Below, piece by piece: positions 1-64,000 of a DNA stretch of 64,000 nucleotides; positions within the stretch are counted from its first letter, which is position 1; every line of letters starts with the position of its first letter. The stretch comes from Thermodesulfobium narugense DSM 14796 (GTDB taxonomy: Bacteria > Thermodesulfobiota > Thermodesulfobiia > Thermodesulfobiales > Thermodesulfobiaceae). The stretch is from positions 585,501-649,500 of the forward strand of contig NC_015499.1 in NCBI RefSeq assembly GCF_000212395.1. The letters are read 5' to 3'. Below the pieces are notes generated by a model. It was not told where the DNA came from. It saw only the letters and a list, made by a program, of their open reading frames with translations, and did no database searches. The translations under genes and the position numbers were made by a program.

Positions 1-436
1 TACTGTGATTAACGTGAAAAGATTCGACAAACATATCGTCAACAAAAATAATTTCATTTGAATTAATTTCATGAAAAGTTACATCCTTTGAAGATATTTT
101 ATAGTCTTTTAGTTTTGCTCTTACCATTCCAAGTGTTAACTTGGTGCCATATATAGGTACATTTACCTTTTTTAATAGAAATGGAATTGCACCAATATGA
201 TCTTCGTGTCCATGTGTGATGAACAGTGCTTTTACTTTGTCCTTTTTGTCAATTACGTATTGGAAATCAGCTGTTAAAAGTGAGGATTCGAAACTTGGAT
301 CGGGAAATTTTATCCCACAATCAAGTACAATTAGCGACCTTTCGCTTTCAAAAAGTGTCATATTTCTGCCAATTTCTTCGATTCCACCTAGTGGTATTAT
401 CTTGATGGGAGAGCTTTTTTTAGTAAAGTTAAAAAT
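1..436 (-). CDS. rnj: Ribonuclease J, N-terminal part (runs off the window)
   Basis: Metallo-beta-lactamase/beta-CASP ribonuclease that matures and degrades RNA as endonuclease and 5' exonuclease. The visible 145 residues contain the family opening IIPLGGIEEIGRN (residues 13-25), the zinc-binding motif HGHEDH (75-80) and a later HVNHS histidine pair near residue 141. The C-terminal beta-CASP and tail domains lie outside the window. No ATG, GTG, TTG or CTG lies in frame between an upstream TAG and residue 26. An AGGAGG at 443-448 sits 6 nt before an ATT codon (434-436), which I take as the start. The alternative ATG at 359-361 would remove the conserved N-terminal strand and has no ribosome binding site. 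The gene is divergent from rimP. The family call is secure; the start is an inference. Confidence 0.9.
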   Translation of the reverse strand, partial: MFNFTKKSSPIKIIPLGGIEEIGRNMTLFESERSLIVLDCGIKFPDPSFESSLLTADFQYVIDKKDKVKALFITHGHEDHIGAIPFLLKKVNVPIYGTKLTLGMVRAKLKDYKISSKDVTFHEINSNEIIFVDDMFVESFHVNHS

Positions 437-522
437 ATATTTCCTCCTGTTAAATTTTAACTATTATGATATAATATTTTCAAACAAGATAATTTATTAT
501 AACATTTTAAGTTTTTAGCTAG

Positions 523-548
523 AGTGGGTAATTACCCACTCTTTGTGT
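523..548 (+). promoter_or_regulatory. Hairpin in the rimP operon leader
   Basis: A perfect 8-bp stem, GAGTGGGT-AATT-ACCCACTC, followed by a T-rich stretch, lies about 30 nt before rimP. It could be an intrinsic terminator/attenuator or an RNA element of the rimP-nusA-infB leader. From memory, similar GAGTGGG/CCCACTC hairpins precede rimP in other Firmicutes. RNase J reads away from this site, so the hairpin is not its terminator. Confidence 0.6.
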
Positions 549-578
549 TTTTAAAAATCTGAAAGGACGAGATTTTTT

Positions 579-1058
579 TTGAAATCAAAAGATATTAAAG
601 AAAAACTACTTAATATAGTAGAAAAAGTATTATTAGACATAGGATTTGAACTCTATGATCTAGAATACTTTAAGCAAGGCAAGAGATGGATATTAAGGGT
701 ATTCATTGATAACCTTGAAAAGCCCATTTCTCTTGACGATTGTGAATTGGTATCAAAAAAATTAAGTGCTATATTGGATTATTATGATTTAATTCCTGAG
801 AGTTTTTATCTTGAAGTATCCTCTCCTGGAATAGAGAGAAAGTTAAAGAAAGATTCTGATTTTACTAGATTTAAAGGTGAAGAAATAATAGTAATTTTTC
901 AAAAACCAAATATTAGTCCTATTATTGGTATACTTGAAGGAATTGATAGTGATGGCAATTATATTATTGTCAACACTGGAAAATCTAAAGAAAAGATAAA
1001 CCGAAATGACGTAAAAGAAGTAAGAATACATTTCAGGTTTAAGGGAGATAGGCAATGA
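579..1058 (+). CDS. rimP: Ribosome maturation factor RimP
   Basis: Assists assembly of the 30S subunit in the cytoplasm. The 159-residue product has the RimP N-terminal alpha/beta domain with the motif EVSSPGIERKLK (around residues 79-90), followed by the small SH3-like C-terminal domain ending in the VKEVRIHF strand. The TTG start at 579 follows a GAAAGGA sequence by about 11 nt. It opens the rimP-nusA-rnpM-infB operon and overlaps nusA by 4 nt (ATGA), which suggests translational coupling. The length is normal for the family. Confidence 0.96.
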   Translation: MKSKDIKEKLLNIVEKVLLDIGFELYDLEYFKQGKRWILRVFIDNLEKPISLDDCELVSKKLSAILDYYDLIPESFYLEVSSPGIERKLKKDSDFTRFKGEEIIVIFQKPNISPIIGILEGIDSDGNYIIVNTGKSKEKINRNDVKEVRIHFRFKGDRQ

Positions 1059-2077
1059 AAATTGACTTACACGTTCTTGAGCAATTAGAAAAAGAGAAAG
1101 GCGTTTCTTTGCCTGCTATGATATCCGCTTTGGAATCAGCTCTTTTAGCTTCATATAAAAAATATTATCCGTCAAAAAACGTTTCTTTAAAAATAATTCC
1201 TGACACTGGAGTTTTAGAAATAGTAGTTAAGAAAACTGTTGTTGATAAAGTAAATAATATCTTTGATGAAATATCCTTAACACAGGCTAGGGAAATAGAT
1301 CCTAAAGTTAATATTGGCGAAACTATAGAGATACAGGTAGATCCTAAAAATTTTGGTAGAATTGCTGCCCTGACAGCAAAGCAAGTTTGGCAGCAGAAAA
1401 TAAAAGAGGCTGAAAGAGATGCTGTTTTTGAAGAATTTAAAGACAGAGTCTTTGGTGTTATTTCTGGCAAAATTTTAAGACCTGAGGGGAAAAATTGGAT
1501 AGTGCAGCTTGGAAGGGCTGAAGGAATACTGCCTCAAAAAGAAACAGTTTTTCAAGACAAATATAACATTAACGAAAGATACGTTTTTTATGTTTTATCG
1601 GTTAAAAAGCAAAAGAAAGATGTTGAAATAATTTTGTCCAGAAGTCATCCAAATTTGGTTAAGAGGATATTTGAACTTGAATCGGCGGAAATTAGATCAG
1701 GTATTGTGGAGATAGTGTCAATAGCAAGAGATCCTGGTAGCAGAACTAAGATAGCGGTTTTATCAAGGGACCCTCATGTTGATCCGTTGGGTGTTTGCTT
1801 GGGGATAAGAAATTCTAGAATACAAAATGTTACAAAAGAACTTAGAGGAGAAAAAATTGACGTAATTTTATACAATCCAGATCCAAAAATTTATATAGCA
1901 AGTGCTTTGTCTCCTGCTAAAATTAAGAGGGTAGAGATATTAGATCAGGTTAAAAAAGAATCAAGAGTTTATGTAGATAAATCGCAGCTTTCATTGGCAA
2001 TTGGTAAAGATGCACAAAATGTAAGATTAGCACATAAATTAACTGGTTATAAAATTGATATTAAGATAGAAGAATAG
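1055..2077 (+). CDS. nusA: Transcription termination/antitermination factor NusA
   Basis: RNA-polymerase-associated factor that controls pausing, termination and antitermination. The 340 residues cover the N-terminal RNAP-binding domain (about 1-125), the S1 domain (about 130-195, with GKILRPEGKNWIVQLGRAEG) and two KH domains. KH2 ends with SLAIGKDAQNVRLAHKLTG near the C-terminus. No acidic repeats follow KH2, the compact form usual outside proteobacteria. It starts inside the rimP stop codon and is followed 7 nt later by rnpM. Confidence 0.97.
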   Translation: MKIDLHVLEQLEKEKGVSLPAMISALESALLASYKKYYPSKNVSLKIIPDTGVLEIVVKKTVVDKVNNIFDEISLTQAREIDPKVNIGETIEIQVDPKNFGRIAALTAKQVWQQKIKEAERDAVFEEFKDRVFGVISGKILRPEGKNWIVQLGRAEGILPQKETVFQDKYNINERYVFYVLSVKKQKKDVEIILSRSHPNLVKRIFELESAEIRSGIVEIVSIARDPGSRTKIAVLSRDPHVDPLGVCLGIRNSRIQNVTKELRGEKIDVILYNPDPKIYIASALSPAKIKRVEILDQVKKESRVYVDKSQLSLAIGKDAQNVRLAHKLTGYKIDIKIEE

Positions 2078-2084
2078 TTCAAAT

Positions 2085-2369
2085 ATGATTAAGGAACATA
2101 GGAAGTGTATTTTTTGTGGGAGATTTTTTCCAAAAAGAGATATGCTTAGAATAGCGAAGATTAAAAATGATGGTTTAATTGTTGATTATGAGAGGAAAAA
2201 TATTGGTAGAGGTTGTTATATTTGTTTTTCGTGTATAAGTTCTGGCAACTTTAAGAAAAAAAATATGATTGCAAAATCTCTTAAAACAAATGTGGATACA
2301 AAGATCTATAATGAAATTGAAAGATATTTTAAAAATATAATAATACAAAGTCGAGGAGGTGAGCACTGA
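2085..2369 (+). CDS. rnpM: RnpM/YlxR family RNA-binding protein (DUF448)
   Basis: Small basic protein of 94 residues with the YlxR fold. It has an N-terminal RKCIFCGRFFPKRDMLRI motif and a second GRGCYICFSC motif, giving four paired cysteines typical of the family. In Bacillus subtilis the homologue binds RNase P RNA and was renamed RnpM; a similar role is inferred here. The position between nusA and infB is the standard one. The L7Ae-like gene (ylxQ) that often follows is absent. Its stop codon abuts the infB start. Confidence 0.93.
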   Translation: MIKEHRKCIFCGRFFPKRDMLRIAKIKNDGLIVDYERKNIGRGCYICFSCISSGNFKKKNMIAKSLKTNVDTKIYNEIERYFKNIIIQSRGGEH

Positions 2370-4436
2370 TTGAAAAGAATATATGAGCTTTCAAGAGAAC
2401 TGGGTGTTTCTTCTAAAAAAATAATTGAAATTCTTTCGGGTTTGGGAGTAACTGTTAAATCTTCTTTGTCTTCTGTAGGAGAAGAAGAAGAGTTTATGGT
2501 TAGATCTACTATTGAAGCTGAAAATAAAGTTGAGGTTTCTAAGGAAACTAAAAAAGAAGAAATTGAAAAAGTTGAGGTTGAAAATAAGGACTTGCAAAAA
2601 GAGAATGCTACTAAAGTTGCTATAAAAGAAGCACCGGAGCTTGCAACTAAAGAAAAGGAAACAGAAGTAATCGAAGAGCCGAAAGTTGAGGAAAAAAAGA
2701 TTTTATATATATCAGATGGCATGACTCCTAGAGAGATTGCGCAGAAAATTAACGTAAAAGAGAGCGAAGTTATAAAAAAATTAATAAAGCTTAAAACACT
2801 TGCAACTATAAATCAAGCTTTAAATATAAGTCTTATTGAAAGCGTAGTAAAGGAATTTGGTTACGAACCAAAATTAAAAGAAGAAGAATCGTTAACTTTT
2901 GAAGAGACTGAAGTTGAAAACGTTGCTGATTTGCAACCTAGACCTCCCATTGTTACTGTTATGGGGCATGTAGACCATGGCAAAACAACGCTTTTAGATA
3001 AAATTCAAAAAACAAAAATCGCATCAAAAGAATTTCGTGGAATTACACAAAAGATTGGTGCATATCAGGTAGAGATTAATGGTAAGAAGATTACTTTTAT
3101 TGATACTCCAGGTCATGAAGCATTTACTGCTATGAGAGCAAGAGGTGCAAACGTTACTGATATAGTGATTTTGGTTGTGGCAGCTGATGACGGAGTGAAA
3201 CCTCAAACTATTGAAGCAATTCAACATGCAAAAGCAGCAGGGGTTCAGATAATGGTTGCAATAAATAAAATTGATAAGCCTGGGGCACAACCAGAGAAGA
3301 TAATGCAACAGCTAACTGAATATGGCCTGATTCCTGAAGAATGGGGTGGGAAGACCATATTTGTTAAAGTTTCTGCTAAAACAGGAGAAGGTATAGACGA
3401 GCTTTTAGAGATGATATTGTTATTGGCAGAAATAATGGAATATAAAGCTAATCCAAAGACTTTGGCAAGAGGTTTGGTTTTAGAAGCAAAGTTAGAAAAA
3501 AATAGAGGTCCTGTAGCAACTGTATTAATTCAAAAAGGAACTTTGAGAGTAGGAGATTTTGTTTGTGTAGGTGCTGCTAGCGGAAAAGTAAGAGCATTAA
3601 TTAATGATAGAGGTAAAAGATTAAAAGAAGCAGGACCTTCTACGCCTGTAGAAATACTAGGTATCAATATGGTTCCTGAAGCAGGAGATAGTTTGATTGC
3701 TGTAAAAAGCGATAAGGAAGCAAAATTAATGGCCGAAAAAATGCTTAACAGGAAGAAAGAGCTGCAAATACAAAGAATGAAAAAACCGACTTTATCGTGT
3801 TTTGTTCAGGGCACAGATCTATCTGAGGTTAAAGAGTTAAAACTTATTCTGAAAGCTGATTCTCAAGGCTCGCTAGAGGCTATTCTTACGTCTTTGGCTA
3901 AGATTAAAGAAGAAAATGTTACTATAAGTATTTTATCGTCTGGAACCGGCGGAATCTCTGAATCTGACGTTATGCTTGCTTCTGCTTCTCAGGCTATTAT
4001 TATTGGTTTTAATGTAAGACCATCAAACACTGCTTTGAAGCTTGCTTCTGAAGAAGGTATTGATATTAGAACTTATAGGGTTATTTATGATCTTATTGAA
4101 GATATTTCGAAAGCTATCAAGGGCTTACTTCCACCAAAATATGAAGAGACAATACTTGGAAGGGCTGAGGTTAGACAGACTTTTAAAGTTCCAAAAATAG
4201 GTCTTGTTGCGGGCTGTTATGTTGTGGATGGAAAGGTTACAAGAGATGCAAAAGTAAGAGTTTTGAGGGATAATGTTATTATTCATGAGGGTGAATTGTC
4301 TTCTTTAAAGAGATTTAAGGATGATGTAAAAGAAGTGAATCAGGGATATGAATGTGGAATTTCGATAAAAGATTTCCATGATATAAAGGAAAACGATATT
4401 TTTGAGATATATAAATTAGTAGAAGTAGCTTGTTAA
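2370..4436 (+). CDS. infB: Translation initiation factor IF-2
   Basis: GTPase that brings initiator tRNA to the 30S subunit and promotes subunit joining. The 688-residue product has an N-terminal IF2_N helix-turn-helix (1-50), a Glu/Lys-rich linker (about 50-110) and a second IF2_N domain (about 113-165). The G domain carries GHVDHGKT (about 198-205), DTPGHEAF and NKID, followed by domains II, III and IV. It is shorter than the enterobacterial protein because the linker is short. The TTG start follows AGGAGG (2354-2359) by 10 nt and begins directly after the rnpM stop. Confidence 0.98.
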   Translation: MKRIYELSRELGVSSKKIIEILSGLGVTVKSSLSSVGEEEEFMVRSTIEAENKVEVSKETKKEEIEKVEVENKDLQKENATKVAIKEAPELATKEKETEVIEEPKVEEKKILYISDGMTPREIAQKINVKESEVIKKLIKLKTLATINQALNISLIESVVKEFGYEPKLKEEESLTFEETEVENVADLQPRPPIVTVMGHVDHGKTTLLDKIQKTKIASKEFRGITQKIGAYQVEINGKKITFIDTPGHEAFTAMRARGANVTDIVILVVAADDGVKPQTIEAIQHAKAAGVQIMVAINKIDKPGAQPEKIMQQLTEYGLIPEEWGGKTIFVKVSAKTGEGIDELLEMILLLAEIMEYKANPKTLARGLVLEAKLEKNRGPVATVLIQKGTLRVGDFVCVGAASGKVRALINDRGKRLKEAGPSTPVEILGINMVPEAGDSLIAVKSDKEAKLMAEKMLNRKKELQIQRMKKPTLSCFVQGTDLSEVKELKLILKADSQGSLEAILTSLAKIKEENVTISILSSGTGGISESDVMLASASQAIIIGFNVRPSNTALKLASEEGIDIRTYRVIYDLIEDISKAIKGLLPPKYEETILGRAEVRQTFKVPKIGLVAGCYVVDGKVTRDAKVRVLRDNVIIHEGELSSLKRFKDDVKEVNQGYECGISIKDFHDIKENDIFEIYKLVEVAC

Positions 4437-4536
4437 TATTTTTCAGATTCATCTTTGTGTAGAGTTGATTTTAACTATATAAGCATTAATTTAAGCTTAA
4501 AGCTGTAGAAAATTTAAATTTTATTTATGGAATATT
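4437..4536 (+). other. AT-rich spacer between infB and ylxP
   Basis: One hundred bases without a convincing open frame, terminator or strong promoter. The downstream gene also lacks a clear ribosome binding site, so it may have its own weak expression signals here, but I cannot place them. Confidence 0.4.
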
Positions 4537-4815
4537 ATGATTAGAACGTGTTTAATTGAATTTGAGCTTTATTTTCCTTATATTGTTAGCATAAAGGAAC
4601 ATAGAAAAATTATGCAAGCAATTATTTCAAATATAAAAAAGCAAAATATCAGTGTGCTTGAAATTCTAAATAAGAACATTAGATCTAGCACTTTATATTT
4701 ATCAGCGGTAAAAGAGAACGAAGTGGACATACATAGACTTTATGACTATTATATTAATTTTTTTCTTGATAGGCCTGATATTAGGCTTATTTCATATAAC
4801 ATTGAGATTTATTAA
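4537..4815 (+). CDS. ylxP: DUF503 family protein, YlxP-like
   Basis: A 92-residue protein whose pattern of an N-terminal strand, the motif VSIKEHRKIMQAI and later strands matches the DUF503/YlxP family. That family is regularly encoded between infB and rbfA. Its function is not established; the context suggests a role in ribosome assembly or initiation. The sequence is divergent (for example SIKEHRK in place of the usual SLKEKR) and there is no clear Shine-Dalgarno before the ATG, so the exact start is less certain. Confidence 0.75.
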   Translation: MIRTCLIEFELYFPYIVSIKEHRKIMQAIISNIKKQNISVLEILNKNIRSSTLYLSAVKENEVDIHRLYDYYINFFLDRPDIRLISYNIEIY

Positions 4816-4856
4816 ATCAATTTTTGTTCTTACTCTTATAGGAGGTTTAAAATAAA

Positions 4857-5195
4857 ATGAGTGTAAAAGCCGAAAGATTGAAAGAAACAATTAGGAAAGA
4901 GCTTGCTGTTTTATTATACGAACTTAAGGACGTTCGAATTAAAAGTATGGTTTCTATTATGGAATTAGATATGTCGAGCGATCACAAAAATATAAAAGTT
5001 TGGGTTAGCATATACGGGGATGAGAAATCCAAAGAAGAAACGATGAAAGGACTTGTTTCTGCATCAAGATTTTTAAGAGGAGAGTTAGCAAGAAGAATTG
5101 GTTTAAAGTACGCACCGCAAATTCTTTTTGCTATAGATAATTCTCTTGAAAGAGGAGATAAGATATTCGAAATACTTAAAAAAATTGAACACTGA
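4857..5195 (+). CDS. rbfA: Ribosome-binding factor A
   Basis: KH-like factor that binds the 30S subunit and helps mature the 5' end of 16S rRNA. The 112 residues show the family opening SVKAERLKETIRKELA. The middle segment DHKNIKVWVSIYGDE (about residues 42-56) and the C-terminal ILFAIDNSLERGDKI are also present. A strong AGGAGGTTT lies just upstream of the ATG. It is followed 15 nt later by nrnA. Confidence 0.97.
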   Translation: MSVKAERLKETIRKELAVLLYELKDVRIKSMVSIMELDMSSDHKNIKVWVSIYGDEKSKEETMKGLVSASRFLRGELARRIGLKYAPQILFAIDNSLERGDKIFEILKKIEH

Positions 5196-5210
5196 AATGG
5201 GTGAATAGTT

Positions 5211-6170
5211 CTGAGCAAAATACCCCCTAGAATTTTAGACTTATTAAGCAACTACAACTCTTTTGATATTTTTACACACTTAGAACCTGATGGTGACGCT
5301 ATAGGTTCTAGTCTGGCCTTATATTTTTTCCTAAAGTCGTTAGGGAAAGATGTAAGATTTATAAAACCCTACAGGACACCAAATAGTGTTGTGGATTTTC
5401 CAGGCATGGAAAACGTATATAGTGGCAATGATTTTGATTTTTCGAGAGTGGCAATACTACTTGATGCCTCTTCATTGAAAAGAATAGGGAAACCATATGA
5501 AGAAATTTTTCCTAGATATAAGAATTTTTTTATAATTGATCATCATCATGGGCCGTACTTTGATTCTACTAATATATATGTTGACATCACTGCTAGCGCA
5601 ACTGCTGTTTTAGTTTTTGATATTATAAAAAAGATGAAGCATGACATAAATAATCTGGTAGCGACGTATTTATATCTTGCTTTACACTATGATACTGGTG
5701 GATTTTATTATACAAATACTAATAAAAAATGCTTGAAAGTTGCTTCAAAATTATTGGAATATGGTGCTGATATGGGTTTGGTTATGAAATATTATGAAAG
5801 AGATGCAAGCAGTATTTCAAAAATGGGTTTTTTGTTATCTAAGCTAAAGGCTTCTGAGGGCATTTCATGGCTTCCTATATCATATAAAGATTTTGTAAAT
5901 TTTTCACTAGAACCCGATATTACTAAAGGACTTATTGAATGGCTAAGAAGAATAAAGGATTGCAGAGTGTCGATAGTTTTTAGAGAGGATCAACCAGGCA
6001 AAGTAAAAATTAGTTTTAGAGGGAAAAATACAGGAAAACTCAATTCTATTGCTGAACACTTTGGGGGTGGAGGACACCCTGAGGCATCGGGAGCTGTTGT
6101 TGAGGGAAACTTTGATGAAGTAGTTGAGTTAGTTTTGAACTATACGAAAAAAGAGGTCTTTGGTGATTAA
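5211..6170 (+). CDS. nrnA: Bifunctional oligoribonuclease/pAp phosphatase NrnA (DHH family), apparent CTG start
   Basis: DHH/DHHA1 phosphoesterase that degrades short RNA oligonucleotides and pAp. Motifs are HLEPDGDAIGSS (about residues 23-34), the DHHH metal motif (about 110-113), HYDTGGFYY and the DHHA1 glycine motif HFGGGGHPEASGA near the C-terminus. The first conserved motif lies upstream of the first in-frame GTG (5391). No ATG, GTG or TTG occurs between the in-frame TGA at 5202 and that GTG. CTG at 5211, 6 nt after GGTGA (5200-5204), is the best start and gives 319 residues, the normal family length. It ends inside the start of truB. The family call is secure; the start codon is an inference. 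Confidence 0.9.
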   Translation: MSKIPPRILDLLSNYNSFDIFTHLEPDGDAIGSSLALYFFLKSLGKDVRFIKPYRTPNSVVDFPGMENVYSGNDFDFSRVAILLDASSLKRIGKPYEEIFPRYKNFFIIDHHHGPYFDSTNIYVDITASATAVLVFDIIKKMKHDINNLVATYLYLALHYDTGGFYYTNTNKKCLKVASKLLEYGADMGLVMKYYERDASSISKMGFLLSKLKASEGISWLPISYKDFVNFSLEPDITKGLIEWLRRIKDCRVSIVFREDQPGKVKISFRGKNTGKLNSIAEHFGGGGHPEASGAVVEGNFDEVVELVLNYTKKEVFGD

Positions 6171-7068
6171 CGGCTTTTTAAACATTTTTAAAGACAAATA
6201 TAAAAGTTCTTTTGAAGTCGTTGATTTGATAAGAAAGATGTTTAAAGATGAACTTGGTGCAGATATAAAGATGGGACATCTTGGAACGCTTGATCCTTGT
6301 GCAGTTGGAGTGTTGCCTATAGCTTTAGGGAAAGCCACTAGGCTTTGTGAACATATTAAAAACAACGATAAAAAATACCTCTTTGAACTCACTTTGGGGT
6401 TCAAGACCACTACAGGAGATCAAGAAGGCGACGTTTTAGATGTTCAAACTGTTCCAAATATTTCTGATGAAAGGATCATTTCTGTTTGTTCTGATCTGAT
6501 TGGTCGCTATCCACAAAAAATACCTTCTTATTCTGCAGCTAAAATTGATGGCAAGAGGTTTTATGAGCTGGCAAGAGCAAATCAAGTAGTTCCTGAAAGA
6601 TATAAAGAAGTAAATATTAAAGAGCTTAAATTTATTAAACGAAATAAAAATTCACTTTGGTTTGAAGTTTTGTGTTCTTTTGGAACTTATATTAGAACTT
6701 TATGTGAAGATATCTCTACAAAGTTGGGTACTATTGGAACGATGACGTTTTTGCTTAGAGAGGTATCGGGGGATTTTCATCTTAAGGACAGTATTAGTCT
6801 AGAAAAATTAAGAGATTTGATTATAAAAAGAGAATATTTTAAAGTTATAACTCCTGTAAACAAGATGTTGTCACACATACCTGTTGTGGTATTAAACTAT
6901 GATAATGCCAAGAAATTTGTGGCTGGTCAGGAGATCTGGATAAAAAAGGATTTTGATAATTTTGAAATATTAAGAATATTTTGTATTTCTGGAACATTTT
7001 TAGGCCTAGCTGAAAAATCTAAAGGTGAAAAAAAAATTTGGAAGCCTAATAAGGTGATAATTATATGA
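6163..7068 (+). CDS. truB: tRNA pseudouridine-55 synthase TruB
   Basis: Makes pseudouridine 55 in the T loop of tRNAs. The catalytic aspartate is in GHLGTLDPCAVGVLP (residues about 34-48). The conserved YSAAKIDGKRFYELAR and CSFGTYIRTLCEDI motifs follow. GTG at 6163 is preferred because AAGAGG ends 7 nt upstream; a TTG one codon earlier is possible. The gene overlaps the end of nrnA by 8 nt and the start of ribF by 4 nt. The length of about 301 residues is normal. Confidence 0.96.
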   Translation: MINGFLNIFKDKYKSSFEVVDLIRKMFKDELGADIKMGHLGTLDPCAVGVLPIALGKATRLCEHIKNNDKKYLFELTLGFKTTTGDQEGDVLDVQTVPNISDERIISVCSDLIGRYPQKIPSYSAAKIDGKRFYELARANQVVPERYKEVNIKELKFIKRNKNSLWFEVLCSFGTYIRTLCEDISTKLGTIGTMTFLLREVSGDFHLKDSISLEKLRDLIIKREYFKVITPVNKMLSHIPVVVLNYDNAKKFVAGQEIWIKKDFDNFEILRIFCISGTFLGLAEKSKGEKKIWKPNKVIII

Positions 7069-7988
7069 TAAGAGGAATTTACAGAAAAGAAAACAAAAAT
7101 GGCTCAAGATTTTTAACCATTGGGACGTTTGATAGCGTACATCTAGGACACCAATTGTTATTTAAACAACTTAAGAAAATGAGAAAGAATAAGGAAGATT
7201 TAATTAGCGTTGTAACGTTTGAACCGCATCCGAGGATCTTTTTTAAAAGTATAGAGAATTTGTCACTTATTACTATTATTGAGGAAAGAATAAGACTGTT
7301 GTTAGAACACGTTGATGAAGTAATAGTTTTGCAATTTGATGAACTGCTTTCTAAACTTACTCCAGAAGAATTTATTAATTTTCTTTGTAGCAATTTCAAA
7401 ATTAATACAATTGTTGAGGGGGAAAATTTTCATTTTGGACGTGGAAAGGGTGGTGACGTTAATCTTCTAAAAGAGCTTGGGAATAGATTTGGGTTTAATG
7501 TAGACGTTGCAAACTTATATATATTTGACGGAGTTCCAATTTCAAGCTCAAGGATTAGAAGACTTATAATATCTGGGAAGATTGATGAAGCAAACAAACT
7601 ACTTGGCTGGGAGTTTTTCGTTTCCGGAGAAGTAATTCATGGAGATCGCATAGGCACATTCTTAGGTTTTCCTACTGCCAATCTCAGACTGCCTGAGTAT
7701 AAAATTGTCCCGCAATCAGGGGTTTATTCTGCTGAGGTTGAAATTGCTGGTGAAAGGTACTTGGGAGCACTTAACATTGGTATAAAACCGACTGTTGGTG
7801 GGAAAAAGAGATCTATTGAAGTACATGTAATAAACTTTGAAGGCAATCTTTACCAGGAGGTTATTACGGTTTATTTTAAATCTAAAATTAGAGACGAAAT
7901 AAAGTTTGATTCGATTGCTGCGTTAAAAAAACAAATAAAACTGGATATAGATAACATTGTTAAAATAAGTAATAAAGAGATAGTATGA
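7065..7988 (+). CDS. ribF: Bifunctional riboflavin kinase / FAD synthetase
   Basis: Converts riboflavin to FMN and FMN to FAD. The N-terminal nucleotidyltransferase domain has GTFDSVHLGHQ (about residues 23-33), EGENFHFGRGKGG and SSSRIR. The C-terminal flavokinase domain begins near residue 180 with the motif GFPTANL and contains GVYSAEVE and the kinase NIGIKPTVGG loop. It overlaps truB by 4 nt (ATGA) and ends the translation operon. Its 307 residues are typical. Convergent aroH follows. Confidence 0.97.
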   Translation: MIRGIYRKENKNGSRFLTIGTFDSVHLGHQLLFKQLKKMRKNKEDLISVVTFEPHPRIFFKSIENLSLITIIEERIRLLLEHVDEVIVLQFDELLSKLTPEEFINFLCSNFKINTIVEGENFHFGRGKGGDVNLLKELGNRFGFNVDVANLYIFDGVPISSSRIRRLIISGKIDEANKLLGWEFFVSGEVIHGDRIGTFLGFPTANLRLPEYKIVPQSGVYSAEVEIAGERYLGALNIGIKPTVGGKKRSIEVHVINFEGNLYQEVITVYFKSKIRDEIKFDSIAALKKQIKLDIDNIVKISNKEIV

Positions 7989-8006
7989 TATGAGTATGAT
8001 ATACTT

Positions 8007-8390
8007 TTACTCCTTTATAAGATCTGGCCTTAATTTTGATGCCTCATTAAGAAATATATGTCTTATCTGGTTTTTTGCTTTTTTGCTGTAGCACTGTAAG
8101 AGCACTCTTATACACATTTTTGGTGCATTAGTGACATTTGTCTCTAATGCACCAAAAACTGGAGTAGATGGATATGTTTCTCTTACAAATTTTCCTGCAA
8201 ATTCAGAGTGAATATCATTAGTTACAGAGATAAAAAAGTTAACCATATCTTCTTCTTTTACATCATTTTCATTGACCATTTTGGTAACTAGCTCAATAAC
8301 CTTTTCTCTTAGCTCTTTTGGATCATCTTTTAATAAAGTGGTAGCTCCCCTAATTGCTAGCAATCTTAAATTTTCTTTATGCTCTTCCAT
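8007..8390 (-). CDS. aroH: Monofunctional chorismate mutase, AroH type
   Basis: Converts chorismate to prephenate for phenylalanine and tyrosine synthesis. The 127 residues follow the AroH (trimeric) family from end to end: AIRGATT (Arg equivalent to B. subtilis R7), FISVTNDIHSEF, ALETNV (E78), CIRVLLQ (R90) and IRHIFLNEASKLRPDL at the C-terminus. The residue matching Tyr108 is Phe, and the usual Cys before the glutamate motif is Gly. AGGAGA precedes the ATG. It stands alone, convergent with ribF and divergent from folD. Confidence 0.88.
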   Translation of the reverse strand: MEEHKENLRLLAIRGATTLLKDDPKELREKVIELVTKMVNENDVKEEDMVNFFISVTNDIHSEFAGKFVRETYPSTPVFGALETNVTNAPKMCIRVLLQCYSKKAKNQIRHIFLNEASKLRPDLIKE

Positions 8391-8499
8391 TCTACGCTCT
8401 CCTCTTTAAATTTTTTTATAATAATAAAATAAATTACATTTTTTTTGCCTTATTGTCTTATAATAAAGTATCATAATAAAAAATATGGAGATGATAAAG
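8391..8499. promoter_or_regulatory. Divergent aroH/folD promoter region
   Basis: AT-rich gap between divergent genes. A TATAAT at 8459-8464 is a plausible -10 for folD, but no good -35 sits at the right distance. GGAGATGAT (8487-8495) is a near-complete Shine-Dalgarno for the TTG at 8500. Confidence 0.4.
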
Positions 8500-9363
8500 T
8501 TGGGTGCAATTATATTAAACGGAAAAGAAGTTGCTAGTCAATGGGAGAAAAAAAATAGTTTAAGAGTGCAAAATCTAAAAGCAAAAGGAGTAAACATCTG
8601 TCTTGCAGTAGCAAGATTCAATGACGATGAAGCGTCAAAGGTTTATGTTAGAAAGAAAGTTGCTATGTGTGAGAAGTTGGGTATAAAACCCATTCTTATA
8701 GAAGAGGAAGGTTTAGATCAGGAGAAAATAGAGAATAGAGTATCTTCTCTAAATAAAGACAAAGAAATAAATGGGATAATAGTTCAGCTACCCTTGCCTA
8801 AAGGAATTGACAAAGAGAGAGTTTTATCTTTGGTTAGTCCTGAGAAAGATGTGGATGGCCTAAACGTTTTTTCATGTGGCTTGCTATATAAAAACATGCC
8901 TGGTTTGAGACCTTGTACTCCAAGTGGAATAATTCACCTATTGAAAGAATACAAAATCGATCTTGTTGGAAAAAGAGCCGTAATTCTTGGTAGAAGCCAA
9001 CTTGTTGGCCTTCCAATTTTTTTGATGCTTTTGCATGAAAATGCTACACCAACAATTGTACATTCTAAAACTAAAGACCTAAAGAATATTTGTAAAGAAG
9101 CAGACATATTAATTGTTGCTACTGGAAGGGCAAAAATGGTAAATAGAGAATATGTAAAAGAAGGTGCAGTAGTAGTTGATGTAGGAATATCCAGGATAGA
9201 AGGTAAAATAGTTGGAGATGTTGATTTTGAGGATGTTTTTGACGTTGCTGGTTATCTCACTCCAGTACCGGGTGGAGTTGGGCCTTTAACTATTATGTCT
9301 TTGATGGAAAATGTAATTAACGCAGCTTCTATTCAAGCAGGTATAAAAGATGACGCTTTTTAG
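8500..9363 (+). CDS. folD: Bifunctional methylenetetrahydrofolate dehydrogenase / cyclohydrolase FolD
   Basis: Interconverts methylene-, methenyl- and formyl-tetrahydrofolate, supplying formyl groups for purine synthesis. Motifs include the catalytic segment SKVYVRKK (Tyr-x3-Lys), GIIVQLPLPKG, SPEKDVDGLN, TPSGIIHLL, the Rossmann motif GRSQLVGLP and the C-terminal TPVPGGVGPLTI. I prefer TTG at 8500, giving LGAIILNGKEV, because GGAGATGAT just upstream resembles the extended ribosome binding site. ATG at 8485 is in frame and would add five residues. The end overlaps hisC by 14 nt. Confidence 0.95.
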   Translation: MGAIILNGKEVASQWEKKNSLRVQNLKAKGVNICLAVARFNDDEASKVYVRKKVAMCEKLGIKPILIEEEGLDQEKIENRVSSLNKDKEINGIIVQLPLPKGIDKERVLSLVSPEKDVDGLNVFSCGLLYKNMPGLRPCTPSGIIHLLKEYKIDLVGKRAVILGRSQLVGLPIFLMLLHENATPTIVHSKTKDLKNICKEADILIVATGRAKMVNREYVKEGAVVVDVGISRIEGKIVGDVDFEDVFDVAGYLTPVPGGVGPLTIMSLMENVINAASIQAGIKDDAF

Positions 9364-10399
9364 AAAAGATCTTTTAGGGATTGAGCCTTATAGGCCGGTA
9401 GAGGTTAAAGATGCGATTAGGCTTGATAGGAATGAAAGTCCATTTGATTTGCCATTGCAGGTAAAGGAAGAAATTATTAATGCTTTTTCTAGCCTTCGGT
9501 TGAATCATTATCCTGATGCATGGTGCGGTTCTGTAAAAGAGGCATTTAGTCAATACGTTGGCAAAATTAAACCTGAAGAGGTTACTGTGGGAAATGGTTG
9601 TGATGAGGTTATTCAAAATGTAATTATGGCATTTGCATTAAATAATGGTCCTGTTCTCTCCTTTTGGCCAACATTTCATACTTACCAGATAGCCTCAAGG
9701 AATTTAGGAATTGAATATATAGAAATTCCTTTAAATGAAGACTTTACTATGCCTATTGAGAAAGTAATTGATGTTGTGAAGGAAAAAAGGCCTTCAGTAA
9801 TTGTGATATGTAACCCTAATAACCCGACAGGAAACTGTTTCCCAGATGAATATATAGAAAATATAATTAATAGCACCCCAGGAATTGTCTTGATTGATGA
9901 GGTTTATTGTGAATTTAGTAAAAAAAGTTTTGTTGATAAATTTAGATTATATCCAAATGTTTTGATATTAAGAACCTTATCTAAAGCCTTTTCGGGTGCA
10001 GGAGTGAGAATGGGATTTGCTTTTGGAAATAAGTTTCTTATTGACGAGGTTGAAAAGGTAAGATTACCATATCTACTATCTCACTTTTCGCAGGTGGCAG
10101 GAAGCATTATACTTAAAAATAGTAGTCTATTTAAGTCAAATATTGACGCTATTAATGCCGAAATAAATAGAATTTACGATGGCTTATTAAAAATGGGCAT
10201 TAGAGTTTATCCTACAGAAGCTAACTTTTTATTGGCAAAATTTGATAAACCTACTAAAGATATTGTTGAAAAACTTAGAAAAAGAAAAATTTTAGTAAGG
10301 TTTTTTCCATATTTGCCTAACTTTATCAGGATTTCTGCTGGTAGAAGTTCTGATACAAATATTTTACTAAAGGAGCTTAGCAGAATATTAAATGAGTAA
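9350..10399 (+). CDS. hisC: Histidinol-phosphate aminotransferase
   Basis: PLP-dependent class I/II aminotransferase making histidinol phosphate. Visible elements are LDRNESPFDLP near residue 28, the CNPNNPTGN substrate/PLP loop, LIDEVYCEFS and the PLP lysine in LRTLSKAFSGAGVRMGF. The C-terminal region has RISAGRSSD, with the substrate-binding arginine. The 349 residues match the family. It overlaps folD at its start and the next gene (a HAD phosphatase) by 8 nt. Confidence 0.95.
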   Translation: MTLFRKDLLGIEPYRPVEVKDAIRLDRNESPFDLPLQVKEEIINAFSSLRLNHYPDAWCGSVKEAFSQYVGKIKPEEVTVGNGCDEVIQNVIMAFALNNGPVLSFWPTFHTYQIASRNLGIEYIEIPLNEDFTMPIEKVIDVVKEKRPSVIVICNPNNPTGNCFPDEYIENIINSTPGIVLIDEVYCEFSKKSFVDKFRLYPNVLILRTLSKAFSGAGVRMGFAFGNKFLIDEVEKVRLPYLLSHFSQVAGSIILKNSSLFKSNIDAINAEINRIYDGLLKMGIRVYPTEANFLLAKFDKPTKDIVEKLRKRKILVRFFPYLPNFIRISAGRSSDTNILLKELSRILNE

Positions 10400-11201
10400 C
10401 TTTATAGTCTTTGATATAGATGGAGTTTTAATACAAACTAACGGTTCTTTCGTGGAATCTACGATTAAAACCTTTGAATTTGTGAGGAATTTATTTGGTA
10501 AGAGCGCAAAATGTAACATCGAACATATTAGTTTTTTAAAGTCATTGGGGGGGTTTAATAACGATTGGGATTTGACATATGCTCTTTTGGCAGTTAGTTG
10601 GGATTATCCTACTTTTGACGAAGCAGAGTTTTTGGAAATTTTGAAAAGCTATTTTAAGAAAAATAATAAACCTCCTAAAATAGAAATTGCTTATGAATTT
10701 GTTAAGAGAATCTTTCAAGAATATTATCTTGGAGAAAAACTTTTTTTTGAGATATATTTGGAGAAGCCAAAATATATCTTTTTCAATGGATTTATTTATC
10801 AAGAGAAGCCGTTGATAAATTTTTGCAATTATTCTGTAGATAGAGAAAAAATAGGAATCTATTCTGGAAGATGTTTTAAAGAAGCTGAAGTTGCTTTGAG
10901 GGCAGTTAATCTAATTGTGCTGAATGAATTTTATTTTACTGATGATAGCGGTTTTAAAAAACCTGATCCTACCCCTCTTGAAAAGATGTTTGTTATAAAC
11001 AACTGCTCACAGATGACTTATGTAGGTGATACTTTGGATGATCTCGAACTGGTTGTAAGGGCAAGAGAAAAGGGACTACCTGTACAATTTGCAGGAGTTA
11101 AAACTGGAACCTATTCAAATCAGCTTGTTAACAAAATAGAAGGTCTTTCCTTTGCAAAAATGTATGAGAATGTAAGTGATTATTTAGATAAAGTTCTTTA
11201 G
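10392..11201 (+). CDS. HAD superfamily hydrolase in the histidine cluster
   Basis: HAD phosphatase of 269 residues with motif I DIDGVL (residues 8-13, both aspartates present), motif II around IGIYSGR, motif III Lys in GFKKPDPTP and motif IV YVGDTLDDLELV. The helical cap insert is long (about residues 20-150). It is translationally coupled to hisC and followed 70 nt later by hisB. The histidine pathway needs a histidinol-phosphate phosphatase between HisC and HisD. The short HisB here has no such domain, so this protein is a reasonable candidate. That function is inferred from context only. Confidence 0.8.
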   Translation: MSNFIVFDIDGVLIQTNGSFVESTIKTFEFVRNLFGKSAKCNIEHISFLKSLGGFNNDWDLTYALLAVSWDYPTFDEAEFLEILKSYFKKNNKPPKIEIAYEFVKRIFQEYYLGEKLFFEIYLEKPKYIFFNGFIYQEKPLINFCNYSVDREKIGIYSGRCFKEAEVALRAVNLIVLNEFYFTDDSGFKKPDPTPLEKMFVINNCSQMTYVGDTLDDLELVVRAREKGLPVQFAGVKTGTYSNQLVNKIEGLSFAKMYENVSDYLDKVL

Positions 11202-11271
11202 TCGAGTAAAGTTAGGTTTTGGAATTCATAATTATCTTTAAGTAAATTATAAAGAGAGGTAGGTTCTTAAA

Positions 11272-11880
11272 ATGGACCATGAAAGCGGGAAAAGGATAGC
11301 ACGAGTTTCAAGCATTAAAAGAAAAACTTATGAAACCGACATTGAATTAGAAATCAATATAGATGGTACAGGAGAAAATTCAATACAAACTAATATTGGT
11401 TTTTTTGATCATATGCTTTCTACTCTTTCAAAACATTCTAGTGTGGATATGAAACTAAAGTGCATAGGAGATTTAGAAGTTGATTATCATCATAGTGTTG
11501 AAGATGTAGGGATCGTTATTGGGGAAGCTTTGTTGAAGGCCTTAGGAGACAAGGTTGGTATAAAAAGATTTTCAAATGCGATTTTGCCAATGGACGATGC
11601 GTTAGTTTTGTGTGCTATAGATATTTCTGGCAGATCTTATTTTTCTTATGATGTTGAGTTTGACTCCAAAATGATAGGCAAATTCAATACTGAACTTGTA
11701 GAAGTTTTTTTCAACTCTTTGGCAATGAATTTGAAAGCAAACCTCCATTTTAAAAAGATTTCTGGATTTAATAGCCATCATATTGCAGAAGCCTGTTTTA
11801 AATCATTTGCTATATGTCTAAAAGATGCTGTAACTTTGACAAATTCAGGATCTATTCCTTCTGTTAAGGGGTGTATTTGA
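11272..11880 (+). CDS. hisB: Imidazoleglycerol-phosphate dehydratase
   Basis: Mn-dependent dehydratase of histidine synthesis, in the monofunctional form. Two repeats with metal-binding histidines are visible: GFFDHMLSTLSKHS and YHHSVEDVGI in the first, FNSHHIAEACFKSFA in the second. The N-terminus has an extra segment of about 14 residues before RVSSIKRKTYETDI. GAGAGGTAGG lies upstream of the ATG. The end abuts hisH (TGATG overlap). Confidence 0.96.
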   Translation: MDHESGKRIARVSSIKRKTYETDIELEINIDGTGENSIQTNIGFFDHMLSTLSKHSSVDMKLKCIGDLEVDYHHSVEDVGIVIGEALLKALGDKVGIKRFSNAILPMDDALVLCAIDISGRSYFSYDVEFDSKMIGKFNTELVEVFFNSLAMNLKANLHFKKISGFNSHHIAEACFKSFAICLKDAVTLTNSGSIPSVKGCI

Positions 11881-12488
11881 TGATAGGAGTCTTGTGTTAT
11901 AAAGGAGGAGGAAATTTAGGCAGTGTATTTAAAGCAATTACTTATTTGGGTTACCAATTTGAAGAAATTTGGGATCAAGAAAGTTTAAAAAAAGCTGATG
12001 CTTTAATTTTCCCTGGCCAGGGCTCTTTTGCGCAGGCAAGCAGATCTCTTAAAGAAGCTAATCTCTGGGAAGCATTAAGGGAATTTATATACTCTGGCAA
12101 ACCCTTTTTTGGAATATGTTTGGGTTTGCAAATGCTTTTTGATTATTCTGATGAATTTGGATTTACAGAAGGCTTAAAGGTTATTTCTGGCAAAGTTGTT
12201 GAGTTTCAAAAGGACTTTATAAGACCGCATCTTGGTTGGAACAAAGTTTTTAATACTTCAGACTTGAGATTTTTTAAAGATATACCTGATGATTCTTCTT
12301 TCTATTTTGTTCATTCTTATTATCCAGAAGTTTATGATCTTTCTTGTAAAAAGGGATTTGCTGAATATGTAAATAAAAGATTCGTGTGTGTTGTTGAAAA
12401 AGATAACGTGTTTGCCTGTCAATTTCACCCTGAAAAGAGTGGACGTTGGGGGCTTAAGCTCTTAGATAATTTCTTGAGTTCAATATAG
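11880..12488 (+). CDS. hisH: Imidazole glycerol phosphate synthase glutaminase subunit HisH
   Basis: Class I glutamine amidotransferase that feeds ammonia to HisF. The nucleophile is in FFGICLGLQMLF, with the triad His and Glu in CQFHPEKSG. ATG at 11880 overlaps the hisB stop and follows AAGGGG (11865-11870) by 9 nt. A GTG three codons earlier is in frame but less likely. About 202 residues, normal length. The partner gene hisF is not in this window. Confidence 0.96.
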   Translation: MIGVLCYKGGGNLGSVFKAITYLGYQFEEIWDQESLKKADALIFPGQGSFAQASRSLKEANLWEALREFIYSGKPFFGICLGLQMLFDYSDEFGFTEGLKVISGKVVEFQKDFIRPHLGWNKVFNTSDLRFFKDIPDDSSFYFVHSYYPEVYDLSCKKGFAEYVNKRFVCVVEKDNVFACQFHPEKSGRWGLKLLDNFLSSI

Positions 12489-12577
12489 TTATAAAAGTTA
12501 TAAAATAATTATTAAACAAAATTTTGCTTTTTAAATTTTATACACCAACAAGTTTATAAGTTTTTTAAGGAGGTTAA

Positions 12578-13285
12578 ATGTTTGAAATAATACCGGCAAT
12601 CGATATATATCGGGATAATGTTGTTAGACTTTATCAAGGTGATTTTGATAAAATAAAAATATATGGTAAACCTGAAGACTATTTTAATAAACTAAAATCT
12701 TCTGGGATTAATTTTGTACACATAATTGATCTGGAGGCTTCAAAAATTGGCCAATTTACTGCTTTTAACGTTCTTGAAATGGCAAAGTCTAAGGGTTTTG
12801 TCGTCCAATGGGGGGGAGGAGTAAGAAAATATGATGACGTTAAGGTTTTGGCTAAGGTGGGAGCTGATAGAATTATTATTGGAACTGTTGCTTTTACCGA
12901 TGAAGAGACTCTTAACGCGATTTTAAAAGATTTTGGAGATAAAATTCTTATCTCTTTAGATTTTAAGGATTCAAAACTTTGTTTTCATGGATGGACGACT
13001 TCGATTTCTTTAGAGTTAAAAGAGTTACAAAGAAAATTTGGGAATAGAAGTAATCTGGGTTTTTTGGTTACAGATATAAATAGAGATGGTACACTTTCAA
13101 GTCCTTCGGTAGAGTTGTTTGAGAATATTAGAAAAATATTTCCAAAACACAGATTAATAGGTGCTGGAGGAATATCAAAAAAAGAACACATTAATATTCT
13201 TGAAGAAGTTGGTTTTGATGGTGCGGTAATAGGCAAGGCATGGATGGAAGGTCATATTAAATTTTTTGATGGAAAGGTAATTTAA
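12578..13285 (+). CDS. hisA: Phosphoribosylformimino-AICAR ribotide isomerase HisA
   Basis: TIM-barrel Amadori isomerase of histidine synthesis. The N-terminal strand IIPAIDIYRDNVVRLYQGD carries the catalytic Asp. Later elements are HIIDLEASK, QWGGGVR, DRIIIGTVAF, LVTDINRDGTLSSPS with the second Asp, and IGAGGIS. Its VTDINRDGT motif and paired aspartates are shared with HisF, but RLYQGDF favours HisA. A clear AAGGAGG precedes the ATG. The 89-nt gap before it is AT-rich and may contain a promoter. purF follows after 2 nt. Confidence 0.92.
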   Translation: MFEIIPAIDIYRDNVVRLYQGDFDKIKIYGKPEDYFNKLKSSGINFVHIIDLEASKIGQFTAFNVLEMAKSKGFVVQWGGGVRKYDDVKVLAKVGADRIIIGTVAFTDEETLNAILKDFGDKILISLDFKDSKLCFHGWTTSISLELKELQRKFGNRSNLGFLVTDINRDGTLSSPSVELFENIRKIFPKHRLIGAGGISKKEHINILEEVGFDGAVIGKAWMEGHIKFFDGKVI

Positions 13286-13287
13286 TA

Positions 13288-14676
13288 ATGTGTGGAATAT
13301 TTGGAATTCTTTGTCCCTCTAGGAAAGATGTTGCTAAGCATACCTATTTTGCTTTATATTCACTTCAACATAGAGGGCAGGAAAGTTGTGGAATAGCTGC
13401 AACTGATGGAACAAGTTTGATGATACAAAGGTCTATGGGTTTAGTATCTTCTGCATTTTCTGAAAGAGAACTCCAGGAATTATATGGTTATGCTGCTCTT
13501 GGCCACGTCAGGTATTCAACAACTGGAAGGCCAAGTATAGAAAATGCGCAACCTCTAAAGATGAGATATAAAGGTGGAACCTTTGCTTTAGCTCATAATG
13601 GCAATATTGTGAATATAAAGGAACTAAGAGAACAAGTTTATAGTTTGGGCATTTCACCATATACTTCTTCAGATACTGAACTTATGGGCCACTTGATTGC
13701 CAGAAATTTTCAAGATGATTTTAAAACAACTCTTGCTAACGTGTGTAAAGGATTTATTGGCGCTTATTCTCTTGTTTTTTTAACTGAGGAAGAAATTTAT
13801 GCAGTTAGAGATCCATGGGGATTTAGGCCACTTTGCATGGGTTCATATGAAGATGGTTTTGTTGTGTCTTCTGAAACTTGTGCATTTGATATTATTGGTG
13901 CTAAATTTATCAGGGAGATTTCTCCTGGTGAAATGGTTAGAATTCACAGAAATGGTTATGAAGTGGACCAAATTTTAGAACCGCAGGGTAATTTCTTGTG
14001 TTCTTTTGAATATATATACTTTGCTAGACCTGATTCTGTAGTTATGGGAAAACGACTTTATGAGGTTAGAAAGAGGTTTGGTGAGCTTTTGGCTGAAGAA
14101 TCACCAGTGGATGCTGATATAGTAGTTAGTGTTCCTGACTCTGGTACCCCAGCTGCAATTGGTTTTGCTCAAAGGTGCAAGATACCCTTTAATGAAGTTT
14201 TTATAAAAAATAGATATGTTGGAAGGACTTTTATTCAACCTACAAAAGAGTTAAGAGAAAGAGGTGTTCGCTTAAAATTAAATCCGATTTCGGAATTGGT
14301 TAGGGGAAAAAGAGTAGTAGTTGTGGATGATTCTATTGTTCGAGGCACAACAAGTAAGGAAATTGTTAAAATGCTTTGGGAATGTGAGCCAAAAGAGATT
14401 CATTTTAGGGTAAGTTCTCCAATGGTTAGCCATCCATGCTTTTATGGCATTGATACCGCTTCAAGAGGTGAGCTTTTGGCTAGTAAAATGGATATTGAAC
14501 AGATTAGAGAATTTCTTGGCGTAAATAGCTTGGCATATCTTTCAAGAAAAAGTACTATTGAGGCTATTGGCATTGAATATCCGTGCCTTGCCTGTTTTGG
14601 AGCTGATTATCCTACTTATATACCCAGTGAGGAAGTTAGAGAAAAATATGCGCTTGAAAAAAACGAAAAGTGGTAA
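13288..14676 (+). CDS. purF: Amidophosphoribosyltransferase PurF
   Basis: First committed enzyme of purine synthesis. The N-terminal nucleophile glutaminase begins directly with MCGIFG, so no propeptide is present. The phosphoribosyltransferase domain has the PRPP loop VVVDDSIVRGTTS. Four cysteines at positions matching the [4Fe-4S] ligands of the Bacillus enzyme are visible: NFLCSFE, SHPCFYG and the pair in YPCLACFG. It is probably an iron-sulfur protein. The length of 462 is typical. It heads the run purF-M-N-H-D-E. Confidence 0.97.
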   Translation: MCGIFGILCPSRKDVAKHTYFALYSLQHRGQESCGIAATDGTSLMIQRSMGLVSSAFSERELQELYGYAALGHVRYSTTGRPSIENAQPLKMRYKGGTFALAHNGNIVNIKELREQVYSLGISPYTSSDTELMGHLIARNFQDDFKTTLANVCKGFIGAYSLVFLTEEEIYAVRDPWGFRPLCMGSYEDGFVVSSETCAFDIIGAKFIREISPGEMVRIHRNGYEVDQILEPQGNFLCSFEYIYFARPDSVVMGKRLYEVRKRFGELLAEESPVDADIVVSVPDSGTPAAIGFAQRCKIPFNEVFIKNRYVGRTFIQPTKELRERGVRLKLNPISELVRGKRVVVVDDSIVRGTTSKEIVKMLWECEPKEIHFRVSSPMVSHPCFYGIDTASRGELLASKMDIEQIREFLGVNSLAYLSRKSTIEAIGIEYPCLACFGADYPTYIPSEEVREKYALEKNEKW

Positions 14677-14739
14677 ATTTAAGATTGATCACTTTCTTAA
14701 TCATAAATTTATAATTGTTTTGTAGAAAGAAGGTGTATT

Positions 14740-15756
14740 ATGCAAGAAGAAAAACTAACATACGAAAAATCGGGAGTGAATATCGAGAGCGCGAACAAGT
14801 TTGTAAATGAAATCAAAAAGATAAGCAATAAAGCTTTTGGATCATTTTCTGAGAGTCTAGGTGATGGTTTTGCAGGTTTTTATCCTCTTGATAACTTTGG
14901 TTCTGATTTTGTTTTACTATCTTCTTGTGATGGAGTTGGAACAAAAGTTTTGGTTGCAAAAAAAGCAAACATCTGGAGTTCAATAGGTCAGGACTTGGTA
15001 GCTATGAACGTGAATGATATATTAGTGCACGGCGGAAAACCTTTATTTTTTTTAGATTATATTGCATGTTCGAAATTGGATACAAAAATTGCATTAGAAA
15101 TTGTTTCCTCCATAATTGAAGCCTTAAAACCTACTGGTGGAGTGTTATTGGGGGGAGAAACTGCTGAAATGCCAGATCTTTATAAAAAGGGTGATTGGGA
15201 CCTTTCAGGTTTTGTGGTAGGTGCTGTTAAAAGGTCCTCCCTTTTGCCAAAAAATATTAAATCAGGGAATATTTTGATTGGATTATCTTCTAATGGGGTT
15301 CATAGCAATGGTTTTTCCTTAATAAGAAGAATTATTAAAGATTATAAAATTAATATACTTAAAAGCATAACCCCAGAAGGTATTAGTTTGGCTAAAGAGC
15401 TTTTGAAACCTACTAAAATTTATTATTCAGATGTTTATCCTTTTATCGAAAAGGGCATGATTAATGGTCTTGCACACATTACAGGAGGTGGTATAGAAGG
15501 AAATTTGATTAGGATTTTACCAAAAAACGTTAAGGCAGTGATAAAAAAGGATTTTGATATACCATGGATTTTTAGATGGATTGCAGATCACGGTGTGAGT
15601 GAAGAAGAGATGTATAAGGTGTTTAATATGGGTATTGGGATGATATTGGTTGTTAGCCCTTCAAATGTAGATGAAATTTTAAGATCTTTAGGTTCAAATG
15701 CCCGAATAATAGGTAAAATTGTTCCCTCTGATGAGAGGAGAGTGGAGTTTGAATAA
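14740..15756 (+). CDS. purM: Phosphoribosylformylglycinamidine cyclo-ligase PurM
   Basis: Makes aminoimidazole ribotide from FGAM with ATP. Typical motifs are SCDGVGTKVLVA, the AMNVNDILVHGGKPLFFLDY block, LLGGETAEMPDLY, GLSSNGVHSNGFSLIR and AHITGGGIEGNL. The 338 residues are of normal length. A 63-nt gap separates it from purF and its end overlaps purN by 8 nt. Confidence 0.97.
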   Translation: MQEEKLTYEKSGVNIESANKFVNEIKKISNKAFGSFSESLGDGFAGFYPLDNFGSDFVLLSSCDGVGTKVLVAKKANIWSSIGQDLVAMNVNDILVHGGKPLFFLDYIACSKLDTKIALEIVSSIIEALKPTGGVLLGGETAEMPDLYKKGDWDLSGFVVGAVKRSSLLPKNIKSGNILIGLSSNGVHSNGFSLIRRIIKDYKINILKSITPEGISLAKELLKPTKIYYSDVYPFIEKGMINGLAHITGGGIEGNLIRILPKNVKAVIKKDFDIPWIFRWIADHGVSEEEMYKVFNMGIGMILVVSPSNVDEILRSLGSNARIIGKIVPSDERRVEFE

Positions 15757-16351
15757 GTTAAAAGTTGGAGTTTTGGCTTCTGGTAGAGGATCGAATTTTA
15801 AGGCTATTGTGCAAAAAGTTGATAGTGCTGAAGTAAAGGTATTAATAGTTGATAACCCTGGTGCAAAGGCAATAGAAATAGCTAAAGAATTTAACATTCC
15901 TTATGAAGTTGTCGATAGGAAAAAATTCAGCAATAAATTGAACTTTGAAAAAGAAATAACTAATATTTTGGACTCATATAAAGTAGAACTAATAGCTTTA
16001 GCTGGCTTTATGAGAATTTTGAGCCCTGGTTTTGTAGAACATTTTAAATGGAAAATAATGAACATACATCCCTCTCTTTTGCCCTCTTTCCCAGGTCTTA
16101 ACGCACAAAAACAGGCTCTAGATTATGGTGTAAGGGTTAGCGGTTGCACCGTTCATTTCGTTGACGCTGGAACCGATACTGGTCCAATAATTTTACAAGC
16201 TGTGGTTCCTGTGCTTGATGATGACAGCCCAGAAACTCTAGCCTCGAGAATTCTAAAGGAAGAGCACAAAATATATCCCTTTGCTATTTCACTCTTTGCT
16301 CAAAATAGACTAGTAATTGATGGAAGAAAGGTAAAAATAAAAGATATATAA
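15749..16351 (+). CDS. purN: Phosphoribosylglycinamide formyltransferase PurN
   Basis: Transfers a formyl group from 10-formyl-THF to GAR, using the folate product of FolD. Motifs are VLASGRGSNFKAI at the N-terminus, LAGFMRILSP, NIHPSLLPSFPG with the catalytic His, and GCTVHFVDAGTDTGPII with the catalytic Asp. TTG at 15749 is chosen because AGGAGA (15736-15741) ends 7 nt upstream; it overlaps the purM end. About 200 residues. Confidence 0.96.
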   Translation: MNKLKVGVLASGRGSNFKAIVQKVDSAEVKVLIVDNPGAKAIEIAKEFNIPYEVVDRKKFSNKLNFEKEITNILDSYKVELIALAGFMRILSPGFVEHFKWKIMNIHPSLLPSFPGLNAQKQALDYGVRVSGCTVHFVDAGTDTGPIILQAVVPVLDDDSPETLASRILKEEHKIYPFAISLFAQNRLVIDGRKVKIKDI

Positions 16352-16381
16352 TATGTACAATGAATTTTAAGGAGGTCTGGT

Positions 16382-17878
16382 ATGCAAAGAGCTTTAATAA
16401 GTGTTTATAACAAGAATGGTATTGAAGAATTTGCAAAAGAATTAAATAAATTAGGTTATGGTTTGCTTTCAACAGGTGGAACAGCAAAGTACCTTAAGTC
16501 CTTTGACTTTCCTGTAATTGAGGTTTCTGAATACACTCATTTCCCTGAGATTTTGGGCGGAAGAGTGAAAACTCTTCATCCAATTATTTTTGGAGGCATT
16601 TTGGCTCAAAGAGATAACCCAAATCATATACAACAAATAAAGAATTTAGACACCATAGATATTGTAGTGGTAAATCTTTATCCATTTTTGGAAACTTTGA
16701 ATAGAGGGGCTCCAATTGAGGAAATAATTGAGATGATTGATATTGGAGGAGTGGCTCTTATTAGAGCTGCTGCTAAAAATTATAAAGACGTACTTGTTTT
16801 GGTAGACCCAGATGACTATAAAAAAACTATTGAACTTTTAAGAAACAATACAATGACCCTTGAGTATAGGAAATATCTTGCTGCAAAAGCTTTTCAGCAT
16901 ACTGCCTCCTATGATTCTCATATAGCAGCATATTTTTCAGAAGATCTATTTCAGGAACAATTTACTCTTACGGGCAAGAGAATCCAGAGTCTTAGATATG
17001 GGGAAAATCCTCATCAGAAAGCTTTTCTTTATAAAACCGAAGATGGGTATCCGCTTGATGCTGAATTTTTAAGCGGAAAAGAACTTTCTTTTAATAATAT
17101 TGTGGATATAGATGCGGCTTTACGTTTTCTTTATGACTTCATAGACGAAAAGGCTGTTGTAATAATAAAGCACAATCAGGCATGCGGTTTTGCAGTTGCC
17201 GACGATCTTTTGACTGCTTATATTAAGGCATATGAAGGCGATAAAGAATCAGCTTTTGGCGGCATAGTAGCTATAAATGGTGTAGTTGATGAGGTTTTGG
17301 CTAGAGAAATTTACAAAAACTTTTATGAAGTAGTATATGCTATTGATTTTAGCGAAAAGGCCCTTGAAATTTTGCAGGAAAAAAGGAACCTTAGAATTTT
17401 GAAAGGTTCAACCAAAAGAACTAATTGGAATTATAACATAAAACAAGTTGGAGCTGGCTTTTTGCTTCAGACTGAAGACTTTTTAAAGCTAGACAACCTA
17501 GATGTGGTAACTAAGGTTAAGCCCGATGAAAAGACGATGGAAGATCTAATCTTTGCCTGGAAGTTATGCAGAAACTTTAAGTCAAATGCAATTGTTTTTG
17601 CAAAGGATGGCCAATTAGTTGGTGCTGGTGCCGGTCAGTCAAGTAGAGTGATGTCTGTTAGGATTGCAGGTATGAGAGCACAGGAAAGATCTGTAGGAGC
17701 CAGCCTTGCTTCTGATGGATTTTTCCCGTTTAAAGACTCAGTAACTCTTGCAGGAGAATATGGTATCAAAGCAATTATTCAACCGGGTGGTTCTAGAAGA
17801 GATGAAGAGGTAATTGAAGAGGCTGATAGACTTGGGATACCTATGGTATTTACTCACAGAAGACATTTCTATCACTAA
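16382..17878 (+). CDS. purH: Bifunctional AICAR transformylase / IMP cyclohydrolase PurH
   Basis: Catalyses the last two steps to IMP. The N-terminal MGS-like cyclohydrolase domain (about 1-190) has ALISVYNKNG and LSTGGTAKYL. The C-terminal transformylase has RYGENPHQKA, the KHNQACGFA motif with Lys-His, and the terminal QPGGSRRDEEVIEEAD. AAGGAGG precedes the ATG. The length of 498 is normal. Confidence 0.97.
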   Translation: MQRALISVYNKNGIEEFAKELNKLGYGLLSTGGTAKYLKSFDFPVIEVSEYTHFPEILGGRVKTLHPIIFGGILAQRDNPNHIQQIKNLDTIDIVVVNLYPFLETLNRGAPIEEIIEMIDIGGVALIRAAAKNYKDVLVLVDPDDYKKTIELLRNNTMTLEYRKYLAAKAFQHTASYDSHIAAYFSEDLFQEQFTLTGKRIQSLRYGENPHQKAFLYKTEDGYPLDAEFLSGKELSFNNIVDIDAALRFLYDFIDEKAVVIIKHNQACGFAVADDLLTAYIKAYEGDKESAFGGIVAINGVVDEVLAREIYKNFYEVVYAIDFSEKALEILQEKRNLRILKGSTKRTNWNYNIKQVGAGFLLQTEDFLKLDNLDVVTKVKPDEKTMEDLIFAWKLCRNFKSNAIVFAKDGQLVGAGAGQSSRVMSVRIAGMRAQERSVGASLASDGFFPFKDSVTLAGEYGIKAIIQPGGSRRDEEVIEEADRLGIPMVFTHRRHFYH

Positions 17879-17927
17879 ATTTAAAAGATCTCTTAAAAGA
17901 ACTAATTAATTTAATTGGGAGGTATAT

Positions 17928-19160
17928 GTGGGTTCTATTTTAGTTATTGGTAGTGGAGCAAGAGAACACGCAATTGCCTGGCGTCTTAAAAAGGAGGGAA
18001 AAGATGTTTTTCTTTCTCCAGGAAATGGCGGTACATCTTTAAGCTGGATAAATAAGATTCTTTCAAAAGATGATATAGAATCTTTTTGTAGAGTTACAGG
18101 AGTAGATCTTATAGTTGTAGGTCCTGAAAAACCACTTACCGAGGGAATTGCTGATTTTTTGAGATCAAAAGGTTTTTGGGTTTTTGGACCTGGCAAGGAA
18201 GGTGCAAAGTTAGAAGGGAGTAAAGTTTTTGCAAAGTCTTTTATGAAGAGAAATAACCTTCCAACTGCTGACTTTGTTATATATGAAGATGAAGGTTCTT
18301 TGATAAAGCACTTTGATAATTGTAAGTATCCTGTTGTTATAAAGGCTGATGGTCTTGCAGCGGGAAAAGGAGTGGTAGTAGTTCATGAAAAGGAAGAAGC
18401 TGTTGAGGCAATAAATTTTTTAAAAAATAATTTTCCTGAAGCCTCAAAATACATAATTGTAGAAGAGTGTCTGGTGGGGAAAGAATTGTCTCTTTTTGTA
18501 TTGATCAACGATAAAGATCATGTGGTTTTGGATAATGCAAGAGATTATAAGAGGTTAAACGACTTTGATGAAGGTCCAAATACAGGGGGTATGGGATCTT
18601 ATTCGCCAGTCGATGATCTGCCTGAATTTCAAATTAATAAAATTCAAAACAATATTGTTGAACCTACAATCAGAGCCTTGAGAAAAGAGAATATTTCTTA
18701 TCAAGGAGTTTTATATTTTGGAATAATGTTGACAAAAGAAGGCCCATCAATTTTAGAATTCAATTGTAGATTTGGCGACCCTGAAGCCCAGGTACTTGTT
18801 CCAAGAATTCTTAACTTTTCCGAGCTTCTTTATGCTGTAGCAAAAAATGAAAGAATACCTGAACCAAAGATTTCAAATAAAAAAGCCCTTTCAGTAGTTT
18901 TAGCTGCCAAGGGATACCCAAACAATCCTGAAGTAGGAAAAATGATAAATATAGATGGAAAAATTTTTGAGGATGAGGATGTTGCAATTTTTTATGCGGG
19001 GGTAACGAGAGATAAAAACAATCTTTTTACTTCTTCTGGAAGGGTTTTGAACGTAGTAGGTATGGGAAATACCTTTGAAGAAGCAAGAAATAAGGCATAT
19101 AACTCGATTAAGTATATAAATTTCGAAGGTATGCATTTTAGGAGGGACATAGGTTTATGA
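17928..19160 (+). CDS. purD: Phosphoribosylamine-glycine ligase PurD
   Basis: ATP-grasp ligase joining glycine to phosphoribosylamine. The N-domain opens ILVIGSGAREHAIAW. The ATP-grasp core has VIKADGLAAGKGVVVV, DYKRLNDFDEGPNTGGMGS and EFNCRFGDPEAQ. The GTG start at 17928 follows GGGAGG. It overlaps purE by 4 nt. Order purH-D-E resembles Bacillus, but purQ, purL, purS, purC, purB and purK are not in this window. Confidence 0.97.
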   Translation: MGSILVIGSGAREHAIAWRLKKEGKDVFLSPGNGGTSLSWINKILSKDDIESFCRVTGVDLIVVGPEKPLTEGIADFLRSKGFWVFGPGKEGAKLEGSKVFAKSFMKRNNLPTADFVIYEDEGSLIKHFDNCKYPVVIKADGLAAGKGVVVVHEKEEAVEAINFLKNNFPEASKYIIVEECLVGKELSLFVLINDKDHVVLDNARDYKRLNDFDEGPNTGGMGSYSPVDDLPEFQINKIQNNIVEPTIRALRKENISYQGVLYFGIMLTKEGPSILEFNCRFGDPEAQVLVPRILNFSELLYAVAKNERIPEPKISNKKALSVVLAAKGYPNNPEVGKMINIDGKIFEDEDVAIFYAGVTRDKNNLFTSSGRVLNVVGMGNTFEEARNKAYNSIKYINFEGMHFRRDIGL

Positions 19161-19648
19161 TTTCTTTGGTAATTGGAAGTTATAATGATTATGAAGCGAT
19201 TATTCCTGCAATCAAGGAACTTAAAAAGTTTAATCTTAAGTTTGAACTTGTTGTTAGTTCTGCTCACAGAAATACTGAAGAGACTATAGAATGGGCAAAA
19301 AAAGCGGAAAGTAGAGGTACAGAAGTAATTATTGCTTTTGCTGGTCTTGCTGCTCACCTTCCTGGTGTACTGGCTGCTGTAACTACCCTCCCTGTTATAG
19401 GGGTCCCTTTAACGAATTCTCCCGTTTCGGGTATGGATTCAATGTTTTCTATTGTTCAAATGCCTTCGGGAGTGCCTGTTGCAACTGTTGGACTTGGTAA
19501 TGTTAAAAACGCAATTTATCTTGCTATGAGAATTTTGTCAATTAAATATCCTGATATCAAGAGCAAGCTTTTAAAGGCTTCTGAAGATATGAAAAAGAAT
19601 ATTCGAGAACAAAACAAAGTACTTCAAGAAAAGTTAAAGGATCTGTAA
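19157..19648 (+). CDS. purE: N5-carboxyaminoimidazole ribonucleotide mutase PurE
   Basis: Flavodoxin-like mutase of purine synthesis. The opening VIGSYNDYEAI replaces the usual GSxSDW. The SAHRNTEET motif carries the catalytic His, followed by AFAGLAAHLPGV and PSGVPVATVGLGNVKNA. Replacement of the SDW signature by NDY is mild divergence, and class I versus class II specificity is not settled from sequence. The ATG overlaps the purD stop; amj begins directly after the stop. Confidence 0.93.
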   Translation: MISLVIGSYNDYEAIIPAIKELKKFNLKFELVVSSAHRNTEETIEWAKKAESRGTEVIIAFAGLAAHLPGVLAAVTTLPVIGVPLTNSPVSGMDSMFSIVQMPSGVPVATVGLGNVKNAIYLAMRILSIKYPDIKSKLLKASEDMKKNIREQNKVLQEKLKDL

Positions 19649-20452
19649 TTGCTTTTTTTAATAATGTTTTTTGATTTTTCGATTCACCTCTCGGAGGCTA
19701 CAGCTTCTGCACTGCGCTTAGCTGGTTTAAGGACGGGTAAAATAACCACTTCTCTTTCTTTCTACAACATAATTGCTCTGGTTTCGAGGATGTCGAATAT
19801 GTTTCAAGCCCCTCTTTTGGGCGTACTTGTTGATTCGGCAGTATTGACAGGTAAAATTGATGCGTTGGGAAATAATTTTAGAGCTGTTATATTTTGCGGC
19901 GCACTTGGAGATATTTTGGCAATAATACTTTTGCCATATTCTGTAGCCTTTTTTTCAAGAATAATTTTATGGTTTGAAGAAACTGGATCAGTTCCAATGG
20001 CACTTTTTAAACTTCTGAGTTTTAAAAATATTAAACTTGTTTCAAAGGATTTTGCTAATGTAAAGTTTTTAAAAAGGTTTGAAGATTTTGATTTTAAAGG
20101 GATTCCTAAAAAATTTATTTTTTTTAATATTGTAGTTGTTGCGGTATATACAGTGGGAGTTATGTCCTCACTATTTGCTGGAGCGCATCTGGCAGCTTAC
20201 AGGGTGACAGCTACTCAGCTTTCTGGAATTGTAAATGGTCTGGCTACTATATTAATGGCTTTTGTTGTAGATCCTACTGCGGCCTTGATTACCGATGACG
20301 CTTTGCATAAGAGAAGGACATATAATAACGTTGAGTCAATGGTATACTTGCTTCTCTTTACAAGAATTTTAGGATCACTAGTTTTATCTCAAATCATTTT
20401 TTTGCCTGCTACCTGGTATATAATGAGTGTAACGCTATTTTTGCACAGGTAA
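19649..20452 (+). CDS. amj: Lipid II flippase Amj (alternate to MurJ, DUF2837)
   Basis: Integral membrane protein of 267 residues with about six hydrophobic segments. The signature block runs from FDFSIHLSEATASALRLAG through GLRTGKITTSLSFYNIIAL to VSRMSNMFQAPLLG. FRAVIFCGALGD and ETGSVPMAL follow. This pattern matches the Amj/YdaH family, which moves lipid-linked peptidoglycan precursors across the membrane in B. subtilis. TTG at 19649 follows AAAGGAT by about 9 nt. Amj belongs functionally with the mur genes at 50-60 kb. Whether this genome also has MurJ cannot be seen here. Confidence 0.85.
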   Translation: MLFLIMFFDFSIHLSEATASALRLAGLRTGKITTSLSFYNIIALVSRMSNMFQAPLLGVLVDSAVLTGKIDALGNNFRAVIFCGALGDILAIILLPYSVAFFSRIILWFEETGSVPMALFKLLSFKNIKLVSKDFANVKFLKRFEDFDFKGIPKKFIFFNIVVVAVYTVGVMSSLFAGAHLAAYRVTATQLSGIVNGLATILMAFVVDPTAALITDDALHKRRTYNNVESMVYLLLFTRILGSLVLSQIIFLPATWYIMSVTLFLHR

Positions 20453-20493
20453 TACTTTTAAATCTCTAAATTAATTTTTCAAGGAGGATTGTT

Positions 20494-20793
20494 TTGATTG
20501 ACAAAGAGATAATACTACATGTCGCTAAACTTGCAAGATTGGAATTAAAGGACAATGAAGTTGAAAGCCTAAAAGAAGATCTTGGCAAGATCCTGAATTA
20601 TTTTATTACTTTAAATGACGTAAATACCGATAATGTAGAACCTACTTTTCATCCGTTTCCAATAAACAATATTTTTAGGGAAGATATTATAAAAGAATCT
20701 TATCCCGTTGAGGAAATATTATCGAATGCTCCTGAAAGCACTTTAACTTATTTTTTGGTACCTAGGATTGTGGAGGAGAAAAATGGAAATTAA
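20494..20793 (+). CDS. gatC: Asp-tRNA(Asn)/Glu-tRNA(Gln) amidotransferase subunit C
   Basis: Small subunit that stabilises the GatCAB complex, which converts misacylated Glu-tRNA(Gln) or Asp-tRNA(Asn). The 99 residues show VAKLARLELKDNEVESL and the C-terminal LVPRIVEE. AAGGAGG lies upstream of the TTG start. Its end overlaps gatA by 11 nt. Confidence 0.95.
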   Translation: MIDKEIILHVAKLARLELKDNEVESLKEDLGKILNYFITLNDVNTDNVEPTFHPFPINNIFREDIIKESYPVEEILSNAPESTLTYFLVPRIVEEKNGN

Positions 20794-22228
20794 TGATTTT
20801 ACAATTAACTCTATTAAGAGCGAATATAAAAAAGGCAATCTTACTCCAAAAGAGCTTTTAGACTATGTTTTTAAAGGGATAAAATTATATGATTCAAAAA
20901 TAAATTCTTTTATTACGCTAACCGAAGAATATGCATATAAAGCGATTGAATCTCTTAAGTTAGATGAAATAGATTTAAAACCTCTTTGGGGGATTCCTGT
21001 GGCTATTAAGGATAACATGTGCTTTAGAGGTTTTAAGACTACGTGTAGTTCTAAAATACTTGAAAATTTTATACCAATATACACAGCTACAGCAGTTCAA
21101 AGGTTAATTGATGCAGGAGCGATCATAGTAGGAAAAACCAACCTTGATGAGTTTGCTATGGGGTCTTCTACTGAAAATTCTGCTTTCTTCACCACTTCGA
21201 ATCCTTGGGATTTGGAAAGAGTTCCCGGCGGAAGTTCGGGGGGTTCAGCTTCTGCAGTAGCGGCAAGATTTGTTCCTCTTGCAACTGGTTCGGATACAGG
21301 TGGTTCTATAAGGCAGCCTGCCTCTTTTTGCGGCGTTGTTGGATTTAAGCCAACCTACGGGACTGTTTCAAGATATGGTTTGGTCGCCTTTGCTTCTTCT
21401 TTGGATCAGATAGGTCCTTTCGGAACGAAGGTTAAGGATGTAGAACTTGCTTTTAGTGTTATGAGTGGAAAAGACGATATGGACTCTACTTCGCATCCTT
21501 ACCAATTTACTTCAGTAAATAGAAATATAAAAGAATATAAAGTTGGCGTTATAAAAGAGCTTTATGAAGCAGAAGGATTTGATATTGAAGTTTTGAATTC
21601 TTTAAACAACGTTATAAAAATTCTTAAATCTGAAGGATTAAAAGTTGATGTATGTTCTTTGCCGCACTTAAAGTATTCTTTGCCTGTTTATTATTTAGTA
21701 GCTACTTCTGAAGCAAGTTCAAATCTTGCAAGATTTGATGGCGTAAGGTATGGATTAAGGGTAGAGGGTAAAGATATAATCGAAACCTTTTCAAAAACAA
21801 GAGGGCAAGGATTTGGAAGCGAGGTAAAAAGAAGAATAATGTTGGGCACTTATGCTCTCTCGAGCGGTTATTATGATGCATATTATTTAAAAGCATCAAA
21901 GGTAAGAACACTCATTGTAAATGATTTTGAGAAAGCTTTTAGAGAATACGACTTCTTAATATGTCCAACTTCGCCCACTACAGCTTTTAAAAAGGGCGAT
22001 AAAACAAGCGATCCTCTTTCTATGTATCTATCTGATATTGCTACTATTCCTGTGAATCTTGCCGGTCTTCCTGGCATTTCTATTCCTTCTGGATGTGATA
22101 ATAAAGGGCTTCCAATTGGATTACAAATTATTGGGAGACCCTTTAATGATAGTGAAGTATTAAATTTTGCAGATCAACTGGAATCAATAATAAATTTTGA
22201 AGCCAGGCCTCAATTGGGAGGTATATAA
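20783..22228 (+). CDS. gatA: Asp-tRNA(Asn)/Glu-tRNA(Gln) amidotransferase subunit A
   Basis: Amidase-signature subunit that releases ammonia from glutamine. The catalytic Lys is in [10 protein letters not shown]. The Ser-cisSer-Lys triad is completed by [15 protein letters not shown] and [18 protein letters not shown] at 20783 follows GGAGGA by about 5 nt and is preferred over an in-frame TTG 15 nt upstream. About 481 residues. The end overlaps no confirmed part of gatB; gatB begins 4 nt later. Confidence 0.96.
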
Positions 22229-22232
22229 ACTT

Positions 22233-23684
22233 ATGAATAATAATGTTGTAATTGGTTTGGAAATTCATGCTCAACTAAAAACTGAAACAAAGATGTTTTG
22301 TGGATGTAGAACCTCTTTTGGTGATAAGCCTAATACCAACGTTTGTCCAGTATGTATGGCTCTGCCAGGATCTTTACCAGTTCCCAACAGAAAAGCAATT
22401 GCTTTTACAATAATGAGCGGTTTAGCTCTTAACTGTACAATTTCAAGATATTCAAAATTCGATAGAAAACAGTATTTTTATCCTGATATGCCAAAGAATT
22501 ATCAAATTTCTCAATATGATTTGCCTTTTTGTAGGAATGGGTATCTTGAATTTCTTTGTGATGATGAGTTAAAGAGGGTTAGAATTCATAGAATTCATTT
22601 AGAAGAAGATACCGGCAAACTTGTTCATACGGGAGATATTATGGAATCAGAACAGAGCATGGTGGATTATAACAGAGCAGGAATTCCTTTGATGGAAATT
22701 GTTACTGAACCTGATATATCTTCTCCCAAAGAAGCCAGGCTCTTTATGTCTGAGCTTAGGAATATTTTAAGATATCTTGGAGTTTCCGATGGCAATATGG
22801 AAGAAGGATCAATGCGTTGTGATGCAAATATTTCGCTAAAAAATCCTGATGGTACATTTGGAACGAAGGTTGAGATTAAAAATATGAATTCTTTGAGATC
22901 TCTTGAAAGAGCATTAGAATTTGAGATTGCTAGACAATCAGAAATTCTAAATTCTGGTGGAACTATAATCCAAGAAACAAGACATTTTGATGAACGTGAT
23001 GGGACAACTCATTCTTTGAGAACTAAAGAAGAGGCTCATGATTACAGATATTTTCCAGATCCAGACTTGCTTCCTGTTGTTGTTTCTGATGAAGAGATAA
23101 GAAGTATATCTAGCAGTATACCTGAGCTTCCGTTAAAAAAATATTTTAGATTTGTTGACGAACTTGGTATTAATAAAAATGATGCTGCTGTTTTAGTTTC
23201 CGATTTAAAGCTAGCTAACTTTTTTGATGATTGTGTAAGATGTAAGTGTTCGCCTAAGGAAGCTGTGAAATGGATTTTGGGAGATTTGACTTATTTTTGG
23301 AACGAAAAAAAATTAGAACCTGACAGTAAAATTTTTGAGCCTTCATATTTAAAAGAAATTTTAGATTTGATTGATTCAAAAACAATAAGTATCAGACAAG
23401 CAAAGGAAGTGGTTGAAAAGGTATTTGATATGAAAGATTCTCCAAAGAACATTATCGAAAAGCTTGGTATTAAACAAATTTCGGATGAGGGTTTCTTAAT
23501 TGATGCTGCCAAAAAAGTTATAGAAAATAATCCAAAAGCTGTTCAAGACTTTTTTAAGGGAAAGAAAAATGCTGTTGGTTTCCTGGTTGGTCAGCTTATG
23601 AGAGAAACTAAAGGAAAAGCTTCTCCTGAGATGTCAAATAAGATAATTAACGACTTGTTAGAAGAACTAAGATCTAATGAATAG
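22233..23684 (+). CDS. gatB: Asp-tRNA(Asn)/Glu-tRNA(Gln) amidotransferase subunit B
   Basis: Kinase/tRNA-binding subunit of GatCAB. Motifs are [19 protein letters not shown] at the start, the [13 protein letters not shown] zinc region, [27 protein letters not shown], and the helical tail domain with [21 protein letters not shown] at 22233 is chosen over an upstream in-frame TTG (22197) because GGGAGG (22216-22221) precedes it and the family begins at this point. About 483 residues. Confidence 0.96.
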
Positions 23685-23710
23685 GGTTTCTAAAAAAGGA
23701 GGGATGGAAG

Positions 23711-24316
23711 GTGGCTTGCAAAAAACTTTTTTTAGCATTTATTTGTTTTACTGTATCTTTTTGCGGGCAGTCTTTTGCAAGTTGGGGGGATAAAACTCAC
23801 GAATATATCATGGAGACTATGGCTGGTAGCGGCCTTTACAAAAGTGCGATAGCATATTCTTACACTTTTAATGATAATAGCAATAATGTAATAAAGATGA
23901 ATCTTAAATCAGCAGCTCTTAGTCTGGATGAACCATTGATTGAAAGAATTCTGAGCTCTGTACCTGCATCTTTGATGGACTCAAAAGAGTATTTTTTTGC
24001 AGAGGGAATTAAATATTATTTAGAAGGTAACTATTCACAAAGTATTGGAGCGCTCAGTATCTGCATTGATAAAGATCCATTCGATGTTTATAGTTGGTAT
24101 TATATGGCTAAAGATTATGAATTAAGTAATAATTACAATAGTGCTAACTTTACTTACCAAAAAGCCATTTCATTAGAGCCAAATAATTTAGCTATTTTGA
24201 AGAGTTATGCAAAGTTTTTGAGGTTAGCGAGATTGACAGATCAGTACAATATAGTTATAAAACACATCAGAGATATCTATTCGAGAGATAGCGATCTTGA
24301 GATATCTTGGAATTGA
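23711..24316 (+). CDS. Secreted TPR-repeat protein of unknown function
   Basis: The 201-residue product begins with a signal peptide (hydrophobic FLAFICFTVSFCG, probable cleavage after SFA near residue 23). Two tetratricopeptide-like repeats lie at about residues 95-165, including GIKYYLEGNYSQSIGAL and YQKAISLEPNNLAILKSYA. TPRs usually mediate protein contacts; no enzyme motif is visible. It is likely exported to the periplasm or envelope. The start is GTG after AAAGGAGGGA. It overlaps ruvX by 20 nt. Confidence 0.75.
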   Translation: MACKKLFLAFICFTVSFCGQSFASWGDKTHEYIMETMAGSGLYKSAIAYSYTFNDNSNNVIKMNLKSAALSLDEPLIERILSSVPASLMDSKEYFFAEGIKYYLEGNYSQSIGALSICIDKDPFDVYSWYYMAKDYELSNNYNSANFTYQKAISLEPNNLAILKSYAKFLRLARLTDQYNIVIKHIRDIYSRDSDLEISWN

Positions 24317-24719
24317 TTGGGGTGTAACTCATCTGGGACTAAGCATAAGCGATCCGGAGGAAAAAATTGTCTTTCCTTTAGGTACTATTACAAGAACTAC
24401 GTGGGATAAAGATTTGAATAAAATTAAGCAAATAATTGAGGAAAAAAGTGTAGAAGCAATAGTTCTTGGAGATCCTTTAAGAACAGATTTTTCTTCTGCG
24501 TCATCTAAGTCAATTCTTAAAGTGAAAAAAAAGTTAGAAACTATAGGGGTCAAAGTAATACTTTTTGATGAAAGATATTCTTCTATAGAAGCACTAAAGC
24601 TTCAAAAAATCTTGGGAAATAAAGATAAAGGTAAGATTCATGAAATCGCAAGTTCAATTGTATTGAAGTCATTTTTAGATTTTTTATCAAATACTAAGAA
24701 AAACATAGGTGAAAGATAA
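24297..24719 (+). CDS. ruvX: RuvX/YqgF family RNase H-like protein, third catalytic Asp replaced
   Basis: Putative pre-16S rRNA 5'-end nuclease or Holliday-junction resolvase family, 140 residues. The first motif YLGIDWGVTHLG keeps its Asp, and VLGDPLRTD and the Glu motif FDERYSS are present. The C-terminal motif that normally reads (V/I)D-x-x-A is KIHEIASSIVLKSFL, so His replaces the third acidic residue. The TTG start overlaps the TPR gene. Family membership is clear; activity is uncertain. Confidence 0.85.
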   Translation: MRYLGIDWGVTHLGLSISDPEEKIVFPLGTITRTTWDKDLNKIKQIIEEKSVEAIVLGDPLRTDFSSASSKSILKVKKKLETIGVKVILFDERYSSIEALKLQKILGNKDKGKIHEIASSIVLKSFLDFLSNTKKNIGER

Positions 24720-24729
24720 ATATAATCTT

Positions 24730-24924
24730 ATGATTCTAATAAAATCTATATCCTTTATGCCTGATAGGTGTAATAAATGCGGAAAGTGCTCTTTAGCTTG
24801 TCCTAAAGGAGTAATCTATTTAAATGGTTTTTTTAGACCAATATTTGTTAATTTGTCAAGGTGTGATGCATGTAAAAGGTGTGAAAGAGTATGTGAAAAC
24901 AATGCAATCGAGGTTTTATTATAG
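24730..24924 (+). CDS. Small 2[4Fe-4S] ferredoxin-like protein
   Basis: A 64-residue protein if started at ATG 24730 (a GTG at 24709 would add seven). It contains two cysteine clusters, CNKCGKCSLACP and CDACKRCERVC, each able to bind a [4Fe-4S] cluster. It begins just after ruvX and its stop codon overlaps the start of the CbiA-type gene by one base, so it is probably an electron donor or subunit linked to that enzyme. That link is inferred from position. Confidence 0.8.
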   Translation: MILIKSISFMPDRCNKCGKCSLACPKGVIYLNGFFRPIFVNLSRCDACKRCERVCENNAIEVLL

Positions 24925-26300
24925 TGAGTAAAAGTTTTAAAAAAATTTTAGTATCTGCTCCGTTTGGTCGTTCGGGTAAGACATCTTTTTCAATTGGACT
25001 TGCTCGTGCACTGTCAAGAAAGGGATACAGAGTTCAAACATTTAAAAAAGGACCTGATTTTATAGATCCCAGCTGGCTTTCTATGTCTTCAGGAAGACCA
25101 TGCAGGAATTTAGATTTATTTATGATGGATAAGGAAACAATTTTAAGTTCTTTTATGACAAATTCTATTGATGCAGATATTTCTGTAGTTGAAGGTGCGA
25201 TGGGGCTCTATGATGGAATTGACTATTTGGGTACAGGCTCAACTGCTGAAATTGCAAAAATAATTGATATTCCTGTTATATTTGTCTTGCCAGTTCAAAG
25301 AATAACAAGAAGTAGTGCAGCTCTTATAAAGGGATATGTTGAGTTTGATAAAGAAATAGATATTAAAGGCATAATACTAAATAAAGTTGCAAGAGACAGA
25401 CAGAAAAACTTGATTATCAACGCATTGGAGCACTATAATTTGCCAGATGTTTTAGCTTCCTTTCCAAAAGACGATAAAAGATTATCTATTCCAGATAGAC
25501 ATTTAGGTTTAATACCTGCTAAAGAAAGATTGGAGTTAAATTCTGTAATTGATAGTTTTGCTGATGCTGTAGATGAACATATGAATTGGGACTTGTTCTT
25601 TGATATAATCAGAAAAAATGATAATTTAAGCAGTAGACTATTAAGCGATCTTGTTAGTTTTGAGAGATTTTTTGACGTTAGGATAGGTATAATACAGGAC
25701 GTATCGTTTTCTTTTTATTATCCTGAAGTCTTTGATTTTTTGAAAATGTCAGGTGCAAAAATAGAAATTATAAACTCTTTAACAGATAAACATCTTCCAG
25801 ACATAGATATACTTTATATTGGAGGTGGCTTTCCTGAAGTTTTTGCTAAAGAGCTTGAGGGAAATGATTCGCTGAGGAGATCTATTAAGGATTTTGGTGA
25901 GAACAATAATCCAATTTATGCTGAATGCGGTGGGTTAATGTATTTATCTGATTTTATTGAAAACGACGGTAATAAATATAATATGGTTGGGCTCTTGCCA
26001 TTTGGCATTCATATGGATAAAAAACCTGTTGGGCATGGTTATGAAGAGATTGAGGTGTTTGATGATAACCCATTTTTCTCAAAAGGGATAAGAATAAAGG
26101 GACACGAATTCCATCATAGTAGCGTTTCGATCAATAGAAGCGCCGATATTAAATTTTCTATGAAAGTTCTTAGGGGTAATGGCATAATGAATAAACTCGA
26201 TGGAGTGGTGTATAAGCGTGTGATGGCTTCATATCTCCATATTCATCCACTAGGGTTTAAAGATTTTATAGTTAACCTACTAAAATCTGTATATATATAG
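24924..26300 (+). CDS. CbiA/CobB-type a,c-diamide synthase (cobyrinate or siroheme/sirohydrochlorin amidation)
   Basis: Glutamine-dependent amidase of 458 residues. The N-terminal ATPase domain has the P-loop APFGRSGKTSFSIG, the substrate motif FKKGPDFIDPSWL and VVEGAMGLYDG. The C-terminal class I glutaminase has GGGFPEVFAKEL and the nucleophile in YAECGGLMYLSDF. The family includes cobyrinate a,c-diamide synthase (CbiA/CobB), Ni-sirohydrochlorin synthase CfbB and DsrN of sulfate reducers, which amidates siroheme. The sequence alone does not separate these. No other cobalamin gene lies nearby. The upstream ferredoxin is coupled to it. Confidence 0.85.
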   Translation: MSKSFKKILVSAPFGRSGKTSFSIGLARALSRKGYRVQTFKKGPDFIDPSWLSMSSGRPCRNLDLFMMDKETILSSFMTNSIDADISVVEGAMGLYDGIDYLGTGSTAEIAKIIDIPVIFVLPVQRITRSSAALIKGYVEFDKEIDIKGIILNKVARDRQKNLIINALEHYNLPDVLASFPKDDKRLSIPDRHLGLIPAKERLELNSVIDSFADAVDEHMNWDLFFDIIRKNDNLSSRLLSDLVSFERFFDVRIGIIQDVSFSFYYPEVFDFLKMSGAKIEIINSLTDKHLPDIDILYIGGGFPEVFAKELEGNDSLRRSIKDFGENNNPIYAECGGLMYLSDFIENDGNKYNMVGLLPFGIHMDKKPVGHGYEEIEVFDDNPFFSKGIRIKGHEFHHSSVSINRSADIKFSMKVLRGNGIMNKLDGVVYKRVMASYLHIHPLGFKDFIVNLLKSVYI

Positions 26301-26368
26301 GACTCAATATGTCTTTTTGAATTAAATTTGATGTATAATTACTTAAGAACTTTTGGAGGTGGAGGGTC

Positions 26369-26680
26369 TTGAATATTAAGAATTATTTTATAAAAACAGT
26401 GAGAAATATTATAATGCCTTTGTCTTTGGTTTATGTTTCCCTTATCCTATTTAGTTTATTTTTTGCTGTAAAAAGGTTTGATTCTTTTGGTTGGGGGACT
26501 ATTAGTTGTATTTTTTGGGCTTTGATTGTTTTATCAGTAATTTTTGCTAGAGATCTCTATATAAAATATTTTCTAGTTTTATTGGAGAAAATTTCTTTTC
26601 CAATTGCTGCACACTTTAACTTGTTTGTTGAAGATATTAACTCAAACGAATATTGCGACTCGGAAGTTATCGAAAAGTAG
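26369..26680 (+). CDS. Small membrane protein of unknown function
   Basis: A 103-residue product with two hydrophobic segments (about residues 13-33 and 43-60), a basic N-terminus and an acidic tail. I do not recognise a family. A TTG start at 26369 follows GGAGGTGGAGG. It is separated by 68 nt from the CbiA-type gene and is convergent with the hydrogenase operon. A TATAAT-like sequence (around 26333) lies upstream, so it may have its own promoter. Confidence 0.6.
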   Translation: MNIKNYFIKTVRNIIMPLSLVYVSLILFSLFFAVKRFDSFGWGTISCIFWALIVLSVIFARDLYIKYFLVLLEKISFPIAAHFNLFVEDINSNEYCDSEVIEK

Positions 26681-26703
26681 TTAGATTGACTATATAGTAC
26701 TTA

Positions 26704-27177
26704 TTATGGTTTTCTTTTACATTTGGGACACAGAGATAGGTGTTTTGGAATTGGCTTGCCCTCACCAAACAATTTGTTTGCTATAAGCGTCATATCCGGT
26801 ATAAAGGCGCCACATTTTGCACACTTTATAAGGTTTATTTGATGATCGACCTTAAAGTCATCAAGATTAGTAGTAACAAAGTATGGGTTTGGTCTGTGCT
26901 TTATTGCATTAGTAGGACAATAATCTATGCACTGTCCACAACAGGTGCACTGATCTAAGTCCATATGGTAGTTTATTTTGTCATCTATCTGTGATATTTT
27001 TATAACCTTTGCCGGGCAAAAGTACTGACATATACCACATGCAATACACCTGGTGGGATCGTGTTCTGGATGGCCGTGAAATCCCTTTGGATGCTTTGGC
27101 AAGTTAACACTTGATATATCTTCTGTTATGGGTGGCTTAAAAATATTCTCAATTAAGATTCTTATCAGTGGAAGCAT
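26704..27177 (-). CDS. Hydrogenase/complex I iron-sulfur subunit (NuoI/HycF-like)
   Basis: Membrane-associated electron-transfer subunit of the group 4 hydrogenase complex, 157 residues. Two [4Fe-4S] motifs are visible: CIACGICQYFCPAKV and CTCCGQCIDYCPTNA. The C-terminal extension carries CAKCG and CPKC, a likely extra metal site resembling that of HycF-type proteins. The N-terminus has a short amphipathic helix. It is the last gene of the eight-gene operon, 24 nt after the NuoH-like gene. Confidence 0.9.
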   Translation of the reverse strand: MLPLIRILIENIFKPPITEDISSVNLPKHPKGFHGHPEHDPTRCIACGICQYFCPAKVIKISQIDDKINYHMDLDQCTCCGQCIDYCPTNAIKHRPNPYFVTTNLDDFKVDHQINLIKCAKCGAFIPDMTLIANKLFGEGKPIPKHLSLCPKCKRKP

Positions 27178-27201
27178 GGCGTCTCCTTTCTAATATACAA
27201 T

Positions 27202-28143
27202 TTAAACATGTGTGAAAAATGCTAATAAAAGCCCTAATATAGAAATTGGCCAGGTAAACTTTACAAATATATTAATTGCTTGATTAAGCTCAATTCTTGC
27301 TGTTGCGGCCTCTAATAATGAAAGTAGCGATGCGAATACAAAGCATATTAATATTATTGAGATTAATATAAGATTTGTTGGTATGATGAATATTGGTAAA
27401 AATAGATAAGAAAATAAAAATCCCAAAATAACCCATTCCATAAAGTGTGAGATTTCAAAAAGCGCAAGAGCTGGTCCACTTGCTTCTACCGTAGGTCCCT
27501 CCAATATTTCTTGTTCAGCGTTTGGTATTGAAAAGGGGTTAAGCTTTAGCTTCGCAAGTGAACACAAAATAAATATCGGAATAAATATGATTTTTAAAAA
27601 GATTGATGTGGTATTAAAACCCTTTGTAGCAATGTCAAATAAATTAAAAGTTGGAAATCCATTTACACTAAAAGCAAGTGCCGTAATGATCAGTATCATT
27701 GGCACGTTGTATGCAAAAAGAAGTTGGGCTTTTCTTGATGCTCCTATTTGACCAAATATAGAATTTGTAAAGTATCCAAATAATAGATAACAAATAGTAG
27801 GCACTTCAGAGAGATAAAATATTACTATAAGATCGAATGGTATTTTGTGAGAGTTAAACTTGACAAATGGTAATGGAATAGGAAAAAGTGAGAGCGCAAT
27901 GGATATTGACACTACGCCTACAATTGGAATTATAAAGTATAGAGCCCATGGCATATTTTCTGGGATTAAGGCTTCTTTGCTAAATAATTTTATAGTATCG
28001 TAGAAGCCCTGTGTTAATGGAGGACCAATTCTGAGCTGCATTTTTGCTTTTAATTTTCTTCTAAATGAGTCCATAAGGCTTCCTAGTAAGAATGAAAAGA
28101 GAAGGCCTGGAAAAATTAAAATAGAAAGTATATATGAAATCAT
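27202..28143 (-). CDS. Hydrogenase membrane subunit (NuoH/HycD/EchB-like)
   Basis: Integral membrane protein of 313 residues with about eight hydrophobic segments. It forms the membrane anchor next to the catalytic module. The N-terminal loop KLKAKMQLRIGPPLTQGFYD is the conserved contact with the NuoB/NuoD-like subunits. FSIPNAEQEILEGPTVEASG, with its acidic residues, is the other family signature. ATG at 28143 follows AAGGAGGG and overlaps the preceding small-subunit stop by 4 nt. Confidence 0.93.
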   Translation of the reverse strand: MISYILSILIFPGLLFSFLLGSLMDSFRRKLKAKMQLRIGPPLTQGFYDTIKLFSKEALIPENMPWALYFIIPIVGVVSISIALSLFPIPLPFVKFNSHKIPFDLIVIFYLSEVPTICYLLFGYFTNSIFGQIGASRKAQLLFAYNVPMILIITALAFSVNGFPTFNLFDIATKGFNTTSIFLKIIFIPIFILCSLAKLKLNPFSIPNAEQEILEGPTVEASGPALALFEISHFMEWVILGFLFSYLFLPIFIIPTNLILISIILICFVFASLLSLLEAATARIELNQAINIFVKFTWPISILGLLLAFFTHV

Positions 28144-28562
28144 CTTCCCTCCTTAAAAACCTCTATGGCTTTTTTCAGGCCCAAAAATATGTTTTTAGGA
28201 TGAGCAGAGCATCCTCCTACATAAGCGGTTACAGGAATCAGTTTATGAGCAGGCCCAACAATGCTATATCCATCTGTAAATACCCCAGAACTTATAGAAC
28301 ACGCGCCAACGCACACAATTACCTTTGGATTTGGAAGCATGTCGTATATTTTTAAAAGAGGTTCCTTAGACCTTGCTGTTACAGGGCCAGTGACCAGACA
28401 TATATCTGCATGCTTTGGACTACCAACCAATTTGCAGCCTAGTCTCTCCACATCGTATCTTGATGCAAAGAGAGCTACAATTTCTATATCACAGCCATTA
28501 CAGGAACCAGTATTTAAATGAAATATCCAAGGCGATTTACTTCTTCCAATTTTAAAAATCAT
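28140..28562 (-). CDS. Hydrogenase small subunit (NuoB/HycG/EchC-like)
   Basis: Carries the proximal [4Fe-4S] cluster next to the NiFe site. Of the 140 residues, cluster ligands are seen in SCNGCD, GACSISSGVF and GGCSAHP. The last motif usually reads PGCPPRP in this family; here the prolines are lost but the cysteine is kept. There is no N-terminal signal or transmembrane helix, so the module faces the cytoplasm. It starts 2 nt after the NuoN-like gene, with AAGGTGG as ribosome binding site. Confidence 0.93.
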   Translation of the reverse strand: MIFKIGRSKSPWIFHLNTGSCNGCDIEIVALFASRYDVERLGCKLVGSPKHADICLVTGPVTARSKEPLLKIYDMLPNPKVIVCVGACSISSGVFTDGYSIVGPAHKLIPVTAYVGGCSAHPKNIFLGLKKAIEVFKEGR

Positions 28563-28563
28563 T

Positions 28564-29853
28564 TTAGTTTACCACCTTAATCAAGCTATTGATGACGTTT
28601 ATTAAATAGTTTGGGTATATGCCAAAATATAAAATTGCTATACATAAAATTGTGAGCGAGATATTTGTAACAAATTTTTCTTCAAAACTTATCTTGTTTT
28701 TTGCCATGCTTTCTTCACTTCCCCAAAAAATTTTATGATAGGCACGGATATAGTAAATAAGAGTCAAGCAGCTTGCAATAATTAGAAAGATGCTAAGCAA
28801 CAAGCTTTTATCAAAAGCTGCCTGATAAAGTAACAATTTTCCAGAAAAACCAGGCAAGAAAGGAGCGCCTATTAGGCTAAGTGAGAAAATCAAAAAAGTT
28901 ATTGATAAAAATGGATATTTTTTTGCAATGCCGCTTAATTCTGATATATTTGTGGTGCAAAAAATACTTTCAATTTTGTCAGTTATAACGAATAGCCCAA
29001 ATTTTGAAACAGAATGATTTATTAATATTATTATGGCTGCGATTAATCCTAAACTATTTCCAATTGCAAGCGCTAAAAGAAAGTAGCCGGTGTCATCAAT
29101 TGTCGAATAAGAGAGAAGTCTTTTTAGATTTTTTTCAAGGTATGCCATTATTGCTCCGACAACAATTGATAATATTGCCACGAAGAATAGTATATTGTTT
29201 AGGTCTTGATATGTTATAAATGATATCGACTTAACTTCTTGCAATATGAAGAACAATAGGTAGAAGTCTATTACTTCTCCGACACATACAACTGCAGATG
29301 ATATTATAGGATTTGTTATGCTAACGAATTTTGGTTGCCACCAGTGAAATGGTGTGGCAGCTAACCTCAAAGATATTGCAATTATAGCTAGAAGGCCAGT
29401 AAATGAAATAAAACTTGTGCTATTTAAAATAAAAAGTAAATAATAGATTATGTTAACAATAAAATATATTTTGTAAGAGTTAAAAGATTTAATTTTCATA
29501 AATAAAAAGCCAAATGTTATTAAACTTAAGAGTTCTAACAAAATGCTGTAAAGCAATGCATCGTGATTTAAGAGTGCGAATAACTGAAAGATAAATGCTA
29601 TTACATACAAAGGTGAAACTGATTTCTCGAAATCCTTAACTGACAATATGATAGAAATCATAGCAGAGACGATAAATACCGTTATTATAAAGAATGCCCG
29701 TAAGTCGAAAGGTGAAAAAATTCCTAAGCTAATTAGATCGTATCCTAATGAAGAAAATGCAATCAAAACTAATATAAATCTTATAATTTTATTTTTTGCT
29801 TTTGAAAGTAATATTAGACATATTGCTAATAATAAATCAGATATTAATATCAA
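28564..29853 (-). CDS. Antiporter-like proton-pumping subunit (NuoN/HyfF-like)
   Basis: Polytopic membrane protein of 429 residues with about 13 hydrophobic segments, belonging to the Mrp/NuoL-M-N proton-transporting family. Recognisable are ATPFHWWQPKF, the lysine/aspartate region LKRLLSYSTIDDTGYF, the HSVSKFGLFV segment (an H-x3-K channel motif) and GAPFLPGFSGK. The second antiporter-type subunit of the complex, it presumably conducts protons or sodium. TTG start after AAGGAGG; 15 nt follow the NuoL-like gene. Confidence 0.9.
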   Translation of the reverse strand: MILISDLLLAICLILLSKAKNKIIRFILVLIAFSSLGYDLISLGIFSPFDLRAFFIITVFIVSAMISIILSVKDFEKSVSPLYVIAFIFQLFALLNHDALLYSILLELLSLITFGFLFMKIKSFNSYKIYFIVNIIYYLLFILNSTSFISFTGLLAIIAISLRLAATPFHWWQPKFVSITNPIISSAVVCVGEVIDFYLLFFILQEVKSISFITYQDLNNILFFVAILSIVVGAIMAYLEKNLKRLLSYSTIDDTGYFLLALAIGNSLGLIAAIIILINHSVSKFGLFVITDKIESIFCTTNISELSGIAKKYPFLSITFLIFSLSLIGAPFLPGFSGKLLLYQAAFDKSLLLSIFLIIASCLTLIYYIRAYHKIFWGSEESMAKNKISFEEKFVTNISLTILCIAILYFGIYPNYLINVINSLIKVVN

Positions 29854-29868
29854 GTTAACACCTCCTTG

Positions 29869-31755
29869 TCACCTAATTAGTTGGACAATAGCTATTACTA
29901 TTATCATTGAAACTATGCTTGTCACCAGCCACATCTCGTTTTCAAGCCACTTTATAGGTATATATATAATTTCAAATGTAGTTTTTAATAAATCATTTGA
30001 AAAGTTATACCACTTGTCTGAATCTGTAAATCTATAAAAGTTTTTTGAAAGGCTTTCAACGTCAAATATATAGTCAAATGCATTTACGCTTTTTAAAGAA
30101 CTAATATCTACTTCTCCGCCGGTAAAACTTTGGGTTCTTTTGAACTTTTTGATTGAGGCAAATATTATTAAGAATGGAATAATAATGGCCACTATTGCGA
30201 ATATGGCTGTAAAGCTTGCAAGGTAACCTCCTCCAGATGATAACAAGACCCCTAGGTCAAAGTTAAGTATTTCTTGATTTAAGTTTAAATTAAGGCTGTG
30301 GAGAGCTGGCACAAGAAGATATGAAATCAAAAACTGTGGCAATATTCCAATCAGTATGCAAAAGATTGCGAGCAAGGAGGTTGAAAATATTTCAAGCTTA
30401 TATTTTCCTTCTCGAATATTGCTAAATTCTTCTTTTTGAAATCCAAAAAAAGCTGTTGAAGATGCCTTTATGAAAGAAAGCAGGGTAAGAGTGCTTGCAA
30501 TAAGGCCAATAGCTGCTGCAAATGGATAATTTGCTTGAATTGCTGCATAATAAAACATCCATTTACTTATAAATCCATTAAAACCCGGCACTCCTGATAT
30601 TGAAAACGATCCTATAAGAAAGAGGGCAGCTGTAAATGGAAGTTTTTTAAAAAGTCCACCCATCTTTGTAAGGTCTTTGCTGCCCGTAGCGTTTTGCATT
30701 ATCCCAGAGCATAAAAATAGAGTGCATTTAAATAGCCCATGATTAAGCGCGTGAAAAAGTGCACTTGCTATACCAAGGGGAGTTCCGAGTCCGATTCCTG
30801 CTACCATATATCCAATTTGAGATACGGTATGAAAGGCAAGAAGTTTTTTTATCTCTGTCTGTTTTAGCGCATACATTACGCCAATTAGTGATGTTAACGA
30901 GCCTACAGTAACTATCAGTGCGTTCCATGGTAGCGGATAAGGATACAATATCACATACATCTTTACAAGGATATACACACCAGCTTTGACAAGGCATGCA
31001 GCATGTAAAAGTGCGCTAACAGGGGTCACAGTGTTCATGGCGAAGGGTATCCACGTGTGAAGCGGCCATTGAACAGATTTTGCCATACATGCAATTAATA
31101 TTCCTAGAAGGATTATATTGGTATATATGCCAAAACTACTTCCTTCAAGTTTTGAGATAATAAGATTTCCATGTGTACAATATGCAATAGCAATAATGCC
31201 AAGTAACAGCCCATACCCAGCAATGTGTGTCATAAGATATGCCTTTTTCGCAGAGTAGCTTGAAAGATTTACGTCATACCAAAAGCCAATTAGTTGATAA
31301 GAACAAAGGCCTATAAGCTCGAAGAAAATATATGTCCAGATTAAGTTGTCACTTAATACTACTCCAAGATATCCTCCAATAAAGAGCTGCATGAGCCCAA
31401 AAAACCTTCCCATTCCATTTTTTTCGTGAGACATATATTCAAAAGAATAAATGCAAACGCAAAAACTAATAAAGGATCCAAAAAGTGCAAAAAATAAGTT
31501 AAGGCCATCAGCTCTAAGTATTAAGTTCAAATTAATTGTGTTGAAAAGGCTTTGATTAAAAAGGTTAGCAGAAAATGGATGATTAATAAAATTTATGCAA
31601 AGGTATATTATAGTTAGAAAAGAAATTAAAGAGGTGAATATTGAGATAGTTCCATGAAATTTTCTAGAATTTATTTTGTGAAATAGGAAAGAGATTATAC
31701 TTCCAGAAAAAAGAATTCCTATGCTTAGAAAAATTATAAGATTTTTGTCTAACAA
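29869..31755 (-). CDS. Antiporter-like proton-pumping subunit (NuoL/HyfB-like)
   Basis: Polytopic membrane protein of about 628 residues. Conserved elements are the TM5 glutamate region IFFELIGLCSYQLIGFWY, the HTWIPFAMNTVTPVSALLHA block, KKLLAFHTVSQIGYM, the ALNHGLFKCTLFLCSG segment and GVPGFNGFISKW. The C-terminal part after residue 480 is hydrophobic with a long linker, as in NuoL-type subunits. TTG at 31755 is chosen because AGGGAGGAG lies just upstream; an open frame continues 26 codons further but overlaps the ferredoxin gene. Confidence 0.93.
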   Translation of the reverse strand: MLDKNLIIFLSIGILFSGSIISFLFHKINSRKFHGTISIFTSLISFLTIIYLCINFINHPFSANLFNQSLFNTINLNLILRADGLNLFFALFGSFISFCVCIYSFEYMSHEKNGMGRFFGLMQLFIGGYLGVVLSDNLIWTYIFFELIGLCSYQLIGFWYDVNLSSYSAKKAYLMTHIAGYGLLLGIIAIAYCTHGNLIISKLEGSSFGIYTNIILLGILIACMAKSVQWPLHTWIPFAMNTVTPVSALLHAACLVKAGVYILVKMYVILYPYPLPWNALIVTVGSLTSLIGVMYALKQTEIKKLLAFHTVSQIGYMVAGIGLGTPLGIASALFHALNHGLFKCTLFLCSGIMQNATGSKDLTKMGGLFKKLPFTAALFLIGSFSISGVPGFNGFISKWMFYYAAIQANYPFAAAIGLIASTLTLLSFIKASSTAFFGFQKEEFSNIREGKYKLEIFSTSLLAIFCILIGILPQFLISYLLVPALHSLNLNLNQEILNFDLGVLLSSGGGYLASFTAIFAIVAIIIPFLIIFASIKKFKRTQSFTGGEVDISSLKSVNAFDYIFDVESLSKNFYRFTDSDKWYNFSNDLLKTTFEIIYIPIKWLENEMWLVTSIVSMIIVIAIVQLIR

Positions 31756-31772
31756 ATTACTCCTCCCTAATC

Positions 31773-32192
31773 TTATTCTGTAGAAATTGCTGCAGCCTGA
31801 ACAATTGCCTCTGTTGGACAGGCCTGAGCGCACGCAGCAACGAAATTGTTTTTTTCACAAAGATTACACTTTTGAGCTATTATTTTTACATAATGTGTGC
31901 TTTGTCTTGATATCATTTCGATTGCGCCAAATGGGCACATATAGTAGCAAGTTTTACAGCCAACGCATGCATCAGGATTTATATCAATTACTCCCTTTCT
32001 CCTATCTATAGCTTTTACAGGGCAAACCTTTTCACATATTCCACACATTGTGCAATATGTGATTTTGAAGCTTTCTGTAGATTCATTTTTTGATATAAAA
32101 ATTCGTGATTCAGGAGAATTGTTTATTTCTTTGCACGCATCCATACATTTTTGACATCCAATACACTTTTTTGGGTTTATTTTAAGTCTCAC
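31773..32192 (-). CDS. Polyferredoxin subunit (HycB/CooF-like)
   Basis: Electron-entry subunit of 139 residues. Four cysteine clusters are visible: CIGCQKCMDAC, CTMCGICEKVCP, CVGCKTCYYMCP and CNLCEKNNFVAACAQACP, so up to four [4Fe-4S] clusters. Such proteins link energy-converting hydrogenases to formate dehydrogenase, CO dehydrogenase or a soluble ferredoxin. The partner is not encoded in this window. GTG start after AGGAGG; 9 nt downstream of the large subunit. Confidence 0.92.
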   Translation of the reverse strand: MRLKINPKKCIGCQKCMDACKEINNSPESRIFISKNESTESFKITYCTMCGICEKVCPVKAIDRRKGVIDINPDACVGCKTCYYMCPFGAIEMISRQSTHYVKIIAQKCNLCEKNNFVAACAQACPTEAIVQAAAISTE

Positions 32193-32201
32193 ATCTTCCT
32201 C

Positions 32202-33299
32202 CTATCTTTGAGTACATGAGAGGCATGGATCTACACTGGCAACTATCAAAGTTGCATTTGCCAAATCGTTATTGGGTAGCATTGCTGAGAGGGCTGGAAG
32301 ATTGACAAAGCTCGGAGCTCTAATCTTGTGTCGAAAGGGAACATCCGAACCATCAGATACCAGAATGTGAACGTCCTCGCCCCTTGGCGCCTCATGCCTA
32401 CCTATTGCTGTACCTTCGGGAATTATTGGTCTAATTTCTTTAGCAATTGGACCTTCTGGAATAATTTTTAGAATTTCTCTAATAATATGTATGCTTTCCA
32501 AGATTTCTAAGAGTCTTACTTCTACTCTTGCAAAAACGTCGCACCCATCAGAAACGATTACTTTCCAATCAATTAGGTCGTAAGCAGCTCCTGGCTCATC
32601 AACTTTTCTAATATCTTGTGGGATGCCAGAAGCTCTTGCAGTAGGTCCTACAACTGAATATGTAATTGCATCTTCTTTTGTGAGGACCCCAACCCCTTTG
32701 GTCCTGAGTTCAATTGTTTTGTCATTCATGACTATATCAATAAATGATTTACAGTCTTCTTCTACTTCACTTAATATCTTATAAATTGGTTCTAAATCTG
32801 TAATGTCTCTTCTTATTCCGCCTATTGTATTAAATGAGTAATTTGCTCTATGTCCAGTTGTTATCTCCATTAAATCTTTGACTTTTTCTCTGGAATTCCA
32901 TATTAAATAAAATACGCTTATAAAACCAATTATATGTGCTGCAATTCCTGCCCAAAGAAGGTGTGAATGAATTCTTTCAAGCTCACTAACTATTGTTCTT
33001 AAACACCTTGCCCTAGGGGGCACACTAACATTTCCAAGTTTTTCTACTGCCTGGACCCAGGCCATTGGATGGCTCATACTTCATATTCCGCAAACTCTTT
33101 CTACAAGTGGGATTACTTGCCAAAAATTTTTGGTTGCGGATAAATATTCAATGCTTCTGTGCACATGACCTAAATCAATAGTTGCGCTCTTGATCTTGGA
33201 ACCCTCTGCTTCAAGAGTATATGTGGCTGGTTCTTCGAGGGCTATATGAATAGGACCAATAGGGAGAGAAAAACCTCTTTTTATCTCATTTTCAGACAA
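32202..33299 (-). CDS. Group 4 [NiFe] hydrogenase large subunit with in-frame TGA (predicted selenocysteine)
   Basis: Catalytic subunit homologous to HycE/EchE/CooH and NuoD, 365 residues if TGA is read through. A TTG start at 33299 has GGAGG 6 nt upstream. Residues 68-78 read RVCGI-[TGA]-SMSHP; families of this type have RxCGxC followed by SxSHP, so the TGA (33081-33083, codon 73) falls exactly on the second nickel-binding cysteine. The frame is unbroken on both sides. The C-terminus DPCLSCTQR keeps both L2 cysteines. A hairpin with a GGUC loop lies 19-32 nt after the TGA (33049-33062). I interpret the TGA as selenocysteine. A nonsense mutation or a split gene restarting at the ATG at 33077 are the alternatives. 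Confidence 0.85.
33049..33062 (-). promoter_or_regulatory. Candidate bacterial SECIS hairpin
   Basis: In the mRNA, bases +19 to +32 after the UGA form GCCUG-GGUC-CAGGC, a perfect 5-bp stem with a 4-base loop. The loop GGUC is the same as in the E. coli fdhF SECIS, and the distance from the UGA (loop at +24) is close to fdhF (about +19). An overlapping hairpin GCCAU-CCA-AUGGC (33060-33072) would exclude it. A chance hairpin in conserved coding sequence (AWVQA) is possible. Confidence 0.55.
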
Positions 33300-33759
33300 T
33301 TTTGTCCTCCTGAACTTTATTTTTTCTTATTAAAATTTTTTCTATTTCCTGTTTAAGAAGAGGTGTTTTTAGATCTTTTTGTGATGTAAGTAGAAGTCCA
33401 TTTTTTATGTCTTTATTGTCGCTAAAATCAATGCCAAACATTTCAAAACATTCCCTCTCTCCCCAGTTGGCGTTTGGATATATTGAAGTTATGCTGGTAA
33501 ATGTAGCAGGTAAGTTTTTCTTAAATTGAAATGAAAATAAACAACCGTCTATATCATATAGATTTTCTAAAATTATTGTTCTTTCATCTTGAAGATCTAA
33601 AAATGCATTTACTAAGACTAATCTTGCGTTAATCGATCTCATCATAATAGCAACTTCTAAAGGAGTTTGGTCTTTAATAGTGTTTCTATAAACGCCTTTA
33701 TCTAAGGTACAGGAATTTTTGATTTTTTCAAATATAATGCTTAAATTTTGTTTACCCAT
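33292..33759 (-). CDS. Hydrogenase/complex I subunit, NuoC-like (HycE N-terminal domain-like)
   Basis: Soluble 155-residue subunit that pairs with the large subunit. The signature YPNANWGERECFEMFGIDF (about residues 93-111) is the conserved 30-kDa (NuoC) motif, with the WxExE/DMFG pattern. It is separate from the large subunit, unlike E. coli HycE where the two are fused. It is the first gene of the operon and overlaps the next by 8 nt. AAGGGG lies 13 nt before the ATG, which is longer than usual. Confidence 0.9.
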   Translation of the reverse strand: MGKQNLSIIFEKIKNSCTLDKGVYRNTIKDQTPLEVAIMMRSINARLVLVNAFLDLQDERTIILENLYDIDGCLFSFQFKKNLPATFTSITSIYPNANWGERECFEMFGIDFSDNKDIKNGLLLTSQKDLKTPLLKQEIEKILIRKNKVQEDKIV

Positions 33760-33828
33760 AAGAATTTTTTCGCCCCTTGTTAAAATTTATTTAAAAAAAT
33801 AATTTTTTATAGCTATCCCCTTAAAAAA

Positions 33829-33834
33829 ATTATA
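33829..33834 (-). promoter_or_regulatory. Possible -10 box of the hydrogenase operon
   Basis: TATAAT on the minus strand about 70 nt before the NuoC-like gene. No good -35 lies 16-18 nt upstream, so this is only a candidate. Confidence 0.3.
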
Positions 33835-34039
33835 CAATAAAAAATACTTATTATTTAATAAATTAAATTTACTAATTTTTTAGACAATTCTAAATTTTCT
33901 TAATGTTGCAAAGGATTATGCTTTTAAGTTAATTCTTCTAAAATCCATAAATAGCTGTAAGTTAAATTAAATGAATTTAAAAATCGAAGAAGATATAACT
34001 GGCAAGGTAGGTATCCAGAAGAAAAGCTTTTTTTAAATT

Positions 34040-34235
34040 AAAAGGATTATTGAGAATTTAAAAGTTGTGAATGAAGTTATGTTATATATTGGCTATTATG
34101 AAACAGCTAATGTTGTAAAAAAAAAGCTTTTAAAGAGAATATATTAATAAAAAATCTATTTTCAACGGGGGACATTTGAAAGAAGATGAATATGACAAAC
34201 TTTTCGCTTTAGATAAGTTTATTAGATTAAAGTAA
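34040..34235 (+). pseudogene. Decayed C-terminal remnant of a fumarase/aspartase family gene
   Basis: The 513-nt gap between the hydrogenase operon and the MFS gene holds no intact gene. Translating across frames gives VMLYIGYYETANVVK, then KAFKENILIKNLFSTG, then HLKEDEYDKLFALDKF. In order these resemble the class II fumarase/aspartate ammonia-lyase C-terminus (NPYIGYE-x-A, KxAxxE, GxLxEEExDxLLDPxxM). At least two frame changes, one at an A-run near 34120, separate the pieces, and a TAA lies just upstream. The rest of the gene is gone. Confidence 0.55.
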
Positions 34236-34241
34236 ATATTT

Positions 34242-34265
34242 AGGGTGCAAAAAAATTCGCACCCT
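34242..34265 (-). terminator. Hairpin after the MFS gene
   Basis: Perfect 7-bp arms AGGGTGC and GCACCCT around an A/T-rich loop, 8 nt beyond the MFS stop codon. The following bases are AT-rich but not a clean T-run, so it is a probable terminator for the minus-strand MFS gene. Confidence 0.55.
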
Positions 34266-34272
34266 CACAGAT

Positions 34273-35508
34273 TTATTGCAGTTCTATTCCTTTTGTTTCT
34301 GGTAAGAAGAATATTAAAATTGCGCCAAGAAAAAAGAAAAGAGAGGTAATGGTGAGAGATACTCCAAGACCATAACTAATAGCAAAAAATCCAACAACTG
34401 TAGGAGCAAAAGCGCTTAGCGCTCTTCCTGTGTTATATGTAAAACCTACACCCGCGCCTCTTGCTTTTGTGGGAAACAGTTCAGATATGAATGCTCCAAA
34501 TCCACTGAAATATCCTGAACCAAAGAATCCAAGGAAAGGTCCAAGTAACATTAATGTATTTACATCTCTAGTATGTCCGTAGATGTATACTAGAATTGCT
34601 GATATTATGAGATAAAAAGAAAACGTTGGTCTTCTTCCTAATCTATCTGCTATAAAGCCAAAACTAACGTAACCTAAAAAGGCACCAATCATTGTAGGCA
34701 TCATAAAGTTTGAACTCTTTACTATACTAAGTCCTGCTCCACCCTTTTCTACTGGAGAACTTAAAAATCCTGGAAGCCAGACAAATAGCCCCCAATAAGC
34801 AAACATAACAGCAGAGCTAATTAGAGTGGTGATTATTGTGAATCTAAGTAAATATGGTTTAAAGATTTCAATAAATGATGACATAAAAGCCCTGTTTTTG
34901 TCAGTTTTTTCAATCCATATTCTTGGCTCATCTACAAATTTTGTTACATAAAATATAAATAAAGCTGGAAGTATGCCTATAAAGAAAAGGACCCTCCATC
35001 CATATGCTGGAATAACGTAAGATGCAACTAAAGCAGCTAAAAAGTATCCTATTGCCCAACCGCTTTGCATAATACCAATTGCCTTTCCTCTATGTTCTGC
35101 TGGCCAGGATTCGCTTACAAGCAAGGCGCCAGTAGCCCATTCACCGCCCATTCCAAGTCCAAGCAAAGTCCTTGCTATAGCAAGCTGCCAAATATCCTGG
35201 GATAGACCGCTTAGACCAGAGCAAATTGAAAAAATTAATACAGTTGACATCAAAGCTTTTTTTCTGCCAATCTTGTCGGCGACAATGCCCCATATTATGC
35301 CGCCAGCAGCAGAAGAAAGAAGTGTAAGAGAAGCTAAAAGCCCAAGAATTGCTGTGTTTATAGACCATTCTTTCATGATGCTTGTAAGAGCAAAGGCATA
35401 AAGCATAACGTCAAAAGCGTCTAATCCCCACCCCATAAAACCTGCAAAAAGAGAATACCACTGACTTTTGCTAATTTCTAAATACCACGGTTTATTCTTT
35501 TCGGACAT
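34273..35508 (-). CDS. MFS transporter, organic-acid:H+ symporter type
   Basis: Twelve-helix major facilitator of about 411 residues. The first helix motif GWGLDAFDVMLYAF resembles sialate/aromatic-acid/carboxylate proton symporters (SHS/AAHS groups). The loop 2-3 motif reads GIVADKIGRKKAL, the loop 8-9 repeat reads GFIADRLGRRPTF, and GLGMGGEWATGALLVSE is the helix 4-5 signature. The substrate is not clear; an aromatic or short organic acid is likely. ATG at 35508 follows AAGGGGTG by about 8 nt. It is flanked by a possible fumarase remnant and an unrelated glycosyltransferase. Confidence 0.85.
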   Translation of the reverse strand: MSEKNKPWYLEISKSQWYSLFAGFMGWGLDAFDVMLYAFALTSIMKEWSINTAILGLLASLTLLSSAAGGIIWGIVADKIGRKKALMSTVLIFSICSGLSGLSQDIWQLAIARTLLGLGMGGEWATGALLVSESWPAEHRGKAIGIMQSGWAIGYFLAALVASYVIPAYGWRVLFFIGILPALFIFYVTKFVDEPRIWIEKTDKNRAFMSSFIEIFKPYLLRFTIITTLISSAVMFAYWGLFVWLPGFLSSPVEKGGAGLSIVKSSNFMMPTMIGAFLGYVSFGFIADRLGRRPTFSFYLIISAILVYIYGHTRDVNTLMLLGPFLGFFGSGYFSGFGAFISELFPTKARGAGVGFTYNTGRALSAFAPTVVGFFAISYGLGVSLTITSLFFFLGAILIFFLPETKGIELQ

Positions 35509-35773
35509 AATTTGCACCCCTTCCACCATGAAATAAAAATTATCATTATAATACCATTAAAGTTTGTAAATTTAAAATTAAGGTTATTTGTAAAATATTC
35601 TAATTTTTTATGATTATTATAAGAAATTCTAATAATGCTTTACATCTAATATGTTTTTAATTTGTTTATAGAATAATATAATTTAGTATAAAATTTTAAG
35701 AAAAAGATATATAATAGTTTGTGAGTTAATTATGGAAAATAATCGTTAAAATTTTTTTCAGGTGAGGTAAATA
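35509..35773. other. AT-rich divergent intergenic region
   Basis: About 265 nt between the MFS gene and the glycosyltransferase, very AT-rich. It must hold promoters for both directions, but several TATAAT-like sequences occur and I cannot choose one. No RNA gene or coding sequence was recognised. Confidence 0.4.
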
Positions 35774-36898
35774 TTGCTTTTATATTTTATTATACTAACC
35801 TGTTTTATTAGCTGGTACTTTGTATATTTGTTTTTTAAATTAAGAAAAAAGCAATATGTGGATCCTAATTTTAATCCAAGAGTGCTTTTAATCACGCCTT
35901 TTAAAGGGTTAGAGCAAAATACCAGGGCAAATGCCCTCTCAATTTTAAATCAAGATTTTAAGAATATTCAGATTTATTTTGTTGTTGATTCAAAGAAAGA
36001 TGAAGCTTATCCAATCTTAAAGGACTTAGAAAAGGACTACAGCGAAAAATTAAACGTTATAGTTTCTGGTATTTCAAAGAGTTGTAGCCAAAAGGTACAC
36101 AACATTATAAGAGCCATTCAGAAATGTAAGGAATACGATATACTTGTAGTTCTTGATTCTGATGGTAGTCCCTCTTCTGACTTTGTTTCAAAATTAATTT
36201 CTCCTCTTCGCTCTGAAAAAATTTCAATTACAACTGGTTATCCAAAATATTTTCCTCCTAACAAGACCTTTTTTGGTTTTGGTCGGGCTATACTTGTAAG
36301 TCTTGGAATAGTACATGCTCTCAATCCATTTAATAGAGGTATCTGGGGTGGGGCTTTTGCCATAAAAAGAGAGGACTTTGAAAAAATTGGTGGAGTTAAG
36401 ATTTGGGAAAGAAGTGTGTGCGAGGATAGAGATCTTACGTGCGCTATTAGTAGGGCTAATTTGAACGTTTCATTTGTGCCTGAGGCTTTCTTGCATTCAC
36501 CTGAAGATGCAAGCTTTTCTTCATTTTTAGAATATTGGAGAAGACGGTATCTTATATTGAAACTATGGGATAAACCGCTTTGGATTTCTTCAGGAATTAT
36601 TTATTTTGCTTTTTTGGTCCCATATATTGTTTTGCTTTTGGATTTGCTGGATCCAATGTATGAAGCGAATCTATTCTGGACAATTGCTTCAATTTTAATT
36701 ACCGTTATTGGTTCTGTTTTAATTCTAAAATTTGACTTCAAAGAGGACAACCAGTTAGTTTTGAGAGCGTTCTTCTTACCTATTTATTTTTTTATTATGC
36801 TTTTAGCTTTTTGCCAAGGAATTTTTCAGAACGAGCTTCAGTGGAGAGGGGTAACATATAAAGTTAACAAAGCAGGAAAATTAATCATTTTGAGATAA
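35774..36898 (+). CDS. Membrane glycosyltransferase family 2 (ceramide glucosyltransferase-like)
   Basis: The 374-residue product has an N-terminal membrane segment (1-20), a GT-A catalytic domain and three C-terminal transmembrane segments (about 275-360). Motifs are PFKGLEQNTRANALSILNQDF, with the D1 region, VVLDSDGSPS (DxD-like metal site), FNRGIWGGAFAIKR, CEDRDLT (catalytic Asp) and EYWRRRYLILK in place of (Q/R)xxRW. The architecture resembles ceramide/hopanoid glucosyltransferases (GT21), so a lipid acceptor is likely. The donor and product are unknown. TTG start after CAGGTGAGG. Confidence 0.8.
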   Translation: MLLYFIILTCFISWYFVYLFFKLRKKQYVDPNFNPRVLLITPFKGLEQNTRANALSILNQDFKNIQIYFVVDSKKDEAYPILKDLEKDYSEKLNVIVSGISKSCSQKVHNIIRAIQKCKEYDILVVLDSDGSPSSDFVSKLISPLRSEKISITTGYPKYFPPNKTFFGFGRAILVSLGIVHALNPFNRGIWGGAFAIKREDFEKIGGVKIWERSVCEDRDLTCAISRANLNVSFVPEAFLHSPEDASFSSFLEYWRRRYLILKLWDKPLWISSGIIYFAFLVPYIVLLLDLLDPMYEANLFWTIASILITVIGSVLILKFDFKEDNQLVLRAFFLPIYFFIMLLAFCQGIFQNELQWRGVTYKVNKAGKLIILR

Positions 36899-36958
36899 AG
36901 ATATTTTGTTATGCTATACTTCTTATTTACTAATATAAATTTTGAAGGGGGTTAGAAT

Positions 36959-37897
36959 GTGAGCGTTGCTGATCGTTTTACGAAATGGGTTACGGGCTTT
37001 TTTACTATGTGGGTTATAATTTTTGCAATTTTATCGTTTTATAATCCTGATTTTTTTAAATGGTTAGTGCCGTATATTTCTATACTGTTGGGAATAATAA
37101 TGTTCGGTATGGGCATGACCTTGGATTCGAAGGATTTTGCTCAAATTATAAAGCAACCGAAAAACGTCATTATTGGTGTTCTTCTACAATTTATTATTAT
37201 GCCTTTATTAGGTTTTGGAATTGTTCTTTTGCTTAAACTTCCTTATCAATTAGCTGCTGGTGTAGTATTGGTTGGATGTGTCCCTTCTGGAACAGCTTCT
37301 AATGTGATGACCTTGATAGCAAGGGGAGACGTTTTGCTTTCTGTCACTGTTTCTTCAATTACCACTTTGCTTTCTCCTTTTGTTACTCCGTATTTATACT
37401 ATTGGCTTGCTGGAACCTGGATTCCAATCGATCCAAACGCAATGTTTATTGATATATTTAAAATTATTATAGTTCCAATAATTCTTGGTTTTTTGATCAG
37501 GGTGTTATTGGGAGCAGAAAGGACTAAGTCAGTTTCTTATTTTCTACCTTCTGTTTCTGTTTTTGCTATTGTTTTAATAATCAGCGCTGTTGTAGCTGTT
37601 ACGAGAGACAGATTGCTGTTAGTTGCAATTCCTGTTGTTATAGCTGTTATTATGCACAATAGCTTAGGTTATCTGTTTGCATATTTATTTTCAAAATATC
37701 TTTTTGGTATGACTGAAAAGCAAGCAAGAGCTATCTCTTTTGAGGTAGGAATGCAAAATTCAGGCCTAGGTACTGTGTTGGCCATGAAATTTTTGACTCC
37801 CATTGCTGCACTTCCCTCTGTTGTCTTTAGTGTATGGCATAATATTTCAGGCTCTATGCTTGCAAACTTTTGGTCACAAAGAGACCCTGAAATATAA
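36959..37897 (+). CDS. Bile acid:sodium symporter family (BASS) transporter
   Basis: Integral membrane protein of 312 residues with about nine to ten hydrophobic segments. Family blocks are GIIMFGMGMTLDSKDF, GVVLVGCVPSGTASNVMTLIA (the crossover helix) and FEVGMQNSGLGTVLAMKF. Bacterial members carry organic anions such as pantoate or 2-keto acids with sodium; the substrate here is unknown. GTG start after AAGGGGG. The asd gene follows after 32 nt. Confidence 0.9.
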   Translation: MSVADRFTKWVTGFFTMWVIIFAILSFYNPDFFKWLVPYISILLGIIMFGMGMTLDSKDFAQIIKQPKNVIIGVLLQFIIMPLLGFGIVLLLKLPYQLAAGVVLVGCVPSGTASNVMTLIARGDVLLSVTVSSITTLLSPFVTPYLYYWLAGTWIPIDPNAMFIDIFKIIIVPIILGFLIRVLLGAERTKSVSYFLPSVSVFAIVLIISAVVAVTRDRLLLVAIPVVIAVIMHNSLGYLFAYLFSKYLFGMTEKQARAISFEVGMQNSGLGTVLAMKFLTPIAALPSVVFSVWHNISGSMLANFWSQRDPEI

Positions 37898-37929
37898 ACT
37901 TAACTTAAGTTTTAGGAGGTTTTTGAGAA

Positions 37930-38934
37930 ATGGGTTTAAAAGTTGCTGTAGTTGGTGCTACTGGAGTTGTGGGTTCTAAGATGCTTTCGATCCTTGAGGA
38001 AAGAAATTTTCCTGCAGATGAAGTTAAAGCCCTCGCTTCTTCCAAATCTGCTGGCAAGAAGCTTTTATATAAAGGCAAAGAAATTGTAGTAGAATTAGCA
38101 AGACCTGAAGCTTTTGAAGGTGTAAATATAGCCTTATTTTCTGCTGGCGGTGAACTTTCAAAAGAACTAGCTCCTGAAGCTGCAAAAAGAGGATGTGTAG
38201 TGATTGATAATAGTAGCGCTTGGCGTATGGATCCTGAGGTTCCTCTTGTAGTTCCAGAGGTAAACGAGAACGATATCTTTAAAAACAAAGGAATAATTGC
38301 TAATCCTAATTGTTCTACTGCCCAACTAGTTCTAGTTCTTTGGCCTTTACATAAAAAGTATGGTTTAAAAAGAGTTGTAGTTTCTACATATCAAGCAGTT
38401 TCAGGTGCTGGGAAGAAAGGTATTGATGATTTGAACAATCAGGTTGATGCTATAGTTAACGGGAAAGAAATAGTTTGTGAGAAATTTCCCTATCAAATTG
38501 CTTTCAACTGTATTCCTCATATTGATGTTTTTAAAGAAAACGGTTATACGAAAGAAGAAATGAAAGTAATCGAGGAAAGTAGGAAGATAATGCATATTGA
38601 TGATCTTGCAATTACCTGTACAGCAGTTAGAGTGCCTGTTTTAAACTCTCACAGCGAAAGCGTTAACGTAGAACTGGAGAAAGAGTTTGATTTAGATGAA
38701 GTTAAGGATCTTTTGTCAAAATCTCCTGGAGTTGCACTTTACGATGATTTTACAAAAAATATATATCCCATGCCCATAATAACTACTAACAAAGATGAAA
38801 CCTTTGTAGGACGAATTAGAAGAGATTTTTCAGTTAAAAATGGCTTAAATCTTTGGGTTGTATCAGATAACTTAAGAAAGGGTGCGGCACTGAATGCTGT
38901 TCAGATTGCTGAGTCATTAATAAACAAAAAATAA
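37930..38934 (+). CDS. asd: Aspartate-semialdehyde dehydrogenase
   Basis: Reduces aspartyl phosphate to aspartate semialdehyde for lysine, DAP, threonine and methionine. The NADP-binding opening VAVVGATGVVGSKML, the active-site cysteine in NPNCSTAQL, YQAVSGAGKKG and the C-terminal HSESVNVELEKEFD segment with the catalytic His are present. 334 residues, normal length. AGGAGG precedes the ATG. dapA follows after 28 nt, the next enzyme of the lysine/DAP pathway. Confidence 0.97.
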   Translation: MGLKVAVVGATGVVGSKMLSILEERNFPADEVKALASSKSAGKKLLYKGKEIVVELARPEAFEGVNIALFSAGGELSKELAPEAAKRGCVVIDNSSAWRMDPEVPLVVPEVNENDIFKNKGIIANPNCSTAQLVLVLWPLHKKYGLKRVVVSTYQAVSGAGKKGIDDLNNQVDAIVNGKEIVCEKFPYQIAFNCIPHIDVFKENGYTKEEMKVIEESRKIMHIDDLAITCTAVRVPVLNSHSESVNVELEKEFDLDEVKDLLSKSPGVALYDDFTKNIYPMPIITTNKDETFVGRIRRDFSVKNGLNLWVVSDNLRKGAALNAVQIAESLINKK

Positions 38935-38962
38935 CTTTCCAAATTTAAAGGAGGTTTTTATC

Positions 38963-39853
38963 ATGCAAGTCAATTTTGGAAGAGTTTTAACCGCGATGGT
39001 TACTCCCTTTGATGAAGAAGGAAGAGTTGATTATGATGAAGCGGTTAGACTCGCTAATTTCCTACTTGAAAATGGTTCTGATGGTGTGGTTTTAGCAGGT
39101 ACAACTGGTGAGTCTCCTACACTGACTCATCAAGAGGAATTTGAGCTTTTTAAAGCTGTTTATGACTCATTGAAAAACAAAGGAACTATAATTGCTGGAA
39201 CTGGTTCAAATTCAACTGAGACTGCTATAAACTCTACAAAGATTGCTGAAAATGTTGGGGTACATGGGGTATTGCTTGTAGCTCCGTATTATAACAAACC
39301 GCCTCAGGAGGGATTGTATCAGCATTTTAAGGCTATTGCAAAATCAACGTCTTTGCCATGTATATTGTACAATATTCCTGGAAGAACAGGTGTTAACGTA
39401 AATCCAGACACTGTTATAAGGCTTTCAGAAATAGATAATATTATAGCCTTGAAAGATGCAACAGGTTCAACGGAACAAGTTTCCCAGATACTTACTTCTG
39501 TAAAAGAAAATTTCTTGATCTACAGTGGTGATGATAGCATGACCCTCCCTATGTTGGCTGTGGGTGGATATGGTGTAATTAGTGTTGCAAGTCATGTTGT
39601 AGGTCCTGAAATTAGAGAGATGATTATGGATTTTGTTAATGGAAATATAACTAAAGCAAAGGATATGCACCTAAAGCTTTATCCAATTTTCAAAGCAATG
39701 TTTACCAGTACGAATCCAATACCAGTTAAAGCGGCTACTAATCTTATAGGCTTTAAGGTTGGAAATCCAAGACTACCATTGGTAGCGCTTAGTAAGCCTG
39801 AATTAGAAAAACTAAGGGAGCTTTTGATAAAATTTAATAAAATTTCTCAGTAA
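38963..39853 (+). CDS. dapA: 4-hydroxy-tetrahydrodipicolinate synthase
   Basis: Condenses pyruvate with aspartate semialdehyde, the branch point to DAP and lysine. The TIM barrel has VTPFDEEGRVDYD, GTTGESPTLTHQE, YYNKPPQEGLYQHF, YNIPGRTGVN and the Schiff-base lysine in IALKDATG. 296 residues. AAGGAGG precedes the ATG. Product feeds the meso-DAP peptidoglycan expected from the MurE signature at 51.2 kb. Confidence 0.97.
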   Translation: MQVNFGRVLTAMVTPFDEEGRVDYDEAVRLANFLLENGSDGVVLAGTTGESPTLTHQEEFELFKAVYDSLKNKGTIIAGTGSNSTETAINSTKIAENVGVHGVLLVAPYYNKPPQEGLYQHFKAIAKSTSLPCILYNIPGRTGVNVNPDTVIRLSEIDNIIALKDATGSTEQVSQILTSVKENFLIYSGDDSMTLPMLAVGGYGVISVASHVVGPEIREMIMDFVNGNITKAKDMHLKLYPIFKAMFTSTNPIPVKAATNLIGFKVGNPRLPLVALSKPELEKLRELLIKFNKISQ

Positions 39854-40399
39854 ATGAAAGTTCTTTTGCATACTTGTTGTGGTCCCTGTGCTAGTGGGGT
39901 AATTCCCTGGTTTAGAGCACAGGGGCTTGATTTTGTTAGTTATTACTATAATCCAAATATTCATCCCTTTTCAGAATATGAAAAAAGAAGGCTGAATTTA
40001 GAAGAAGTTGCAAGAATATTAAATTTTGAAGTTCTTTATTCAATAGATTGGGAGGTTGAAAGGTGGATAAACAATTTTTCGAGCGAAGAAAGGTGTAGTA
40101 ATTGCATATTTATACGCCTGGAAAGAACTGCAAAATTAGCAAAGGATCTTGGCTTTGATGCCTTTTCTACAACCCTTTCTATAAGCCCTTATCAATCTCT
40201 TGAGATTATAAAGAATTGTTTTGAAGAAATTTCTAACAAATATAAAATTGATCACGTTTTTAAAAACTTTAGATCTTTGTATCAAGATTCTATAAAATTT
40301 TCTAAAGAAAATGGCATCTATAGACAGCACTATTGTGGTTGTATTATAAGTGAATATAATATGTTAATGAAAAAAAGAGCAAGAGGTGATAAGATTTGA
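39854..40399 (+). CDS. queH: Epoxyqueuosine reductase QueH
   Basis: Iron-sulfur/zinc enzyme of the DUF208 family that reduces epoxyqueuosine to queuosine in tRNA. Of its 181 residues, HTCCGPCASG at the N-terminus, CSNCIFIRLERTA in the middle and YRQHYCGC near the C-terminus are the conserved cysteine motifs. It starts directly after the dapA stop. The queuosine gene queA lies 0.6 kb downstream, consistent with the pathway. Confidence 0.93.
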   Translation: MKVLLHTCCGPCASGVIPWFRAQGLDFVSYYYNPNIHPFSEYEKRRLNLEEVARILNFEVLYSIDWEVERWINNFSSEERCSNCIFIRLERTAKLAKDLGFDAFSTTLSISPYQSLEIIKNCFEEISNKYKIDHVFKNFRSLYQDSIKFSKENGIYRQHYCGCIISEYNMLMKKRARGDKI

Positions 40400-40620
40400 G
40401 CGAGTTTGCAAAAATTTTTATAGGAATAGGATTCTTGTTAATTTTTGCGGGCTTACTTTTATTGTTGTTTGATAAACTACCTTTTTTTGGGAAGCTTCCG
40501 GGTGATTTTGAATACAGAGGTTCAAACATTAGGGTTTATTTTCCTTTTTTGTCTATGTTAATTGTAAGTTTGATTCTAACAATATTGTTAAACATATTTT
40601 TTTATTTCTTTAGAAGGTGA
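40396..40620 (+). CDS. DUF2905 family membrane protein
   Basis: A 74-residue protein with two transmembrane segments (about 7-26 and 50-70) separated by the conserved loop GKLPGDFEYRGSNIRVYFP. That loop identifies DUF2905, a family of unknown function often found near ruvB and queA. TTG start, overlapping queH by 4 nt. The context with queA is typical. Confidence 0.88.
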   Translation: MSEFAKIFIGIGFLLIFAGLLLLLFDKLPFFGKLPGDFEYRGSNIRVYFPFLSMLIVSLILTILLNIFFYFFRR

Positions 40621-40871
40621 AAAATTTTAAAACCTTTATTTTCTTCATTATTCCTTTGTCTTTTTTCGCTAATGAATCTTTTGCAACAATTTTACTCATA
40701 TTACCAATATTAATCACTACTCTTCAAAGATTATTAATATCTCTTCTCAATCAGGTATTTCTTTTTCGTAAAATTTTTGGGTTTTATTGTACAAATTTTA
40801 AAATTTTCCTAGATAGAAGTTTTTTAAATTTTGGAGATTCAGTATATGACTACAGAGTTGGGCTAAATTAA
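40617..40871 (+). CDS. Possible small exported protein or decayed gene
   Basis: An 84-codon frame beginning with GTG, overlapping the DUF2905 gene by 4 nt. The first 23 residues look like a signal peptide ending SFFANESFA. After that the sequence is unremarkable in this frame. A different frame in the middle (about 40690-40770) gives a plausible secreted-protein stretch. In other genomes a SpoIID-like gene often occupies this place next to queA, so this may be a frameshifted remnant. No function can be given. Confidence 0.35.
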   Translation: MKNFKTFIFFIIPLSFFANESFATILLILPILITTLQRLLISLLNQVFLFRKIFGFYCTNFKIFLDRSFLNFGDSVYDYRVGLN

Positions 40872-40956
40872 TGGTGAGTGTATGTTATGGCTAAATCGAA
40901 TAATAATTACAAAAATATTATTTGTTATTATTTTTCTGGCATGGAGGTAGTGAAGT

Positions 40957-41964
40957 TTGATCCTTGAAAAAAAATTGATGAATGATTTAAATTATTTTCT
41001 CCCAAATGAAAAGATTGCACAAAATCCTATTGAACCACGCGATAATGCAAAACTTTTAGTTGTGGATAGAAAAAAATTAAGTTTTGAGGACTGTATTGTG
41101 AGAGATTTGCCTAATTTTCTTAATGAAGGTGATCTGATAATTTTGAATAATACTAAAGTAATAAAAGCAAGACTTTATGCAATTACAGATACTTCAGCGA
41201 AGGTTGAAATGCTTTTAATAAAAAAACTTGATAATAAAACTGGTTTATTTATGACAAAACCCGGGAAGAGGTTGAAAAAAGGTAAGGAAATTATCATAAA
41301 CAGTAAAAAAATGGGGATAGTTAGGGATATTGATTTGCAAGGCAGAAGAATTATAGAGCTTTATGACGAAATTGATAAGGTAATTGAAGAGTTTGGAATG
41401 ATCCCTATACCGCCATATGTCAAAAAATTTAGCAAAGATTTTAACGAGAAATATCAAACAAAATTCGCAAATGTGCCTGGTTCTGTTGCTGCTCCAACAG
41501 CTGGGCTTCACTTTACGGAAAGCTTGCTAGAGAGTTTAAGAGAGAAGGGGGTATTAATTAAATTTATAACTCTTCACGTGGGTCCTGGAACGTTTAAATC
41601 AATTTCAAATGAAGGAGAAGTCCTATTAGAACCCGAATGGGTAGATATTTCGCAGGATGTCTGTGATTCTATTAAAAAAGCTAAAGGAAATAATAAAATT
41701 CTTGTTGTTGGCACTACAACAATGAGAACTGTTGAATCTACAAATTTAGAACCTTATAGCGGTTATATAGATACTGTAATACTGCCAGGATATAATTTTA
41801 AAGTTCCAGATATGTTTATGACTAATTTTCATCTTCCAATGACAAGTCTTTTGGCACTTACAATGGCGTTTGGCGGCATTGAATTAATTAAAAAAGCTTA
41901 TAAGTATGCTATAGAAAACGACTATAGGTTTTATTCTTTTGGTGATGCTATGTTAATTTTGTAA
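40957..41964 (+). CDS. queA: S-adenosylmethionine:tRNA ribosyltransferase-isomerase QueA
   Basis: Makes epoxyqueuosine in tRNA from preQ1 and SAM. Motifs are LPNEKIAQNPIEPRDNAKLLV, GDLIILNNTKVIKARLY, the VAAPTAGLHFTESLL block, LHVGPGTFKSI and MTNFHLPMTSLLALTMAF. TTG at 40957 is chosen because GGAGGT (40943-40948) precedes it by 8 nt; later in-frame starts would still keep the core. 335 residues. The end is followed by a strong terminator shared with hsp20. Confidence 0.95.
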   Translation: MILEKKLMNDLNYFLPNEKIAQNPIEPRDNAKLLVVDRKKLSFEDCIVRDLPNFLNEGDLIILNNTKVIKARLYAITDTSAKVEMLLIKKLDNKTGLFMTKPGKRLKKGKEIIINSKKMGIVRDIDLQGRRIIELYDEIDKVIEEFGMIPIPPYVKKFSKDFNEKYQTKFANVPGSVAAPTAGLHFTESLLESLREKGVLIKFITLHVGPGTFKSISNEGEVLLEPEWVDISQDVCDSIKKAKGNNKILVVGTTTMRTVESTNLEPYSGYIDTVILPGYNFKVPDMFMTNFHLPMTSLLALTMAFGGIELIKKAYKYAIENDYRFYSFGDAMLIL

Positions 41965-41970
41965 GAAAAA

Positions 41971-41996
41971 AATCCCCCCACTTACTGTGGGGGTAT
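41971..41996. terminator. Bidirectional terminator between queA and hsp20
   Basis: CCCCCAC-TTACT-GTGGGGG forms a strong 7-bp GC-rich stem, with A-rich sequence before it and TAT after it, between two convergent genes. It can serve queA on the plus strand and hsp20 on the minus strand. Confidence 0.75.
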
Positions 41997-42023
41997 ATGT
42001 AAAGTAATGATTTTAATATGATT

Positions 42024-42494
42024 TTATTTCTTTACTTCTTTAACAAAATTAACAGGTATTTCTTTTGGTTGAGATTCTGGCTTTTTGGGCATGGTGATCT
42101 TTAGGAGACCATTTTCATATTTAGCTTCAATTTTATCTTTCTCTATGTTATCAGGTAATGAGAAGCTTCTTGAAAAGCTGCCATAGCTTCTTTCAATCCT
42201 ATAGTAATTTTCTTTTTTATCTTCCTTTTCGAACTTTCTTTCGCCATTGATAATAAGCATGCCGTCCTCAACTTTGATCTTTAAGTCATCTTCTTTGATC
42301 CCTGGTGCCTCTAGTTCAATAATTATATTTCCTTCTTTCTCATAAACGTCCATAGCAGGTATCCAACGAGAAGTTGTTTCAAACTCTGTTGAGGGTAGCA
42401 AGTCGTTAAAAACTTTGTTAATTCTTTCCTGTAGAGCAAACAAGTTTTCAAAGGGATCTGATGATCTTAACAAAGATCTAACTGGCTTGAACAT
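42024..42494 (-). CDS. hsp20: Small heat shock protein, Hsp20/alpha-crystallin family
   Basis: ATP-independent holdase chaperone of about 156 residues. The alpha-crystallin domain covers about residues 45-140, with IPAMDVYEKEGNIIIELEAPG and the C-terminal NGLLKITMPKK signature (GxLxxxxPK). ATG at 42494 has AGGAGGTG immediately upstream. The gene is preceded by a consensus promoter and a perfect CIRCE, so it is heat-induced through HrcA. Confidence 0.96.
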   Translation of the reverse strand: MFKPVRSLLRSSDPFENLFALQERINKVFNDLLPSTEFETTSRWIPAMDVYEKEGNIIIELEAPGIKEDDLKIKVEDGMLIINGERKFEKEDKKENYYRIERSYGSFSRSFSLPDNIEKDKIEAKYENGLLKITMPKKPESQPKEIPVNFVKEVKK

Positions 42495-42520
42495 ACTAAC
42501 ACCTCCTAAATATTTTTTTA

Positions 42521-42547
42521 TTAGCACTCATCATTCTTGAGTGCTAA
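42521..42547 (-). promoter_or_regulatory. CIRCE operator (HrcA binding site)
   Basis: TTAGCACTC-N9-GAGTGCTAA, an exact match to the CIRCE consensus (a 9-bp inverted repeat with a 9-bp spacer). It lies between the promoter and the hsp20 ribosome binding site, covering the expected transcript start, where HrcA blocks transcription. Confidence 0.97.
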
Positions 42548-42551
42548 TAAT

Positions 42552-42579
42552 ATTATAATAATAAAATTAATCTTGTCAA
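42552..42579 (-). promoter_or_regulatory. hsp20 sigma-A-type promoter
   Basis: Minus-strand TTGACA (42574-42579) and TATAAT (42552-42557) separated by 16 bp, both perfect consensus hexamers. The predicted start falls in the CIRCE. The -35 box is only 5 bp from the direct repeat that flanks the adjacent transposase gene. Confidence 0.9.
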
Positions 42580-42584
42580 GTCCT

Positions 42585-42645
42585 CGAATTGCTTCATCAA
42601 AAATCTAAACGAAATACAATCGTTGCCTCAAATAAAAAATCTAAA
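42585..42645 (+). repeat. 61-bp direct repeat, copy 1
   Basis: Identical over 61 bases to 43753-43813, in the same orientation, one on each side of the transposase pseudogene. Each copy also contains the internal echo AAAAATCTAAA twice. Confidence 0.95.
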
Positions 42646-42698
42646 TGAAAATAATAAGCCTCTTAGAATAGTAGTTACTATAACTCTGGAGGCTAGAA

Positions 42699-43743
42699 AT
42701 GGGGTTAACGATGAAGGAAAGAAAATCAGTGGTGAGTGAAATTGCAAAAAGATATAAAAAAGCAAGCAAGAAACAAAAAGGCATTATTTTAGATGAGTTA
42801 ATAGCTTTGACTGGATACAATCGTAGTTATGCATCTTTTCTTTTAAGCAGTCATGAGAAGATAGTAAGGATGAATAACAGAGTTTTAAAAGTAGATTTAA
42901 CGATGAAGACAAAGAAAAAGAAAAGCAAATATTATGATGATGATGTAAAAAAGGCGTTAATTAAGGTATGGGACGTTTTAGATTGTCCATGTGGCAAAAG
43001 GTTAAAACCTGTTCTTCCTGAAATAATATATAAACTTAAAGAGTTTAAAGAAATACAAATTGAAAGGGATGTAGAAGAAAAACTCTTTAAGATAAGCGCA
43101 TCTACTATAGACAGAATACTTTCAGAATACAAAAGAATGAATAAACCAAAGGGAAAGACATATACAAAACCAGGCAGCCTTCTTAAAAGCCAGATCCCTA
43201 TTAAACTCTTTGGAATTGATTCTGATAATGGAGCAGAGTTTATAAATCATCAACTTCATCGTTATTGTGTTGAAAATAATATAACGTTCACAAGGTCAAG
43301 AAAATATAGAAAAAACGATAACTGCTATGTTGAACAGAAAAACTACTCTGTAGTAAGAAAATATGTTGGTTATTTTAGATATGATAGAGAAGTTGAGCTA
43401 ATAACTTTAAAAAGGCTTTATGAAAGCCTAAGGCTATATATAAACTTTTTTTCAGCCTATAATGAAACAAATCTCAAAAGAAAGAATTGGAAGTAAAGTT
43501 ACAAAAAAATACGATAAAGCAAGAACTCCTTATCAAAGAATATTAGAAAATCCTGGTGTAGAAAAAATAGATAAAGAAAAGCTAATAGAACAGTATACAA
43601 AATTAAATCCAGCTGAACTTCAAAGAGAAATAGTAAAACTTCAAAAAAAATTACTAGAAGATATATCCATAAAGGAAGAAGTAAGAAACTCTATTAAAAA
43701 AATTAGCAAAAACAAAGATAAAATATATTATGGTTATGTTTAG
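42699..43743 (+). pseudogene. Degenerate insertion-sequence transposase (integrase-core family)
   Basis: The first frame (42699-43496) has an N-terminal helix-turn-helix region with LIALTGYNRSYASFLL and a DDE-type C-terminal part with GIDSDNGAEFINHQL and YRKNDNCYVEQKNYSVVRK. In related transposases about 70 residues, including the first catalytic Asp, lie between SQIPI and the LFGIDSDNG block; here those blocks are fused in frame near 43204. The frame then shifts at a run of seven T (43446-43452). Removing one T restores FFQPIMKQISKERIGSKV and joins the second frame (43462-43743). Both changes argue that the gene is inactive. GGAGG precedes the ATG at 42699. Confidence 0.85.
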
Positions 43744-43752
43744 AATTTTAAG

Positions 43753-43813
43753 CGAATTGCTTCATCAAAAATCTAAACGAAATACAATCGTTGCCTCAAA
43801 TAAAAAATCTAAA
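43753..43813 (+). repeat. 61-bp direct repeat, copy 2
   Basis: Perfect copy of 42585-42645, located just after the transposase pseudogene and about 75 nt before the tRNA promoter. No short target-site duplication is visible outside the pair. Confidence 0.95.
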
Positions 43814-43889
43814 CAAACCATGAAGTCTACAAAGTGGATGCTCGAAAATGATTAAAAAATATAGAATTGATTATTTAGATAAGTGAAAT

Positions 43890-43919
43890 TTGACTAATTT
43901 ATTGTAAATAGGTTATAAT
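43890..43919 (+). promoter_or_regulatory. tRNA promoter
   Basis: TTGACT (43890-43895) and TATAAT (43914-43919) with an 18-bp spacer, ending 15 nt before the tRNA. Confidence 0.8.
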
Positions 43920-43934
43920 ATCACACGAAAGTAG

Positions 43935-44009
<75 letters not shown>

Positions 44010-44027
44010 AATTAACTTTAGGATTCT

Positions 44028-44069
44028 AAGTCACGAAGACTTATGTGCTTTATGTCTTCGTGACTTTTT
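44028..44069 (+). terminator. Terminator after the tRNA
   Basis: A 13-bp perfect stem (AAGTCACGAAGAC at 44028-44040 with GTCTTCGTGACTT at 44054-44066) followed by a run of T. Confidence 0.9.
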
Positions 44070-44135
44070 GCTTTTGGAGGAGGTGAGAATTTTAATTTTT
44101 TTTGTTAGTTAAAAAAATTGTTTAGGGGGTTAATA

Positions 44136-45698
44136 ATGAAAAAAATCTTTGTAATCTTTTGTTCTTTCTTTGTTTCTGTTTACTTTGTTTCTTTTGCTTT
44201 TGCAGGACCGTTTTCAGACGTGCCAGCTAATTCTTGGGCATACAAGGCAGTGCAAGATTTATCGGCAAAAGGATTGGTTATAGGCTATGGAGATGGCACT
44301 TTCAGAGGTGAAAGACTTGCCACCCGTTATGAGATGGCAATGATAGTTGCAAGAATGCTCGATATGTATGAAAAGGGTCAAAATACACAGGATAAAAAGA
44401 TAGAGCTAAACGCTAACGACATAGCAACTCTTATGAAGTTAGCTCAGGAGTTTAAGTCAGAACTAGCATCGCTAAACGTCAGAGTTGCAGCGCTTGAGAA
44501 AAAAGCAGCTCTTGATACCGTAAACTTCACAGGGGATGCAAGGTTTAGGTTTGGGAGCGAGAAGAGAACTTTTTATGCAATGTCTACCTCTGGAACAAAT
44601 GTATTTATTAATACAGAAGGTTCCTCCAGCAATGGATTTATTGTTGGAGATACTTTACCTGCGATGTTAAGTCAGGATCCTGGACTCTCTCAGCAAAAGG
44701 ACAACACATTCATGCAGTATAGGATCAGATTAAACGTTTCTGCTCCAGTAGCAGACAACATATCATTTAATGCAAGACTTACAATGGAGAAGAATGCGGG
44801 AGTTAATTCAGACGGCTCTTCAAATAACAATCCTTTGTATGCATCCCTTACAGGATACAATGATGACAACAACACCTTGTATGTGGAAAGATCATATATC
44901 ACATGGACTCTTAACCCATATCCTGTGACCTTTGTTCTTGGCAGACTTCCTACTATGGATTCTGGAGCTTATTACAACAATCTTTTTATGGATACTGGCA
45001 CAGAAGGTGGAATGGTAATATTCGATCTTAGCAACATGCTCCCATCAACTTCAGTTTCTGCTGCGTGGGTAAAGATGTTTGATGGCGGCCTTGTAACTTC
45101 ATCTGATGAAGCAAATGGATTAAAGGATAAGGATGTATACGTACTTAATCTTAGTACAAAATTATTTAATACCCTTGGTTTAGAAGCAGATTATGGAAAC
45201 GTAAATAAGTTCTCATATTTCAATACTTCTTTAAATGGCATGTATGGAAAATACGACTGGTGGGCGTTGATAGGCAATTGGAATATATACAACGTGAGTA
45301 TGTGGGCTGGATATAACGGTACGTCTACTGATATGCCAATTCTTGCTTCTAATCAAATTTTTACAGGCACGCATTCTGTAAATGGCGGTGCATGGAGAGT
45401 TGGAGCTACTATTCCTCTACCAGTAGGTTCTCTTACAGGGGATTTCTGGTTTGGGAATAACAAATGGTTTAATCCTTTTAACTTAAATACGATGGTCTCT
45501 ACAGAGTACAAAGATTATTACAACGTTTACTACACTCTGCCAGTTGCAAATAATGCAACGCTTACTCTAAACTACGATTACTTCAAGGGCAAAAAACCTT
45601 ATGCTACTGACTCTTTAAATAACTACTACTATACCTTTAACCCAGATCAGATCGATAAAGACCAAAGGTATTATATTCAGCTAGACGTGAACTTCTAA
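44136..45698 (+). CDS. Outer-membrane porin with N-terminal SLH domain
   Basis: Exported protein of 520 residues. A signal peptide (MKKIFVIFCS start, cleavage after FAFA near residue 23) is followed by an SLH domain (about 25-75: FSDVPANSWAYKAVQDL, GDGTFRGERLATRYEMA). A coiled-coil stretch (about 85-125) leads into a beta-strand-rich region of alternating aromatic residues that ends IQLDVNF. A C-terminal Phe is typical of outer-membrane barrels. This is the SLH-OMP (OmpM-like) design that tethers the outer membrane to secondary polymers on peptidoglycan. TAGGGGG lies before the ATG. It is monocistronic between two terminators and its strong signals suggest high expression. Confidence 0.92.
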   Translation: MKKIFVIFCSFFVSVYFVSFAFAGPFSDVPANSWAYKAVQDLSAKGLVIGYGDGTFRGERLATRYEMAMIVARMLDMYEKGQNTQDKKIELNANDIATLMKLAQEFKSELASLNVRVAALEKKAALDTVNFTGDARFRFGSEKRTFYAMSTSGTNVFINTEGSSSNGFIVGDTLPAMLSQDPGLSQQKDNTFMQYRIRLNVSAPVADNISFNARLTMEKNAGVNSDGSSNNNPLYASLTGYNDDNNTLYVERSYITWTLNPYPVTFVLGRLPTMDSGAYYNNLFMDTGTEGGMVIFDLSNMLPSTSVSAAWVKMFDGGLVTSSDEANGLKDKDVYVLNLSTKLFNTLGLEADYGNVNKFSYFNTSLNGMYGKYDWWALIGNWNIYNVSMWAGYNGTSTDMPILASNQIFTGTHSVNGGAWRVGATIPLPVGSLTGDFWFGNNKWFNPFNLNTMVSTEYKDYYNVYYTLPVANNATLTLNYDYFKGKKPYATDSLNNYYYTFNPDQIDKDQRYYIQLDVNF

Positions 45699-45707
45699 GA
45701 GAACAAT

Positions 45708-45742
45708 ATCCCTTCAGAACTATTTAAACAGTCTGAAGGGAT
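45708..45742. terminator. Terminator shared by porin and lgt
   Basis: ATCCCTTCAGA (45708-45718) pairs with TCTGAAGGGAT (45732-45742), 11 bp, then TTTTC. The downstream arm lies inside the 3' end of the convergent lgt gene, so the hairpin is partly coding. Confidence 0.85.
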
Positions 45743-46473
45743 TTTCTTTTTAGATAGTTTCTTAATATAATTGCAAATATAAATAATATTATGCTAAAAA
45801 CTTGAGAGTGAGTAAGTCCAAAAAAAATTCTTGCCTCATCTCGCAAAAATTCTATTAAAAATCTTGATATCGAATACATTATCAGATATTTTGTAGTCAA
45901 ATCTCCTATAAACTTTTCTTTTCCTCTTTGGAAGTAAAGATAAATGAAAAATAAAAAACTCACAAAGGAGTCTATTAACTGAGTAGGGATTCTTTTTCCA
46001 GGTACGTTAGCATCGGCAAATACAACTGAAATAGGAGTATTTGCGACAATTCCATAACAGCAACCATTAAGAAAACAACCAATTCTGCCTACTGCATATG
46101 CAAGAGGTAGAAAAGGTGTTATTAGATCGGCTAAAGTAAGTAAATTAATTTTGTAATGTTTAGCCATAAAATAAAAGGCTAATGCAAATCCAATTAAACC
46201 TCCATAAAAAACTAATCCGCCATCCCATAAATAAAAAACACTAATCAGGTTATTCGCGAAGTCCTGATGATGTTCTATGACATAATATATCCTTGCTCCA
46301 ATTAAAGAACAGAATATGCTGACCATGCCAATATTTAAGATGTTATCTGGGTTAATGTCCTTCTTTTCGGCCTCCCTTAAGATAAAGATTGTCGCAATAA
46401 TTATACCTAACGCTACCATAAAGCCCCACGAATACACCTTCAATCCATCGAAGCTGAATAGAATTCTGTGCAT
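45724..46473 (-). CDS. lgt: Prolipoprotein diacylglyceryl transferase
   Basis: Membrane enzyme that attaches diacylglycerol to the lipobox cysteine of lipoproteins. About seven transmembrane segments in 249 residues. The signature GRIGCFLNGCCYG carries the catalytic region, and GLVFYGGLIG and the C-terminal REDEARIF-like segment (LRDEARIFFG) are conserved. The start ATG has AGGT upstream; a later start is not needed. It is convergent with the porin and divergent from the mraZ cluster. Confidence 0.96.
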   Translation of the reverse strand: MHRILFSFDGLKVYSWGFMVALGIIIATIFILREAEKKDINPDNILNIGMVSIFCSLIGARIYYVIEHHQDFANNLISVFYLWDGGLVFYGGLIGFALAFYFMAKHYKINLLTLADLITPFLPLAYAVGRIGCFLNGCCYGIVANTPISVVFADANVPGKRIPTQLIDSFVSFLFFIYLYFQRGKEKFIGDLTTKYLIMYSISRFLIEFLRDEARIFFGLTHSQVFSIILFIFAIILRNYLKRKSLQTV

Positions 46474-46598
46474 CTTACCTCCAGTTTTCTTAATTTCTCA
46501 TATTTTAAACTAAAATTTCTAAAAAAATTATTACAGTTTTTCTAAATAACTCAAAGAAACTAACTCTTATAAAAATATAATTGATATTTATTCAATTG

Positions 46599-46627
46599 TT
46601 GACATTATGTGTATTTAAGTGTTGAAT
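46599..46627 (+). promoter_or_regulatory. mraZ (dcw cluster) promoter
   Basis: A perfect TTGACA (46599-46604) lies 17 bp before TTGAAT (46622-46627), a 4/6 match to the -10 consensus. Transcription would start near 46634, about 30 nt before mraZ. Confidence 0.65.
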
Positions 46628-46639
46628 AGTGTCTATGAG

Positions 46640-46654
46640 TGGGATAAAGTGGGA
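46640..46654 (+). promoter_or_regulatory. MraZ operator repeats
   Basis: Two direct TGGGA repeats (46640-46644 and 46650-46654) with a 10-bp period, just upstream of mraZ. This matches the TGGGN-N5-TGGGN repeats bound by MraZ in other bacteria and predicts autorepression of the dcw cluster. A weaker third copy may lie at 46630. Confidence 0.75.
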
Positions 46655-46663
46655 TAAAAAATT

Positions 46664-47080
46664 ATGTTAGGTGGAGAATATCTACATTCTTTAGACTCTA
46701 AGGGTAGAGTCACAATTCCCTTTAAGCTAAGGGATGAAATATCCTCAAAAGTTATCCTCACAAGAGGTTTTGAAAGGTGTTTATATCTTTATCCAGTAAA
46801 GTATTGGGAAGAATACGTAGAATATCTCAAAGAAAAATCAAAATCAGATATAAAACTTAGAGATGTGATTCGTTTTTTGTTTTCGGGTGCTTATGACGAT
46901 GAACTAGATCGCTCTGGTAGACTTTTGTTGCCTCAACAATTGAGGGAGTATAGCAATATCCAAAGAGAAGTTGTAGTAATAGGAGCAATGGATAGAGTTG
47001 AATTGTGGAATCCTGAAGAGTGGGAAAGCCAAAAAAAGAAGATTTCAAATTCTGTCAAAAAGTTTATAGAAAATGAGTAA
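46664..47080 (+). CDS. mraZ: Transcriptional regulator MraZ
   Basis: DNA-binding regulator of the dcw cluster, 138 residues. It has two SpoVT/AbrB-like repeats, each with the DxxGR pattern: SLDSKGRVTIPFKLR (about 9-23) and ELDRSGRLLLPQQLR (about 80-94). The TGGGA repeats upstream are its expected site. No clear Shine-Dalgarno precedes the ATG. It overlaps rsmH by 8 nt. Confidence 0.95.
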   Translation: MLGGEYLHSLDSKGRVTIPFKLRDEISSKVILTRGFERCLYLYPVKYWEEYVEYLKEKSKSDIKLRDVIRFLFSGAYDDELDRSGRLLLPQQLREYSNIQREVVVIGAMDRVELWNPEEWESQKKKISNSVKKFIENE

Positions 47081-47969
47081 CTATTCAAAAGATATTCATA
47101 TCCCAGTTCTTCTAAATGAGGTGTTGGAAAATTCTAACTTAGCTCCTGGGAAGGTAGTAGTGGATGGCACAATTGGTGCTGGAGGACACAGCTTCAACTT
47201 TTTGAAAAAAATTCTGCCGGGTGGTTTTCTTTTAGGGTTTGATAAGGATATAGAGGCAGTAAAATTAGCGGTTGAAAAATTGTCTTCAACTTTTGATAGA
47301 AATTCTTTTACTATTTTCAATGATAAATTTGAAAATTTTGTCAAATATTTAAACTTTTTACCTTATGGTAAATTTGATTTATTTTTTTTAGATCTTGGAC
47401 TTTCCACTATGCAAATTAAGGAGTCAAATAGGGGATTTAGTTTTATGAAAGACGAGAAATTAGATATGCGAATGGATCTTAAGGAAAAAATGACCGCTTC
47501 AGATTGGCTTAACAGCGCAAGTGAAGAAGAAATGGAAGAAGTTTTTAGAAAATATGGTGAGGAACCCAAATCAAGAAAATTAGCTAAGATGATATCTTTG
47601 AGAAGGCGCGAAAAGCCATTCGAAAGCACTATGGATCTAGCCCAACTTGTAAAAAAAATTTATCCATATGGTAGAAGGCATCCTGCAACAAGAATATTCC
47701 AGGCAATAAGAATTGTTATAAACGATGAAATTGAACATCTTGAAGCTACTTTGAGGGAAGCAACGAATCATATAAATTCTCTTGGAAGAATAATTGTTAT
47801 TTCCTTTCACTCAGGAGAAGACAGAGTTGTTAAGTGGACATTTAAAAACTTAGAAAAGGAGGGAAGAGGAAGAGTAATTACAAAAAAGCCCATTATAGCT
47901 TCAGAAAGCGAAACTAAAGAAAATCCATCGGCAAGAAGTGCCAAAATGAGGGTATGGGAGGCAATATGA
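47073..47969 (+). CDS. rsmH: 16S rRNA m4C1402 methyltransferase RsmH
   Basis: SAM-dependent methyltransferase (MraW). Motifs are HIPVLLNEVLE, the SAM site VVDGTIGAGGHS, FFLDLGLSTMQI with NRGFSF, and the C-terminal VISFHSGEDRVVKWTFK. The 298 residues are normal. The start lies inside the mraZ end and its stop overlaps ftsL by 4 nt. Confidence 0.97.
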   Translation: MSNYSKDIHIPVLLNEVLENSNLAPGKVVVDGTIGAGGHSFNFLKKILPGGFLLGFDKDIEAVKLAVEKLSSTFDRNSFTIFNDKFENFVKYLNFLPYGKFDLFFLDLGLSTMQIKESNRGFSFMKDEKLDMRMDLKEKMTASDWLNSASEEEMEEVFRKYGEEPKSRKLAKMISLRRREKPFESTMDLAQLVKKIYPYGRRHPATRIFQAIRIVINDEIEHLEATLREATNHINSLGRIIVISFHSGEDRVVKWTFKNLEKEGRGRVITKKPIIASESETKENPSARSAKMRVWEAI

Positions 47970-48316
47970 AAAGAGATTATGATCTGAGTTTCTCTGAAAT
48001 TGAAAGCGTTAAAGGTCTTAGAACTTTTGAACTAAAGAGTTTTCTTATAGGCATTAAAAACAACATTTTAATAGTTCTGTTTTCTTTATTTATAATATTT
48101 GTTTTAATCTATGGTCTTTATTTAAGATCGGATATAATATCAATGTCTAATGAAGTTGATAGTATTAAAACTTCGATTCAAAGACTAGAGACATTAAAGA
48201 CCAAAAAAACTTTAGAGGAGGCAAGTATTTTTAATGCAAAAGTGATGCAATCGGTCGCTTTGAAAAGGGGTATGATTTTACCATCAGAGATAGAGTATAT
48301 CCAAATAAACCATTAG
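47966..48316 (+). CDS. ftsL: FtsL-like cell division protein
   Basis: A 116-residue bitopic protein with a basic N-terminal region, one transmembrane helix (about 32-52: ILIVLFSLFIIFVLIYGLY) and a periplasmic coiled-coil-like segment (VDSIKTSIQRLETLKT). This topology and its place between rsmH and ftsI define FtsL, although sequence is poorly conserved in this family. ATG at 47966 overlaps the rsmH stop and follows GGGAGG. Confidence 0.75.
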   Translation: MKRDYDLSFSEIESVKGLRTFELKSFLIGIKNNILIVLFSLFIIFVLIYGLYLRSDIISMSNEVDSIKTSIQRLETLKTKKTLEEASIFNAKVMQSVALKRGMILPSEIEYIQINH

Positions 48317-48369
48317 ATCAATCACATAATGAATTTATAAATAAAAGAATTGCCTATATACAAAAAATA

Positions 48370-49989
48370 ATGATAGTTTTATTTTTTGTTGCTGTGTTTA
48401 AACAACTTTATTTTGTAACAATTGATAGACAAAAATTGATTTCCTATGCTCAAGAACAAAGAAATGAGAGAGTGAAGGTATCAAATCCTAGAGGCGAAAT
48501 TATTGACAGAGAAGGAGTGGTTTTGGCTTTTTCAATTCCTTCTTACTCATTGTACATACAACCGTCACTTATAAAAAATGATGAAATTAGAAATAAATTG
48601 TATGAGGAGCTTTCAAAGATTAAAGGTATGCCAATTGAAAACCTTAAAAAAATTTTCGACAAAAATGCGCCCTTTACTTGGGTTTATAGAAAAATGCCAT
48701 TTGATATTGAAAAACAAGTTAGAGAGGTTCTAAGCAGGTTCCCCGATGAAGGAATAGGACTTATAAAGGAAGAAAAGAGAGTTTATCCTTATAAAGATCT
48801 CGCTGAGCCTCTTTTAGGTTTTGTTGGAATCGATAATCAAGGACTGGAAGGTATAGAAAAATTTTATAATTCGTATTTAGGGAGTATTTCGAAAGAAGAG
48901 AATTTAGAGTTTGATGCTAATGGAAGGATAGTGAATATAGATAAATTGGAAAGTCTGGTGCAATCGTCGCCAGTAAAATTGAAACTGACGATAAATTCTA
49001 AATTACAAGGCCTTACTGAAAGGCTTTTAGATGAGTGTATGAAGAAATATAATGCAAAAAGAGGAACTGTAGTTGTAGTTGATGTTAAAACTGGATCAAT
49101 TTTAACTTTGGCTCAAAGTCCAAGGATAGATCCTGATAAATTTTATGATTTTCCAGAAGAAGATTATAGAATTATTTCAAGGGATTTCCTATATGAACCC
49201 GGTTCAATATTAAAACCTATAATATTTAATATACTATTAGATAACAATATAATATCCAAGAACACAACGGTAAATATAGGAAAGTATTTGCAAGTTGCCA
49301 ATAGGAGAATTTTTGATGCTGAAGATGGAATGGGCTTATCAGGTCCATCTACTATTAAGGACATTTTAAGATATTCTAGTAATATTGGTGCTGGCTCTTT
49401 AGCTTTGAAAGCTCCAAATAAAGAGTACTTTGAATTACTAAATAAATATTTTTGCGATGATGAGAAATATCTTTTTTCTGAAAACTTCCTTAAAGGATAT
49501 ATTCATCTGCCTGACTACAAAGGTCCAGTTGAACAAGCAACAACAGCATTTGGACAAGGCATCTCACTTTCCTTTTTGAACGTCGTTGCTTATTATTCTG
49601 CTATTGCAAATGGTGGAGAGATAGTGCCTTTAAAGATAATTGACGATGATGTTAGTAGACCTCAAAGATTGTTTGACAAAGGAAACGCAGATTTTATAAG
49701 AAAGTGTCTTGTGAGCGTTGTTCAAGATGGCACTGGAGTAAATGCTAAGATAAATGGAGTTGAAGTTGCAGGAAAAACTGGAACAGCTCAGAAGCCATCA
49801 AAACTTGGTGGCTATATTCCAGGAGAATATGTGGCTTCGTTTATAGGTTTTTTCCCTGCTAACGATCCTAAATATGTAATTGGTGTGTTGATCGATAATC
49901 CAGTAGGTATACACTGGGGTGGCTCAGTTGCAGCGCCACTGTTTAGGGAAATAGCCATTGCTACTATGTCAATGTCAATGAACAGATGA
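48370..49989 (+). CDS. ftsI: Penicillin-binding protein 2/FtsI-type transpeptidase
   Basis: Class B PBP for septal peptidoglycan cross-linking, 539 residues from ATG 48370. After an N-terminal membrane helix come the dimerisation domain and the transpeptidase domain with SxxK (EPGSILKPI), SxN (YSSNIG) and KTG (VAGKTGTAQ). There is no PASTA domain. ATG 48370 lacks a Shine-Dalgarno and begins inside the membrane helix. The same frame is open upstream to 48235 and would add a basic cytoplasmic stretch (NKRIAYIQK), so the true start may be an upstream unusual codon overlapping ftsL. Confidence 0.93.
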   Translation: MIVLFFVAVFKQLYFVTIDRQKLISYAQEQRNERVKVSNPRGEIIDREGVVLAFSIPSYSLYIQPSLIKNDEIRNKLYEELSKIKGMPIENLKKIFDKNAPFTWVYRKMPFDIEKQVREVLSRFPDEGIGLIKEEKRVYPYKDLAEPLLGFVGIDNQGLEGIEKFYNSYLGSISKEENLEFDANGRIVNIDKLESLVQSSPVKLKLTINSKLQGLTERLLDECMKKYNAKRGTVVVVDVKTGSILTLAQSPRIDPDKFYDFPEEDYRIISRDFLYEPGSILKPIIFNILLDNNIISKNTTVNIGKYLQVANRRIFDAEDGMGLSGPSTIKDILRYSSNIGAGSLALKAPNKEYFELLNKYFCDDEKYLFSENFLKGYIHLPDYKGPVEQATTAFGQGISLSFLNVVAYYSAIANGGEIVPLKIIDDDVSRPQRLFDKGNADFIRKCLVSVVQDGTGVNAKINGVEVAGKTGTAQKPSKLGGYIPGEYVASFIGFFPANDPKYVIGVLIDNPVGIHWGGSVAAPLFREIAIATMSMSMNR

Positions 49990-50044
49990 TTGTTAAATCT
50001 ATGTTTTAAGATAAAAATTATAAAGCTTCTAAGGAGTGATTTGC

Positions 50045-51508
50045 TTGACTGTTAAAGAACTTTTTGATAAATCAAATATTAGGATAGAAGATATAAAGGA
50101 ACACTATCCTGGAGAATTTTTTAACAGTCAAGTAGCTGGCATTAGTTATAACTCGAAAGAGATAAAAAAAGGATATTTGTTTTTTGCAATCAAAGGCAAT
50201 AGAATTGATGGTCACGAGTTTATTCAAGAAGCTTTCAAAAATAAAGCTATAGGTGCTGTTGTTGAAAAAGATGTAGATTATGTCAATACTATTAAGGTCA
50301 GGTCTACTCTTCAGGCTTTAAGAGAAACATCTCTTGTATTTTACGATTATCCTTTTAAGAAGCTTTTTTTGGGTTCTGTTACGGGAACGAATGGTAAAAG
50401 TACTATTACGTGGATTTTATCTCATGCTGTAAATAAGTTATTGGGGAAATCTTTTGCTTTAGGTACGTTGGGTTGGATGCACGCTGGAAAAATTATTAGA
50501 AAAACAAGTAATACTACTCCTGAATCGAAGGACATATGTGAACTTTTAGATCAAGCAATTCAATTAGATATGAAATATGGATTTTTGGAGGTATCTTCTC
50601 ATGCTTTAAAACTTGGTAGGTTACACGGCATACAATTTGATGCTGCGCTTTTTACCAATCTCGCTAGAGATCATATGGATTTTCACCCGTCTGTTGAAGA
50701 TTATTTTGAGACTAAGAAGTCTTTGTTCACCTCTACTTATCTAAAAGAAAACGCATTTGTTGTAATTAATATAGACGATCTTTACGGCATAAATTTATAT
50801 AACGGTATAAAAGATTTTAGAAAAGCATCTTTTTCATTGGAAAACGAAAAAGCAAGCTTTTTTGGGAAATTTGAACCTGTTGATAGAGGTGTATGTTTGT
50901 TAGTTGAAGGCCAAAAAGTCTTTGCTCCTATTTATGGAAGATTTAATGCCTCAAATTTATTAGGAGCATATACCTTTTTGAGGATGATGGGGATTGAAAA
51001 GGATAAATTAGGGGATGCTTTTGTTGATTTAGTAGCTCCTTACGGACGTCTGGAATGCGTACAAACAAAACCTTTTAAAATATGGATAGACTATGCACAT
51101 ACCCCTGATGGCCTTGAAAAGGTATTGAAATCTTTGAGGGATATGGTTGAAAAGAAAATAATTTTAGTTTTTGGAGCAGGTGGCAATAGAGATAAAGGTA
51201 AAAGACCTATTATGGGTAGAATAGCTGCACAGTTTTCAGATTATACAATAATTACCTCAGACAATCCTCGTTATGAGGACCCGATGTCAATTATTGATGA
51301 GATAAAATCTGGCTTTTTAAGTGTAAAAAATTCAAATTTTGAGATACTTTCAGATAGGCGAGAAGCGATAAAAAGAGCTATAGAGATTGCAAGAGACAAT
51401 GATGCAATAATAATTGCAGGAAAAGGCCATGAAGATTATCAAGAGATAAATGGTGTAAAATATCCTTTTTCGGACAAAGAAGTTGTTAAAGAGTTAATTC
51501 ATAGATAA
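50045..51508 (+). CDS. murE: UDP-MurNAc-L-Ala-D-Glu:meso-DAP ligase MurE
   Basis: Adds the third residue of the peptidoglycan stem. The ATP site is SVTGTNGKSTITWIL, with FLEVSSHALKLGR and the C-terminal FGAGGNRDKGKRP block. SDNPRYEDPM contains the DNPR signature of meso-diaminopimelate-adding enzymes. TTG at 50045 follows AAGGAG (50031-50036) by 8 nt; a GTG at 50036 overlaps that site. About 487 residues. Confidence 0.96.
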   Translation: MTVKELFDKSNIRIEDIKEHYPGEFFNSQVAGISYNSKEIKKGYLFFAIKGNRIDGHEFIQEAFKNKAIGAVVEKDVDYVNTIKVRSTLQALRETSLVFYDYPFKKLFLGSVTGTNGKSTITWILSHAVNKLLGKSFALGTLGWMHAGKIIRKTSNTTPESKDICELLDQAIQLDMKYGFLEVSSHALKLGRLHGIQFDAALFTNLARDHMDFHPSVEDYFETKKSLFTSTYLKENAFVVINIDDLYGINLYNGIKDFRKASFSLENEKASFFGKFEPVDRGVCLLVEGQKVFAPIYGRFNASNLLGAYTFLRMMGIEKDKLGDAFVDLVAPYGRLECVQTKPFKIWIDYAHTPDGLEKVLKSLRDMVEKKIILVFGAGGNRDKGKRPIMGRIAAQFSDYTIITSDNPRYEDPMSIIDEIKSGFLSVKNSNFEILSDRREAIKRAIEIARDNDAIIIAGKGHEDYQEINGVKYPFSDKEVVKELIHR

Positions 51509-51536
51509 ATTATAAGGAGGTTTAAGCTTTAATACA

Positions 51537-52970
51537 TTGAGCGCTGACAAAGATATAGATAAAATAAATAACATTCGCAATTTTGAAGTTGATGATTCTA
51601 TTTTGCTAAGTTTTGTAACGTCTTTAACTAATTGTGAAATTGAAAGAGTTGGCCCTATGGAATTTGAAAGAATTTCAATAGATTCAAGAGATATTAAAGG
51701 AAAAGAACTTTTTATTGCAATTAAAGGGAAGAATTTTGATGGACACAACTTTATTAAGAATGCCTTAGAACAAGGTGCTTTTGGGATAATTTCTGAATTG
51801 AGCTTGGCAGAGGTTGCTAATACTTTAGGAAATATAGTTTTTGGAACTGATTTTTCATTTATAAAGGTTCCAAATACCATTCTTGCCATGCATGATATTG
51901 CAAGAGGGTTTAGACAAAGGATTGAAAAAGTTATAGGCATTACTGGAAGTGTTGGTAAGACAACTACCAAAGAGATTTTAAAAACTCTTCTTAAAGGGTA
52001 TCAAACGGTATCAACTTTTGGAAATTTCAATAATGAAATAGGTTTGCCATTAAGTCTTTTTAGAGCAAAAAAAAATGATAAGTTTGGGATATTTGAAATG
52101 GCTATGCGCTCAAAAGGAGAAATTTCTCAGCTTTGTTCAATAGCAATGCCTGATATTGGCATAATTACAAGAATTGCAGAATCTCATATTGGGCTTCTTG
52201 GTTCGATGGAAAACATAGCAAGAGCAAAGGGTGAAATTTTAGACTTTGTGGACAGTGCCTTCTTAAATTTCAATTGTAAATATAGCAGAAAAATTTTTGG
52301 TGAGATGCTTAAGGATAAAAAGGGAAAACCTAAAGAGGTTATTTGGTTTGGGAAAGAATCAGATCTTTACATAAAATCACATGAAATTTTTATACACGGA
52401 TCAAGACTTGAATTGTCTGGTAGATTTGGAAACTTTGTTTTGAGAGCTCCAAACATCTTTTTGCCACAATTTGAACCACTTTTGGCATCGGTAGCGGTTG
52501 CAAGATTTTTAGGTCTGGACTGGAATGAAATAAATGATAATTTACAAGGCTATCACCCTTTACAGGGTAGATTTTTAATTAAAAAACTAGGAGATCAAAT
52601 TGTTATTGACGATTCCTACAATGCAACATGCACTTCTTTTCTAAAGGGATTAGAAACAATCAAAAGTTTAAAATTTGGTAACAGAAGAAAGATTTTTGTA
52701 TTCGGAGATATACTTGAAGCTGGGGATAAGTCTAGAGATTTGCACAAGAAGGTTATAAAAAAGATTGAAGAATTAGATCCTTTTTTGGTGTACTTTGTTG
52801 GAACAGAATTTGTAAAATCAGTAGGTCGTAACTCTAAATTAAGGTTTAAAAATTTAGGTATTGATGAGGTGAAAGAAGATTTAGCTAAAATTTTATCAAA
52901 AGAAGATCTTGTTTACATTAAGGGTTCAAACTCTACAAAAACGTGGAAAGTACTTGAGTTGTGGGATTAA
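51537..52970 (+). CDS. murF: UDP-MurNAc-tripeptide D-Ala-D-Ala ligase MurF
   Basis: Completes the cytoplasmic pentapeptide. Elements include an N-terminal UDP-binding domain (ISIDSRDIKGKELFIAIKG), the ATP loop VIGITGSVGKTTTKEIL, the FGNFNNEIGLPL block and DDSYNATCTSFLKGLE. 477 residues from TTG 51537. The nearest AGGAGG (51515-51520) is 16 nt upstream, farther than usual, so the exact start is less sure. Confidence 0.95.
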   Translation: MSADKDIDKINNIRNFEVDDSILLSFVTSLTNCEIERVGPMEFERISIDSRDIKGKELFIAIKGKNFDGHNFIKNALEQGAFGIISELSLAEVANTLGNIVFGTDFSFIKVPNTILAMHDIARGFRQRIEKVIGITGSVGKTTTKEILKTLLKGYQTVSTFGNFNNEIGLPLSLFRAKKNDKFGIFEMAMRSKGEISQLCSIAMPDIGIITRIAESHIGLLGSMENIARAKGEILDFVDSAFLNFNCKYSRKIFGEMLKDKKGKPKEVIWFGKESDLYIKSHEIFIHGSRLELSGRFGNFVLRAPNIFLPQFEPLLASVAVARFLGLDWNEINDNLQGYHPLQGRFLIKKLGDQIVIDDSYNATCTSFLKGLETIKSLKFGNRRKIFVFGDILEAGDKSRDLHKKVIKKIEELDPFLVYFVGTEFVKSVGRNSKLRFKNLGIDEVKEDLAKILSKEDLVYIKGSNSTKTWKVLELWD

Positions 52971-53011
52971 AGAATAAGAGTTTATTTGTAAACTGGAGGT
53001 TAGCTTTATAA

Positions 53012-53953
53012 ATGATCGAGCTCTTTTTTAGCTTTTTTATAGGGATTCTTGCTTTTTCAATATGGGAGAGACATTTTGGAAAATTTTTTGGTCAAAAGAT
53101 AAGAGAGGAAGGGCCCGAAACTCATAAAATAAAAACGGGAACGCCAACTGCATCTGGGATATTTTTTATTATCGTTGTTGCCTTATTTTTACCCTTCTTT
53201 GATTCAAGGACCTTTATAATTTTTCTTATTTCCCTTCCATTTTTTATAATTGGCTTTATAGACGATTTTCTTTCAATAAAAAAGGGGAAGAACGAAGGCT
53301 TAAAGCCTCGACAAAAGATGATTTTAATTGTGATATTTTCCTTTGTAGCAGTGTTTTTTCTAGCTTTTATTCTTAATTCTCAGATTTTTACGAGGCTTCA
53401 AATATCTCCTACAATACAGTTTTATGTTCCAGGCATATTTTTGTGGCCGTTTCTAATTTTCGTAATAAGCGGTTCTACCAACGCTGTTAATTTAACTGAT
53501 GGTCTTGATGGTCTAGCTGCACTGTGCTCTTTATCTATTCTTTTTGGATATTTGTTTTTTTCGTATTTAGATGGAGACGTACCATTAACCTTAATGCTTT
53601 TTTCTTTTATTGGGGTTTTGCTCTCTTTTTTGTGGTTTAATGTAAATCCGGCAAAAATATTTATGGGTGATGCTGGTTCAATTGGTATAGGTGCCCTTTT
53701 AGCAATACTTGCGATTTTTACCAATAGAATTGTCTTTTTCATTATTTCTGCAATGCCATTTATAATTGAAACTCTTTCTGTGATTATACAGGTAGTATAT
53801 TATAAAAGAACAAAACAAAGGATATTCAAAATGAGCCCTCTTCACCATCATTTTGAATTATCTAATGTAAAGGAGACACACATATCTATGAGATTTTTTA
53901 TTGTATCTTTACTGTTTACACTTCTTGCTGTGAGCATACAGATATGTTGTTAA
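53012..53953 (+). CDS. mraY: Phospho-MurNAc-pentapeptide transferase MraY
   Basis: Membrane enzyme making lipid I. About ten hydrophobic segments in 313 residues. Conserved motifs are GTPTASGIFFI, the DD pair in GFIDDFLSIKKG, NAVNLTDGLDGLAA, FMGDAGSIGIGA and the histidine triplet PLHHHFELS. GGAGG lies upstream of the ATG. It overlaps murD by 10 nt. Confidence 0.97.
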   Translation: MIELFFSFFIGILAFSIWERHFGKFFGQKIREEGPETHKIKTGTPTASGIFFIIVVALFLPFFDSRTFIIFLISLPFFIIGFIDDFLSIKKGKNEGLKPRQKMILIVIFSFVAVFFLAFILNSQIFTRLQISPTIQFYVPGIFLWPFLIFVISGSTNAVNLTDGLDGLAALCSLSILFGYLFFSYLDGDVPLTLMLFSFIGVLLSFLWFNVNPAKIFMGDAGSIGIGALLAILAIFTNRIVFFIISAMPFIIETLSVIIQVVYYKRTKQRIFKMSPLHHHFELSNVKETHISMRFFIVSLLFTLLAVSIQICC

Positions 53954-55338
53954 ATTGGGAGAAAATATTTAAAAAGCTTAAGGTTCCAACTAAGATTGTT
54001 ATAGTTGGTTATGGTAAAAGCGGTTTTGGCATTGCTAGACTTTTAAAGAGTGAATTAAAAAGTGTTGAAATTGTGGTGACAGATAAAAATCAGTTAAAGT
54101 TTCCTGAGATTGAAGAGATAAATTATCTTTTAGGAGAACATAACCCAAAGATTTTAGACAAAGCTTCATGGATAATTAAAAGCCCTGGAGTTCCTTTGAA
54201 TTTAGAATTTTTTGAATTTGCTAGAAAAAAGAACATTCCTGTAGTTGGAGAGTTGGATTTGGTATTTGGGCTTTTACCTGATGGGGTAAATACTATAGGG
54301 GTAACTGGAACCAATGGGAAAACTACAGTTACTGAGTGGATAGGATATGGTTTTGAGGTAGCAAAAATGCCCTATTATGTTGCGGGGAATGTGGGGACTC
54401 CTCTTTCTGAAATTATTTATGATATTGTAACTGGTTCTAATCTTGTTTTGGAGTTGAGTTCATATCAGATCGAAAATTCAATTTTTTTGAAACCAAAAAT
54501 AGCAATGATTACAAATCTAACTCTAGATCATATAGATAGATATGCTAATTTAGATGAATACTTTAACGCAAAAGTTCATTTATTTAAAAATCAAGAAAAT
54601 GGTTACTCTATCTATAATAAAGACGATCCTTATTTAGAGAAAAATATTAAAAATTTAACTTTGAAAACAAAAATTCTAAACGTTTCTAAGAGAAAGGATT
54701 TCTCTATAGCGGGGGTTATTGAAAATAAAATTTTTGTTAAAGATAATTTAGATTTTGTCAAAATTATTGATTTATCTGATCTTTCTCTAAAAGGAGAACA
54801 CAATATCGAAAATGCTTTATTTGTAGCAAGCTCGCTTTATCTTTCCTCAGTAGAACCAAAACATATAGAAAAAGCTTTATCTACTTTTTCAGGAGTTGAG
54901 CACAGACAAGAAAGATTTTATACTCATAAAGGGATAACTTGGATAAATGATTCTAAATCAACGAATCCAGAATCTACTATTGTTGCACTAAAAACATGGG
55001 GTGAGAATAACAATCTTATTTTAATTTTAGGAGGTAAAGATAAGAATACGCCTTTGGATGAGCTTGTAAGTCTAGCAAGTAAAACTTGTAAAGCAATAAT
55101 TCTTTTTGGAGAAGCAAAAAAAAGATTTTTTGATCACTTTAAGAGTTTTCCAAACCTTTTTGTTTTAAATTCGCTTGATGATGTGATTGATAAGGCTTTT
55201 GAATTAGCAAAGCCAAATGATATAGTTCTTTTTTCTCCGGCGTGTGCGAGTTTTGATATGTTTGCAAATTTTGAAGAAAGAGGAAAGATTTTTAAGAAAA
55301 AAGTTAAAGAGAAGAGCAAATGTGAGGAAATAACATGA
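53944..55338 (+). CDS. murD: UDP-MurNAc-L-Ala:D-Glu ligase MurD
   Basis: Adds D-glutamate to UDP-MurNAc-Ala. Rossmann start VIVGYGKSGFGIARLL, ATP loop GVTGTNGKTTVTEW, NLTLDHIDRY, GVEHRQERF and NDSKSTNPESTI are the family hallmarks. 464 residues. The ATG lies within the mraY end and the gene overlaps ftsW by 4 nt. Confidence 0.97.
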   Translation: MLLNWEKIFKKLKVPTKIVIVGYGKSGFGIARLLKSELKSVEIVVTDKNQLKFPEIEEINYLLGEHNPKILDKASWIIKSPGVPLNLEFFEFARKKNIPVVGELDLVFGLLPDGVNTIGVTGTNGKTTVTEWIGYGFEVAKMPYYVAGNVGTPLSEIIYDIVTGSNLVLELSSYQIENSIFLKPKIAMITNLTLDHIDRYANLDEYFNAKVHLFKNQENGYSIYNKDDPYLEKNIKNLTLKTKILNVSKRKDFSIAGVIENKIFVKDNLDFVKIIDLSDLSLKGEHNIENALFVASSLYLSSVEPKHIEKALSTFSGVEHRQERFYTHKGITWINDSKSTNPESTIVALKTWGENNNLILILGGKDKNTPLDELVSLASKTCKAIILFGEAKKRFFDHFKSFPNLFVLNSLDDVIDKAFELAKPNDIVLFSPACASFDMFANFEERGKIFKKKVKEKSKCEEIT

Positions 55339-56438
55339 AAAGGATGAAAGACAAAAGGCTCTTATTGCTTTTGACTTTCATACTAAGTCTAGTAGGTACG
55401 CTCTTTACTGCTAGTTCAGCTGCCCAATTGGGGATTCAGCTTTATTCAGATCCACTGAGTTTTTTTAAACATGCTATTGTTTACTTTGTTATAGGATGGT
55501 TGATTTTCTTTATCATAGTTAAATTACCATCAAGCTTTGTTAAAAGATATATTGATTCTTTATTCTATTTAAGCATAGCTCTCTTAATAGTTACTCTCGT
55601 ACCTTTTTTTTCCCATAAAATTAATGGAGCTAGAAGATGGATTAATCTTGGTTTAATATCATTTCAAACTTCGGAATTTGTAAAGCTAACTTTGGGGTTA
55701 AAAATTGCTAGAAGCGCTTCATTTTTTTTGGCTTTAAAAAATAATATATCAGGTTTTATAGTTAATATATCATTGTATCTTGTTCCTATTAGTATTCTAA
55801 TAGCAATGCAGCCGGACTATGGCACGATGACCTTAATAGTTGTTACGGTGTTCTTATTTTTATTGTTTATGGGAATAAATTTTAGGTTTTGGTTAAGTAT
55901 AACAAGTATTGTTTTTGTAATTCTTTTGATTGGAGCGCTTCTCGCTCCATATAGACTTCAACGAATAACGTCAAATTTTGATCCGTGGGCTCATATGCGA
56001 ACTAGTGGTTATCAGATTGTTCAAGCTCTATATGGTATCGGGGATGGTGGATTTTTTGGACAAGGACTTGGTAGTGGAAAACAGAAATTAGGTTATCTTC
56101 CAGAAGCACATACAGACTTTGTTTACTCTGTTTTTTCAGAAGAGGTTGGTATGGTTGGAGGGGTTGCCTTTTTGTTTGGCTTTTTAAATCTTGTGCTTTT
56201 ACTTTTTAAGATGGCAAAAAAGGTTACAGATCCCTTTGACAAATCATTTATTTTTTGGACTGCTACAATATTGGGTTTGCAGTGTTTTTTGAACGTTTTT
56301 ATGGTTTTAAACATCATACCTGTTATTGGTGTGCCACTGCCTTTTCTTAGTTATGGAGGAACTTCTGAAATAATCAATTTGATAATGATTGCCATATGTT
56401 ATAGATTTTATTCTGATTTGCCAAGAGGTCTGCAATGA
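55335..56438 (+). CDS. ftsW: SEDS peptidoglycan glycosyltransferase FtsW
   Basis: Polytopic SEDS protein (367 residues, about ten transmembrane segments) that polymerises septal glycan with FtsI. Signatures are NGARRWINLG, FQTSEFVKLTLGL, QPDYGTMTL, the GQGLGSGKQKLGYLPEAHTD loop and PLPFLSYGGTSEI. ATG overlaps murD by 4 nt; the end overlaps murG by 4 nt. Confidence 0.96.
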   Translation: MKRMKDKRLLLLLTFILSLVGTLFTASSAAQLGIQLYSDPLSFFKHAIVYFVIGWLIFFIIVKLPSSFVKRYIDSLFYLSIALLIVTLVPFFSHKINGARRWINLGLISFQTSEFVKLTLGLKIARSASFFLALKNNISGFIVNISLYLVPISILIAMQPDYGTMTLIVVTVFLFLLFMGINFRFWLSITSIVFVILLIGALLAPYRLQRITSNFDPWAHMRTSGYQIVQALYGIGDGGFFGQGLGSGKQKLGYLPEAHTDFVYSVFSEEVGMVGGVAFLFGFLNLVLLLFKMAKKVTDPFDKSFIFWTATILGLQCFLNVFMVLNIIPVIGVPLPFLSYGGTSEIINLIMIAICYRFYSDLPRGLQ

Positions 56439-57517
56439 GAATTTTAATTGTCACATCTGGTACTGGCGGTCACTTTTATCCTGCACTTTGTGTAGCAGAG
56501 CTTTTTAAGAAATTACATCCTGAATCAAAAATATCCTTTTGGTCTCAAGGTACACTTCTTAAGAACACAAAGCTTGAGGGGATTGAAAAGAAAGAAATAC
56601 CTTCTTACCCATTTGTTGGGATGACAAAAATTGTGCAATTTTTGTCAATTATAAAAACTATTTTTTTATCTTTGAAACTCATTCCAGAAATGATAAAATT
56701 TAAGCCTGACTGTTTAATTTCCTTTGGTGGTCATACAAGCGTTGCACCTTGTATTTCAGCTTATATGTTAGGCATACCAATATTATCTCACGAGCAAAAT
56801 TATAAGTTAGGATTGACAAATTATCTAGTTTCTCGATTTGCTAAATTCATAATGACTTCTTTTCCAGAAGCTGATCCAAAATTGCCAGAAAGTAAAGTAA
56901 TATTTACAGGGCTTCCAGTTAGAGAAAATATTGGAGAAGTTAAAATAGAAGAGGCAGAGAAAAGATTGGGATTTAAGAAATTGGAAAGAACCATTTTATG
57001 TTTTGGTGGAAGCCAAGGTTCTGAGGCAATAAATAAGACAGTATGGGCCTTATTGCCAATGCTTGATGAGAAGTATCTTGTAATACATATTACAGGCGAA
57101 CAATTTGTTCCTCAAATAAGAGATCTAAAATGTCAATACGTTAATTTCAAATACTTTAAAGAAATGTCCTTGCTGTATGCATTATCAGATTTGGTTATTT
57201 CTAGAAGCGGGGCATCTACAGTATTTGAAATTATAAAGACAGGAAAAAGAGCTATTTTAATTCCCTATCCAGGAGCAAAATCGCATCAAAAATATAATGC
57301 TCTTTATCTTGAAAAATTGGGACTTGGAAAAGTTATATTTCAGAATGCACTTTCTGAAAACTTACTATATAATATGATTAGAGAAATATTTGAATTAAAT
57401 AATAAAAGTATTAATGTGAATTATGATGAACTTTTAAAGCTTCAAAAGATTGATGCAACAAAAAATATTGTTGATCTTGTTGAAAAAATTATAGAAAGGA
57501 AGATGATAATTTCTTAA
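56435..57517 (+). CDS. murG: UDP-GlcNAc:lipid I GlcNAc transferase MurG
   Basis: Makes lipid II at the inner face of the membrane. GT-B fold with the N-terminal loop SGTGGHFYPALCVAE, FGGHTSVAPCISA, HEQNYKLGLTN, the C-domain loop CFGGSQGSEAIN and VISRSGASTVFEI. 360 residues. The lipid II formed here would be flipped by Amj or another flippase. The ATG of murC overlaps its stop by one base. Confidence 0.97.
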   Translation: MRILIVTSGTGGHFYPALCVAELFKKLHPESKISFWSQGTLLKNTKLEGIEKKEIPSYPFVGMTKIVQFLSIIKTIFLSLKLIPEMIKFKPDCLISFGGHTSVAPCISAYMLGIPILSHEQNYKLGLTNYLVSRFAKFIMTSFPEADPKLPESKVIFTGLPVRENIGEVKIEEAEKRLGFKKLERTILCFGGSQGSEAINKTVWALLPMLDEKYLVIHITGEQFVPQIRDLKCQYVNFKYFKEMSLLYALSDLVISRSGASTVFEIIKTGKRAILIPYPGAKSHQKYNALYLEKLGLGKVIFQNALSENLLYNMIREIFELNNKSINVNYDELLKLQKIDATKNIVDLVEKIIERKMIIS

Positions 57518-58953
57518 TGGAAAACATTGTGAAAAATTTGAAGAAGGTTTTTTTTATTGGGATTGGTGGGACAGGCATGAGCGCTTTAGCGTTCTTTCTT
57601 CTCGAAGATGGAAAGATTATTTCGGGATCTGATAAGAAAGAATCTAGGTCTCTTTTAAAGTTAAAACAAAAAGGAGTAAATATATACATAGGTCATAGTC
57701 CTGACAACATTTCGAAAGACGTTGATGCAGTTGTATATTCTGGAGCTATACCATCTGATAATTGTGAGCTTTTGAGTGCAAGGCAAAGAAATATTCCAGT
57801 GCTATCGAGAGCACAAATGTTATCTAAAATAATTGAACAAAAATTTTCAATTGCTGTTGCAGGAACACATGGCAAGACAACTACTACTTCAATGATTAGC
57901 AAGATGCTTAACGATGGGGGGCTTGATCCCTCTTTCTTGATTGGTGGTGAGTTAAATGATTATGGTGCTAATGCAAGGCATGGAAGTGGCCCATATATAG
58001 TAATTGAGGCCGATGAAAGTGATGGCTCGTTTTTGAATTATAAGCCCAATATTGCTGTTATTACTAATATTGACTTTGATCATCCTAGCTTTTTTAGTGA
58101 TTTAAAAATGGTTGAAGATTACTTTGAAAAGTTTATGCAGGGAATAAGTGAAGATGGAAAATTGGTAGTTTGTGGGGATCACGCTGTTACTAGAAGCGTT
58201 GCAGAAAGAATAACAGATAAAGAAAAAATCTTTTATGGCTTTGGTGACAACAATCAAGTACAGTGTAAAAATGTAATATTGAGCGGTTTTGGTAGCTATT
58301 ATGACCTTTATATTGAAGGTGAAAAAATTGGAGAAATAACGTTGAATGTTCCGGGAATTCACAATGTTTTGAATTCGCTTGCAGCATTTAGTGTTGCTAA
58401 AATAATTGGACTTGATTTTGTTTCTGCATTTGATTCAATTGCATCCTTCTCAGGGGTCAGAAGAAGATTTGAACTAAAGTGTAAAGATCCTTACATTATT
58501 GATGATTATGCTCATCATCCCGAGGAGATAAATGCAGTTTTAAATACAGCGAGAAGTATATTTAAAGATAAAAACCTAGTCCTGATTTTCCAGCCTCACA
58601 GATTTTCCAGAACTGAAAAATTTTTGAATAATTTTTGTGATATTTTAACAAAAGCAGATACTTTATTGCTTTTTGATGTTTTCCCAGCAGGTGAAAAGAC
58701 GGCGAATCCTTATTTGGGTAACAAATTGTTCGAAGAGTGTAAAAAGAGGATGAAAGACAACGTTTTTTTTGTTTCTAAAGACTCGATTTATGAGCTTATC
58801 CAAGAAATACATGGTGAAAAGAACGTATACTTGTTTATGGGTGCAGGCGATATTACAAAGATCTGTGATAAGGTGGCATCAATTTTCTTAGATATTAAAA
58901 AAGGTGAAAGAAAAGAGATAAGTGATCCGAATACTTCGGAACTTTCAACTTAA
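57517..58953 (+). CDS. murC: UDP-MurNAc:L-alanine ligase MurC
   Basis: First amino-acid ligase of the stem peptide. FFIGIGGTGMSALA at the N-terminus, ATP loop VAGTHGKTTTTSMI, EADESDGSFLNY, GVRRRFELK and DDYAHHPEEINA are the conserved blocks. 478 residues. Its end overlaps murB by 32 nt, as in many dcw clusters. Confidence 0.97.
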   Translation: MENIVKNLKKVFFIGIGGTGMSALAFFLLEDGKIISGSDKKESRSLLKLKQKGVNIYIGHSPDNISKDVDAVVYSGAIPSDNCELLSARQRNIPVLSRAQMLSKIIEQKFSIAVAGTHGKTTTTSMISKMLNDGGLDPSFLIGGELNDYGANARHGSGPYIVIEADESDGSFLNYKPNIAVITNIDFDHPSFFSDLKMVEDYFEKFMQGISEDGKLVVCGDHAVTRSVAERITDKEKIFYGFGDNNQVQCKNVILSGFGSYYDLYIEGEKIGEITLNVPGIHNVLNSLAAFSVAKIIGLDFVSAFDSIASFSGVRRRFELKCKDPYIIDDYAHHPEEINAVLNTARSIFKDKNLVLIFQPHRFSRTEKFLNNFCDILTKADTLLLFDVFPAGEKTANPYLGNKLFEECKKRMKDNVFFVSKDSIYELIQEIHGEKNVYLFMGAGDITKICDKVASIFLDIKKGERKEISDPNTSELST

Positions 58954-59809
58954 AAACCTTACTACTTTTGGAACTGGTGGTATAGGCAGAAGTGTCTATC
59001 TTCTTAAAAGTTCTGATTTACCTGTTATTTTGGGAGAGATAGACGATTTCGTGATATTAGGTAACGGTTCGAACGTTATTTTTTCTGATGATTATTTCTC
59101 TAAAAATATTTTATATGTTATTCCTTTAAGTTCTTCTGAGGGAATTAATATTGTTTCTGATTGTTTAGAGGTTGATGCAAACGTTTCCTCAAGCGCTCTT
59201 TCATGGTGGTGTGCCAGAAAAGGTATAAGTGGTTTTGAATTTGCAGCAGGAATACCAGGAAGAATTGGAGCCTGTATCTTTGGTAATGCAGGTTGTTTTG
59301 GTTCAGATTTTTCAAAAAATCTAAAAAGAATTTTTGTCTTTGACTGTGCTAGTAAAACTTTTGGTGAAATAGATTCAGGTGATATACAATTTTCTTATAG
59401 AAAGAGTTCTATTAAAGATAAAGTTATATTGAAAGCATATTTTGAGATAAATTTTGATAAGTCTGAGAACATTTTTGCTAAAACTCTTGAACTTTTAAAT
59501 AAAAAGAAATCATCTCAGCCACATGGAATTAAAACTTTTGGAAGTGTTTTCAAAAATCCACCGGATAATTGGGCTGGGAAACTGCTTGATAGTTTGGGTT
59601 TTAGAGGTTACAAGTTTGGTGGGGTTAGAGTTTCTGAGAAACATGCAAATTTTTTAGAAAATATTGGAGGTTCCACTTCTGACGCTGTAAAGATAATAAA
59701 ATTGATGCAAGATAGGGTTTTGGAAAGCTACAATATTTTATTGGAGCCAGAGGTAAGATTTTTGGGAGAATTTAAAGAACTGCCAATTTTATCCGGTGAT
59801 GAATTATGA
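58922..59809 (+). CDS. murB: UDP-N-acetylenolpyruvoylglucosamine reductase MurB
   Basis: FAD-dependent reductase making UDP-MurNAc. Visible are TTFGTGGIGRSVYL, the FAD-binding LGNGSNVIFSDD, GFEFAAGIPGRIGACIFGNAG, the FSYRKSS motif with Tyr-Arg, GSVFKNP (a Ser in the type II pattern) and the C-terminal EPEVRFLGEF. GTG start at 58922, inside the murC end. 295 residues. It ends overlapping ddl. Confidence 0.96.
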   Translation: MIRILRNFQLKNLTTFGTGGIGRSVYLLKSSDLPVILGEIDDFVILGNGSNVIFSDDYFSKNILYVIPLSSSEGINIVSDCLEVDANVSSSALSWWCARKGISGFEFAAGIPGRIGACIFGNAGCFGSDFSKNLKRIFVFDCASKTFGEIDSGDIQFSYRKSSIKDKVILKAYFEINFDKSENIFAKTLELLNKKKSSQPHGIKTFGSVFKNPPDNWAGKLLDSLGFRGYKFGGVRVSEKHANFLENIGGSTSDAVKIIKLMQDRVLESYNILLEPEVRFLGEFKELPILSGDEL

Positions 59810-60732
59810 AAATTTTGATTTTATGTGGTGGAACTTCTTCAGAAAAGGAAGTTTCTATATGGTCTGCAGAGAACGTTTATAAGTCCTTGATTAATACTGA
59901 ATATATCGTTGAAATGGTGGATATTGCTACACTTTCTCCTTATGAATTGTGTCAAAAAATATTATGTGAAAATTTTGATCTTGTTTTTCCAGTTTTACAC
60001 GGGAAGCCTGGAGAAGATGGCTCTATACAAGGTTTTTTGGATACTCTTGGAATAAAATATATCGGTTCTGGAGTTTTTTCGTGTGCAATAACTATGGACA
60101 AATACAGGTACAAATTAATTTGTAAATCTTTGGAATTTCCACAACCAGATTTTATTGCTATAAGAACAAAGGATTCTACAGAGGTTTTGGAATTTGTGCG
60201 TTTGAAAGGCTTTCCTTTAGTTGTAAAACCTAATTCGCAAGGTTCAAGTGTAGGAGTATCTATTGTGAACAATAATAACGAATTGAAAGATGCCTTGGAG
60301 CTTGGATTTAAATACGATCCAATTGTTCTGGTTGAAGAATTTATACATGGAAAAGAGATAACATGTGGTGTTATCGGAAACAGCAATGTAATTGCCCTGC
60401 CTCTTGTTGAAATATTGCCCAAAACAAAATTTTTTGATTATGAGTCGAAATATAATCCTCAATTGTGTGACGAAATTGTTCCTGCAAGATTAAATGACAA
60501 CCTAAAGGATAGATTACAAGAGCTAGCAATAAAAGCATATAAGGCTTTTGATTGCAAGTGTTTTGGCAGGGTTGATATGTTTGTAGATAAATATGAAAAC
60601 ATTTACCTCTCTGAAATAAACACTATTCCTGGTTTGACTGCAAATAGTCTTTTTACTAAGGAGGTTAAAGCTGCTGGATATTCGTTCCAGGAAATTGTTA
60701 AACTTCTTGTCAAACTGGCGTTGGAGGATTAA
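59806..60732 (+). CDS. ddl: D-alanine-D-alanine ligase
   Basis: ATP-grasp ligase for D-Ala-D-Ala. Motifs are LCGGTSSEKEVSIWSAENVY, FPVLHGKPGEDGSIQGFLD, LVVKPNSQGSSVGVSIV, VEEFIHGKEITCGVIG and the metal-binding LSEINTIPGLT. 308 residues. It overlaps murB by 4 nt and ftsQ by about 38 nt. Confidence 0.97.
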   Translation: MKILILCGGTSSEKEVSIWSAENVYKSLINTEYIVEMVDIATLSPYELCQKILCENFDLVFPVLHGKPGEDGSIQGFLDTLGIKYIGSGVFSCAITMDKYRYKLICKSLEFPQPDFIAIRTKDSTEVLEFVRLKGFPLVVKPNSQGSSVGVSIVNNNNELKDALELGFKYDPIVLVEEFIHGKEITCGVIGNSNVIALPLVEILPKTKFFDYESKYNPQLCDEIVPARLNDNLKDRLQELAIKAYKAFDCKCFGRVDMFVDKYENIYLSEINTIPGLTANSLFTKEVKAAGYSFQEIVKLLVKLALED

Positions 60733-61378
60733 TCTTTTAGTTTCTATAATATTTTTTTTTGCTTTATGTTATTTTTTTTGGTTTATTTTTTCAACAAATA
60801 GCTTTACTTCCTTGAAAGTTGAAGGTATGTCAAGTTATATAAAAAATAAAAGTTTTTACATTTTACATAAAGATAAATATGGGATTTTGGGCTATAAAAC
60901 CTTCCTTAACAATTTAAAAAATCAAATTGAAAACAATAATTTTTATAAGATTAAATCAATAACTCATACAAGCCTAGGAAGAGTTGATGTAACTTTTTAT
61001 ATTCCAGATTACATAGTAAAGGCGAGTTCTGATAGCAATTTTTATGATCTAAATGGAAACGTAATATCAAATGAAAATTTAAAGAATAAAAAAGTTATAG
61101 ATGTCAATAGTATAATAAAAAGTAGTGAATTTTTTGATATGTTACAAAATATTGTTTATTATTCTACTTTTTATGGTTTTATCCCAGATTATATATTTTT
61201 TTATGATGATATTATAAAGTTTAAGGATAAAAGTACAACAGTTTTTGAGTTTAAAAATGATGGTAACTTTGAAGAAAAATTTAGAAATATTTTTAGTTTT
61301 TTAGAAAATTTGAATAATAAAAAATGGCCCAAGGAGATAATTTTGTTAGACGAAAGAAGGCTTGTGGTTAAGAAATGA
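60695..61378 (+). CDS. ftsQ: FtsQ/DivIB-like cell division protein
   Basis: Bitopic protein of 227 residues with a basic N-terminus (NWRWR), one transmembrane helix (about 14-33) and a periplasmic part containing SLKVEGMSSYIKNK, weakly like a POTRA domain. The order ddl-ftsQ-ftsA region supports FtsQ; sequence similarity is low, as usual. The TTG start at 60695 overlaps ddl. A second in-frame TTG at 60707 is possible. Confidence 0.7.
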   Translation: MLNFLSNWRWRINLLVSIIFFFALCYFFWFIFSTNSFTSLKVEGMSSYIKNKSFYILHKDKYGILGYKTFLNNLKNQIENNNFYKIKSITHTSLGRVDVTFYIPDYIVKASSDSNFYDLNGNVISNENLKNKKVIDVNSIIKSSEFFDMLQNIVYYSTFYGFIPDYIFFYDDIIKFKDKSTTVFEFKNDGNFEEKFRNIFSFLENLNNKKWPKEIILLDERRLVVKK

Positions 61379-62139
61379 ACGGTGAAAATAAAGTTCATCA
61401 TATTCAAGAAAAGGTTATTCACAGCATTCATCCGCCAAAAAGGTGGGAGTTAATCTTAGGTATTATTGCTTTTATTTTAGGATTTTTTATCGTAGTTCAA
61501 TACAGAACTCAAAAAGATTTGTTTCACCTTATTCCTACAAGGCAGGCAGAGGAGATGGCTAGCCTTTTGAAAGAAGCCGAAAATAAGAGACTCGATTTGG
61601 AAAGAGAACTGTTTGTTTCCAGACAAAAAATAATGGATCTTCAAAATAAGCTAGAGCAAGAAAAAAATAAAAATATTTCAATAGGGGAAGAGAGTAAAAA
61701 AGTTGCGCTTTTGGCTGGTTCTACTCCTGTTAAAGGTCCAGGCGTGATAGTTACCGTAAAGGATGCGAAAAATGGTCAAGAAGGCAACGCTTCTTTAGTT
61801 CATGACGAGGATTTGTTGAGGGTTGTGAACGAGCTTAGAGCTGGTGGTGCAGAAGCAATAAGCGTTAACGATCAAAGACTCGTTGCAATTTCTGAAATAA
61901 GATGTGCTGGTCCTGTTATACTTGTAAATGGTGTAAGGCTTGCTCCTCCTTTTATAATAAAAGCAATAGGTTCACCGGAAATGCTTTATAACTCTTTGAC
62001 GATGAGCGGCGGTATAATTGACTATTTGAAGCTATTAGGAATAAGGGTTTCTGTTGAAAAGTCAGATTCTCTTTATATTCCTGCTTTCAGTGCAAATATA
62101 CAGATTAATTATGCAACTCTGATTAATAAAGGAGAATAA
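61375..62139 (+). CDS. DUF881 family protein (YlxW/YlxX-like)
   Basis: A 254-residue protein with an N-terminal membrane helix (about 25-42) and a coiled coil (about 60-105). A C-terminal globular domain includes VKGPGVIVTVKDAK, LRVVNELRAGGAEAISVN and INDQR-like residues typical of DUF881. These proteins are regularly found between ftsQ and ftsA in Firmicutes and related bacteria; their function in division is unknown. It overlaps ftsQ by 4 nt. Confidence 0.9.
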   Translation: MNGENKVHHIQEKVIHSIHPPKRWELILGIIAFILGFFIVVQYRTQKDLFHLIPTRQAEEMASLLKEAENKRLDLERELFVSRQKIMDLQNKLEQEKNKNISIGEESKKVALLAGSTPVKGPGVIVTVKDAKNGQEGNASLVHDEDLLRVVNELRAGGAEAISVNDQRLVAISEIRCAGPVILVNGVRLAPPFIIKAIGSPEMLYNSLTMSGGIIDYLKLLGIRVSVEKSDSLYIPAFSANIQINYATLINKGE

Positions 62140-62142
62140 CTT

Positions 62143-62490
62143 ATGTGGTTTATATTGCTATGTTTTGTGTTGGGAATGATTGCAGCTTACTTTTTCCCTA
62201 TAGAGATGCCATTTGTTTATACTAAATACATGGCAGTTGTTATTCTTGCTTTTGCTGATTCATTTTTTGGCGCATTTAAAAGTGGTTTAGAGGGGAAGTT
62301 TAGTGGATGGCAAGCTATAACAGGTTTTTTTGGTAATTCTATTGTTGCAGCTGGTCTGACTTATGCAGGAGATCTATTAGGAATCGATCTGTATATAGCG
62401 GCTGTAATACTATTTGGTATAAGAATTTTTAATAATATAACTGCTATAAGACATTTATTGTTTACTCCTCCTTCATCAAGGTATGAGTGA
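62143..62490 (+). CDS. sbp: Small basic protein family (DUF1290, Sbp)
   Basis: Integral membrane protein of 115 residues with three hydrophobic segments. The blocks VYTKYMAVVILAFADSFFGA and FGIRIFNNITAIRH are the DUF1290/Sbp signature. It lies in the standard place between the DUF881 gene and ftsA. Function is not established. GGAG precedes the ATG; it overlaps ftsA by 8 nt. Confidence 0.92.
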   Translation: MWFILLCFVLGMIAAYFFPIEMPFVYTKYMAVVILAFADSFFGAFKSGLEGKFSGWQAITGFFGNSIVAAGLTYAGDLLGIDLYIAAVILFGIRIFNNITAIRHLLFTPPSSRYE

Positions 62491-63634
62491 TATAAAAGAG
62501 AGCAATATTTTAGCTGTTGACCTTGGTAGTAGTTTTATAAGAATTGTTGTTGGAAAGGATCAACTTTCTAATAAAGCCATTGCACACTTTATATCTTTGC
62601 CCTCATATGGGATTAAGAATGGTACAATATATGATTTTGAACAGGTAAGATCAATCTTAAATGCCGGTTTGAAATCTATTTATCAGAGGGAAGGTTCTAA
62701 TTTTAAAGAGAAATGTATACTAAACCTTTCAGGAAAAGTTTATATTTCAAAGAATATTAAAATTGAACAAAAATATTCTAAAGAAACTCAAATCAGAACT
62801 AAAACAATTAATGACTTACTTCTAAATATTTCAGAAGAAAAAGATTATACTCCTGTGCATATTTGTAAAAGATCATTTTTAGTTGATAATTCATTTGAAA
62901 CACTAAATCCATCAGGGATGTTTTGTAAATCGCTTCAAGCAAATTTTCACGTTATATATATGCTTTCAACCTATTATAAAACCCTTAAAGAGTTGTTTAG
63001 CTCTTTGCATCTAGATTTAGTAGATATCCTTCCTAGTTCAATTGCAAGTGCAAATGCTATTTTGAAAGATAATGATTATCTAATTCCCAAGTTCTTAGTA
63101 GTGGATATCGGTGCTTTGACGACTGATTTTGTTTTGTATTCTTCAGGAGTTCCAGAATTTACTTCTACAGTTTTGTTAGGTTCAGAAAACATTACTAGAG
63201 ATATATCGTTTGGTCTTAAGGTAAATAGAGATGAGGCAGAGAAACTAAAGTTAGACTTTTCTGAACCTGAAGATCATGATGATTTTAAAAGTTTTTTAAA
63301 AAATATTATTTATTCGAGATCGGAAGATATTGTGTTATATATTTATGATAAACTAAAAAAAATTTCTGATAATATGATCCCTTTAAGAATTTATCTTACC
63401 GGACAAGGTTCTAAGTTATTTGTTTTTAAAAAATTATTTGAAGAAATTTTTGAATGCCCGGTTGAGGTTAGGAGACCTTTTACTTTTTCAATAAATGAGA
63501 AAAGGGATTATGAGCACTCAACTGTTTTGGGTTTGATTAATTATGCTTTAAATAATACAATATTATCTAATAAGTATGACAACCAAAATCTAATAAAGAA
63601 ATTTTTTGAAATTTTTTTAAAAAGAGGACGATAA
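62483..63634 (+). CDS. ftsA: Cell division protein FtsA
   Basis: Actin-like ATPase that anchors FtsZ to the membrane. Phosphate 1 motif AVDLGSSFIRIVVG (near residue 11), phosphate 2 FLVVDIGALTTDFVLY (about 208) and adenosine motif IYLTGQGSKLFVFKKL (about 307) are present, with the SHS2 insertion between. The tail NLIKKFFEIFLKRGR fits the amphipathic membrane-targeting helix. The sequence is rather divergent, 383 residues. ATG overlaps the sbp stop; ftsZ follows after 15 nt. Confidence 0.92.
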   Translation: MSDIKESNILAVDLGSSFIRIVVGKDQLSNKAIAHFISLPSYGIKNGTIYDFEQVRSILNAGLKSIYQREGSNFKEKCILNLSGKVYISKNIKIEQKYSKETQIRTKTINDLLLNISEEKDYTPVHICKRSFLVDNSFETLNPSGMFCKSLQANFHVIYMLSTYYKTLKELFSSLHLDLVDILPSSIASANAILKDNDYLIPKFLVVDIGALTTDFVLYSSGVPEFTSTVLLGSENITRDISFGLKVNRDEAEKLKLDFSEPEDHDDFKSFLKNIIYSRSEDIVLYIYDKLKKISDNMIPLRIYLTGQGSKLFVFKKLFEEIFECPVEVRRPFTFSINEKRDYEHSTVLGLINYALNNTILSNKYDNQNLIKKFFEIFLKRGR

Positions 63635-63649
63635 GTGGGAGGTTTTTAT

Positions 63650-64000
63650 ATGTATGATGAAAAAATGGGTCCCTCTATTAAGGTTTTAGGCATAGGAGGA
63701 GCGGGTGGCAATGCTATAAATAGAATGATTGAGGCAGGTCTTTCTTCTGTTGAGTTTTGGGCTATTAATACTGATGTTCAGGCTCTTAGTTTGTCCAGAG
63801 CTGATCAAAAGTTACAAATAGGTCCTAAAGCAACAAAAGGTTTGGGTGCTGGAGCTAATCCTGATCTTGGGCGAGAGGCAGCTGAAGAAAGTGAAGATGA
63901 TTTAAGGAGCATTTTAGAAGGAGCTGATATGGCTTTTATAACAGCAGGTTTAGGTGGTGGTACAGGCACAGGTGCTGCTCCATATATTGCAAGTATTGCA
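63650..64000 (+). CDS. ftsZ: Cell division protein FtsZ, N-terminal part (runs off the window)
   Basis: Tubulin-like GTPase forming the division ring. The 117 visible residues contain [16 protein letters not shown] (residues 11-26), INTDVQAL and the GTP loop [10 protein letters not shown] near the end of the window. GGGAGG precedes the ATG at 63650. The T7 loop and C-terminal tail lie beyond the window. Confidence 0.97.

Follow-up and report, generated by a model that had tools for sequence, protein, structure and literature searches.

The histidinol-phosphate phosphatases (HolPases) on record are, according to the available part of PMC5516325, of the HisB N-domain, PHP and IMPase types, together with a monofunctional archaeal HAD enzyme that is named there for Thermococcus onnurineus. 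A further HolPase, the HAD-IB protein NMV_1317 of Neisseria meningitidis, is presented in the accessible text of PMC7606547 as the filler of a pathway gap, and in a paper on coral histidine synthesis the step was given to a protein matched to the fission-yeast histidinol-phosphatase. In the available portion of the GapMind study (PMC7311316), HolPase was the low-confidence step met most often, affecting 42 of the 148 microbes growing without amino acids. Transposon mutants in HVO_0431 of Haloferax volcanii, itself labelled a HAD hydrolase, were histidine auxotrophs (two identical insertion clones; PMC4300041), and a later review put HVO_0431 forward for the histidinol-phosphatase gap (PMC8305020), both as given in the accessible parts of these papers.

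We analysed a 64,000-nucleotide stretch of the Thermodesulfobium narugense genome (the window), in which a HAD gene lies among his genes. The first-pass annotation had put this gene forward as a candidate HolPase gene, a reading that was supported by the lack of any rival PHP- or IMPase-type match over cut-off in the genome, by linkage of the family to his genes in ten phyla, by HisC-HAD fusions and by the auxotrophy of the Haloferax mutants. The gene very probably encodes the bacterium's HolPase (EC 3.1.3.15), an enzyme of the HAD-IA C1-cap type; we put the probability of this reading at roughly 0.88. No HolPase assignment was found for bacterial members of the family or for the HisC-HAD fusion in the literature searched, which fell short of most subscription papers.

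The his cluster and the HAD protein

The genes of the cluster are as follows.

9350-10399, forward strand: hisC, histidinol-phosphate aminotransferase, which makes the proposed HAD substrate (TIGR01141, 291 bits, above the cut-off of 276.6)
10392-11201, forward strand: HAD phosphatase, putative HolPase (open reading frame and translation, 269 aa)
11272-11880, forward strand: hisB, dehydratase only, 202 aa (NF002111, 267 bits, above the cut-off of 231; Pfam IGPD alone)
11871-12488, forward strand: hisH, glutaminase subunit of IGP synthase (TIGR01855, 187 bits, above the cut-off of 105)
12578-13285, forward strand: hisA (TIGR00007, 191 bits, the top family though below the cut-off of 229)

As the first-pass annotation had stated, the HAD gene starts within the end of hisC; the overlap is 8 nt and includes the hisC stop codon. 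Because the HAD gene overlaps the gene of the enzyme that makes its proposed substrate, the two are probably co-expressed. A spacing of 70 nt separates the HAD open reading frame from hisB, and hisH and hisA come next. HisB had been described as monofunctional, and its 202 residues indeed match the dehydratase domain alone in Pfam, without the N-terminal HolPase domain of the E. coli type. The hisD gene is located at genome position 678169-679344, beyond the window end at 649500.

Two further features of the neighbourhood were observed. A purine cluster comprising purF, purM, purN, purH and purD, all scoring over their cut-offs, directly follows the his genes (window 11272-19160), so that a pathway releasing AICAR is joined to one using it. 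In addition, ribF and folD flank a lone monofunctional AroH-type chorismate mutase gene (8007-8390; 107 bits, over cut-off), which is encoded on the reverse strand.

The window protein is a HAD superfamily phosphatase with a C1 cap, of subfamily IA. This assignment is based on the order of its motifs, on matches over cut-off to Pfam HAD_2 and to NCBIfam TIGR01549 (HAD-IA), and on a predicted fold matching HAD-IA structures. The motifs are listed below with their conservation in an alignment of 98 rows, in which the window protein was entered twice and some near-copies were included.

10413-10427, forward strand: HAD motif I, DIDGV, residues 8-12, with the nucleophile and the acid/base Asp (both Asp in 98 of 98 rows)
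10548-10571, forward strand: cap signature GGFNNDWD, residues 53-60, putative substrate-binding segment (D58 in 98, W59 in 97 and N56 in 96 of 98 rows)
10857-10871, forward strand: HAD motif II region, residues 156-160, with Ser158 (Ser or Thr at 158 in 98 of 98 rows)
10959-10964, forward strand: HAD motif III, Lys190-Pro191 (98 of 98 rows)
11025-11042, forward strand: HAD motif IV, GDTLDD, residues 212-217 (D213 in 97 and D217 in 98 of 98 rows)

Motif II reads SGR at residues 158-160, and with DIDGV, KP and GDTLDD also intact, all four HAD motifs are kept, as had been claimed. The five catalytic positions (8, 10, 158, 190 and 213) were conserved in 96 of 97 aligned family sequences. Gly133 (97 of 98 rows) and Glu138 (93 of 98, with Asp in five) are other near-invariant residues of the cap. 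Some variation was seen at motif I, where DxDNV replaces DxDGV in Omnitrophota copies (L100, L109, L113, L136 and others); Asn occupies the motif I Gly position in 11 of the 98 rows.

The roles of the catalytic residues are established HAD chemistry. In the proposed reaction Asp8 would attack the phosphate of L-histidinol phosphate and Asp10 would serve as acid/base, while Ser158 and Lys190 would hold the phosphate and Asp213 and Asp217 of motif IV would contribute to Mg2+ binding. The cap is expected to close over the site, and with its N-N-D-W stretch it may bind the imidazole and amino groups of the substrate.

The top named family for the window protein was TIGR01548 (HAD-SF-IA-hyp1, uncharacterised), which matched residues 5-223 with 71.1 bits against a cut-off of 140.2. 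As this score is below the cut-off, we term the protein a diverged relative of TIGR01548, not a member. The N-[ND]-D-W cap signature is common to the window protein and to relatives that pass the cut-off, among them those of Halobellus (L075, 220.6 bits) and Gottesmanbacteria (L087, 141.3 bits); as a family criterion the signature is our own and not that of NCBI. In the literature searched, no mention of TIGR01548 was found outside work on Phytophthora. The cap had been called unusually long, which is correct only in part. It does span 147 residues between D10 and S158, which is more than the 197-position TIGR01548 model, itself without assigned function, allows; yet the majority of the stand-alone relatives exceed the window protein in length, with 287-385 aa in the main and 251-253 aa in a few.

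At E ≤ 1 the window protein matched six NCBIfam families. Neither the HisB N-domain models (TIGR01261/TIGR01656) nor GmhB was among them, in agreement with the earlier statement that the protein is not a DDDD-type HisB N-domain, and the PHP-type model TIGR01856 was likewise absent. No HAD-IB model was found among the six, a comparison made with family models. With respect to the IMPase type (TIGR02067), the window protein matched HAD models alone in both NCBIfam and Pfam. Judged by family models, the HAD family differs from the HisB N-domain, PHP and IMPase types. The E. coli HisB N-domain (HAD-IIIA, DDDD) belongs to the same superfamily and catalyses the reaction proposed here, but the window protein matches no such model. 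Two other HolPases were compared by description alone: NMV_1317 shares the HAD superfamily but is of type IB, whereas the best models of the window protein are of type IA, and the T. onnurineus enzyme, reportedly of the DDDD type, is also a stand-alone HAD protein but an archaeal one.

An AlphaFold model, for which the window protein was combined with 38 relatives, had a mean pLDDT of 93.8. The nearest folds were 6iah (Z 24.0, rmsd 2.5 over 228 residues) and 1qyi (Z 21.4), and the next reached 17.4. The structure 6iah, of Tt82 from Thermococcus thioreducens, was also closest in sequence among solved structures (E 7e-13, 27% identity), but Tt82 lacks the exact cap signature, with GDDF in the aligned positions. 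The paper on a T. thioreducens HAD phosphatase, which we take to describe 6iah, speaks in its title of 'diverse substrate specificity'. The second nearest fold, 1qyi, is an unannotated structural-genomics protein (Q8NW41) with a related cap stretch.

Other phosphatases of the genome

The first-pass annotation had suggested a genome search for PHP-type (TIGR01856) and HisN-type (TIGR02067) phosphatases, and on the single contig of 1,898,865 bases this gave no match over cut-off. The best TIGR01856 match, in a 582-aa frame, scored 30.9 bits against a cut-off of 90.2. A PHP protein of 223 aa was considered and rejected as a clear HolPase: it scored 22.8 bits with TIGR01856, and its best model was a CehA/McbA metallohydrolase, under cut-off.

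An IMPase is encoded at C1:951516-952265. It scored 191.7 bits as SuhB (cut-off 332) and 167.7 as HisN (TIGR02067, cut-off 275), and its RRPGAAAQDL stretch resembles the SuhB signature and differs from the HolPase motif 5 given in the available text of PMC5516325. With a higher SuhB than HisN score and a SuhB-like motif, it was rejected as a clear HolPase. A HAD-IIIA protein at C1:175930-176349 (L006 and L030 of the window's genome, G000) passed the broad TIGR01656 cut-off; it scored 137 bits as GmhB (cut-off 178) and 87 as a HisB N-domain (cut-off 140). Since GmhB was its best model and it was under the HisB N-domain cut-off, it too was rejected as a clear HolPase. Its gene adjoins APS-kinase and glycosyltransferase genes with a flagellin gene nearby, and possibly has a role in flagellin glycosylation. 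Apart from the HAD-IIIA protein's own HisB N-domain match, no his gene was found in the 12-13 kb around either gene.

These proteins bear on a different account, in which the HolPase of this genome is a SuhB-like IMPase, a GmhB-like HAD-IIIA or a HAD-IB phosphatase, and the HAD protein encoded among the his genes has a side role. Both the IMPase and the HAD-IIIA protein do exist, the latter above the TIGR01656 cut-off, and HAD-IB HolPases are known from NMV_1317 while our genome search covered types other than HAD-IB. We nevertheless regard this account as improbable: the IMPase is the better SuhB, the HAD-IIIA protein the better GmhB with neighbours of another kind, neither lies near his genes, and the operon linkage of the HAD family and its fusion to HisC would be left unexplained.

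Operon linkage, HisC fusions and co-occurrence

The order hisC-HAD-hisB-hisH-hisA was found in the window's genome and in all three other searched genomes of the genus, and in those three it extends to folD-hisC-HAD-hisB-hisH-hisA-purF (purF being partly visible in G001). In a first survey the HAD protein was matched in nine of 60 genomes, four of them from this genus. Three of the five matching genomes outside the genus, all three from distant bacteria, had the HAD gene beside his genes, in the orders hisG-D-C-HAD-B-H-A-F (G057), hisD-HAD-hisB-hisA-hisF (G018) and hisC-HAD (G049); no his neighbour was present in G009, on a contig of 6.6 kb, or in G029. When 336 genomes were searched with a profile, 76 had a match at E ≤ 1e-4; in many of these the match was confined to the C-terminal HAD core, and the full-length relatives were in the top rows. 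In six genomes (G317, G266, G130, G064, G159 and G038) a single frame encodes HisC followed by HAD, with hisB next. The his-linked fusion of G064 (L056) carries Asn at the position of the metal-binding Asp213, so its HAD part may be inactive, or misaligned at this position.

Named genomes were scanned with the cap-motif pattern, which yielded 154 confirmed relatives, and the best 80 of these were used. In 30 of these 80 loci the HAD was fused to a his gene or lay within 200 bp of one on the same strand, a lower bound because many loci are draft contigs with short flanks. Linked copies came from ten phyla: Atribacterota, Armatimonadota, Abditibacteriota, Chloroflexota, Acidobacteriota, Myxococcota, Pseudomonadota, Bacillota, Gottesmaniibacteriota and Microgenomatota. 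The 50 loci unlinked by the 200-bp rule include 20 from haloarchaea, the rest coming from Omnitrophota and Chloroflexota among others; the Omnitrophota copies with DxDNV in motif I all fall outside the 200-bp limit. The further relatives L048, L049, L053 and L063 had no his neighbour within their short loci. Five fusions, two from Marinicella and three from Halobacteroidaceae, were found among the best 80 of 154, and HisC-HAD fusions were found in 11 genomes in total, of which G130 and G266 belong to the same genus. Domain scans of one Marinicella and one Halobacteroidaceae fusion gave HisC followed by TIGR01548, with 232 bits (cut-off 277) and 125 bits (cut-off 140) respectively for Marinicella, and 297 and 136 bits against the same cut-offs for Halobacteroidaceae.

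A quick tree was computed without outgroup and without L081, L119, L137 and L048, in which the motif was not matched. Linked and fused copies occurred in most parts of this tree, within which a single clade held the 20 haloarchaeal copies. The clade of the window protein was on a long branch (2.16), and the identity of this protein to its relatives is 24-31%. As it also scores at half the TIGR01548 cut-off, its function is carried over from relatives at that level of identity. Spread of the family on plasmids or viruses was considered and rejected, with no family match in the plasmid collection and no confirmed match in viral contigs.

As controls, generic HAD matches were examined for a his neighbour within 1.5 kb. 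There was none for four matches from other genomes (L057, L059, L060 and L061) or for two paralogs in the window's genome (L007 and L008). TIGR01548 matches at E ≤ 0.01 were obtained in 13 of 14 control genomes including H. volcanii, two of them over cut-off, which we count as weak support. The genus-wide order and the his operons elsewhere confirm that the placement of the HAD gene in the his cluster exceeds chance. A general housekeeping HAD-IA phosphatase of the phosphoglycolate type, in the operon by chance, would be in keeping with a fold and sequence within the HAD-IA group, but is scarcely credible given that members of the family recur in his operons when the generic controls do not, that the cap signature is conserved in 96-98 of 98 rows, and that the window protein scored 14.8 bits as phosphoglycolate phosphatase (cut-off 180) and 22.4 as PpaX (cut-off 218).

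Co-occurrence was examined in 193 genomes. Nineteen were hand-picked as HAD-positive on matches to both the N-terminal and the C-terminal halves of profile A1, and genomes with C-terminal matches alone were scored as negative. HisD was present in 18 of the 19 HAD-positive and 112 of the 174 HAD-negative genomes (p 0.008). Among the HisD-containing genomes, a PHP- or IMPase-type HolPase was found in one of 18 with the HAD protein and 48 of 112 without it (Fisher p 0.0016), with the PHP type called at its cut-off and the HisN type at E ≤ 1e-60 (21 genomes), which is looser than the curated cut-off (seven genomes). The contrast remained when HAD-positive genomes were collapsed by genus (1/14, p 0.009) and when HisN was called at the curated cut-off (1/18 against 38/112, p 0.013). 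For PHP alone the figures were 1/18 and 31/112 (p 0.04), non-significant after collapsing (1/14 against 31/112, p 0.12), and for HisN alone 0/18 and 18/112, also non-significant (p 0.075). The exception is G049 (L026), with a hisC-linked HAD gene and a PHP-type match over cut-off. In 11 genomes reached from the named loci, one PHP match over cut-off was found, in a 718-aa frame of an Acidobacteria genome (L118). HAD, PHP and IMPase types were all absent from 64 of the 130 HisD-containing genomes, HisB N-domain and HAD-IB enzymes being outside this survey.

HAD-IA enzymes are often promiscuous, and the HAD protein could instead act on a related compound, for example in the repair or overflow of pathway intermediates or of nucleotides linked to AICAR. 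The adjacency of his and pur genes in the window, with purine genes after hisA, would suit such a role, as would the diverse substrates in the title of the 6iah paper. This is nonetheless very unlikely: the HAD occurs in fusion with HisC, the enzyme that produces histidinol phosphate, known HolPases are rarer where the HAD is present, and the HVO_0431 mutant is, in the accessible account, a histidine auxotroph.

Haloarchaeal relatives and the extent of the family

A strong HAD match (E < 1e-30) was found in 277 of 293 relatives of a Halomarina genome, which we take to be haloarchaea. HisD was present in 284 of them, 12 of which had no strong HAD match, and five of the nine HisD-negative genomes did have one. 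The HAD protein was thus absent from 16 genomes, HisD from nine and both from four (Fisher p 6e-4).

No hisC lay beside the HAD gene in any of the 20 haloarchaeal loci. In five of six Halobellus loci, motif patterns revealed npdG and hisE after the HAD gene, from which they are separated by a gap of roughly 430-720 nt. The last two genes were near the HAD gene in six of the 20 loci, the five from Halobellus and one from Halococcaceae (L128), and family models confirmed the assignment of one hisE and two npdG genes. Haloferax is placed in the same family as Halobellus, and npdG of Haloferax volcanii is HVO_0433 in the available text of PMC8305020. Given this gene order, the haloarchaeal HAD very probably corresponds to HVO_0431, an identification made by gene order rather than from the Haloferax sequence; the gap would leave space for HVO_0432. 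Disruption of HVO_0431 blocks histidine synthesis, as in the accessible report. A haloarchaeal member of the family is already proposed in print as HolPase, in the passage of the review cited above.

It is likely that HAD-IA proteins with the N-[ND]-D-W cap form another, very widespread class of HolPase, found in haloarchaea and at least ten bacterial phyla, with a bifunctional HisC-HAD protein for steps 7 and 8 in several lineages, and that they account for part of the many genomes in which the pathway has its gap at this step. The short signature motif, the operon linkage and the HisC fusion make part of the HolPase gap directly testable. If the assignment is true, it would provide a function for TIGR01548 and for the HAD gene of most of the haloarchaeal genomes searched, and a HAD-IA HolPase family would offer a starting point for understanding the structural orphans 6iah and 1qyi.

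In the Halomarina locus (L071:5852-6622) a PHP-family protein, with 59.9 bits to TIGR01856 and so under cut-off, is encoded at a distance of some 1.4 kb from HAD.
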